NCBI GenBank assembly: GCA_947624975.1
Contig: CANQMP010000020.1
Coordinates: 1-32,754 of the forward strand
DNA length: 32,754 nucleotides
Direction: 5' to 3'
Source of the DNA: Candidatus Gastranaerophilales bacterium
GTDB taxonomy: Bacteria > Cyanobacteriota > Vampirovibrionia > Gastranaerophilales > Gastranaerophilaceae
Both the position numbers and the translations under genes were made by a program. Below are positions 1-32,754 of this stretch, piece by piece (the stretch's first letter is position 1; every line of letters starts with the position of its first letter). The notes beneath the pieces were generated by a model. The model had not been told where the DNA came from, did not search any database, and was given only the letters and a program-made list of their open reading frames with translations.

Positions 1-536
1 CCCTGCGGGAGAGGGAAGAATTTCTTAGTGAACGCAGTGAACTTAGAAATTCGGGTGAGGGGTCAATTATATAGGCACTTAGTACGGAATAATATGCTGG
101 GGCATTCGCTTGCAATGACAGACAATTTTCCCTTCCAAAAAGTAGGATGGGTGAAACAATTTTCATTTCACCCATCTACAATATGATATAATATGACCCC
201 TCACCCTAGCCCTCTCCCGCAAGGGGAGAGGGGACTAGCTGAGGCATTCACTCGCAATGACGACGGATTTTTAGGTTTCATGCAAAGAATTAAACCCACC
301 CCTACCGAAATTTCTAAATTCGCATGCTCATTAAGAAATTTCCCTCTCGCAAAACGATAATTAATCGTTTTGCTCGGCAGAGTCTTGAAAAGGGAGGGAG
401 AAACTGCACCCCACCCTAACCCTCCCTATAAGGGGAGGGAACTTTTTTCGTACGCAGTGCAGAAAAGAACCTCTCACTTTTCACTTTTCACCTTTTAAAA
501 TGTAAGTTGGGGGTTTCCACCCCAAACAAATTTCTA
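1..536. repeat. Intergenic repeat mosaic, cluster 1
   Basis: This gene-free stretch is built from short units that recur near 4140-4500 and 32092-32362. Visible units are an inverted copy of the 'CCCTCTCCCGCAAGGGGAG' type block at 1-65 and a direct copy at 193-233. A unit at 102-206 is matched at 4337-4436 and contains a perfect 11-bp inverted repeat (146-156 with 166-176). An AAATTTCTTA-type hairpin unit lies at 19-51 and, inverted, near 305-342. A 'CGCAAAACGAT' hairpin (349-358 with 364-373) is also at 4266 and 32155. A 'TTGGGG...CCCCAA' hairpin unit lies near 497-530. No ORF in it looks like a gene. It is probably a dispersed non-autonomous repeat family. Confidence 0.8.
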
Positions 537-550
537 AAATTAACCCTTTT

Positions 551-576
551 CACAAAAATTCCCGCCGAGGCGGGAA
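551..576 (-). terminator. Rho-independent terminator of the EF-hand gene
   Basis: A GC-rich stem (TTCCCGC at 559-565 with GCGGGAA at 570-576) is followed on the minus strand by a T run (A554-A558 on plus). It lies about 20 bp past the stop codon of the EF-hand gene. Confidence 0.75.
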
Positions 577-596
577 AATTCCTTTCCAATACGTTA

Positions 597-1148
597 CTAA
601 GAATTGTTTGATTTGTATTTGTAACTTAACAAACTGTATGTGTCAGATGATGATGAGCCGTCTCCGTAAAATACCGACATATCAGTCGCTTTTCGGTTAT
701 TAAACTCATCTTCTACAGCCATTCTTGATGCGTTGATATCGTATGCCGAAATCTCCGCACTCGTAATTCTGCCGTCATGGTTTGTATCCATTTCATCGAA
801 ATGCTCAATGATTTTTGTCATCGTGCTTTCAGAAAGTCCGCTTGAACCCGATGCATATAACTGTGTTAACTCATCTTTCGTTAATCCTCTCGTGGAGATT
901 AGGTTTGAAAGGTTATCCATCTCCTCCGAGGTGATAATTCCGTCACCGTCTTTGTCTATGTTCGTAAAATTCGTCTGCAAATATGATGCGAAAGACTGGT
1001 TTAACACATTGTAATTTGAGGTTTTTGTTCTTGCCTCATTGAGTTTTTCCAGCGTTAAACCTTCGGGATACTGCGACGCAAGATAAGAATACGTGCTTTT
1101 TAACCCCGAATAAATTCCCGATAATATGCCGTTATTGTTGTTCGCCAT
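597..1148 (-). CDS. EF-hand calcium-binding protein (183 aa)
   Basis: Two canonical EF-hand loops are visible, DKDGDGIITSEE at residues 65-76 and DTNHDGRITSAE at 121-132, each with Asp at loop positions 1, 3 (Asp or Asn) and 5, and Glu at 12. The protein should bind calcium. There is no clear signal peptide; the N-terminus is Asn-rich (MANNNNG) and the C-terminus is low-complexity Ser/Tyr/Lys. The start is supported by an AAAGGT ribosome site about 8 nt before ATG 1148. It is a single gene with its own terminator at 551-576, divergent from the small gene at 1324. Calcium binding follows from the loops; the cellular role is unknown. EF-hand proteins of this size appear to recur in this lineage, and another lies at 4876-5472. 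Confidence 0.85.
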   Translation of the reverse strand: MANNNNGILSGIYSGLKSTYSYLASQYPEGLTLEKLNEARTKTSNYNVLNQSFASYLQTNFTNIDKDGDGIITSEEMDNLSNLISTRGLTKDELTQLYASGSSGLSESTMTKIIEHFDEMDTNHDGRITSAEISAYDINASRMAVEDEFNNRKATDMSVFYGDGSSSSDTYSLLSYKYKSNNS

Positions 1149-1213
1149 TTTTTTTTACCTTTACTTTTTTAACTAACCGATTAAATTTTAATAATTTTTT
1201 TCATAAAGTCAAA

Positions 1214-1227
1214 CCTCTAAATATATG
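1214..1227. repeat. 14-bp motif, copy 1 (CCTCTAAATATATG)
   Basis: Exact copy of the 14-mer at 2081-2094. Both copies lie between divergent gene pairs, upstream of plus-strand genes, so it may be a shared regulatory element. Its composition is AT-rich and chance is not excluded. Confidence 0.35.
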
Positions 1228-1323
1228 ACATTTGTAAAAATATGTAACAAAGTTAAGAATTTTCCTAAAGTTTTTTGCGGCATGTGCCGACAAATATTAT
1301 GTTCAAAAGAAAAGGAGTGTGCT

Positions 1324-1539
1324 ATGGACGAAAAAAAAATTACGGATATGGAAGATTTAATGCTTGATTACGGCGAAATGACAAGTTTCGATTTTAATTC
1401 CGCCGATTACAGGCAGGTTAGGGAGCTTCAGAGAAATACAGAATATTTGGACAAGCCCTATGCGTTTAAATACGGAAACTTTGATTTAGTGGACATGATT
1501 CACGCTTTTATTACTCAAAATCAAAAGAGCAACGCTTAA
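1324..1539 (+). CDS. Small protein of unknown function (71 aa)
   Basis: I do not recognise this protein. An in-frame ATG at 1225 would give 104 residues, but ATG 1324 is preceded by an AAGGAG site at a proper distance, and the upstream extension is Cys/Lys-rich and unconvincing. The chosen product begins MDEKKITDMEDLM, is acidic in its first third, and has no Cys, signal peptide or membrane segment. It ends 12 bp before a second small gene that has its own strong ribosome site (AAAGGAGGG), so the two are almost certainly cotranscribed and end at the terminator near 1793. Function unknown. Confidence 0.65.
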   Translation: MDEKKITDMEDLMLDYGEMTSFDFNSADYRQVRELQRNTEYLDKPYAFKYGNFDLVDMIHAFITQNQKSNA

Positions 1540-1551
1540 AGGAGGGTTTTT

Positions 1552-1764
1552 ATGAACGACAGAGAGTTATTTGAAAACAACTGTTTTCCGATGTTCTGGC
1601 TTGAGGATGAAGAACATTTTAAACCCGAAATTCAGCAAAGAAAAGATTTAGACACATTACTTGCAGAACTCGAGGACATTAAAAACCAAATAGATAATAT
1701 ATCCGCAAGAGAATGGCATCTTGCAAAGTTAATGAAACTTCACAACGCAGGTATAGCACGCTAA
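1552..1764 (+). CDS. Small coiled-coil protein of unknown function (70 aa)
   Basis: This is a second gene of a two-gene unit, with an AAAGGAGGG site 5-7 nt before the ATG. Residues about 27-55 (RKDLDTLLAELEDIKNQIDN) show heptad spacing of Leu/Ile and are probably helical or coiled coil. The first 25 residues are acidic and aromatic (FPMFWLEDEEHF). There is no signal peptide or membrane segment. I cannot assign a family. Placement beside another small acidic protein suggests a joint role, but that is inference. Confidence 0.65.
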   Translation: MNDRELFENNCFPMFWLEDEEHFKPEIQQRKDLDTLLAELEDIKNQIDNISAREWHLAKLMKLHNAGIAR

Positions 1765-1792
1765 TTCGTGAATGGCTGCACAGATTTGGGAC

Positions 1793-1825
1793 AAAAAAAT
1801 TCCGCTAAATGCGGAATTTTTTTTA
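1793..1825. terminator. Bidirectional Rho-independent terminator
   Basis: Stem AATTCCGC (1798-1805) with GCGGAATT (1811-1818), flanked by A7 on the left and T8 on the right. It can end both the plus-strand pair (1324-1764) and the convergent minus-strand gene at 1823-2032, whose stop codon is inside the T run. Confidence 0.85.
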
Positions 1826-2032
1826 AGCAAATTTTGGAATCCCCGTGGAATTGATTAGAATGTCAATAACTTTTGGCATTTGACATTTGAATGAATAACC
1901 TCCGTTTCGCAAAGAACACCTTGAGCAGTCGCATTTAATCGAATAGCATTCAAGTGCCTGCTCAGTCCAATTCTGCGTGACAGAATCCGAAATTTCCCCA
2001 TTGTTTTGCGGATAAAAAACTTCATTAACCAT
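1823..2032 (-). CDS. Small cysteine-rich protein, possibly metal-binding (69 aa)
   Basis: The start was set at ATG 2032, because a GGGAG site (2041-2045) lies 8 nt upstream; the in-frame ATG at 2047 has none. Five cysteines (C29, C34, C36, C39, C50) form a C-x4-C-x-C-x2-C-x10-C pattern in the middle of the protein, suggesting a zinc or iron-sulphur knuckle. There is no signal peptide. The ORF shares its terminator with the convergent small-gene pair. I recognise no named family; the metal-binding idea rests only on cysteine spacing. Confidence 0.65.
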   Translation of the reverse strand: MVNEVFYPQNNGEISDSVTQNWTEQALECYSIKCDCSRCSLRNGGYSFKCQMPKVIDILINSTGIPKFA

Positions 2033-2080
2033 AACTAAATCTCCCATTTATATTTTAAACCGTGTGAAAATTGTTTTAAT

Positions 2081-2094
2081 CCTCTAAATATATG
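2081..2094. repeat. 14-bp motif, copy 2 (CCTCTAAATATATG)
   Basis: Exact match to 1214-1227. Here it begins 35 bp before the -10 box of the metallopeptidase-like gene, so it would cover or flank the -35 region. Confidence 0.35.
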
Positions 2095-2115
2095 GTTTTT
2101 ACAAACTTTATATTG

Positions 2116-2121
2116 TATAAT
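2116..2121 (+). promoter_or_regulatory. -10 box TATAAT placed for a leaderless start
   Basis: TATAAT ends 6 nt before ATG 2128, so the expected first transcribed base is at or next to the A of the start codon. The -35 region is weak. Confidence 0.55.
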
Positions 2122-2127
2122 TTTTTT

Positions 2128-2913
2128 ATGGATAAGAAGGATTTGATAAAATACTTTAAATCGCTAGGTTTGACTGTTCATACAACGACCAAAGCACGCG
2201 GGCATCAAGGTTTTTTCCTTAAAAACAGAATTGATATATCAAAAAACACATCGGAAGAAAAAATTGTGCCGACTCTTTTGCATGAGTTTGCACATTATAT
2301 ACATTCAAAGATAGAACCTGACATGAACAGAACAGGCGGGACTTTGAAGGCACTTTTCGGCTCGGATGAATTTTTGGATGAACTCGTTAAGGTTACAAAT
2401 TTTGTTGATGAAAACTCATTGTGCGTAAAGTTATACGAACACAAAGACAGGGTAAAATCAAAGGCTGACGGGTATGAAAAGATTATCAAAGCTTATTATC
2501 CGAAATTTCAACGGACAAAAAAGTTTAAAGAATTTGACAAATACGTAAAAAAATCGGATGCACGCTATCTTTTAAAATATGACAGGGTCAAACTGATTAA
2601 AGGCGGAATTTTCCGAAAAACAACAAAATTATACTCTATCGACAATATTGAACGAGATTTTCCCGATATGCCGGAAGCTTTTTGTGCATACATAAGATTA
2701 CAGTCTTTGCGTAGGAAGCAATCAAGGATTTCTGCCCGCATATCAAGGTACGGAAGGTATTACAAAAAGCCCGCCGAGCTGTTTGCAAGACTTGTTGAAG
2801 GCTTATATCTTGACAGAGAGCGGACGGAAGCTATTGCCCCAAACGTAACAAAGAGGTTTTATAAACTTCTGCACGACGGGTATTATTTTGAACTGAAAAA
2901 TTTGTTGAAATAA
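2128..2913 (+). CDS. HExxH zinc metallopeptidase-like protein (261 aa)
   Basis: The zinc-binding motif HEFAH is at residues 52-56, and a candidate third ligand, Glu217, sits in KKPAELFARLVEG. This arrangement (HExxH near the N-terminus and a late 'aELFAR..E' helix) resembles the IrrE/ImmA-like and polyvalent-protein metallopeptidase groups. The middle and C-terminus are very basic (RRKQSRISARISRYGRYYKK), suggesting nucleic-acid or phage-protein contact. There is no signal peptide, so it should be cytoplasmic. ATG 2128 was preferred over ATG 2092 because the latter lies upstream of the TATAAT box and neither has a Shine-Dalgarno site. It is a single gene ending 7 bp from the convergent spmB. 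Substrate unknown. Confidence 0.7.
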   Translation: MDKKDLIKYFKSLGLTVHTTTKARGHQGFFLKNRIDISKNTSEEKIVPTLLHEFAHYIHSKIEPDMNRTGGTLKALFGSDEFLDELVKVTNFVDENSLCVKLYEHKDRVKSKADGYEKIIKAYYPKFQRTKKFKEFDKYVKKSDARYLLKYDRVKLIKGGIFRKTTKLYSIDNIERDFPDMPEAFCAYIRLQSLRRKQSRISARISRYGRYYKKPAELFARLVEGLYLDRERTEAIAPNVTKRFYKLLHDGYYFELKNLLK

Positions 2914-2920
2914 AAATTAA

Positions 2921-3451
2921 TCAAAACATCCAATTACAAACAGCGATTGCTGAAATAATTCCGATGAAATCCGCAAGCAAGCCGACCAAAAGTGCGTAAC
3001 GCAGTTTTGAAATTCCGACAGCCCCGAAGTAAACCGCCAAAACGTAGAATGTGGTTTCACTCGAACCGACCATAACGGCGGAAAGTTTCGTCGCATAATC
3101 GTCAGGTCCGAGAGTGTTTGCAATATCGGAAAATACACCCAATGCCGCAGAACCCGATAATGACCTTACTATCATCAAAGGAATTGTGTCAGCAGGCACG
3201 TTAAAGCGGGAAAGTACAGGTGCAAACAAATTTTCCATCGACTCTATAATTCCCGATGCTCTGAACATTGATATTGCAACAATTATCGCAACAAGGTAAG
3301 GGATAATGTTTACGGCAACCTTAAACCCGTCTTTCGCACCGTCCGTAAAGGTTTCGTACAAAGGAACACGTTTGAATAATCCCATTGTCAGGATTAAAAG
3401 AATTATGAAAGGCAAAGCCCACAAAGAAATGAAACCCATTATCCCGTTCAT
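2921..3451 (-). CDS. spmB: SpmB-type membrane protein, nucleoside-recognition (Gate) domain
   Basis: This polytopic inner-membrane protein of 176 aa has the SpmB pattern: hydrophobic segments near residues 8-25, 45-62 and 145-172, and the conserved stretch 'RSLSGSAALGVFSDI' at about 94-108 followed by 'VGSSETTFYVLAVYFGAVGI'. In Bacillus the SpmA/SpmB pair is needed for spore-core dehydration. Homologues occur widely in non-spore-formers, where the role is unknown but a small-molecule channel or transporter is likely. Its ATG overlaps the spmA stop by 4 bp (ATGA), so the two are translationally coupled. No other sporulation gene is in the window. Confidence 0.85.
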   Translation of the reverse strand: MNGIMGFISLWALPFIILLILTMGLFKRVPLYETFTDGAKDGFKVAVNIIPYLVAIIVAISMFRASGIIESMENLFAPVLSRFNVPADTIPLMIVRSLSGSAALGVFSDIANTLGPDDYATKLSAVMVGSSETTFYVLAVYFGAVGISKLRYALLVGLLADFIGIISAIAVCNWMF

Positions 3452-4086
3452 GCACTTACCTCAACTTTCTCCTCTTTCTCTTTTTTAGCAGTGGTTTCTG
3501 CGGGTTTTTGAGGGGTCCATAATTTTTGGAAAATTTTTGAAATAATTATTGCCGATAAAAATGCAATGGTAGTAACAACAAGCGTCGGAGCAATAATTTC
3601 TGTGGGATTTTTGTACCCGATGCTTATCAAAACAGCTATTACGGTTGCTGGGATAAGCTGAAAACCTGCCGTATTCATCGCAAGAAACATACACATGGCG
3701 TTTGATGCGGAAGTTTTATCGACGTTATATTTCTGCATTTCTTCCATTGCCTTAATTCCGATAGGAGTAGCAGCATTAGTTAAGCCTAGAGCGTTAGCCG
3801 AAAAACTCATTGCAATATCGCCCGTTGCGGGGCTGTCATTTGGAATTTCGTTAAACAATCTTTTTGTAACGGGTTTGATAATCTTTGCGATAATCTCGAC
3901 GAGTCCGCATTTTTCGGCAATTTTCATCATCCCGAGCCAAAACGCCATTATACCGATAAGCGAAAACGCAACCTTGACGGACAATTCCGCACCCATCAAA
4001 ATAGAATTTACGACATCAGTGAGTTTCCCGTTTATTGCCCCTGCAATTATTGAAATTACTATCAAAAAATAGAAGATGTAATTCAT
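3448..4086 (-). CDS. spmA: SpmA-type membrane protein, nucleoside-recognition (Gate) domain
   Basis: This is a polytopic membrane protein of 212 aa, partner of SpmB. It shows the SpmA motifs 'GLVEIIAKIIKPVTKRLF' (about 81-98), 'GDIAMSFSANALGLTNAATP' (about 108-127) and 'NAMCMFLAMNTAGFQLIP' (about 148-165). The C-terminus is a charged Lys/Glu tail. It is the first gene of a two-gene operon. A near-consensus promoter (TTGACC, 17-bp spacer, TATAAT) ends 6 nt before the ATG and there is no Shine-Dalgarno site, so the transcript should start at the AUG. The substrate is not deducible from sequence. Confidence 0.88.
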   Translation of the reverse strand: MNYIFYFLIVISIIAGAINGKLTDVVNSILMGAELSVKVAFSLIGIMAFWLGMMKIAEKCGLVEIIAKIIKPVTKRLFNEIPNDSPATGDIAMSFSANALGLTNAATPIGIKAMEEMQKYNVDKTSASNAMCMFLAMNTAGFQLIPATVIAVLISIGYKNPTEIIAPTLVVTTIAFLSAIIISKIFQKLWTPQKPAETTAKKEKEEKVEVSA

Positions 4087-4092
4087 AAACCG

Positions 4093-4121
4093 ATTATATA
4101 ATTAATATCTTTTTGGGTCAA
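4093..4121 (-). promoter_or_regulatory. spmA promoter, leaderless geometry
   Basis: Minus-strand TTGACC (4121-4116), 17-bp spacer, TATAAT (4098-4093), then 6 nt to ATG 4086. It is the best consensus promoter in the window and leaves no room for a 5' UTR. Confidence 0.8.
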
Positions 4122-4139
4122 TCACGGTGGAATTATTTA

Positions 4140-4500
4140 AGATAAAGAATGTTAATTTCCTCTCCCCGTGAGAGGGTTAGAGTGAGGGGTTAGAAATAAA
4201 ATGTAAGTTGGGGGTTTCTACCCCAACAAAAACTGCACCCATCTGTCCTTAGGACTATCCCTCTCGCAAAACGATACTTAATCGTTTTGCTCGGCAGAGT
4301 CCATCTGGGGAGGGAGTCAATAAGCTGGATTGCTTCGCATTCGCTCGCAATGACAGACAATTTTCCCTTCCAAAAAGTAAGATGTGTGAAACAATTTTCA
4401 TTTCACCCATCAACAATATAATATGACCCCTCACCCGCATTTGTAGTTCGCTTACGCTCACACAACTGCTCCCTCTCCCGCAAGGGGAGAAGGGATTTAC
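4140..4500. repeat. Intergenic repeat mosaic, cluster 2
   Basis: The cluster contains an inverted 'CTCTCCCC.TGAGAGGG' block (4156-4190), the 'GTTGGGGGTTTCTACCCC' hairpin (4206-4225), and the unit 4240-4310 (CATCTGTCCTT ... CCATCTGGGG, with the AAAACGAT/ATCGTTTT hairpin), which is nearly repeated at 32128-32202. It also contains the 25-mer at 4330-4354 identical to 32092-32116, and the 4337-4436 unit shared with 102-206. It fills the gap between spmA and the XRE gene. Open frames through it carry translations such as 'SLRANAKQS', seen as false proteins in many genomes, and are not genes. Confidence 0.8.
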
Positions 4501-4604
4501 ATGCAAGGGGGGGTGGAGGAAAAATCTCATGTTTACACCATATATTGCGTGCAGACTGAGTCTGCCAATTTTCACTTCTTACCCACATTAACCCATTCAT
4601 TTTT

Positions 4605-4650
4605 ATACTACTATAATAGTATAGAATACACATTGTCAATAGTGTAAAAT
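4605..4650 (+). promoter_or_regulatory. Promoter/operator region of the XRE gene, with an opposing minus-strand promoter
   Basis: An imperfect palindrome at 4605-4622 (ATACTA...TAGTAT arms) holds TATAAT 4612-4617. A second -10 candidate, TAAAAT 4645-4650, lies 7 nt before ATG 4658. On the minus strand, TTGACA (4638-4633), an 18-bp spacer and TATAGT face into the repeat cluster. The palindrome is a plausible autoregulatory operator. Confidence 0.5.
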
Positions 4651-4657
4651 TTATTTC

Positions 4658-4879
4658 ATGCAAGATTATAAAGCCGTGCTGAAACAAATCGGAATGAAAT
4701 TCCGTATTGAAAGGGTTAAACAAAGCCTGTCACAAGAGGGTTTTGTCGAACTCGCCAATGTGCATACCAATTACATCGGCAAAGTCGAACGCGGTGAACA
4801 AAACCTTACGGTTAAAAAAATTGTTGAACTTGCAAATTCATTAAATATCCCCGTCAAAAAAATTCTGACTATAGACTAG
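4658..4879 (+). CDS. XRE-family transcriptional regulator (73 aa)
   Basis: This is a single helix-turn-helix domain of the lambda-repressor/Cro type. The HTH core 'SLSQEGFVELANVHTNYIGK' spans about residues 23-42 and is followed by the family signature 'VERGEQNLTVKKIVELAN'. The size and signature match small orphan regulators and controller proteins. There is no Shine-Dalgarno site; the TAAAAT box 7 nt upstream suggests a leaderless message. The stop codon overlaps the stop of the convergent EF-hand gene. Similar in length and sequence to the regulator at 9098-9328. Targets unknown; autoregulation through the 4605-4622 palindrome is inferred. Confidence 0.85.
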   Translation: MQDYKAVLKQIGMKFRIERVKQSLSQEGFVELANVHTNYIGKVERGEQNLTVKKIVELANSLNIPVKKILTID

Positions 4880-5472
4880 TGATGGTGATTATGCAGCATG
4901 GGACGATGAGGCATCGGACGAATCGGCGCAGGTTGATGATAGTAATGATTATGATACGGGCGCATAAAAAGATGCATTAAACCCAAAAAATTCGCAACCT
5001 GTCTTGTTTCAATATAATCCGACATAATTTCTTTGTATTCTTTGTAATTTATTGTTGAAGGATCGGAATTATCGTCGTCATTATACAACGTAGAAATAAC
5101 ATTGAATTGGTTATAAGCATTTTGAGCCTGATAAGTGTTGTAGGGGATAAGATTAAATCTGTTCCAGTTGTTTGCTTCGGTTCTCATAACCTCTTTTGCT
5201 GAAATTACACCGTTTTTGTTAATATCAAGTTCGTTAAAAACTTCTTTCATCGACTTATTGAAATCAAAATTTTTCAAATTTCCGACGACAAGACTGCTTG
5301 GAATAGAAGGCATGACTCTTACATTATAAGGAGCAATCGGAACATAAATCTGTGCATCAGCTTCCTGAACGGCAAGTGGTGATGTAGCTATTGCCGCCGC
5401 TGCCGCTGCGGTTTTGAATTTGTTTGCCTTTGTTCCCGTAAAATTCTGATAACCGACTGCATTAATTTTCAT
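4876..5472 (-). CDS. EF-hand protein with NFTG N-terminus and His-rich tail (198 aa)
   Basis: The N-terminus MKINAVGYQNFTGTKANKF is followed by an Ala-rich stretch (residues 21-40, ending EADAQ), which could be an unusual export or anchoring signal. One canonical EF-hand loop, DINKNGVISAKE, is at residues 83-94, and a degenerate one is at 134-145 (Ile at loop position 8, Glu at 12). The C-terminal 30 residues are rich in His, Pro and Tyr and end in HNHHH, a likely metal-binding tail. An AGGAG site precedes the ATG. The NFTG start recurs in the protein at 18482-19000. Calcium binding is likely; the job is unknown. Confidence 0.8.
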   Translation of the reverse strand: MKINAVGYQNFTGTKANKFKTAAAAAAIATSPLAVQEADAQIYVPIAPYNVRVMPSIPSSLVVGNLKNFDFNKSMKEVFNELDINKNGVISAKEVMRTEANNWNRFNLIPYNTYQAQNAYNQFNVISTLYNDDDNSDPSTINYKEYKEIMSDYIETRQVANFLGLMHLFMRPYHNHYYHQPAPIRPMPHRPMLHNHHH

Positions 5473-5553
5473 AATAATAAACTCCTGTTTTTTCTTAATA
5501 TTAAATCACTCAATAAAAAATTTTGCCGATTTGTTAAAAAAGTTTTACATTTT

Positions 5554-6162
5554 TTACATCAAATCGTTATATCTGAATAAATTGTATCCCTCAATGTTAT
5601 AACTTGCGTCTATCCCTTTCATATAAATTTCTCTGTCATATATATTTTCGGTTAAAGCATTTTTTAAAATCACTTTAATTTCGGTATTTTTAATCGGACT
5701 GCGTTCCATTGCAAGCAGATAATCGGTTTTGTCAACGCTGTTCCAGTCGACTACCATATTAAGTTCTTTTTTGAAAATCAAATCGAGCCAAATTCTCATA
5801 CTTCTGCCGTTACCTTCTCTGAAAGGATGTGCAATATTCATTTCGACATATTTTTCAATAATTTCGTCAAAAGTTGACTGCGGCATCTTATCAATATTTT
5901 CAATGGCTGTTTCAAGATACATTACGGGAGCAAAGCGAAAATTCCCTTTTGCCAAATTAACCGTTCTTATTTTACCTGCAAAATCATAGATTTCATCAAA
6001 TAAAAACTTGTGAATTTTTGAAAGTGTTTCAAAAGTGCCGGCTTCAAACTTATCAGATATCCCTTTCTCAAAAAGTTCATAAGCTTTTTTTTTGCTTATT
6101 CTTTCTTCTTCTCTTGCAAGTTCGGCAGAATTTTGTATTCCGAGTTTGTTTTCTAAAACCAT
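5554..6162 (-). CDS. Fic-family AMP-transferase, class III-like autoinhibited (202 aa)
   Basis: The active-site loop HPFREGNGR is at residues 112-120 (catalytic His112), within a Fic fold aligning from memory along its whole length with Neisseria NmFic ('YVEMNIAHPF', 'IWLDLIFKK', 'AMERSP'). The C-terminus carries S187-x3-E191-G192, matching the class III inhibitory motif (S/T)xxxE(G/N), so activity should be restrained by its own C-terminal helix and released by autoAMPylation or monomerisation. Fic enzymes transfer AMP from ATP to protein hydroxyls; DNA gyrase/topoisomerase IV are targets for several. There is no separate antitoxin gene next to it, as expected for class III. The promoter is leaderless (6178-6169). 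Target unknown. Confidence 0.9.
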   Translation of the reverse strand: MVLENKLGIQNSAELAREEERISKKKAYELFEKGISDKFEAGTFETLSKIHKFLFDEIYDFAGKIRTVNLAKGNFRFAPVMYLETAIENIDKMPQSTFDEIIEKYVEMNIAHPFREGNGRSMRIWLDLIFKKELNMVVDWNSVDKTDYLLAMERSPIKNTEIKVILKNALTENIYDREIYMKGIDASYNIEGYNLFRYNDLM

Positions 6163-6168
6163 AGAATA

Positions 6169-6178
6169 ATTATAGCAT
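6169..6178 (-). promoter_or_regulatory. Extended -10 promoter of the Fic gene
   Basis: Minus-strand TGCTATAAT, with TATAAT ending 6 nt before ATG 6162. No Shine-Dalgarno site is present. It sits directly after the terminator hairpin of the acyl-CoA synthetase gene. Confidence 0.7.
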
Positions 6179-6213
6179 AAAAAAGGGGCAGGTTATAGAA
6201 CCTGCCCTTTTTG
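6177..6213 (-). terminator. Strong terminator after the acyl-CoA synthetase gene
   Basis: Stem GGGCAGGTT with AACCTGCCC, flanked by A and T runs on both sides, 12 bp after the stop codon at 6225. It separates the synthetase operon from the Fic gene. Confidence 0.85.
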
Positions 6214-6224
6214 TTATAACGTAA

Positions 6225-8405
6225 TTATTTACCGCAGCTTGTGCAAGTGCAGTTAAGTTCGCCGCAACCGCAATTACAGCTCAAAGCTTCTTTTGCTTCT
6301 TCAAGTCTTACCTTGATACGTCCGTCGACCGCAATTCCTTCGCCCGTAGTTTCGGAAATCAACAACGGGTTAATGTCGAGTTCGTCTATGAACTTGTAAT
6401 CGCTGACGAGCTGTGATAATCTGAGTAAAGTTTCCTGAATTTGGTTAATTTGTGCCGGTTTAGTACCTCTCGCGCCTTCCAAAAGTTTGTATGCCTTGAC
6501 TGATTTAATCATTTCTTCGGCATCAACATCGGTTAAAGGTGCAATTCTGAATGTTACGTCTTTCATAACTTCAACGAACACACCGCCTAAGCCGAACATC
6601 ATCATCGGACCGTATTGCGGGTCTGTTGCGATACCGCAAACCATTTCACGAGAGCCTTTAACCATTTCCTGAATGATTACGCCTTCCAAACCGTCAAGAA
6701 GTCCTTTAGCTTCAAGTCTTTCAAGAAGTCCTTTGTATTCCCTTCTCAACTGTTCTTCGGATTTGATGTTTACGACAACACCGCCTACATCGGTTTTGTG
6801 AGAAGTCGTTTTGGAAGTCATTTTCATAACTACAGGGTAGCCGATGGAGTTTCCGAGGTTTACAACTTCTTCTTCGTTTGTTGCAAGTCCGTATTTGCAA
6901 GCTCTTATGCCGTAAGCCTGCAAAACATCTATACTTTCAAGCGTTGTAAGCTGTGCTCTGCCTTCCGAAATTGACTTTCTTATGATATTTTCAACTTTTT
7001 CTCTGTCAACATCGTAGCAGGGAATTTTGCCTTCAGGTCTTTCCTGCCATTTTCTCTGTTGATTAAGTCTGTTAAATCCGTCAGCAGCCTGTTCTGCGTA
7101 CATAAAGAACGGCATGTTAACTTCCATATCGGAAAGTTTTGAGAAAAATTCATTTGTCGTCATAAATACGCCGATAACAGGTTTATGCGGATATTGAGCT
7201 TTAATTTCCATAACTGCTTTTGCAACGTCAATGTCTTTCAAGCCTAAGAACGGCAAGTAAATTACCATAATCATATCGACATTTTCATCTGCAATAACCG
7301 TTTCAAGCGTTTGTTTATAGTGTTCGATAGGTGCTGATGCGATCATATCTATCGGGTTTTTAACCGATGCCGCAGACGGTAAGAAACTTCTCAATTTGTC
7401 TTTTGTAGCATCGGAAATTTTAGCCATTTGCATACCGTATTCACAAACCGCATCGGTTGCCATAATTCCGGGGCCGCCCGAGTTTGTGATAATAGCAACT
7501 CTATCGCCTTTCGGAATCGGGCAGTTAGCAAAAACTTTTGCTGTTGCAAAGAGGTTTTCAAGAGAAAATTCTCTTATAACGCCTGACTGATTAAGTAATG
7601 CCGCAGCAGCCTTGTCAGCACCTGCAAGTGAGCCTGTGTGAGAAGACGCAGCAGAAGCACCCGCAGCCGAACGTCCCGATTTCAAAGCCAAAATCGGTTT
7701 TTTCTTGGTAACACGTGATGCCAAACGTCTGAAATTAGACGGGTTCTGGATAGATTCCATATAAAGAAGAATTTGTTGAACGTCATCTTCGTTTTCCCAG
7801 TATTCGATAGCTGTTTCAGCGTTAACGTCAGCCTGATTACCGATAGAAATGAACTGTGCAAAACCTAAGTTAAGGTCTTTCAAGATATTCAAAATACCGC
7901 CGCCTAACGCACCTGACTGAGATACAAAGCCGATGTTACCTCTTTCGGGCAAAGATTCGGCGAAACAGCCGTCCATTCTGATATCGGGGTGAGTGTTAAC
8001 AACGCCCAAACAGTTCGGGCCGACACATCTCATGCCGTATTCTCTTACTTTTGCAAGAAGTTGTTTTTCGGCTTCCGCACCTTCTTTTCCTGTTTCTTTA
8101 AAGCCTGCGGTGATTATGCACAAGCCCTCAATACCTTTTGCATGGCATTGGTCGATAGTGTCGAGTACAAATCTTGCGTTGACAACGATAATCGCCAAAT
8201 CAACTTCATCGGGGATTTCACCGACCGATGTGTAAGCCTGTAACCCTTCGATAATTCCGCCTTTAGGGTTAACAGGGTAAATCTTACCGTTGAATTTGTA
8301 CTCTTGAAGTCTTTTCATAATGTCGGAACCGATTGTGTGTTCCTTTGTTGATGCACCGATAACCGCAATAGATTTCGGTTTCATGATTTTGTCTAAATTG
8401 CTCAT
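6225..8405 (-). CDS. ADP-forming acetate/acyl-CoA synthetase, fused alpha-beta
   Basis: The enzyme converts acyl-CoA, ADP and phosphate to acid, CoA and ATP (reversible), conserving energy from acetyl-CoA in fermentation. Domains in order: CoA-binding Rossmann domain (residues 5-140, 'SIAVIGAS'), succinyl-CoA-ligase-like domains (150-450) with the phosphorylated His256 in SSHTGSLAG, and a C-terminal ATP-grasp domain (about 490-700; 'YPVVMKMTS', 'DINPLLIS'). The last 17 residues form an added tail with six cysteines (C710, C712, C714, C719, C721, C724), unusual for the family and probably metal-binding. An AAAGGAT site precedes the ATG. It lies 15 bp after the radical SAM gene, in the same operon, and ends in the terminator at 6177-6213. 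Confidence 0.93.
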   Translation of the reverse strand: MSNLDKIMKPKSIAVIGASTKEHTIGSDIMKRLQEYKFNGKIYPVNPKGGIIEGLQAYTSVGEIPDEVDLAIIVVNARFVLDTIDQCHAKGIEGLCIITAGFKETGKEGAEAEKQLLAKVREYGMRCVGPNCLGVVNTHPDIRMDGCFAESLPERGNIGFVSQSGALGGGILNILKDLNLGFAQFISIGNQADVNAETAIEYWENEDDVQQILLYMESIQNPSNFRRLASRVTKKKPILALKSGRSAAGASAASSHTGSLAGADKAAAALLNQSGVIREFSLENLFATAKVFANCPIPKGDRVAIITNSGGPGIMATDAVCEYGMQMAKISDATKDKLRSFLPSAASVKNPIDMIASAPIEHYKQTLETVIADENVDMIMVIYLPFLGLKDIDVAKAVMEIKAQYPHKPVIGVFMTTNEFFSKLSDMEVNMPFFMYAEQAADGFNRLNQQRKWQERPEGKIPCYDVDREKVENIIRKSISEGRAQLTTLESIDVLQAYGIRACKYGLATNEEEVVNLGNSIGYPVVMKMTSKTTSHKTDVGGVVVNIKSEEQLRREYKGLLERLEAKGLLDGLEGVIIQEMVKGSREMVCGIATDPQYGPMMMFGLGGVFVEVMKDVTFRIAPLTDVDAEEMIKSVKAYKLLEGARGTKPAQINQIQETLLRLSQLVSDYKFIDELDINPLLISETTGEGIAVDGRIKVRLEEAKEALSCNCGCGELNCTCTSCGK

Positions 8406-8420
8406 GTTTTTATCCTTTCG

Positions 8421-9044
8421 TTAATATCCGTTTTGTATCCATTCTCGAACCCTGAATTTTGCACCCAGAGTATTTGCGATTTGTTCGCACCTGTCAAGGT
8501 TTATATGTCTGCCTTTGTAGCCTTCAACCACACTCATTACGGTTGAAATACCTTCATCCCGGCAGGCTTTTGTAAAGTTTTTCATCTCTGTATAAGCACC
8601 TTCAAATTTCGGTTTTGAAAGTTCGTTGTATTCGCTTTCGTTTTCACCGTTAAGACTTATTGAAAACTCGTCAACAAGCCCTTTGAGTTCGGGTACGACA
8701 TTTCTTTTATAGATGAAATTTGCGTGTCCGTTTGTATTAACACGAATTTTTACGGTCGGATGAGCGGTTTTGATATGTTTTGAAACCTCTTTTAAAAGTT
8801 CCAATTTCATCATCGGTTCGCCGTAACCGCAGAAAATAACTTCATTAGACTGATTTTTTGCATAGAGATTTTCAAACTGTTGAATAACATCATTTGCGGT
8901 TGAATTTTCGCTGTCAAGCCACAAAGTCTGCCCCACAACGTCGTCTTTGTCGTTTCTCAGGCAAAAAATACAGTCGTTTGTACACATATTTGTTAAGTTA
9001 ATATAAATTTTCCCATCTAATAAATATGCTAATGTATTTGACAT
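8421..9044 (-). CDS. TatD-associated-type radical SAM protein (207 aa)
   Basis: The [4Fe-4S]-binding motif C21-x3-C25-x2-C28 sits in 'INLTNMCTNDCIFCLRN', and the SAM-binding GYGEP is at residues 73-77. The N-terminal 'YLLDGKIYINLTN' pattern is the one I associate with the small 'TatD family-associated radical SAM' group (TIGR04038). It is short (207 aa) and lacks extra iron-sulphur domains. Substrate unknown. An AAAGGCG site precedes the ATG, and a candidate promoter (TTGTAA, 16 bp, TAATAA) lies around 9062-9090. No tatD gene is adjacent; instead it leads the acyl-CoA synthetase gene by 15 bp. Confidence 0.85.
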   Translation of the reverse strand: MSNTLAYLLDGKIYINLTNMCTNDCIFCLRNDKDDVVGQTLWLDSENSTANDVIQQFENLYAKNQSNEVIFCGYGEPMMKLELLKEVSKHIKTAHPTVKIRVNTNGHANFIYKRNVVPELKGLVDEFSISLNGENESEYNELSKPKFEGAYTEMKNFTKACRDEGISTVMSVVEGYKGRHINLDRCEQIANTLGAKFRVREWIQNGY

Positions 9045-9097
9045 GACACGCCTTTCAATAACAAAATTATTACACGCACAAAAAACATTTACAAGTA

Positions 9098-9328
9098 TTA
9101 ATCAATGTACAGCAATTTATTTATATCAATTTTCAAGATTTTGGCAATTTCAAGAATCTTCCCCAAAGACATGTTGATTTTGCCCGTTTCTATTTTTGCG
9201 ATGTAAGTAAGATGAATACCCATCAAGTCGGCAAGTTGTTCTTGTGTAAGTCCTTTTTTCATCCTTGCAAACTTTACATTCAAACCGAATTTCTTCAGTA
9301 ATTCTTGTTTAGATATATCTATATTCAT
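9098..9328 (-). CDS. XRE-family transcriptional regulator (76 aa)
   Basis: This is a single HTH domain with core 'GLTQEQLADLMGIHLTYIAK' at residues 26-45 and the signature 'IETGKINMSLGKILEIAKIL'. It is a paralogue-like match to the regulator at 4658-4879 in size and layout, including the '...LL/IL.ID' ending. It is divergent from the prepilin gene at 9418; the 89-bp gap is extremely AT-rich, and a perfect 12-bp palindrome (TAGATATATCTA, 9310-9321) overlaps its own first codons. An AGATATAT copy at 9366-9373 overlaps the prepilin -10 box. This suggests regulation of itself and of the pilin gene, which is inference. Confidence 0.85.
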   Translation of the reverse strand: MNIDISKQELLKKFGLNVKFARMKKGLTQEQLADLMGIHLTYIAKIETGKINMSLGKILEIAKILKIDINKLLYID

Positions 9329-9347
9329 ATATTTATATATACAATAT

Positions 9348-9376
9348 TTGACAAATTAATTATATAGATATATACT
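9348..9376 (+). promoter_or_regulatory. Prepilin promoter
   Basis: TTGACA (9348-9353), 17-bp spacer, TATACT (9371-9376), in the gap between the XRE gene and the prepilin. An AGATATAT sequence shared with the XRE gene start overlaps the -10 box. Confidence 0.75.
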
Positions 9377-9417
9377 TATAAAAAAATATATAAATATGTA
9401 TAAGAAAGGGAATAAGC

Positions 9418-10102
9418 ATGAACAAAGAAAAACTCTCACAAAAAAACGGGTTCACATTAGCAGAGGTTTTAATCACTCTTGGAATTATCGGTGTCGTTGC
9501 GGCGTTGACTATCCCAACGCTTGTTCAAAATTATCAGGAAAAAGTTACCGTAAACAAAGTAAAAAAAATGTATTCAACATTAAGCAACGCTTATGAACTT
9601 ATCAAAATTGATAACGGAGATTACAGTCAATGGGGTATCGGAACAGATACTAAAGATGACGCATTGAGTTTAAGAGAAAAATTTGAAAAATACCTTATCT
9701 AAATTATGTGATACCCCCGAAGATTTAAAAGCGTGTGGTGTTGCAGACGTTATTTATCAGAATTATGATAAAAAAGTAGATGTTATATCTCCAAGCCTAA
9801 AAAATAGTTGGTTTGCGGTAGGTATGTTACTTAACGATGGTAGCAGTCTGTACTTTAATAATGATAGACGCTTGGTTATAGGTTATGACGTAAACGGTCT
9901 CAAAGCCCCAAATACATTCGGCATAGATATTTTCCCTTTTGAAATTTGGAATGATGAACCGTTGTTAGTTCCTGCATGCGGAAATAGTAAAAATAGCCAA
10001 GACGTTATATTATCAAGTTGTATAACAATAAAAACAGGTGGCAACGGTTACTGTTGTACAACAATGGTTGTTCGGGAAGGCAACATGGATTATCTTAAAT
10101 AA
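9418..10102 (+). pseudogene. Type IV prepilin-like protein, disrupted by a frameshift
   Basis: The first frame (9418-9702) gives a class III signal, KNGFTLAEVLITLGIIGV, with prepilin peptidase cleavage expected between Gly11 and Phe12, then the assembly helix. It stops at TAA just after 'REKFEKYLI'. A second frame offset by +1 continues from about 9683 to 10102 with 'KLCDTPEDLKACG', 'GYDVNGLKAPNTFGIDIF' and a Cys-rich end ('VPACGNS', 'NGYCCTT'), as expected for the C-terminal half of the same family. Removing one base between about 9677 and 9700 (two A5 runs are present) restores one ORF of about 227 aa. It has a good AAAGGG site and a consensus promoter. Either a genuine mutation or a homopolymer sequencing error. 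Confidence 0.8.
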
Positions 10103-10134
10103 TTCAAAAACCATAAATATTTGTCTGAACGAAT

Positions 10135-11199
10135 TTATTTTGAACTTTCAATAACACCGCCGCCAAGAACTTTGTCGCCGTCGTACAATACAACCGACTG
10201 CCCTATCGCTATTGATTTTTGAAAATCTTCAAACTCAACTTCAATTTCGCTGCCCGAAAGTTTTACCGTAACATCCGTCGGCTGCTGGGTTGAACGAATT
10301 TTTGCCTGAGCTTTAAATTCATTTTCCACAGGCGGAATTATCCAGTTTAAACTCGATGCCGTAAGAAATTTCTTGAATGTTTTTTCGGCAGGCCCGACAA
10401 CGACTTCGTTGGTATCTTTATTCAATGAAAGTACGTATAAGGGTTCTGTTGATGAAATTCCAAGCCCTTTTCGCTGTCCGACTGTGTAATTCCAAATTCC
10501 TTTGTGCTTACCCAAAATTTTTCCGTCTTGACTTACGATATTTCCTTCTTTTTCATTAATTCCTAAAAGTTCGTTGTAATCCCCGTCATAAAAATCCTGA
10601 CTGTCGGGTTTTTCTGCCACCGGTAATCCGTTTTTCTTTGCAATTTCACGGATTTCATCTTTTGTGTAAGTTCCCAAAGGCAAAATTATGTTTTTCAACT
10701 GCTCCTGCGTTAAGCGATAAAGAAAATATGACTGGTCTTTGTGCGGTGCAACGCCTCTTTTCAAAATATATCTGCCATTTTCTTCTTCAATTCTTGCGTA
10801 ATGTCCCGTTGCGAATTTATCGAATTCAATTCCGTTTTCTCTTGCCAAATGCGGTAAAGCTCCGAATTTTACAAGTGCATTACACCAAATACAAGGGTTT
10901 GGGGTTCTGCCTTGAATATATTCCGATTTAAAATTTTCCAAAACTATTTTTTTGTATTGTTCCACGCAGTCAAAAACGTGATAGGGAATATCAAGTTGGG
11001 TTGCGATTTTTCTTGCTTCTTCAATATCTTCTTTTTCATCAGGCCCGTAACAAGCGTTGCTGTGACCCGATTTTACTGCCATTCCGTTTGTACCCCAGAT
11101 GGACATTGTCGCACCGATAACTTCGTGTCCCTGCTGTTTCAGTATTAATGCCGTTACCGAGGAGTCAACTCCGCCCGATAATCCAACTAATATTTTCAT
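10135..11199 (-). CDS. mnmA: tRNA-uridine 2-sulfurtransferase MnmA (354 aa), variant lacking the second catalytic Cys
   Basis: It thiolates U34 at C2 in Lys/Glu/Gln tRNAs. The PP-loop SGGVDSS is at residues 8-14, and NPCIWCN gives C103 and C106, with C103 the usual acceptor cysteine. The second catalytic Cys, normally in a 'DSQ.ICF' context, is absent: the segment reads KPDSQDFYDGDY. An extra 'NACYGPDEKEDIEEA' block carries C50. Three cysteines (C50, C103, C106) could instead bind an iron-sulphur cluster. Central 'HYARI', 'KDQSYFLY' and 'GQRKGLGI' motifs and the C-terminal beta domain are normal. ATG 11199 has a GAGGT site; the longer start at 11238 does not. Divergent from the operon at 11333. 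Confidence 0.9.
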   Translation of the reverse strand: MKILVGLSGGVDSSVTALILKQQGHEVIGATMSIWGTNGMAVKSGHSNACYGPDEKEDIEEARKIATQLDIPYHVFDCVEQYKKIVLENFKSEYIQGRTPNPCIWCNALVKFGALPHLARENGIEFDKFATGHYARIEEENGRYILKRGVAPHKDQSYFLYRLTQEQLKNIILPLGTYTKDEIREIAKKNGLPVAEKPDSQDFYDGDYNELLGINEKEGNIVSQDGKILGKHKGIWNYTVGQRKGLGISSTEPLYVLSLNKDTNEVVVGPAEKTFKKFLTASSLNWIIPPVENEFKAQAKIRSTQQPTDVTVKLSGSEIEVEFEDFQKSIAIGQSVVLYDGDKVLGGGVIESSK

Positions 11200-11273
11200 T
11201 TTTCTTACCTCGATTTTTATTTTATCAAAAACAAACACATTTATCGCATTTTTTCATAAACCGTTAACAAAAT

Positions 11274-11302
11274 TTGTATATTTGTTGAAAATATTGTACA
11301 AT
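11274..11302 (+). promoter_or_regulatory. Promoter of the signalling operon
   Basis: TTGTAT (11274-11279), 17-bp spacer, TACAAT (11297-11302). The predicted start is near 11309, leaving a short leader with an AAGGTG ribosome site before ATG 11333. Confidence 0.65.
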
Positions 11303-11332
11303 AATGTCATACTAAATTTTAAGGTGTAAAAG

Positions 11333-13030
11333 ATGATTAAATGTGATGTTGAAATGATTAAAAAAGGACTGGTACTGCTTGAAAATAAGGATTACGAAAA
11401 CGCAATAAATGTTTTTGAGCAGGCTAATAAATTTTATGCGGAAAATCATTCCGATGAAAATGTTTCGATTTGTTTAAGTTTGGGCGGAATGGCTAAGTAT
11501 CTCCATGATAAAAATAATTCTTCAGAAGTGGTCAAAATTCTCAATGACGGAAGGTATATGGCAGGGTTTTCCAAAAACCCGACCGCACAGGTCATTAGTG
11601 AATACGCTCTCGGGACTTTTGAATTCGGTGAAGGAAATCGTGAAGTCGCACTGAAACACTTTGAAAATGCGGAAAATCTTGCCTCAAATTACGGGGACGA
11701 ACTTTCAATTACGGGTTATGTGCTTGCACGTATGAAGCAAATTAAAAACGGAATGGATTTTACCCTGCCGATTACAAGCGACCCTCTGGTTTCTCTTGTT
11801 AAAATCGGACGGTCAATTACGGCAGTTACGGATATTGACGTACTTTTAAAAGTTATAGCGGAAGAAACAAAAATAGCTATTCAGGCAGACAGATGTACGG
11901 TTTTTCTTTATGACAAAGAAAAAAATGAACTCTGGAGTAAGGTTGCACTCGGACTTGACAGCAAAGAGATAAGATTTCCCGCAGACAAGGGACTTGCTGG
12001 ATATGTTGTAAAAACCGGCGAACCTTTGAATATTCCCGATGCATACAGTGACCCTCGTTTTAACCCCGATGTTGACAGGGAAACGGGTTACGTTACAAAA
12101 ACAATTCTTTGCCTGCCGATTAAAAACAATAATCAGGAAATCATCGGTGCTTTCCAGGTTTTGAATAAAATCGGCGGACAGTTTACCAAAGGTGATGAGG
12201 ATTTGCTTGTCGCAATAGGCGGAAGTGCTTCAATAGCTTTAGAAAATGCTCAACTTTTTGAACGGCAGAAAGAACTTTACAAAGAGCAAAAAGCACTTTT
12301 TGAAAGCTTTATTGATACGCTTGCAACTTCAATAGATGCACGTGATAAGATTACGGCAGGTCATTCAAGCCGTGTTAAACTTTATTCAATGCTTTTGGCT
12401 GATGAATTGCATTGTGATGAAAAGTTTAAAGAACTTATCGAAAAAGCCGCAACACTTCACGATATAGGCAAAATCGGCATAAGAGATTCCGTTCTGCAAA
12501 AAGAAGGCAAGCTCACGGATGAAGAATACAAGCATATTCAGGAACACGTTAGCATAACTCACAACATTTTGAACAAAATTTACATGTCCGAAGATTTTAA
12601 AATAATAACGGAAATGGCATGTTCTCACCACGAAAAATACGACGGAACAGGCTATTACAGGCATTTGAAAGGTGAAGAAATTCCCTACGGCGGAAGAATA
12701 CTTGCCGTTGCGGATGTGTTTGACGCAATTACCTCAAAACGCCATTACCGTGATAAAATGCCTATTCAAAACGTTATTGATATATTAATAAGCGGAAAAG
12801 ATAAACACTTCGACGGTAAACTGGTGGATGCTTTTCTTAATATTTCGGCGGATAAAATTATAAATGTATTCCTGACCGAAAATCACCATCAATTTAAAGA
12901 TGAGGACAGAAAAATTCTGAGCGGATATAATTTACTTAATATATATGATTTTATTACGAATGATAACTGCAATAATAAACATATTGCGGAATTATTCAAT
13001 TTTTATTATTCGGATAATAAAGAGGATTAA
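11333..13030 (+). CDS. TPR-GAF-HD-GYP protein, probable cyclic-di-GMP phosphodiesterase (565 aa)
   Basis: Domains: N-terminal TPR-like helices (5-140), GAF sensor domain (about 165-307; 'ADRCTVFLYD', 'GLAGYVVKTGEPLNIPDAY'), a linker coiled coil (308-335), then HD-GYP (336-510). Metal ligands are visible: H344 (GHSSR), HD at 376-377 (HDIGKIGI), HH at 432-433, and D461 (VADVFDAI). The GYP motif reads DGTGYY, with Tyr442 replacing Pro. It should be cytoplasmic, because no membrane segment is present. HD-GYP enzymes hydrolyse cyclic di-GMP or related dinucleotides. It is the first gene of a five-gene unit; its TAA overlaps the next ATG (TAATG). GAF ligand unknown. Confidence 0.9.
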   Translation: MIKCDVEMIKKGLVLLENKDYENAINVFEQANKFYAENHSDENVSICLSLGGMAKYLHDKNNSSEVVKILNDGRYMAGFSKNPTAQVISEYALGTFEFGEGNREVALKHFENAENLASNYGDELSITGYVLARMKQIKNGMDFTLPITSDPLVSLVKIGRSITAVTDIDVLLKVIAEETKIAIQADRCTVFLYDKEKNELWSKVALGLDSKEIRFPADKGLAGYVVKTGEPLNIPDAYSDPRFNPDVDRETGYVTKTILCLPIKNNNQEIIGAFQVLNKIGGQFTKGDEDLLVAIGGSASIALENAQLFERQKELYKEQKALFESFIDTLATSIDARDKITAGHSSRVKLYSMLLADELHCDEKFKELIEKAATLHDIGKIGIRDSVLQKEGKLTDEEYKHIQEHVSITHNILNKIYMSEDFKIITEMACSHHEKYDGTGYYRHLKGEEIPYGGRILAVADVFDAITSKRHYRDKMPIQNVIDILISGKDKHFDGKLVDAFLNISADKIINVFLTENHHQFKDEDRKILSGYNLLNIYDFITNDNCNNKHIAELFNFYYSDNKED

Positions 13031-14556
13031 TGAAAAAAAGGTTAGCAATACTTTTAATATCAGTTTTTATTTCGTCAAGTGCGTATTCAGCAGGATTTGA
13101 CGAAATTCAGCCTGCCGACCCGCTTGCCCCTAAACGGCTTCCTGATAACACAATAGCTATCCCGATAAAAAAAGCAACACTAACACATAACGATATCCAC
13201 AACCAGTATGTTATAGCGTTTAACAGGTTTATACAGAGCAACGTCAAAGCCTCTTACAGAGATTTTAAAATTTTGATAGAAACTATGGATAACAACGATT
13301 ACGCTTATATGAGAATGGCTGCACATATGGCGGATTTGGGACTGTTTAATCTTTGCGATTTGGCGGTTTCAAAAATTGATGACAGAGCTTTGTCCGATTA
13401 TCTGGTTGATGATATGAAATTATACTATTATCCGGCAAAAAAATTGAGAGTTGACGATGAAATATATTTAGGGGAAGTGTTTTCCAATATAATTTATAAC
13501 GATCAGAGCCGTGAGGCGACCGCAGAACTTGTTAAAAATACAAACTTAATGACGGAATCGGATTACGCAAATTATGTTGCATCTCTCGGGTGTTTAAAAT
13601 CAAACGATATCGTTGATGCGGAAACATACATAAATACGGCATTAAAAATGAATCCGCAAAATCTTAACTATAAAAAATTGAAAGCGGAAATTCTCTCTCA
13701 GGGCAAAAAACCGCAAAATGCCATGAAAATTGTTAACGAAATTAAGGCGCAAAATCTTTATACGGATAAGTTTGTCAGGAAAACCGATTCTATAGAACAG
13801 TACGTTCTTTATAAATCGAAAAAGAATTTTTCCGAAAAAATGTATCATCTCGGGTATTATTATTACTACGAAAACGAACTTTCAAAATCCGTCAGGACTT
13901 TGCAAAACGCATTGACAACCAAAAAGAAACTTAACAAAGATGTTTATGCACTTATGTCACGAGTCTATTTTGACATGCAGGATTGGGACAAGGCGCATGA
14001 CACCGCATTAAAAGCACTGAAGCTCAGCCCGAAAGAACCTCTGGCACTTATTGTCTTGGGGGATTTGAGTTTCAGAAACAAAGATTACAAATCCGCAATG
14101 AAATATTACAAAGCCTCTGACGGTAACCATAAATTTACAATGATTTCGACTTTGAAAATCGCCGAAACATACGAAATGCTTGGAAAACAAAATAAAGCTG
14201 TCGAATTATATGAAAAACTTGTTAAAAATTACAATGCCTGCTATTATGCATATTATAAACTTGCATTGTCAGACAAAACAAAAGAACTTGCTTATCTGAA
14301 AAAATCGGTTGCAATAAATCTGGCATTCAAAGACGGCTGGATTGATTTGGGCAGAGTTGCCACCGAACAGCAAAACTATAAAGATGCAAAAAAATATCTA
14401 GGCGTTGCAAACTATATTGACGAAAATGATTTTAGATATTATTATTATTTCGGACTCCTTGCAAAGAAACAAGGTCAGGACGGAACAGCTTACTTTAAAA
14501 AATCGCTCTCATTAAATCCTGACTGGGAGCTTCCGAAAAAGGAATTGAATTTATGA
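13030..14556 (+). CDS. Exported TPR-repeat protein (508 aa)
   Basis: The N-terminus MKKRLAILLISVFISSSAYSA is a Sec-type signal peptide with likely cleavage near residue 20-21. The remainder is helical, with degenerate TPR motifs throughout: clear repeats at about 195-240, 275-345 ('ALMSRVYFDMQDWDKAHDTA', 'LIVLGDLSFRNKDYKSAMKY') and 375-500. It is probably periplasmic and a scaffold or assembly factor. The ATG overlaps the HD-GYP stop codon, with GAGGAT upstream, and the stop overlaps the response regulator start (ATGA), so translation is coupled on both sides. Placement of an exported scaffold inside a signalling operon is notable. Precise function unknown. Confidence 0.82.
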   Translation: MKKRLAILLISVFISSSAYSAGFDEIQPADPLAPKRLPDNTIAIPIKKATLTHNDIHNQYVIAFNRFIQSNVKASYRDFKILIETMDNNDYAYMRMAAHMADLGLFNLCDLAVSKIDDRALSDYLVDDMKLYYYPAKKLRVDDEIYLGEVFSNIIYNDQSREATAELVKNTNLMTESDYANYVASLGCLKSNDIVDAETYINTALKMNPQNLNYKKLKAEILSQGKKPQNAMKIVNEIKAQNLYTDKFVRKTDSIEQYVLYKSKKNFSEKMYHLGYYYYYENELSKSVRTLQNALTTKKKLNKDVYALMSRVYFDMQDWDKAHDTALKALKLSPKEPLALIVLGDLSFRNKDYKSAMKYYKASDGNHKFTMISTLKIAETYEMLGKQNKAVELYEKLVKNYNACYYAYYKLALSDKTKELAYLKKSVAINLAFKDGWIDLGRVATEQQNYKDAKKYLGVANYIDENDFRYYYYFGLLAKKQGQDGTAYFKKSLSLNPDWELPKKELNL

Positions 14557-15200
14557 AACAAAACATACTGATAGTGGAAGATCATGAATTAACAAGATTC
14601 GGCTTGAAAACGACATTTGAAGGCGTTGAATATGTCGGAAACATTTTTGAGGCTGATTCGGCGGAAAAAGCTATTGAAATATTTAACAATAATCAAATTG
14701 ATGTTGTTATTATGGATTTGGGACTTCCGAATATGAACGGAATTGAGGCAACAAAGAAAATTCGTTCTTCAAATAAAGATGTTAAAATAATTATACTGAC
14801 TTCCCATAACGATGAAAAAGAAGTGTTAAGCAGTCTGAAAGCGGGTGCTAACGCTTATTGTTCAAAAGAGATTAACCCGCAAAGACTTATACAGGTTGTT
14901 CATTCGGTATCTGAAGGAGCTGCATGGTTTGACCCGAGTATCGCTCACATTGTTTTGAAAGCCAGCACAGGTTCAAGCTCGTTTGAACCCGACTGCGGAG
15001 CTAACAATTACGACCTGACAGCAAGAGAAGCCCAGATTTTAAAACTTATGACCGAAGGATACAGCAACATGGAAATAGCTCAATTATTAGTCATAAGTAT
15101 TAATACAACAAAAGCCCATGTGGCAAATATTTTACAAAAGCTTGAAGTTGATGACAGACTTCAGGCAGCATTGAAGGCTCTAAAAAACAATATTGTGTAA
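14553..15200 (+). CDS. NarL/FixJ-type response regulator (215 aa)
   Basis: The receiver domain (1-120) contains the acidic pocket E9-D10, the phosphoacceptor Asp55 in VVIMDLGLPNMNG, Thr83 (ILTSH) and Lys105 (YCSKE). It is followed by a linker and a LuxR-type HTH (about 147-212; 'LTAREAQILKLMTEGYSNME', 'TTKAHVANILQKL'). It should be a DNA-binding transcription factor activated by phosphorylation. It overlaps the TPR gene by 4 bp. No histidine kinase is encoded nearby, so the phosphodonor is elsewhere or the regulator is an orphan. Confidence 0.92.
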   Translation: MKQNILIVEDHELTRFGLKTTFEGVEYVGNIFEADSAEKAIEIFNNNQIDVVIMDLGLPNMNGIEATKKIRSSNKDVKIIILTSHNDEKEVLSSLKAGANAYCSKEINPQRLIQVVHSVSEGAAWFDPSIAHIVLKASTGSSSFEPDCGANNYDLTAREAQILKLMTEGYSNMEIAQLLVISINTTKAHVANILQKLEVDDRLQAALKALKNNIV

Positions 15201-15211
15201 AGGAGAAAAAA

Positions 15212-15805
15212 TTGCCTAAAGTTTTATTGGTAGATGATAACGCAAAATATTTGAAAGATGCCCTTCCGTTTTACGGTTACGAAGTTAAAACGGCATCAAA
15301 CGGTGTTGAAGCGTTAAAAATTTTATTTTCAAATAAAACCGACTTTGATATAATGTTATTGGATTTTATGATGCCCGAAATGGACGGCTGGAGAGTTTTG
15401 ACTGCGGTACGTTCACACGAAAGCACAAAAAATCTGCCGATTATTATGCTTACTGCGGTAAACGAGGATCAGAAAATGATTTCTTGTTTGAAAAACGGAG
15501 CTGATGATTATATTGTCAAACCGTTTATACTGCCGAATTTGCTGGCACGAATGGAGGCGGTTCTGCGCAGAGCTCAAAGAACGTCCGAACCGACAGTGAA
15601 TGTTTCCGAACTTCCCCTGACATTGCGGGAAAAAGAAGTTTTGAAACTCATTGCAAAAGGCGTTTCAAATCACGATATAGCTGAAAAATTGTATCTCAGC
15701 GAAGTTACGGTAAAGTCGCATATTAGTAACATATTTAAAAAATTAGACGTTAAGAACAGAACACAGGCCGTTTTGGTGGCGACCCAAAATACGGCAAAAA
15801 ATTAA
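15212..15805 (+). CDS. Response regulator with LuxR HTH output (197 aa)
   Basis: The start is TTG 15212, chosen because AAAGGAG lies 6 nt upstream and the receiver domain begins immediately (MPKVLLVDDN). Receiver: D8-D9, phosphoacceptor Asp51 in LLDFMMPEMDG, Thr81, and Lys103 in IVKPF. The receiver resembles the OmpR/CheY style more than its neighbour's does, but the output is a LuxR HTH (about 132-195; 'LTLREKEVLKLIAKGVSNHD', 'VKSHISNIFKKLDV'). It lies 11 bp after the previous regulator, in the same operon. The two outputs share the LuxR fold but differ in receiver type, so they probably read different signals or form a pair. Partner kinase not in the window. Confidence 0.9.
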   Translation: MPKVLLVDDNAKYLKDALPFYGYEVKTASNGVEALKILFSNKTDFDIMLLDFMMPEMDGWRVLTAVRSHESTKNLPIIMLTAVNEDQKMISCLKNGADDYIVKPFILPNLLARMEAVLRRAQRTSEPTVNVSELPLTLREKEVLKLIAKGVSNHDIAEKLYLSEVTVKSHISNIFKKLDVKNRTQAVLVATQNTAKN

Positions 15806-15815
15806 GGATGGTAGA

Positions 15816-16346
15816 ATGATTGATTATACGAAAGAAGAATTAGTAGAATTACTAAGAAAAAACCCCGAAAGATTTAATGAATGGAAAGCGGATCAGGAAG
15901 AAACGGATTTATCGGAAGTCGACTTTTCGGGTATTTCCCTTTCCGAAACAGATTTTTCAAATGTTGACTTGAATTCCAGCTCTTTTGCCGATTGCAATTT
16001 GTCGTTTGTGAATTTCTCAAACTCGGATTTGACATCGGTAGATTTCACCAGAGCAAAAGTTTTGGAATGTGATTTTACGGATGCACTTTTGACGGGAGCA
16101 GACTGTAGTTATGCCGAAATGACTTACTGTAATTTTTCGGATGCAGACCTTGCAGGTGCAATTCTGTCCGAAACCGATTTGAGCAATTCAGACTTAACGG
16201 CATCAGTTAATTTACCTTCTTCACGCTACGATGAGGACACCGTTTGGCCTGAAGATGATTTGTTACCGGAGGATTTTGACGGTTCAAGCCACAAGGATTT
16301 ATCGGCATTGCAGGATGAAGAAGACCCCGTATCCGAGGATTGGTAG
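15816..16346 (+). CDS. Pentapeptide-repeat protein with acidic tail (176 aa)
   Basis: Residues 31-130 form about 20 pentapeptide repeats of the A(D/N)Lxx class (for example 'DLSEVDFSGISLSETDFSNV', with Leu/Phe at the centre of each), which should fold into a right-handed quadrilateral beta-helix. A short N-terminal helix (5-26) precedes it, and the C-terminus (139-176) is strongly acidic with the common end pattern 'DTVWPED'. There is no signal peptide. Such proteins can act as protein-interaction or DNA-mimic modules; the function here is unknown. It is the last gene of the operon, 10 bp after the second response regulator. Its stop is one base from the stop of the convergent small gene. Confidence 0.85.
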   Translation: MIDYTKEELVELLRKNPERFNEWKADQEETDLSEVDFSGISLSETDFSNVDLNSSSFADCNLSFVNFSNSDLTSVDFTRAKVLECDFTDALLTGADCSYAEMTYCNFSDADLAGAILSETDLSNSDLTASVNLPSSRYDEDTVWPEDDLLPEDFDGSSHKDLSALQDEEDPVSEDW

Positions 16347-16347
16347 T

Positions 16348-16548
16348 TTAGCTTTGCGCAACTACTCTTGATATAAGTTCGCCGTAACTGTTCATTGAAC
16401 CGTCGGTTTCTTCTACGATATAATTGTAGCCTTCTTTACCTTCTATTGCTTTTTGCGCCTTTTGCAGAGCCGTATCGTAGTCTTTGCATTGTGCAATTTC
16501 TGTTTTTGTGAATTCCGAATGGTTTCTTTCTGTGTAAACGTGATACAT
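16348..16548 (-). CDS. Small protein of unknown function (66 aa)
   Basis: I do not recognise this protein. It begins MYHVYTERNHSEF and has a mixed alpha/beta composition with one Cys and no membrane segment. A central helix (about 22-38, 'YDTALQKAQKAIEGKEG') is followed by 'YNYIVEETDGSM'. The ribosome site AAGGAG is embedded in the last codons of cysE, whose stop is 3 bp upstream, so it is translated from the tyrS-cysE message. The role is open; the position does not prove a link to cysteine synthesis. Confidence 0.7.
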   Translation of the reverse strand: MYHVYTERNHSEFTKTEIAQCKDYDTALQKAQKAIEGKEGYNYIVEETDGSMNSYGELISRVVAQS

Positions 16549-16551
16549 GAG

Positions 16552-17202
16552 TTAGCTCCTTTCTATTTTGTCTTTTAATTCCTGAAGTTCATATTTTAAA
16601 CGATTTAATTCGCAGGTAACAGGGTCGGGTATTCTGTTGTGCATAAGAATTCCGTTTTCGTCCTGAACTTTTTGCTGAACAATTCTTCCCGGAACTCCGA
16701 CAACCGTGGCATTATCGGGAACATTGTCAATAACAACCGAGCCTGCACCGACTCTTACGTTGTTTCCGAGCGTAATATTTCCGAGAACTTTTGCTCCTGC
16801 ACCGACTATAACTCCGTTACCAAGAGTTGGATGGCGTTTGCCGTGTTCTTTTCCCGTTCCGCCGAGAGTTACCTGCTGATATATCAAAACATCATCACCA
16901 ATTTCGGTTGTTTCGCCTATTACAACGCCTTCACCATGGTCGATAAAAAATCTTCTTCCGATTTTTGAGGCGGGATGAATTTCTATTCCGGTTATTATTC
17001 TTGTAATGTATGAAATTATCCGCGGAAAAAGAGGAATATGCCATTTGTAAAGCTTGTGAGCCAAGCGATAAGCAACCAGAGCATGCAACCCCGGATAGCA
17101 AAAAATCACTTCCAGAATGTTATTTGCCGCAGGATCTTTGTCATAGATTACCTGAATATCCTCTTTAACTTTATTTATTCCTCGTTTTAACGTTTCTATC
17201 AT
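16552..17202 (-). CDS. cysE: Serine O-acetyltransferase CysE (216 aa)
   Basis: It makes O-acetylserine from serine and acetyl-CoA, the first step of cysteine synthesis. The N-terminal helical region (1-75) leads into left-handed beta-helix hexapeptide repeats (76-175). Active-site residues are visible in 'FFIDHGEGVVIGET' (D88, H89), followed by 'VTLGGTGKEHGKRHPTLG' and 'VGAGAKVLGNI'. The C-terminal helix extends to residue 216. The length suits the shorter CysE/SAT form. Its ATG overlaps the tyrS stop (ATGA), so it is translationally coupled to tyrS. No cysK was seen in the window. Confidence 0.93.
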   Translation of the reverse strand: MIETLKRGINKVKEDIQVIYDKDPAANNILEVIFCYPGLHALVAYRLAHKLYKWHIPLFPRIISYITRIITGIEIHPASKIGRRFFIDHGEGVVIGETTEIGDDVLIYQQVTLGGTGKEHGKRHPTLGNGVIVGAGAKVLGNITLGNNVRVGAGSVVIDNVPDNATVVGVPGRIVQQKVQDENGILMHNRIPDPVTCELNRLKYELQELKDKIERS

Positions 17203-18416
17203 ATCAATTTTGCAAATTTTCGTTTTCCTGCCTGTAATACTACATTTTCTTTAATGTCAAATACATAACCCGTGTCGGTAATTTTTTCACCGTCAACTTT
17301 AACACCTCCGCCTTGAATAAGACGTTTTGCCTCGCCTCTGCTTGATGTAAATTGAAGTTCGGTTAAAACATCAAGAATATTTTTACCGTTCATGCCGGAA
17401 ATTTGTTCGATATCATCGGGAATTCTTTTATTTGACACAACGTTAACAAATGCATCCTGACCGCGTTTTGCGCCTTCTTCACCGTGGTATTCTTTTGTAA
17501 TTGTGTATGCAAGCCGCATTTTAATATCACGCGGATTTATTGAACCTTCGGTAATCTGTTTATCAATTTTTTCAAGTTCTTCTTTTGAAGCATCTGTTAA
17601 CAAGCTGAAATACCTTGATATAAGGTTATCGGGTATACTCATAAGTTTTCCGAACATGTCAACTTCGCTGTCTGTCAGAGAAATGCAGTGTTCGGGATAA
17701 GTTTTAGACATTTTAACCACGCCGTCCGTACCTTCCAACAGCGGTAAAAGCATAACGAGTTGAGGGTATTTTTTACCGTAAGCTGCTTGAATATCACGAC
17801 CCAAAAGCGTGTTAAACCTCTGATCCGTTCCGCCAAGCTCAATATCGGAATTAATTGCCACGGAATCATAAGCCTGCATAAGCGGATAGAAAAATTCGAC
17901 AATAGAAATCGGACGTCCGTCAGCATACCTTTTTGCAAAATCATCACGGGTCATCATTTGTGCAACCGTAACCTGTGCCGTCAGTTTCAAAAGTTCCGTA
18001 AAACTCATTGAATGCAGCCAGTCTGCGTTATTTACGACTTCTGCATCAGAAACATCCAAAACTTTTGACATCTGTTCAAAATATGATTTTGCGTTTTCTT
18101 CGACCTGTTCTTTTGTCAAAGCGGGACGGGTTTCGGATTTTCCTGACGGATCGCCTACCATAGCCGTTGCACCGCCGACGATTAAGACTATTTTATGCCC
18201 GAGATTTTGGAATTCTTTTAACTTTCTCATAACAACCGTATGTCCTAAATGCAGGTCGGGTCTTGTCGGATCCATGCCAAGTTTAATGCGCAAAGGTGTA
18301 TTTGTGTCATGCGAATATTGTAATTTTACAGCCAGTTCTTCTATTCCGCCGGGTAAAACTTCCGCATTTCTCGTTAAATGTTTTGCCTGTTGTATAAATT
18401 CTTCTCTTATTTCCAT
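17199..18416 (-). CDS. tyrS: Tyrosyl-tRNA synthetase, TyrZ/long-type (405 aa)
   Basis: This class I aminoacyl-tRNA synthetase charges tRNA-Tyr. The HIGH motif is HLGH (about 57-60) in 'GMDPTRPDLHLGHTVVM'. The KMSKS loop reads KMSKT (about 234-238). A C-terminal S4 RNA-binding domain follows (about 340-405; 'GEAKRLIQGGGVKVDG'). The 405-residue length fits the second TyrRS subfamily. The ATG has GGAGAA upstream, and an extended -10 (TGCTATAAT) lies around 18442-18450, giving a short leader. No T-box is visible. It heads the tyrS-cysE-small gene operon. Confidence 0.94.
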   Translation of the reverse strand: MEIREEFIQQAKHLTRNAEVLPGGIEELAVKLQYSHDTNTPLRIKLGMDPTRPDLHLGHTVVMRKLKEFQNLGHKIVLIVGGATAMVGDPSGKSETRPALTKEQVEENAKSYFEQMSKVLDVSDAEVVNNADWLHSMSFTELLKLTAQVTVAQMMTRDDFAKRYADGRPISIVEFFYPLMQAYDSVAINSDIELGGTDQRFNTLLGRDIQAAYGKKYPQLVMLLPLLEGTDGVVKMSKTYPEHCISLTDSEVDMFGKLMSIPDNLISRYFSLLTDASKEELEKIDKQITEGSINPRDIKMRLAYTITKEYHGEEGAKRGQDAFVNVVSNKRIPDDIEQISGMNGKNILDVLTELQFTSSRGEAKRLIQGGGVKVDGEKITDTGYVFDIKENVVLQAGKRKFAKLI

Positions 18417-18481
18417 AAAAACTTCTCCATTTTTCTTAACAATTATAGCAAAAAAAAATTTTCACGTGTTTTATACCTGAT

Positions 18482-19000
18482 ATGATTAATAAAATAAATT
18501 TTACTGGAATACGCAATATCGCAGCAGCAAACTTTACAAGAAACAAATTACCTTCTGAAAGTTTGTCCATGACTTTAAAAAATGATTTAAACGACAATAC
18601 TTTGGATGAATTTAAAAGTGCCGTCAGAAAATCAGGGAATTCTGATTTTATTGACTGGGAATATCCTGATGTTTTGAATATCGAAAATGCTTATGATGAT
18701 ATCGCTAAAACCAACAAGCTCTATATCAACGGTATATTTTTAAAGTCTACCGACAAAAATCTTCCGCTATTTTCATTTATCGCGAAAATAACCGGAAGAA
18801 TTGCAGATATGAAAGATAAGGATTTTATTGTTAACGAAACATATAAAGAATACTGCGTAAAAGATACTCTGATATACGGTAAAAAATTTCCCAAAGATAC
18901 AGATATGAAAGAATTTTTCGATTCGGATGGGGCGAAATTTTGTGCCGAAAATATCAACGCACGCATTGATGATGTTATGAGAGAATACTTTGAAATCTAA
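18482..19000 (+). CDS. NFTG-type protein of unknown function (172 aa)
   Basis: It begins MINKINFTGIRNIAAANFTR, sharing the 'N-F-T-G' start and nearby small/basic residues with the EF-hand protein at 4876-5472. I believe this N-terminal style is common in Gastranaerophilales. The rest is a soluble, charged alpha/beta protein with two Cys (C115 region and near 160) and no recognised motif. There is no clear Shine-Dalgarno site; a weak TTATAC box 5 nt before the ATG would again fit a leaderless start. It is a single gene between divergent tyrS and the terminator at 19003-19027. Confidence 0.7.
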   Translation: MINKINFTGIRNIAAANFTRNKLPSESLSMTLKNDLNDNTLDEFKSAVRKSGNSDFIDWEYPDVLNIENAYDDIAKTNKLYINGIFLKSTDKNLPLFSFIAKITGRIADMKDKDFIVNETYKEYCVKDTLIYGKKFPKDTDMKEFFDSDGAKFCAENINARIDDVMREYFEI

Positions 19001-19002
19001 AA

Positions 19003-19027
19003 AAAGACCGATTTTAAATCGGTCTTT
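19003..19027. terminator. Bidirectional terminator
   Basis: Stem AAAGACCGATT (19003-19013) with AATCGGTCTTT (19017-19027), 3-nt loop, with an A run to the left. It serves the 18482 gene and the convergent tail-fibre pair. Confidence 0.8.
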
Positions 19028-19036
19028 CGCAGTGTT

Positions 19037-19444
19037 TTATGAAATTTTTGAAAGTTCGGCACGCAAATTTTCGGCTATGGAATTATAATATTCAAGCCAG
19101 CTTATTCCGTCCTCTTTTTCTGACGGTTCGGCAACTGCTCTTATGCGTTTTTTGTCCAATTCTTCAAGCTGTGCTTCTAATTCAGCTTTCTTTGCCGAAT
19201 TTTGTTTAGCGATTTTTTTCTTTTGAACTTCATCGTCAGTTAATTTTTTCCAAACATTATTTTCAAAAGAATATTCATCTTCATCAACCGCTATCACACT
19301 GTTGTTGAAGGGGATGATCATTTTGCCGAGGTTTTGTTCATTCAGCAGTAACCACCAGTATTCATCGGTAATTTCAATAGCATTTTCAAAATTTTCTTTA
19401 TAAAAACCGTAGTCTTTGTTGTTTTTTGTTCCGTAATATTTCAT
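19037..19444 (-). CDS. Phage tail-fibre assembly-like protein (135 aa)
   Basis: An N-terminal globular part (1-75; 'EITDEYWWLLLNEQNLGK', 'NNVWKKLTDDE') is followed by a helical Lys/Glu/Ala segment and a C-terminal 'LEELDKKRIRAVAEPSEKED' stretch. This layout (short domain, then 'ELDKKRIRA' helix) is typical of tail-fibre assembly/chaperone proteins and small tail accessory proteins. It follows the tail-fibre gene by 10 bp with an AAGGAGG site, so the two are coexpressed. No other phage gene surrounds them. The assembly role is inferred from context and composition. Confidence 0.65.
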   Translation of the reverse strand: MKYYGTKNNKDYGFYKENFENAIEITDEYWWLLLNEQNLGKMIIPFNNSVIAVDEDEYSFENNVWKKLTDDEVQKKKIAKQNSAKKAELEAQLEELDKKRIRAVAEPSEKEDGISWLEYYNSIAENLRAELSKIS

Positions 19445-19454
19445 TTTTTCCTCC

Positions 19455-20144
19455 TTAATACCCGAATGCTACCCAGTTTTGCGATGAGAATACACCTGCA
19501 GATGCAAGCGAAAAGCCTGTTAACGATTGAGATGAAATTCCCGTATCACTTCTTGAAAATGAACTGCTTTGTCCGTTTTTTGCACACACGGGCGAGCCGA
19601 CCGTATTAAAAGCAATAGGATAAGTCACGGAGCCGCTCGATTTATTTCCCCATTGTATAACCAAACCGTTTGGCATTTCGAGATATCCGGGGTTAGCAAG
19701 GTTAATATTTCCCGTGTTAGAACTCCAAGCACTCCAGCTTTCATCTTTAAAACTTCTTGTATATATTTCTGAGTTTTCTCCGTATGAAAACCAAATTTGT
19801 TTCACTGCCGTATCCGTTCCCGTAACGAATAAAATCCCTTCTGCTCCTTCACTCGGGCTGTTTGAGGGAGCGGTTTCGGATGTAAATATGTATGTTCCTT
19901 TCGTTTTGTAATCGTTTAAATCCGTTGCTGGTTCTTCAACATCGTGTTCGGTTATCAATTCCGTTTTGTCAGCTTTTGTTTCCGTAATTTCTTTAACTTT
20001 TCCGTTTATTTCGTCAATATCATGCGAAACATCACTATTATTTTTTTCAATGGCATTAGCTACGGAAATAAAATTTGCGTTTACTTCACTTGCTTTAGCC
20101 TTTGTTCCGGGGATAAAAGAATACGGTATCATTTGATTAGTCAT
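19455..20144 (-). CDS. Phage tail fibre-like protein (229 aa)
   Basis: The N-terminus 'MIPYSFIPGTKAKASEVNANF' is a phage tail-fibre attachment pattern. It is followed by a coiled coil (30-60) and a central beta-rich unit resembling a pyocin/tail-knob repeat ('LNDYKTKGTYIFTSETAPSN'; 'IWFSYGENSEIYTRSFKDES'). The C-terminal domain (about 150-229; 'GYLEMPNGLVIQWG', 'VTYPIAFNT', 'NWVAFGY') matches the gp53-like tail-fibre receptor-binding fold. An AAAGGG site precedes the ATG. It stands with its assembly partner in an otherwise chromosomal neighbourhood, so it is either a prophage remnant or a captured fibre cassette. Confidence 0.8.
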   Translation of the reverse strand: MTNQMIPYSFIPGTKAKASEVNANFISVANAIEKNNSDVSHDIDEINGKVKEITETKADKTELITEHDVEEPATDLNDYKTKGTYIFTSETAPSNSPSEGAEGILFVTGTDTAVKQIWFSYGENSEIYTRSFKDESWSAWSSNTGNINLANPGYLEMPNGLVIQWGNKSSGSVTYPIAFNTVGSPVCAKNGQSSSFSRSDTGISSQSLTGFSLASAGVFSSQNWVAFGY

Positions 20145-20208
20145 AATTTCCCTTTCCGACTAATTCAATGAATAATGTAAAAGGCGTTTGTGTGATTATA
20201 ACACGGAT

Positions 20209-20238
20209 TTGCCAAAACTGTCAATGTTGTGTTATATT
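20209..20238 (+). promoter_or_regulatory. acpS promoter, leaderless geometry
   Basis: TTGCCA (20209-20214), 18-bp spacer, TATATT (20233-20238), then 6 nt to ATG 20245. No Shine-Dalgarno site. Confidence 0.7.
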
Positions 20239-20244
20239 TTTTCT

Positions 20245-20589
20245 ATGGCAATAGGAATTGATATAGAAGATATTTCAAGGTTTAAAGACAAACCCGAAGC
20301 ATTTATCAATAGAGTTTTTACAGTAAACGAGATTAGTTATTGCACAGGGTATGCAAATCCCGAAAGTCATTTTGCCGTAAGGTTTTGTGCAAAGGAAGCC
20401 GTTATAAAGGCTCTGTCGGGACTTGATATAAAAGGAGTTGCAATTTCCGATATAGAAATTTATCTTGATAAAAATAATTGTCCGCAAGTCCGTATTTTAA
20501 AAGAACTTAAACGGCAGATTGTTTTTGAGGTAAGCCTTTCTCATGACAGAACAAAAGCTGTTGCATTTGTTACCGCACATTTACCATAG
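20245..20589 (+). CDS. acpS: Holo-[acyl-carrier-protein] synthase AcpS (114 aa)
   Basis: It transfers 4'-phosphopantetheine from CoA to apo-ACP. Signature motifs are 'MAIGIDIEDISRF' (metal-binding Asp6) and 'HFAVRFCAKEAVIKAL' (Glu51, Lys50), plus C-terminal 'VSLSHDRTKAVAFV'. The length of 114 aa is normal for AcpS. The start is ATG 20245; an in-frame ATG at 20188 would add 19 unrelated residues upstream of the promoter. The 3' end overlaps the convergent pheA by 20 bp. Confidence 0.93.
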   Translation: MAIGIDIEDISRFKDKPEAFINRVFTVNEISYCTGYANPESHFAVRFCAKEAVIKALSGLDIKGVAISDIEIYLDKNNCPQVRILKELKRQIVFEVSLSHDRTKAVAFVTAHLP

Positions 20590-21436
20590 AATCGCTTTTC
20601 GGGTACGAACCCAAAAACTTCATGAATGATGTTTTATCTTTAACATCTTTTACTGTTTTGAGAATTTTACCGTTTTTAATATGTCCGTCAATATTTACTA
20701 TAATAATGTATTCATCAAACCTGTTTCTTGAAGAATATGATGCGATATAAGACATATTAACCTGATTTTCCATAAAGACATTCAAAACATTTAACAATGC
20801 GCCGGGTTTGTTTTCGGCGGTAAATGCAAGGCATGTCGTATCACAGGAACTGCGAGGGGTTTCATAATCTCCGACGAGAATATATTTTGTATGATTACTT
20901 TTATCGTCGTTAATATTTTCTTTCAGGATATTCAGATTAAATTTTTCCGCCGTTTTTTCGCATCCGATAGAAGCATAAGTTAAATTATAATTTTGAAGGC
21001 TTCTTGCAGCTTCATCAATACTTGCCGCTTCAATTATATTCAGATTAAACGGCATCTCATGTTGAATATATTCACTACATTTTGAAAGCACATCGGGCGG
21101 GGCAATAATTCCCGTTATCGAATAGATTTCCGTTGTTCTTGAAAGTAATCCGTAATGCACGGGCATGGAATATTCGGAAAGTATTTTTATATTAGGATTT
21201 TTTGCGGTAATAAGGTTGTCAAGAGTTTCTCTGACCGTTCCGTCAGTGGAATTTTCGACGGGTAAAACAGCCGTGGAATCAGGATTTTCACTTATAAATT
21301 CAATAACCTGCTTTATTGTTTTGAACGGTTTTTCAAATGCGGTAATTTTGTATTCACGGCAGAAATAATCTTTTGCAGCTTCGCAAAACGGTGCATCCAA
21401 ATACGCTATGTATTGTAAATTCTCTAAATCCGACAT
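20570..21436 (-). CDS. pheA: Prephenate dehydratase PheA, divergent (288 aa)
   Basis: It converts prephenate to phenylpyruvate in phenylalanine synthesis. Catalytic domain (1-190): 'ENSTDGTVRETLDNL' is the conserved 'ENS..G.V..TLD' motif. The catalytic TRF triplet is present as T183-K184-Y185 (conservative changes). The usual N-terminal 'LGP.GTFS' motif is replaced by 'YLDAPFCEAA'. The regulatory ACT domain (200-280) has 'KPGALLNVLNVF' for the GALV region, but 'ASYSSR' instead of the phenylalanine-binding ESRP. AAGAGAG precedes the ATG, and a strong promoter (TTGCCT, 17 bp, TGATATAAT) lies at 21491-21463. Feedback control may differ from the usual enzyme. Confidence 0.88.
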   Translation of the reverse strand: MSDLENLQYIAYLDAPFCEAAKDYFCREYKITAFEKPFKTIKQVIEFISENPDSTAVLPVENSTDGTVRETLDNLITAKNPNIKILSEYSMPVHYGLLSRTTEIYSITGIIAPPDVLSKCSEYIQHEMPFNLNIIEAASIDEAARSLQNYNLTYASIGCEKTAEKFNLNILKENINDDKSNHTKYILVGDYETPRSSCDTTCLAFTAENKPGALLNVLNVFMENQVNMSYIASYSSRNRFDEYIIIVNIDGHIKNGKILKTVKDVKDKTSFMKFLGSYPKSDSMVNVR

Positions 21437-21462
21437 TGATAAACTCTCTTATTTCTTTTATT

Positions 21463-21491
21463 ATTATATCAGATGTAATATAATGAGGCAA
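21463..21491 (-). promoter_or_regulatory. pheA promoter overlapping the divergent phosphohexomutase promoter
   Basis: Minus strand: TTGCCT (21491-21486), 17-bp spacer, TATAAT (21468-21463) with extended TGA. A plus-strand TATAAT at 21479-21484, 8 nt before ATG 21493, lies inside the same spacer. The two promoters face away from each other and overlap, so polymerase binding should be mutually exclusive. Confidence 0.7.
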
Positions 21492-21492
21492 C

Positions 21493-22872
21493 ATGAAAAT
21501 GTCTGAGATTAAGTTCGGAACTGACGGATGGAGAGCCGTTGTCGGAAAAGATTTCAATGATGATAACGTTAAAACGGTTATAAAATCCATTGGTAAATAC
21601 GTTTATGAAACGTTTGATATTGAGAAAAAAATAATTATCGGCTATGACCCGAGAAATATGGCAAAAGAATACGCTCTATCGGCGTCAAAACAGCTTAGCG
21701 GTTACGGCTTTTCCGTATTTTTGTCCGATAAAGTTATTCCGACACCCGTTTTGGCATATAGTGCAAAACATTTGAATGCCTGTGCGGTTATGTTTACCGC
21801 CTCACATAATCCGCCCGAGTATTTGGGCATAAAATTTATTCCCGATTATGCGGGGCCTGCAACATCGGATATTACGAACGAACTTACAAGGAATTTGACG
21901 CAAGATTTCAGCTTAAAAGACAACGGTAAAGTCGAAATTTATGATTTTGCGCCTGATTATTTCAAACATTTGGAAACACTTATTGATTTTAACAGGATAA
22001 AAACTTTAGACAAAAACATAATATTTGACGGACTTTATTCCGCATCCATCGGCTATTTTGATAAAATTTTACAAAACCATGGTATAAAGTTTCGCGGGTT
22101 GCACATGTTTCATGACGTAAATTTCGGAGGCGGAATGCCCGAACCCAAGCCGAAATATTTAACCAAACTTATTTCGGAAGTCAAATCAACTTTGAACGCT
22201 GTAGGATTTGCAAACGACGGTGATGCAGACAGATTCGGCGTAATAAACGAAAACGGCGAATACGTTTCTCCGAACGAAATTATTTCAATACTTTTACTGC
22301 ACTTAAAAAAACACAAAAAAATGGAAGGTGCGCTTGTAAAAACTGTCGGTGCAAGCCTTTTACTAGATAAAACCGCAGAAAAAGCTGACGTTCAAGTTAT
22401 CGAAACGGCTGTCGGATTTAAGCATGTCGGTGAGGCAATGCGAAAATACAACCCCATAATCGGCGGGGAGGAATCAGGCGGATTAAGTATTAAAGGTCAT
22501 ATCCCCGAAAAAGACGGTATCCTTGCCAATTTGCTTATTTTGGAGGCTATGGCGTTTGAAAATAAAACGCTTGTTGAACTTCAAAAAGATTTGCATACTC
22601 TTGTCGGATGTGAATTTTTTAACGACAGAATTGACTTGAAACTTGAAAATTTCGACGAAATTCCAAAAATTATAGATGATTACAAAAACAAAAAATCTAT
22701 AGATGAATTTAATGTTAAAAAAGTCGATTTAAAAGACGGAGTAAAATTGTATTTTGATGACGGTTTAAGCTGGATTTTGGTTCGTCCGAGCGGTACAGAA
22801 CCCTTATTGAGAATTTATTTTGAAAGTTCGGATAAAGATAAACTTGAAAAAATGAAAAATTCACTCGCTTAA
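21493..22872 (+). CDS. Phosphoglucomutase/phosphomannomutase family protein (459 aa)
   Basis: It interconverts hexose 1- and 6-phosphates through a phosphoserine. Motifs: phosphoserine loop TASHNPPEY with Ser104, metal-binding DGDADR (242-247), sugar-recognition loop GGEESGGLS (about 328-336), and C-terminal phosphate-binding RPSGTEPLLRIY. The length of 459 aa suits the PGM/PMM/PNGM superfamily. Substrate (glucose, mannose or glucosamine phosphate) is not fixed by these motifs. ATG 21493 has GAGG 4 nt upstream; ATG 21499 is an alternative. The -10 box ends only 8 nt before ATG 21493, so the leader is almost absent. Confidence 0.92.
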   Translation: MKMSEIKFGTDGWRAVVGKDFNDDNVKTVIKSIGKYVYETFDIEKKIIIGYDPRNMAKEYALSASKQLSGYGFSVFLSDKVIPTPVLAYSAKHLNACAVMFTASHNPPEYLGIKFIPDYAGPATSDITNELTRNLTQDFSLKDNGKVEIYDFAPDYFKHLETLIDFNRIKTLDKNIIFDGLYSASIGYFDKILQNHGIKFRGLHMFHDVNFGGGMPEPKPKYLTKLISEVKSTLNAVGFANDGDADRFGVINENGEYVSPNEIISILLLHLKKHKKMEGALVKTVGASLLLDKTAEKADVQVIETAVGFKHVGEAMRKYNPIIGGEESGGLSIKGHIPEKDGILANLLILEAMAFENKTLVELQKDLHTLVGCEFFNDRIDLKLENFDEIPKIIDDYKNKKSIDEFNVKKVDLKDGVKLYFDDGLSWILVRPSGTEPLLRIYFESSDKDKLEKMKNSLA

Positions 22873-22974
22873 TTTTTTTGTAAATATTTGTTACAAAACC
22901 TGTCTTATATTTAAAGTTTTTCCCCCAAAAAGCCGTAATACTATATGAACGTTACTACGAAAGGAATACCTTAA

Positions 22975-24669
22975 ATGGGACTGGCAGCAGGACAAGCGAG
23001 ATTATTAACGATTACGGCAAGGAAATCCGACTGTGAATTTCAGTCGATGAGATTATCGCATGAAAAACTTGCAATTTCACGTGACCTTGCTGCTTTATCT
23101 AATGAGTATCAAAATTCTTTGGATAAAACAAAATTAATTTACGATTACTACGGAACGGGTGATATGTCTAATCCGTTGAATTATAACACTTTAATGACCC
23201 CGACCGTATTGAATGATTTTACACCGATATTATTAACGGATAGCGCAGGCAGAGTTGTACTTAACAGTACTTATGCTGCGGCTGCTGCAAAAGCGGGCAT
23301 TCCACAGGAAGGTTTGGGAACATTGCCCTCAGAGGTTATGCGCAACCACTTCATACAACAACTTGCAGGAGAAGGCATTATAACAAATAAACTCTCTGAT
23401 GCCATACAGAAATTACCTTATAATCAGGGTGCAGGTTTTGGCGGCGGTGAAGTTGTTATACCGGAAACTACCCAAATGACGTTTGATGATGTTATTGATA
23501 AATATTTTTCTGAAATAAGTCTGTCGGATTATTTGCAGGATGTATTTAATTTTGAGGCAGAATACCAAAAAGATGAAGAAACCGGTGTTGCCTTACAGGA
23601 ATATGGAAGCTTTAGAGTTCAGAGCATGAATGACTCCGGACCGGAATTTAGCTTTGATGAATTAGATAATATTACGCTTGCTGATTTATTAAAAGGAAAA
23701 GATAACGGCAAAGGAGAAATGTTTGATTATGTATTAACATTTATCACCAAAAATGATCATAGTTCAGAAAGCGGAGCACACAACGTATATGCGAATCAAT
23801 ACGAAATGTTATTTCAACCTCTTTTTGAAAAACTGTTTTCTGTACTGGACACAGGAACAGCAAAATCAGAAGCCTCCTATAATTATGCGGTTAACAGCTT
23901 TATAGATGATATACTTAAGCCGGAATCAAATGGTCATAATGATACTTACCCATGGGGCGGTTATCATAAAGATAAAACGAAAAAATTAAAGAAAAGATTG
24001 TTTGGCTTAATGAACCAGAATTACAGCGGTATTGGAACAGCTGAAAGCCACGGTCCAAACGACAGATCAGTTGCAACTTTAAACTTGACCATGGCTTTGA
24101 AACAATTCCTGACTTACTATGCTATGTTGTATAACGGTTTGGAAAATAACAAAAACGCTCTGGGTGAAAATATTCTTGACGTTGCAGAAAGCGGCACTAT
24201 TCAAGACCCGTTCAAATTAGTTAACGGTGATACTATGTTTGAAATTGCAACCGGTTCATCAATTTCCAGTGATGACTTGCTGCAGGCAACATTCTACGAT
24301 ACTTTGTTTAACATGATTTGTAAGAACGGCTGGGTTCAAAACGGACAAATTAACGATACCAATTATTTACAGCAAATGCTCCAAAGCGGTATGATGTATA
24401 TCTCAAAAGAAAAAGACGACTATTTCTACTATCAAACCAACTATGCAACCGACAGTTACATAAAAGAAATCGAGGATGAAAGCTTCATCGCAAAAGCTGA
24501 GGCTAAATATTCAACCGAAAAAGCAAAACTTAACGCAAAAGAAGAAACTCTCGATTTGAAAATGAAAAACCTTGATACCGAAATATCATCGCTTACAACC
24601 GAGTATGACACGGTTAAAAACGCGATTTCCAAAAACATAGAAAAATCGTTTAAGCGTTACAATGCTTAA
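22975..24669 (+). CDS. Lineage-specific large protein with MGLAAGQARLL start and coiled-coil end (564 aa)
   Basis: I cannot assign a family. The N-terminal 60 residues (MGLAAGQARLLTITARK, then 'MRLSHEKLAISRDLAALSNEY') form an amphipathic helical region without a Sec signal. They are reminiscent of N-termini of proteins secreted by flagellar/type III-like routes, and I believe this start recurs in Gastranaerophilales. The middle (70-470) is rich in Asn/Asp/Tyr. The C-terminal 508-560 is a strong coiled coil ('AEAKYSTEKAKLNAKEETLD', 'LDTEISSLTTEYDTVKNAIS'). AAAGGA precedes the ATG. The stop overlaps the convergent TPR gene by 20 bp. It may be a surface or secreted structural protein; this is inference. 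Confidence 0.75.
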   Translation: MGLAAGQARLLTITARKSDCEFQSMRLSHEKLAISRDLAALSNEYQNSLDKTKLIYDYYGTGDMSNPLNYNTLMTPTVLNDFTPILLTDSAGRVVLNSTYAAAAAKAGIPQEGLGTLPSEVMRNHFIQQLAGEGIITNKLSDAIQKLPYNQGAGFGGGEVVIPETTQMTFDDVIDKYFSEISLSDYLQDVFNFEAEYQKDEETGVALQEYGSFRVQSMNDSGPEFSFDELDNITLADLLKGKDNGKGEMFDYVLTFITKNDHSSESGAHNVYANQYEMLFQPLFEKLFSVLDTGTAKSEASYNYAVNSFIDDILKPESNGHNDTYPWGGYHKDKTKKLKKRLFGLMNQNYSGIGTAESHGPNDRSVATLNLTMALKQFLTYYAMLYNGLENNKNALGENILDVAESGTIQDPFKLVNGDTMFEIATGSSISSDDLLQATFYDTLFNMICKNGWVQNGQINDTNYLQQMLQSGMMYISKEKDDYFYYQTNYATDSYIKEIEDESFIAKAEAKYSTEKAKLNAKEETLDLKMKNLDTEISSLTTEYDTVKNAISKNIEKSFKRYNA

Positions 24670-25369
24670 TTATTCTTAAATCACCCGTACGCACAAGTTT
24701 TATTTTTTCTATTCTGTTTTTTATAAAATCAGCCTCATTGGACTGCGGTTTTTTCTCGAGAAATTTTCTGTAAAATCTCTGAGCTGACGAGGTTTTGCCG
24801 AGTTTTTCAAGGCAAACGCCGATTCCCGAATATGCGGAACAGTAATCGGGATTAAGTCTTAAAAGATTATGCAGAATAATTGATGCTTCTTTGTATTTGC
24901 CGAATTTCATCAAAAGTGCCGATTTACATTCGTAAGCTTTAAAAAATTCGGGAGAAGTTTCCGTGAGTTTGTCGTATATAAGCAGGGCAAGTTCGTATTC
25001 TTCACACATTTCGTGGGATAATCCGAGCTGCAAAACGGCTTCGGGGTTATCGGGATCGATTTGAACGGCACGAATAAAGTTTCTTATCGCTCCGCATACT
25101 TCTCCTTTAATCTGATAGCAAACACCCAGTTCAAAATGAGCTTCAAAAGAATCGTCATTCAATTTCAGCGACATCTCAAGGTATTTTATTGCCATGGAAT
25201 ATCTTTTCAGGTGCTTAAAACATATTCCGAGTTCTAAGTAACTTTGGAAATCATTTCTGTCGATAAGAATTGCGTTAAGATAATTTTTTATCGCATCCTT
25301 ATATAAATTTTCCGCAAAAAATGCGTTTGCTCTACGGAAGTATGTTTTATGTAAAGTGTTTGGCGACAC
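24650..25369 (-). CDS. TPR-repeat protein (239 aa)
   Basis: About six consecutive TPR motifs fill residues 8-215 (for example 'AYSGIGVCLEKLGKTSSAQR', 'AHFELGVCYQIKGEVCGAIR', 'SYLELGICFKHLKRYSMAIK'), with canonical Gly/Ala/Tyr positions. There is no signal peptide or other domain, so it should be a cytoplasmic protein-interaction scaffold. The start is GTG 25369 with GGAGGAG directly upstream, the strongest ribosome site in this part of the window. It converges with the 22975-24669 gene and overlaps its end by 20 bp. Partners unknown. Confidence 0.83.
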   Translation of the reverse strand: MSPNTLHKTYFRRANAFFAENLYKDAIKNYLNAILIDRNDFQSYLELGICFKHLKRYSMAIKYLEMSLKLNDDSFEAHFELGVCYQIKGEVCGAIRNFIRAVQIDPDNPEAVLQLGLSHEMCEEYELALLIYDKLTETSPEFFKAYECKSALLMKFGKYKEASIILHNLLRLNPDYCSAYSGIGVCLEKLGKTSSAQRFYRKFLEKKPQSNEADFIKNRIEKIKLVRTGDLRIIKHCNA

Positions 25370-25469
25370 CTCTCCTCCAATCCTTTTCTATAATAATTTT
25401 TTTTCACAATTTTAAGAACATCTGTTTGATGTAGAATTTTATCAATCATTAGATTTATTGTTGTAGTTG

Positions 25470-25478
25470 TGATATAAA
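25470..25478 (+). promoter_or_regulatory. Extended -10 promoter, leaderless geometry
   Basis: TGATATAAA with TATAAA ending 6 nt before ATG 25485; no Shine-Dalgarno site. Confidence 0.6.
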
Positions 25479-25484
25479 TTTGTT

Positions 25485-26297
25485 ATGAGGAAGTATATCT
25501 TTATTTTTTTAATTTTATTATCAATTTTATCCGTTTCGGCAGAAGAAGTTCAGCTTACGGGCGTTGAGGAGCAGAGTATTGAAATTCCGAAAGCTCAGCT
25601 CAACGTAAAACAATCATTACTTATTGATGATGAGGCAGTTTTGGCGGAACTTACGGCATTGCAAAAAGAAAAAGATGTTGAGGATATTGAAAATCTATGG
25701 AAAGGTACGGTTGAAAATAATCAGGTCATAGGTTTTGCGCTGAAAAAACTTTCGACACCCGAAAGTCAGAGAAGAATTCATTCATCCCTTATGGCAAAAA
25801 CTTTATCCGCTATCGTTGCCGGTGCGTCTTTCGCACCGTCTTTGGTCGGGGCTGATTATGCCGTGCAGTCGTCAGCTTTCGCAGCGGGCAGACTTGCACA
25901 GAACTTGATTAACAAAAAAAACATGCCGGCTGAAATTCCGTTGACCGATACCGAGCTGATCGAGCTTGCGGGGTTGGTTGAAAATCTTCAGGATAAAATT
26001 ATTTCGGCATACTACAATTATAAAAGCTCTTTATCACAACTGAAAGAAACCCGTCAAAGACTTCTTCTGTACAACAAAAATTATGCAAAAGCTCTTGATG
26101 ATGAAAATTTGATGGAAATTTCGATTTCTTCATCTCTGTATGACAATATGAGGGTGGAAGAATTTTATTATATGGAAAATGCAAAAAAATATCACCTTGA
26201 ATTGCAAAGACTTGCCGGCAAAAAGGTTGTCGACAATTTAAACCTTTACCAATTCAATTACGGTTCGGCACTTGTCGGCGGAAAGGCGGTAAAATAA
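25485..26297 (+). CDS. Exported protein of unknown function, first of a paralogous pair (270 aa)
   Basis: The signal peptide MRKYIFIFLILLSILSVSA has likely cleavage after Ala19. After an acidic linker come 'LWKGTVENNQVIGFALKKLS', an Ala/Gly-rich segment (about 103-140), then a helical region starting 'ELIELAGLVENLQDKIISAY' and a long coiled coil to residue 255. The same order and several identical positions occur in the next gene. The paired helices ('YYNYKSSLSQLKETR') recall a half-length TolC-like envelope protein, but there is no visible beta-barrel. The stop overlaps the next ATG (TAATG). Function unknown; probably periplasmic or membrane-associated. Confidence 0.75.
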   Translation: MRKYIFIFLILLSILSVSAEEVQLTGVEEQSIEIPKAQLNVKQSLLIDDEAVLAELTALQKEKDVEDIENLWKGTVENNQVIGFALKKLSTPESQRRIHSSLMAKTLSAIVAGASFAPSLVGADYAVQSSAFAAGRLAQNLINKKNMPAEIPLTDTELIELAGLVENLQDKIISAYYNYKSSLSQLKETRQRLLLYNKNYAKALDDENLMEISISSSLYDNMRVEEFYYMENAKKYHLELQRLAGKKVVDNLNLYQFNYGSALVGGKAVK

Positions 26298-27175
26298 TGA
26301 AAAAAGCTTTACTTTTAACCCTTTTACTCATAGTTAATCCCGCATTTTGCATAACGCTTGATGATGTTACGATGCCGAAATCTCCGGCTTACCGTGCGGG
26401 TTTGTCAGACCTTCCCGAAAAGGAATACATTGAAGCCCCCGCACAAAATAAGGTTATGCAGGAATACGTAAAAAAAGATGCCGAACATTTTAACGTCAAC
26501 GATATGACCTATGCGGATTTAAGCATAAAACAGATTTCACGTGAAGTTTCGGCGGATTTGGAACTTGAACGGGAAGATATGGTCGGCGATTTATCCGTTT
26601 TATGGCAGGGTGCGGCATCGCAAAGCGATACGATAAATTTTGCACTATACAAACTCGCTAACCCCGATGAGGATAAACCAAACGAAAAATCCGTTAAAAA
26701 AGTGCTTACGACGATAGCTGGCATGTCAACTCTTGTCGGTGCAGGCATGGGAAGTCCCGCACTTGCGGCAGGCTCGTTAATCGGCGGTAACGTTCTCGGG
26801 ATAATGTCACAGGATACAAAAGCTCTCAACTATAAATATACAAAAGTTACGGATGCCGATATGATTATACTTGTCAGAAAGGTCGAGGATTTACAACAAA
26901 AGACCGTGGATTTGTATTACAACTATATGACATCAAGAAAAAAACTTAAAATGCTTGAAAAAATTTCCGCCGACAGACGAAAGAATTACGAAAATGCTCA
27001 AAACATGTCAAAAGAAATAATTCTTGTCGCTGATGCTTACTACAGAACATCGCTTGATAATCTTATGAAAAGCAGAATGGAATTTTTTGCAAGACGTGCC
27101 GAGCTGGAACAGTTTGTCGGAAACGAAGTATTCACACAGTTTGAAAAGGATTTGGCTCAGCGGGATAATGATTAA
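26297..27175 (+). CDS. Exported protein of unknown function, second of a paralogous pair (292 aa)
   Basis: The signal peptide MKKALLLTLLLIVNPAFC has likely cleavage near residue 18; the Cys does not sit in a good lipobox. It is paralogous to the preceding gene: 'LSVLWQGAASQSDTINFALY' matches 'LWKGTVENNQVIGFALKKLS', an Ala/Gly-rich stretch follows (about 140-175), then 'VEDLQQKTVDLYYNYMTSRK' matches 'VENLQDKIISAYYNYKSS', and a C-terminal coiled coil ends '...RRAELEQFVGNE', close to '...HLELQRLAGKK'. A tandem duplication followed by divergence is the simplest reading. The stop overlaps the transferase start by 8 bp. Confidence 0.75.
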   Translation: MKKALLLTLLLIVNPAFCITLDDVTMPKSPAYRAGLSDLPEKEYIEAPAQNKVMQEYVKKDAEHFNVNDMTYADLSIKQISREVSADLELEREDMVGDLSVLWQGAASQSDTINFALYKLANPDEDKPNEKSVKKVLTTIAGMSTLVGAGMGSPALAAGSLIGGNVLGIMSQDTKALNYKYTKVTDADMIILVRKVEDLQQKTVDLYYNYMTSRKKLKMLEKISADRRKNYENAQNMSKEIILVADAYYRTSLDNLMKSRMEFFARRAELEQFVGNEVFTQFEKDLAQRDND

Positions 27176-27815
27176 AATACCTTTTGAAGTTAAAACAGGT
27201 GTTGAAAATATGAAAATTGATTCGGATTTGCTTGAAAATGTAATTTCAGAAAAAAAATCCGAGCCGATTTTCAGGCTCTACGGCTGGTCGCCCGTCTGCG
27301 TGTCTTTGGGAAGAAACCAGAAAGACGACTTTATTGATAAAAATTTTTTGCAGGAAAACAATATTGATATCGTTCGGCGTTTAACCGGCGGCAGAGCTCT
27401 TTTGCACGACAAAGAAATCACATACGCTTTTATCTGTCCGACTTCTTACCTTAAAAACGGCGAAAGCGTAATAAAATCTTACAAAGAAATTTCGCAAATT
27501 CTTATAGACGGATTTAAAAAACTCGGAATTGAACTTGATTTCGGCGGCGAGAGAAAACCTAATTTTGCAGATTACTGTATGCTGATTTCAACGGGTGCGG
27601 ATTTATGCTTTAAGGGCAGAAAGTTTATCGGTTCGGCTCAGGTCAGAAAAAACGGTTACATCTTACAGCACGGCTCTATTCTCTGTGATTATGATAAAAA
27701 TCTGCTTGAAAAAATTTTTAAGGAAAAAATCGACACATCATCAATTATTTCCGTAAAAGAGATTAATCCTGATATTTCGGAAAACGATATTATTGAAGTT
27801 TTCAGCGATTTGTAA
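27168..27815 (+). CDS. Lipoate-protein ligase / LipM-type octanoyltransferase (215 aa)
   Basis: It attaches lipoate or octanoate to a lysine of 2-oxoacid dehydrogenase or GcvH domains. From ATG 27168: 'VKTGVENMKIDSDLL' is the N-terminal substrate-binding start, 'RRLTGGRALLHDKEITYAF' (71-89) is the signature RR.GGGA..H block, and 'GRKFIGSAQVRKNGYILQHG' (150-169) follows. Cys137 (ADYCM) aligns with the acyl-thioester Cys of LipM, supporting an octanoyltransferase over an ATP-using ligase. It is shorter than LipM (about 278 aa) and lacks a C-terminal domain. The ATG lies inside the end of the preceding gene; the longer upstream start at 27087 would run through that gene and is rejected. Confidence 0.85.
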   Translation: MIKIPFEVKTGVENMKIDSDLLENVISEKKSEPIFRLYGWSPVCVSLGRNQKDDFIDKNFLQENNIDIVRRLTGGRALLHDKEITYAFICPTSYLKNGESVIKSYKEISQILIDGFKKLGIELDFGGERKPNFADYCMLISTGADLCFKGRKFIGSAQVRKNGYILQHGSILCDYDKNLLEKIFKEKIDTSSIISVKEINPDISENDIIEVFSDL

Positions 27816-28119
27816 AGTCATCGGGCTTTTTGTCGCTCAGCCATTTGCTCATAATGTATGATTCATAACTCAAGGCAAAATTATAAAGCGCTTTTACAAG
27901 TACCCGTCCGCTTTTTGAGTTGCCGACAATAACAAACGAACCGTCTTTGTTTTCGGTAAGCATAATTTCTTTTTGCACAATTTTGTCAACGTTATTTTCA
28001 GGATTTTTGGCGATTATAAGTCTTATCCATTCGCAGAGCAATTTCATCGTCGTTGTGCGATTATTTATAATATCATCGTTTCTTTCCTGTAGGTATTTTG
28101 AAAAAGCGTTAAGTATCAT
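27802..28119 (-). CDS. Protein of unknown function (105 aa)
   Basis: I do not recognise this. Residues 1-45 are helical; 'LTENKDGSFVIVGNSKSGRV' (about 53-72) looks like a beta-hairpin with a Gly turn, then a second helical half contains 'ALSYESYIMSKWLSD'. There is no signal peptide. Its ATG follows the comF stop codon directly, with GGAG in the last comF codons as ribosome site, so it is coupled to comF. The 3' end overlaps the convergent transferase gene by 14 bp. Confidence 0.7.
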   Translation of the reverse strand: MILNAFSKYLQERNDDIINNRTTTMKLLCEWIRLIIAKNPENNVDKIVQKEIMLTENKDGSFVIVGNSKSGRVLVKALYNFALSYESYIMSKWLSDKKPDDFTNR

Positions 28120-28758
28120 CTATTCTCCGAACGGGGTTGAGGCAGCAAGACAAACTATATCGGTTATTCCGTTTTTTGATAACTCTTTTATCATTTCTTC
28201 AAACGTTGAACCCGTTGTGCAAATATCATCCGTTAAAAGCACGGTTTTACCGCCGTATTTTGATTTATCGACCTTAAAAGCTCCAGAAAGATTTTGTATA
28301 CGCTCATTTCGTTTGAGTTTGTACTGCGGTTTTGTATCTTTAATTCTTTTTATCAAATCCTTGTTGAACGTATTTGAGGTTAGTCTGCAAAATTCTTCAC
28401 CCGTTAAATTCATGTGGTTGTACTTGCGTTTCTTTTCACGTTTCGGGTAAATCGGCACAGGCACGACTTCAAATTCTCCGTCACAATTAAAATATTCAGC
28501 CATAAATTTTGCGAGATAAAATGCCAAATCGGGTTGATTATGGTATTTCAGCCCCCTGATAAGTTTTTGCAGATTTTTGTTGTAAACTCCGGCACAGTAA
28601 ACTTTTTTACCTTCAATAATTCGGTTAACCTTAAACGGCAAATGTTCAAGTTCGTCGTAACATTTTGAACACATCTTTACAGACTCTTTTGAACTTCCGC
28701 AAAAATAACATTTTTTCTTGTAAATCCAGTCTAAAAGCTTATCTATAAACCTTTTCAT
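28120..28758 (-). CDS. comF: ComF-family phosphoribosyltransferase-like protein (212 aa)
   Basis: An N-terminal zinc knuckle (C17-x2-C20, C30-x2-C33) precedes a type I phosphoribosyltransferase fold with the PRPP motif 'VLLTDDICTTGST' (about 177-189) and 'VVPVPIYPKREKKRKYNH', typical of ComF/GntX. ComF proteins take part in DNA uptake for natural transformation, binding single-stranded DNA at the inner membrane; this role is known for Bacillus and Helicobacter homologues. ATG 28758 overlaps the rsmI stop by one base (TAATG), with AAGGTG 6 nt upstream; the ATG at 28767 is less likely. Type IV pilin genes elsewhere in the window are compatible with competence. Confidence 0.88.
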   Translation of the reverse strand: MKRFIDKLLDWIYKKKCYFCGSSKESVKMCSKCYDELEHLPFKVNRIIEGKKVYCAGVYNKNLQKLIRGLKYHNQPDLAFYLAKFMAEYFNCDGEFEVVPVPIYPKREKKRKYNHMNLTGEEFCRLTSNTFNKDLIKRIKDTKPQYKLKRNERIQNLSGAFKVDKSKYGGKTVLLTDDICTTGSTFEEMIKELSKNGITDIVCLAASTPFGE

Positions 28759-29564
28759 TATATGCACCTTTTATAAATTTCGTTTTTGTTTATTTCAAAT
28801 AAACTTGAAAGAATCGTCGAAATATCCTTTGCCCCGTAACCTTTTGATTTGAGTGCAAAAATTTTTCCCTCAAAATCAAAGTCTTTCTCAATATTTTTTT
28901 CACGAAGAATAATTCCTGCAATTTCGCCTTTAAGAGTGTTTGTTTTAAAGTATTCAATAACCTCCGAAACATTCTTTACAACGACTTCTTCAAAGATTTT
29001 TGTTAACTCTCTGCCTACTGCGATATTTGCATTCGGACGGCAGGATTTAATATCTTCTAGCGAGGAGATAAGGCGGTTTGGCGACTCGTAAAAAACAATG
29101 TCGGTCGATTTATACTTTTTTGCAAGCTCTTGAATTTTTTCGGAATTTCTCGGTAAAAATCCAGTAAAGAAAAAATCTTCACCATCCCGCGAAACCTGTG
29201 ATAACAACGTTGCACAGGCGTTAGCCCCCGCAAGAGAAGTAATTGAAAAGTTATTTTTTCTTAATTCATCAACGATAACCGAGCCCGGATCGCAAAAAAG
29301 CGGAGTTCCGGCATCCGATACGAGTGCGATTTTATAGCCGTCTTTAAGCAGCGACAAAAAAAAGTTTACACGCTCTTTTTCGTTGAATTTGTGATAAGAA
29401 ATGCACTTTGTCTTGATATCGTAGTGATTAAGGAGTTTTTGGGTTTCTCTCATATCCTCACATGCGATTAAATCAACAAATTTAAGAATTTCTAATGCCC
29501 TTAACGTAATGTCTTGAAGGTTTCCTATTGGTGTCGGAACAATGTAAAAATCATATTCTTTCAT
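28758..29564 (-). CDS. rsmI: 16S rRNA (cytidine-1402-2'-O)-methyltransferase RsmI (268 aa)
   Basis: This SAM-dependent methyltransferase of the tetrapyrrole-methylase fold modifies 2'-O of C1402 in the ribosomal P site. Motifs: 'IVPTPIGNLQDITLRA' at 8-23, 'CEDMRETQKLL', 'SDAGTPLFCDPG' and 'FYESPNRL'. The length is normal. ATG 29564 was chosen over ATG 29579 because a consensus promoter (TTGCAA, 17 bp, TATAAT) ends 6 nt before it. This promoter overlaps the end of bioC, so rsmI-comF-unknown can be expressed separately from the biotin genes. Confidence 0.93.
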   Translation of the reverse strand: MKEYDFYIVPTPIGNLQDITLRALEILKFVDLIACEDMRETQKLLNHYDIKTKCISYHKFNEKERVNFFLSLLKDGYKIALVSDAGTPLFCDPGSVIVDELRKNNFSITSLAGANACATLLSQVSRDGEDFFFTGFLPRNSEKIQELAKKYKSTDIVFYESPNRLISSLEDIKSCRPNANIAVGRELTKIFEEVVVKNVSEVIEYFKTNTLKGEIAGIILREKNIEKDFDFEGKIFALKSKGYGAKDISTILSSLFEINKNEIYKRCI

Positions 29565-29570
29565 AATACG

Positions 29571-29599
29571 ATTATACAAAACATTATTTTTTCTTGCAA
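29571..29599 (-). promoter_or_regulatory. rsmI promoter, leaderless geometry
   Basis: Minus strand: TTGCAA (29599-29594, within the last codons of bioC), 17-bp spacer, TATAAT (29576-29571), 6 nt to ATG 29564. No Shine-Dalgarno site. Confidence 0.75.
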
Positions 29600-30309
29600 A
29601 TTAATATTATTGGTGCGTAAGTCAGCGAAATATCAGGGTATCGCTTTTTGTATTCTTCGCAAAAGTTTTTGACCTCCCCGAAAGTTTGGCGTTTGAGCGA
29701 ATTCACGCCCGTATATTTGAAATGTGCCAAAAGTTCAAGCGGACTGTTAAACTTCATCGTGTGTAAAAATTCTTCTCTGTAAAGTATTTCAAAGTTTTTT
29801 GAGAAAATTTCTTCAAGAGCCTCAACAGATTTGTATTCGAGCGAAATTCCCGTTAAATTTTTCACTTCCTTAAAATTTTCGGGCGAAAAAGTCGAGAATG
29901 CAAGAATTCCGTCTTTATTCAGGTTAATTTTGCACGCATCTGAAATTTTTTCAAGATTTTTAAACCACTGAAAAACGGCATTAGAGATAATCAAATCAGC
30001 TTTCTGTCTGACTTTTACGGCATTACCTTCGAGAAATGTAAACTCGGGCAGAATTTTTTCGAGATAAACCTTTGATTTTCCCGACAAATCGTTCGCAAAA
30101 TATTTTTTATAAGAGGCTTTTTTGATAAATTCTTCCGTTAAAATCCCCGTCCCGCAACCGAGTTCAAGCACGGAATTGTAATCCGACTTAATTTTACAAA
30201 GGTTTTCCACAAGTTTTTGAGCGGTAATCCTTTGAATTATTGCGTTTTCATTATAAGTTTCAAAGCTTTTTTCAAATCTGTTTTTAACTGTTTTGGGGTT
30301 TATTTGCAT
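29584..30309 (-). CDS. bioC: Malonyl-ACP O-methyltransferase BioC (241 aa)
   Basis: It methylates the free carboxyl of malonyl-ACP so that the fatty-acid machinery can extend it to pimeloyl-ACP methyl ester. Class I methyltransferase motifs: 'VLELGCGTG' (47-55), 'NDLSGKSKVYLEK', 'DLIISNAVFQWF' and 'SPLELLAHFKYTGVNS', the last typical of BioC. ATG 30309 overlaps the bioG end by 10 bp; an upstream TTG at 30324 is possible. BioC is the second partner of the bioF-bioG-bioC unit. Confidence 0.9.
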   Translation of the reverse strand: MQINPKTVKNRFEKSFETYNENAIIQRITAQKLVENLCKIKSDYNSVLELGCGTGILTEEFIKKASYKKYFANDLSGKSKVYLEKILPEFTFLEGNAVKVRQKADLIISNAVFQWFKNLEKISDACKINLNKDGILAFSTFSPENFKEVKNLTGISLEYKSVEALEEIFSKNFEILYREEFLHTMKFNSPLELLAHFKYTGVNSLKRQTFGEVKNFCEEYKKRYPDISLTYAPIILICKKK

Positions 30310-30944
30310 AGTAATTCTGTCCAACTTTTGTAATTGTAAAAAGGAAAATGCCCGCTATTTAAGGTTTTTGCCTTATCTTTCCAAAAATTCAACTGGTTTT
30401 TTGGCGGAATAATTTTGTCATTCAAACCGACTATGGCAAAATCGTAATAATCCGTGTAACTTTCGGGATTTTCCGTTATTCTTTTGTAAAGTGTGTTAAG
30501 CTCATCAACACGGTTTTCAATCGGGCGTTCAACAGGGAATTTCACATATCTTTCGTAATCTTTGGTGTTATCAAAAATATTTTGATAAAATTTTCCCTCC
30601 AACCCGATTTTTGCATGTTTCAGCGTCAAAAGAAACGGTTTTTGGGGAATTCCGAAATAGTCATCAACGGGATAAGCAGTGCCGTTGACGGCAATTTTTT
30701 TTATAAAATTCGGCAAAACATTCCTTAATCTGTAGGCACTGTAAACGCCCATAGACCAAGCAATGAGGTAATTTTTGTTGTAATTCGGGATTTCGGGCAA
30801 TTCTTCGCTGTTGTAATCGTAAAGAAAAAGTACGTCAAAATCACCGCATTCAAGGAATTCAAAAGGCTTGTAATCAAAACTCCAGCCTGCAAAAAATATT
30901 ATTAACCTATCGTTATTTTGTCGATTTAACCAGTGATATTGCAT
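30300..30944 (-). CDS. bioG: Pimeloyl-ACP methyl ester esterase BioG (214 aa)
   Basis: It removes the methyl group put on by BioC, ending pimeloyl synthesis; it is an alternative to BioH. The alpha/beta-hydrolase fold has nucleophile Ser64 in 'IAWSMGVYSA', a candidate Asp in 'IVGLNDKIIPP' and a candidate His in 'NSGHFPFY' near the C-terminus, and the BioG start 'LIIFFAGWSFD'. ATG 30944 has AAGGAAC upstream; a TTG at 30965 would also be in frame but lies in the ribosome site. It overlaps bioF by 32 bp. Confidence 0.9.
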   Translation of the reverse strand: MQYHWLNRQNNDRLIIFFAGWSFDYKPFEFLECGDFDVLFLYDYNSEELPEIPNYNKNYLIAWSMGVYSAYRLRNVLPNFIKKIAVNGTAYPVDDYFGIPQKPFLLTLKHAKIGLEGKFYQNIFDNTKDYERYVKFPVERPIENRVDELNTLYKRITENPESYTDYYDFAIVGLNDKIIPPKNQLNFWKDKAKTLNSGHFPFYNYKSWTELLCK

Positions 30945-32037
30945 TAAATAGTTCCTTTTCTTCAATTTCTGTCGTAAGTGAAAGCCTCAGTCTGGAAGTC
31001 CCGACCGGAACGGTCGGCGGACGTATCGGAAGTGTGAAATAGCCGTTTTGATATAAAATATCGCATTTTTGGACGGTATCTTCATTTGAACCAATAATTA
31101 CGGGAATTATGTGGCTTTGACTGCCTGCTTTTTTACCGATTTCAAGCATTTTCATGCGTTTTTCATAAGTCAGGGGAAGTTTATTTTCCAAAATCCATTT
31201 TGTAAACGCAATATTTACGGGCGGAAGTGCGGTTGAAAAGATAAACGAACGGGCTTTATTTGTCAGAAAGTCAACAAAGACCTTATTCCCCGTTACAAAC
31301 GCACCCATTGAACCGGTAGCTTTGCCGAAAGTTCCTATAATAAGGTCGATTTTATCCGTAAGGTCAAGCGTTTCCGATACTCCGAGTCCGTTTTTCCCGA
31401 AAACACCGAAAGCATGTGCCTCATCAAGAATTAAAATACAGTTGTATTTTTCTTTTAGATAAACCAGTTTTTCGATGTTTGCGATATCGCCATCCATTGA
31501 AAACACACTTTCAGAAACGATTATGGCGTTTTCAAAATTGTTTCTTTCTCTGATTAAAAGCTTTTCGAGTGCATCCGTGTCGTTGTGCGGGTATCTGAAA
31601 AATTTGCCCTGAGATAATTGCATGCCGTCGATAATGCTTGCATGGTTGAGTTTATCAGAAAATATAACATCTTTTTTGCCCGCAAGAGAGCTGTTAACTC
31701 CGACATTTGCATGATAACCGCTGTTGAAAATCAAGGCTTTATCCTTGTTAAACATCCCGCACAAGAGGTTTTCAAGTGCATTGTACACGGGCAAAGTTCC
31801 TGTCAAAAGCCTTGCGGACGCACTTCCGAATGAATATTGAAAACCTGCCTGACTCAGAAATTCTTCGGTAATTTTTTTGTTATCGGCAAAACCGAGGTAA
31901 TTGTTAGATGAAAGATTAATAAGTTTTTTACCGTCAATGGTTATAAATTTTTCGTCTTTATCAGAAAAATTGCTGATTTTCCTAAGGTGAGAATTTTGTT
32001 GAAGTGTATTAAGCTGTCCTGAGTAACTTTCGAGCAT
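30913..32037 (-). CDS. bioF: 8-amino-7-oxononanoate synthase BioF (374 aa)
   Basis: This PLP enzyme condenses pimeloyl-ACP with alanine. Motifs: 'LSSNNYLGF' (42-50), 'GSASARLLTGT' (71-81), 'SDKLNHASIIDG', 'DEAHAFGVFG' (205-214), and PLP-Lys239 in 'GTFGKATGSMG'. The start is ATG 32037 (MLESYSGQ): a promoter TTGAAT, 17 bp, TAAAAT ends 7 nt upstream. An in-frame ATG at 32130 adds 31 residues encoded by the repeat mosaic ('SPSLRANAKQYL') and lies upstream of the promoter, so it is rejected. It is the first gene of bioF-bioG-bioC; bioA, bioB and bioD are not in the window. Confidence 0.95.
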   Translation of the reverse strand: MLESYSGQLNTLQQNSHLRKISNFSDKDEKFITIDGKKLINLSSNNYLGFADNKKITEEFLSQAGFQYSFGSASARLLTGTLPVYNALENLLCGMFNKDKALIFNSGYHANVGVNSSLAGKKDVIFSDKLNHASIIDGMQLSQGKFFRYPHNDTDALEKLLIRERNNFENAIIVSESVFSMDGDIANIEKLVYLKEKYNCILILDEAHAFGVFGKNGLGVSETLDLTDKIDLIIGTFGKATGSMGAFVTGNKVFVDFLTNKARSFIFSTALPPVNIAFTKWILENKLPLTYEKRMKMLEIGKKAGSQSHIIPVIIGSNEDTVQKCDILYQNGYFTLPIRPPTVPVGTSRLRLSLTTEIEEKELFNAISLVKSTK

Positions 32038-32044
32038 ACAACAA

Positions 32045-32073
32045 ATTTTATGATAAAAAACAGGTAAATTCAA
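32045..32073 (-). promoter_or_regulatory. bioF promoter, leaderless geometry
   Basis: Minus strand: TTGAAT (32073-32068), 17-bp spacer, TAAAAT (32050-32045), 7 nt to ATG 32037. No BirA palindrome was noticed. Confidence 0.65.
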
Positions 32074-32091
32074 GGGAAAAAAACTTAAATA

Positions 32092-32362
32092 TTGCTTCGC
32101 ATTCGCTCGCAATGACGGACTACACCCCATCTGTCCTTCGGACTATCCCTCTCGCAAAACGATACTTACTTAATCGTTTTGTTCGACAGAGTCCATCCGG
32201 GGAAGAAATGCTAAGACCATAAATGTAAAAAGATAAGGTCTTTTCACTTCTCACTTCTCACCTATTTAAACCCACCCCTAGCCCCTCCCTTACAAAGGGA
32301 GGGAACTATTATCCGCACGTAATGCCGTAACGAACCTGTCACCTTTCACTTTTCACTTGTTT
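32092..32362. repeat. Intergenic repeat mosaic, cluster 3
   Basis: The cluster contains the 25-mer at 32092-32116 identical to 4330-4354, the unit 32128-32202 matching 4240-4310 with a 4-bp ACTT duplication in the hairpin loop, and a 'CCCACCCCTAGCCCCTCCCT' block with TCACTTTTCACTT tails resembling 409-495. It fills the gap between bioF and the partial prepilin; nothing else was seen in it. Confidence 0.8.
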
Positions 32363-32380
32363 CCTCTTTGCAGATTTTTA

Positions 32381-32754
32381 TCAAAACTTAAAAGGGTAAT
32401 CGTCTGGTATCTTCCACCCGTTTAACATAATTAATGCTGTACAATACATACCATAACTTCCGCTTTTCCCGTTACAGTAATAGGCATGCATTCCTTTGCC
32501 TGTTTTGCCCATAAGGTCATCCTTACTGTAGTTAGTATCTTCTAACCCATCAACCATGGGCTTGACAAAATTATCCGGCTTTTTTACGTCAAATAAAAAA
32601 GTTGTTTTACCTATATTTGTCCGCTTTGAAAATTCTTCAAAATCAAATCGTTTAGGCTCGGGAGTAAAAAATATATTGACATAATTAATTTTACTTGCCT
32701 CATCTTTTCCGTCTGAATATTGTGCTTTTTTTATAAGAACTAAACTACCGTCGG
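32381..32754 (-). CDS. Type IV prepilin-like protein, C-terminal part, cut by the window edge
   Basis: The open frame runs from the window edge to TGA at 32383-32381 (123 codons visible). It reads DGSLVLIKKAQYSDGKDE, then 'IFFTPEPKRFDFEEFSKRTN', 'FLFDVKKPDNFVKPMVDGLE' and a Cys-containing end 'YYCNGKSGSYGMYCTALIML', 'NGWKIPDDYPFKF'. The '.C(T/A)ALI.L.GWKI..DYPF' ending and the 'LFDV....P' strand are what I expect in C-terminal halves of Gastranaerophilales prepilins, the family broken at 9418-10102. The N-terminus is outside the window, so the prepilin signal cannot be checked. Confidence 0.7.
   Translation of the reverse strand, partial: DGSLVLIKKAQYSDGKDEASKINYVNIFFTPEPKRFDFEEFSKRTNIGKTTFLFDVKKPDNFVKPMVDGLEDTNYSKDDLMGKTGKGMHAYYCNGKSGSYGMYCTALIMLNGWKIPDDYPFKF

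Follow-up and report, generated by a model that had tools for sequence, protein, structure and literature searches.

A lone phage-type tail-fiber and chaperone cassette, fixed at a housekeeping locus of gut Gastranaerophilales, looks like an appropriated viral part

When phage fiber genes turn up in bacteria, they are commonly put down as the debris of prophages. The cassette described here is conserved, positionally fixed and particle-less in uncultured gut bacteria, and it raises the question of what use a lone receptor-binding protein could be to a bacterium. It lies in a stretch of 32,754 nucleotides (the window) at positions 1 to 32,754 of contig CANQMP010000020.1 from a Candidatus Gastranaerophilales bacterium (GCA_947624975.1). 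The original prediction, made from the sequence of this window, described two intact tail-type genes standing alone among housekeeping genes, with Shine-Dalgarno-like sites and a terminator, and offered a remnant, a donor for fiber switching or part of a device encoded elsewhere as explanations. The description was borne out by the open reading frames (ORFs), family searches and RNA folding; the explanations fared less well. As we set out below, the cassette looks like an appropriated viral part rather than the remnant of a decaying virus.

On the minus strand, an intact fiber gene is followed, after a gap of 10 bp, by a Tfa-type chaperone gene, and a Shine-Dalgarno-like sequence lies 5' of each (Table 1). 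The terminator hairpin is stable in a folding test (z -5.5; 0/200 shuffles). The neighbors are housekeeping genes, named by eye from their translations: tyrS, serOAT (serine-acetyltransferase-like), acpS, pheA and glmM. By eye, we recognized no head, tail or lysis ORF near the cassette and no recombinase ORF at the locus; nor were a conserved secretion gene or tailocin sheath, tube and baseplate genes recognized there. An Rfam search of the whole window gave no match, and three proteins compared with the PADLOC defense families gave none either. A repeat scan of the locus turned up no convincing phase-variation or insertion repeats, neither flanking nor inverted repeats of the sort that insertion leaves, and nothing resembling the template repeat of a diversity-generating retroelement. 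The 172-aa neighbor, which has no Pfam match, evolves fast; it is found at many but not all loci and is duplicated in some (e.g., L108 and L111). Elsewhere in the window, at 9418-10102 (+), the ORFs 9418-9702 and 9683-10102 overlap in different frames and together look like one prepilin-like protein, a pattern that a frameshift or an assembly error would produce.

Table 1. Coordinates of the cassette, its signals and its neighbors in the window
Feature	Position	Strand	Remarks
Fiber gene	19455-20144	-	229 aa; Pfam Gp53-like_C, AlphaFold2 model, fold matches
Conserved N-terminal anchor	20070..20144	-	MTNxMIPYSFxPGTKAKAxEVNANF; residues 1-25; some positions do not vary between genera, nor in a podophage-like contig
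Tfa-type fiber chaperone gene	19037-19444	-	135 aa; phrog_188, AlphaFold2, relatives behind phage fibers
Sigma-70 promoter, TTGACA-18-TATAAT with extended -10 (TG)	20195-20224	-	12/12 consensus match
5' leader	20145..20187	-	Conserved ATTCATT.AA.TTAGTC.GAAAGG directly 5' of the start codon; carries the ribosome-binding site
Terminator hairpin	19002-19028		12-bp stem; common to the cassette and the convergent 172-aa gene
acpS, neighbor	20188..20589	+	ORF call over-extended upstream; real start probably ~20247
tyrS, neighbor on the opposite side	17199..18416	-	Found at most loci
172-aa host-type gene, convergent with the cassette	18482-19000	+	Fast-evolving; no Pfam match

The fiber protein matched Gp53-like_C in Pfam (4.5e-9, above the curated cut-off) and several tail-fiber families in PHROG (1.5e-9 and weaker). 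It consists of the anchor (residues 1 to 25), a coiled-coil helix (18 to 56), a knob (about 61 to 144) and a lectin-like foot (about 147 to 229). The AlphaFold2 monomer model had a mean pLDDT of 80, low at residues 1 to 5 and 145 to 149; the native protein would presumably be a trimer. The best fold matches of the model were the R1 and R2 pyocin fibers (Foldseek, 7.5e-8 to 9e-7), and VIA comparison with pyocin fibers 6cl5, 6ct8 and 6cl6 gave Z scores of 11.2 to 11.5, with a global rmsd of about 48 that is meaningless because knob and foot are placed differently and allow no rigid superposition. Taken separately, the knob matched the fiber knobs of AS12, P68 and phi11 (Z 9.7 to 10.4, rmsd 2.2 to 3.2), and the foot matched 6cxb (Z 8.8) and 4mtm (Z 8.5 over 77 residues, rmsd 2.6; PDB profile search, 1.4e-5). 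A weaker match joined the foot to the Helix agglutinins, which are H-type lectins that bind GalNAc (Z 5.6 to 6.1); this likeness is one of fold and leaves the ligand of the foot unshown. No signal peptide or lipobox was seen on the fiber by eye. The protein thus has the C-terminal domain and the knob-and-foot fold of a tail fiber, and its gene lies outside any tail gene cluster.

The 135-aa protein did not match the fiber-assembly families of Pfam and matched phrog_188, "tail fiber assembly," weakly in PHROG (4.6e-4). Its profile, however, retrieves phage and prophage proteins encoded directly after fiber genes, including some on viral contigs. Its AlphaFold2 model (pLDDT 88) is beta-rich in the N-terminal part and helical in the C-terminal part; against the PDB, the model found no fold below an E value of 0.5 and the sequence found no credible match. 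The chaperone gene lay directly 3' of the fiber gene at all 30 genus loci fetched; in one copy (L008), codon 3 is a stop. Order-wide, a Tfa-type match stood beside the fiber at 65 of 80 loci (the best 80 of 101). In the three that were read of the 15 loci lacking such a match (L128, L139 and L153), another ORF of 162 to 222 aa follows the fiber, and the replacement ORF matched phrog_6034 in both cases tested. Since this family also matches the fiber-assembly protein of viral contig L033 and takes the place of the Tfa neighbor, the kind of chaperone appears to vary along with the fiber tip.

Comparing the locus in relatives, as proposed with the original prediction, gave a consistent picture within the genus. 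Among 58 related genomes searched, the fiber was present in 31/33 from the genus, in one copy each and with no internal stop; outside the genus, 1 of 25 genomes gave short N-terminal matches only. At all 30 genus loci fetched, fiber and chaperone genes were adjacent, on one strand and between the same housekeeping flanks, and in 19 of 20 genus genomes searched for Gp53-like_C the copy at this locus was the sole one found. The genomes are one per species and mostly metagenome bins, and relatives in these counts are not independent events. Our two alignments hold 29 (A1) and 28 (A2) of the 30 loci: L006, which is near-identical to L004, was left out of both, and the early-stop locus L008 out of A2. 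Two apparent absences stand apart: the contig of G013 stops close to the site, and G029 yielded only a distant tyrS.

The locus extends well beyond the genus. Fiber-profile matches occurred in 151 of 383 genomes of the order, outside the genus mostly over the first 40 to 90 residues or the C-terminal part only and in proteins of differing length. With a 52-position anchor profile, 28 of 41 genera gave matches, in 163 of the 383 family genomes, a count in which some matches may be prophage fibers. Among the best 80 of 101 order-wide loci, 55 had glmM, pheA or acpS on one side and tyrS or serOAT on the other, 24 showed one flank, and one, cut by a contig end, showed neither. These 80 loci are labeled mostly Gastranaerophilales, Melainabacteria or uncultured bacterium; a few other labels, among them Heliobacteriaceae, Clostridiaceae, Brachyspira and Fusobacterium sp. 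CAG:439, probably belong to misnamed bins. Twenty loci from other genera comprised 14 with the same neighbors and 6 elsewhere, one of which (L068) has its fiber next to baseplate J within a contractile-tail cluster. Genus g22 includes two genomes, G079 and G089, in which pheA and tyrS flank a cleanly empty site, while the other members of the genus are positive, so the locus is not essential and was either lost there or not always present. As a separate observation, some genomes have no tyrS at the locus (L122, L123, L124 and L126; G012, G029, G078, G091, G107, G110 and G112); the tyrS search of these genomes gave only TyrS proteins about 31 to 35% identical, which suggests gene replacement by a distant type.

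The front of the cassette is constant and its tip is not. The fiber promoter matched the consensus at 10/12 positions or better in 75 of 80 upstream regions and at 11/12 or better in 65 of 80 (79 loci from the best 80 of 101, plus the window), whereas 0.6% of 1,600 shuffles reached at least 11/12. The fiber promoter is nearer consensus than those of four neighboring genes, for which at least 11/12 was reached in 0/70 (serOAT), 0/62 (tyrS), 4/58 (pheA) and 2/59 (glmM) cases; promoter strength is judged here by the match to the consensus. The motif GAAAGG lay near the ATG in 73 of 80 upstream regions when these were aligned. The anchor, about the first 25 residues, is nearly constant across genera; M1, P7, F10, G13, K15, A16, A18, N22, N24 and F25 do not vary at all, and this holds with a podophage-like fiber in the comparison (L131, at a contig end, was excluded from the anchor and promoter counts). 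Behind it, the tip is swapped for unrelated modules that differ by genus. Of eight fibers scanned from other genera, two gave sub-threshold matches, L063 to Gp53-like and L072 to F5/8 type C; none of the others matched a domain above the cut-off.

Within the genus, the same gradient is visible in the divergence of the proteins. In the 25 of 31 genomes with all four genes compared (acpS was excluded because its starts are wrong), the mean amino acid distance of the fiber was 0.12 over residues 1 to 30, 0.44 over 70 to 150 and 0.49 over 150 to 229; the corresponding values were 0.32 (chaperone), 0.20 (pheA) and 0.18 (glmM). The fiber dN/dS was 0.10 to 0.36 wherever dS was finite among the 14 closest pairs. 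In four close pairs, DNA identity was mostly about 80 to 95% across glmM-pheA-acpS, fell to a minimum of 53 to 62% inside the fiber and recovered partly, to about 70 to 91%, in the chaperone; the stretch of the 172-aa neighbor was also variable in some close pairs. Fiber dS exceeded glmM dS in 7 of 7 pairs with glmM dS below 0.7 (one near-identical pair left out). The higher fiber dS suggests that divergent fiber alleles are exchanged, although codon bias could contribute.

Where might such a module have come from? Searches of viral contigs with single sequences found nothing or no confirmed relative, and alignment searches found 5 and 6 loci. Among annotated phages, the fiber matched only two Haemophilus HP2 records, and the chaperone had no match. 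Four podophage-like viral contigs (L031 to L034) encode a fiber with the cassette-type anchor directly 3' of a protein of 977 to 1286 aa. In L032 to L034 this fiber lies directly 5' of a 191- to 219-aa protein, whose copy in L033 matches fiber-assembly families. By eye, ORFs at the end of L031 resemble Gastranaerophilales proteins, and the small proteins behind L070 and L071, isolated cassettes at other sites, resemble those after the L031 fiber. Given the shared anchor type and these likenesses, we consider a podophage-like virus infecting these hosts the most likely source of the cassette. Two arrangements were noted by eye in this material. In L031, a reverse-transcriptase-like ORF lies at 5905-7239 (+) between the fiber and later genes and perhaps belongs to a diversity-generating element. 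A 5.4-kb contig, L051 (G038:C261), has an anchor-type frame toward both of its ends and transposase-like ORFs in the middle; it may be a Mu-like element or a circular join.

How would the bacterium use it? Our tentative first choice, which we hold somewhat short of even confidence, is that a phage fiber-chaperone module was taken over by the host lineage, is kept at one locus and acts in trans on phage tails. One near-consensus promoter precedes both genes. The chaperone would fold the foot, the foot would bind a surface glycan, and the fiber would dock by its anchor onto tails assembling in the same cell, whether of incoming phages or of induced prophages with compatible anchors. Virions would then bear the host fiber and be retargeted or spoiled, and variation of the tip would follow changing surface glycans and phages. 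Because no export signal is seen by eye, a cytosolic fiber could leave the cell on a particle, and this makes supply in trans our first choice. Besides the podophage-like contigs and the L068 fiber beside baseplate J, the anchor type recurs, weakly, in the genome's own contractile prophage: on contig C24, a Mu-like contractile element encodes a 716-aa fiber that starts with a distantly related anchor (1.3e-4). The fiber frame of this Mu-like element, 719 aa, is on two contigs, L042 (G000:C24) and L184 (G000:C56), which may be two copies or an assembly duplicate. A more specific form of in-trans supply, that the constitutive host fiber replaces or competes with the phage receptor-binding protein and misdirects progeny from kin, which would make this a defense or phage-steering locus, is a proposal from sequence that we regard as unlikely. 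Against supply in trans, baseplate J went undetected in 129 of the 163 anchor-bearing genomes, and the tail partner is only proposed; the anchor is more conserved than glmM, which suggests a constant partner, unlike varied phages; and neither the lack of a defense-family match nor the clean absence of the cassette from G079 and G089 fits it well.

The constant anchor and the lack of an association with tails speak for a non-phage partner, and the main rival is therefore a domesticated adhesin or lectin, which we consider somewhat unlikely. The anchor would sit on a constant host partner, such as an envelope or secreted structure, and the foot would bind gut, diet or microbe glycans. Conservation of the anchor across genera and of promoter and leader is consistent with this, as are the likeness of the foot to H-type lectins (Z about 6) and the lack of a link to contractile tails. 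However, the fiber has neither a signal peptide nor a lipobox by eye, no conserved secretion gene was recognized at the locus, the 172-aa neighbor is missing at many loci, and the anchor is of phage type.

The fiber could also belong to a dispersed, host-kept particle (a tailocin, gene transfer agent or injection device), with its remaining genes at other sites and too diverged to be picked up by the family searches. Its fold is that of R-type pyocin fibers, and tailocin fibers and chaperones are likewise variable modules, but we judge this quite unlikely from the distribution of particle genes. In the genus, baseplate J was found in 6/33 genomes (none in the other 27), in the genome of the window inside the Mu-like element; the portal family PF04860 was found in 1/20 and the capsid family PF05065 in 1/33. 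The SU10-adaptor family PF24175 was found in 0/33, a result that means little since its control was silent. Across 383 family genomes, 34 had both anchor and baseplate J, 129 the anchor only, 64 baseplate J only and 156 neither, so that baseplate J was slightly rarer with the anchor (34/163 versus 64/220; odds ratio 0.64, p 0.076, kinship ignored). These figures weaken the suggestion that the cassette is part of a device encoded elsewhere, and a contractile device in particular was rejected, baseplate J being patchy and not associated with the anchor.

A reserve from which resident prophages switch fibers by recombination is improbable in our estimation. In its favor, related anchors occur on phages and prophages of these hosts, prophages of the genus carry chaperones related to that of the cassette, and the genome's own prophage has the distantly related anchor. 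However, no near-identical exchange between cassette and resident prophage was seen: even the best matches of orphan copies to phage or prophage copies cover only part of the sequence, at about 29 to 69% identity. Most genus genomes, moreover, are without baseplate J. A selfish cassette that re-inserts at one spot is very improbable; the clean empty sites of G079 and G089 would fit it, but the locus has no insertion-type repeats and no recombinase ORF recognized by eye, and fiber and chaperone distances track those of glmM (Mantel r 0.56 and 0.75, respectively; 0/999 permutations each; for the foot only, r 0.42, 13/999). The least probable reading, an early-stage prophage remnant, has for it that both genes are of phage type and that head, tail and lysis genes are missing, and is refuted for the genus by synteny, intact single-copy frames, a conserved promoter and dN/dS well below 1, by recurrence of the locus in many genera, and by the fact that no full prophage adjoined it in 80 loci (the best 80 of 101) where one was looked for.

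A role in steering or spoiling phages would be novel for a part of phage origin, and so would one as a gut-glycan lectin. The variable tips are also a natural collection of putative glycan binders.

R-type pyocins have a fiber gene followed by a chaperone gene, variable between relatives. The cassette resembles them in the knob-and-foot fiber fold (Z 11.2 to 11.5) and differs in having no adjoining sheath, tube or baseplate genes, a far shorter fiber and a housekeeping-type promoter. The cryptic prophages of E. coli K-12 hold orphan stf and tfa genes without a full phage, among other prophage relics; in contrast, our cassette has no prophage relics around it and is conserved over a family. We know of no lone fiber-chaperone locus kept family-wide at a fixed site in which promoter and anchor stay constant while the tip varies. 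The component parts are of known kinds. No report of such a locus was found in the literature searched, which for PMC4040986 and PMC9029806 means the parts retrieved by phage terms. The tail fiber gp53 of Acinetobacter phage AP22 shares its C-terminal domain with the cassette fiber (Gp53-like_C, 4mtm); its gene lies within a phage genome, whereas the cassette fiber stands alone in a chromosome. According to PMC9608196, Pam3 gp24 is a minimal one-protein fiber with an N-terminal helical docking domain, and gp25 and other Tfa proteins have a variable N-terminal beta domain and a conserved helical C-terminal domain. The model and family pattern of the cassette chaperone resemble this gp25 layout in domain arrangement, but Pam3, as there described, is a phage with a baseplate, unlike the lone cassette. 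Alteromonas phages are reported (PMC10579305) to exchange a fiber and its cognate chaperone as one module; the cassette, unlike those modules, occupies one set position in a bacterial chromosome, preceded by a promoter and an anchor that stay constant.
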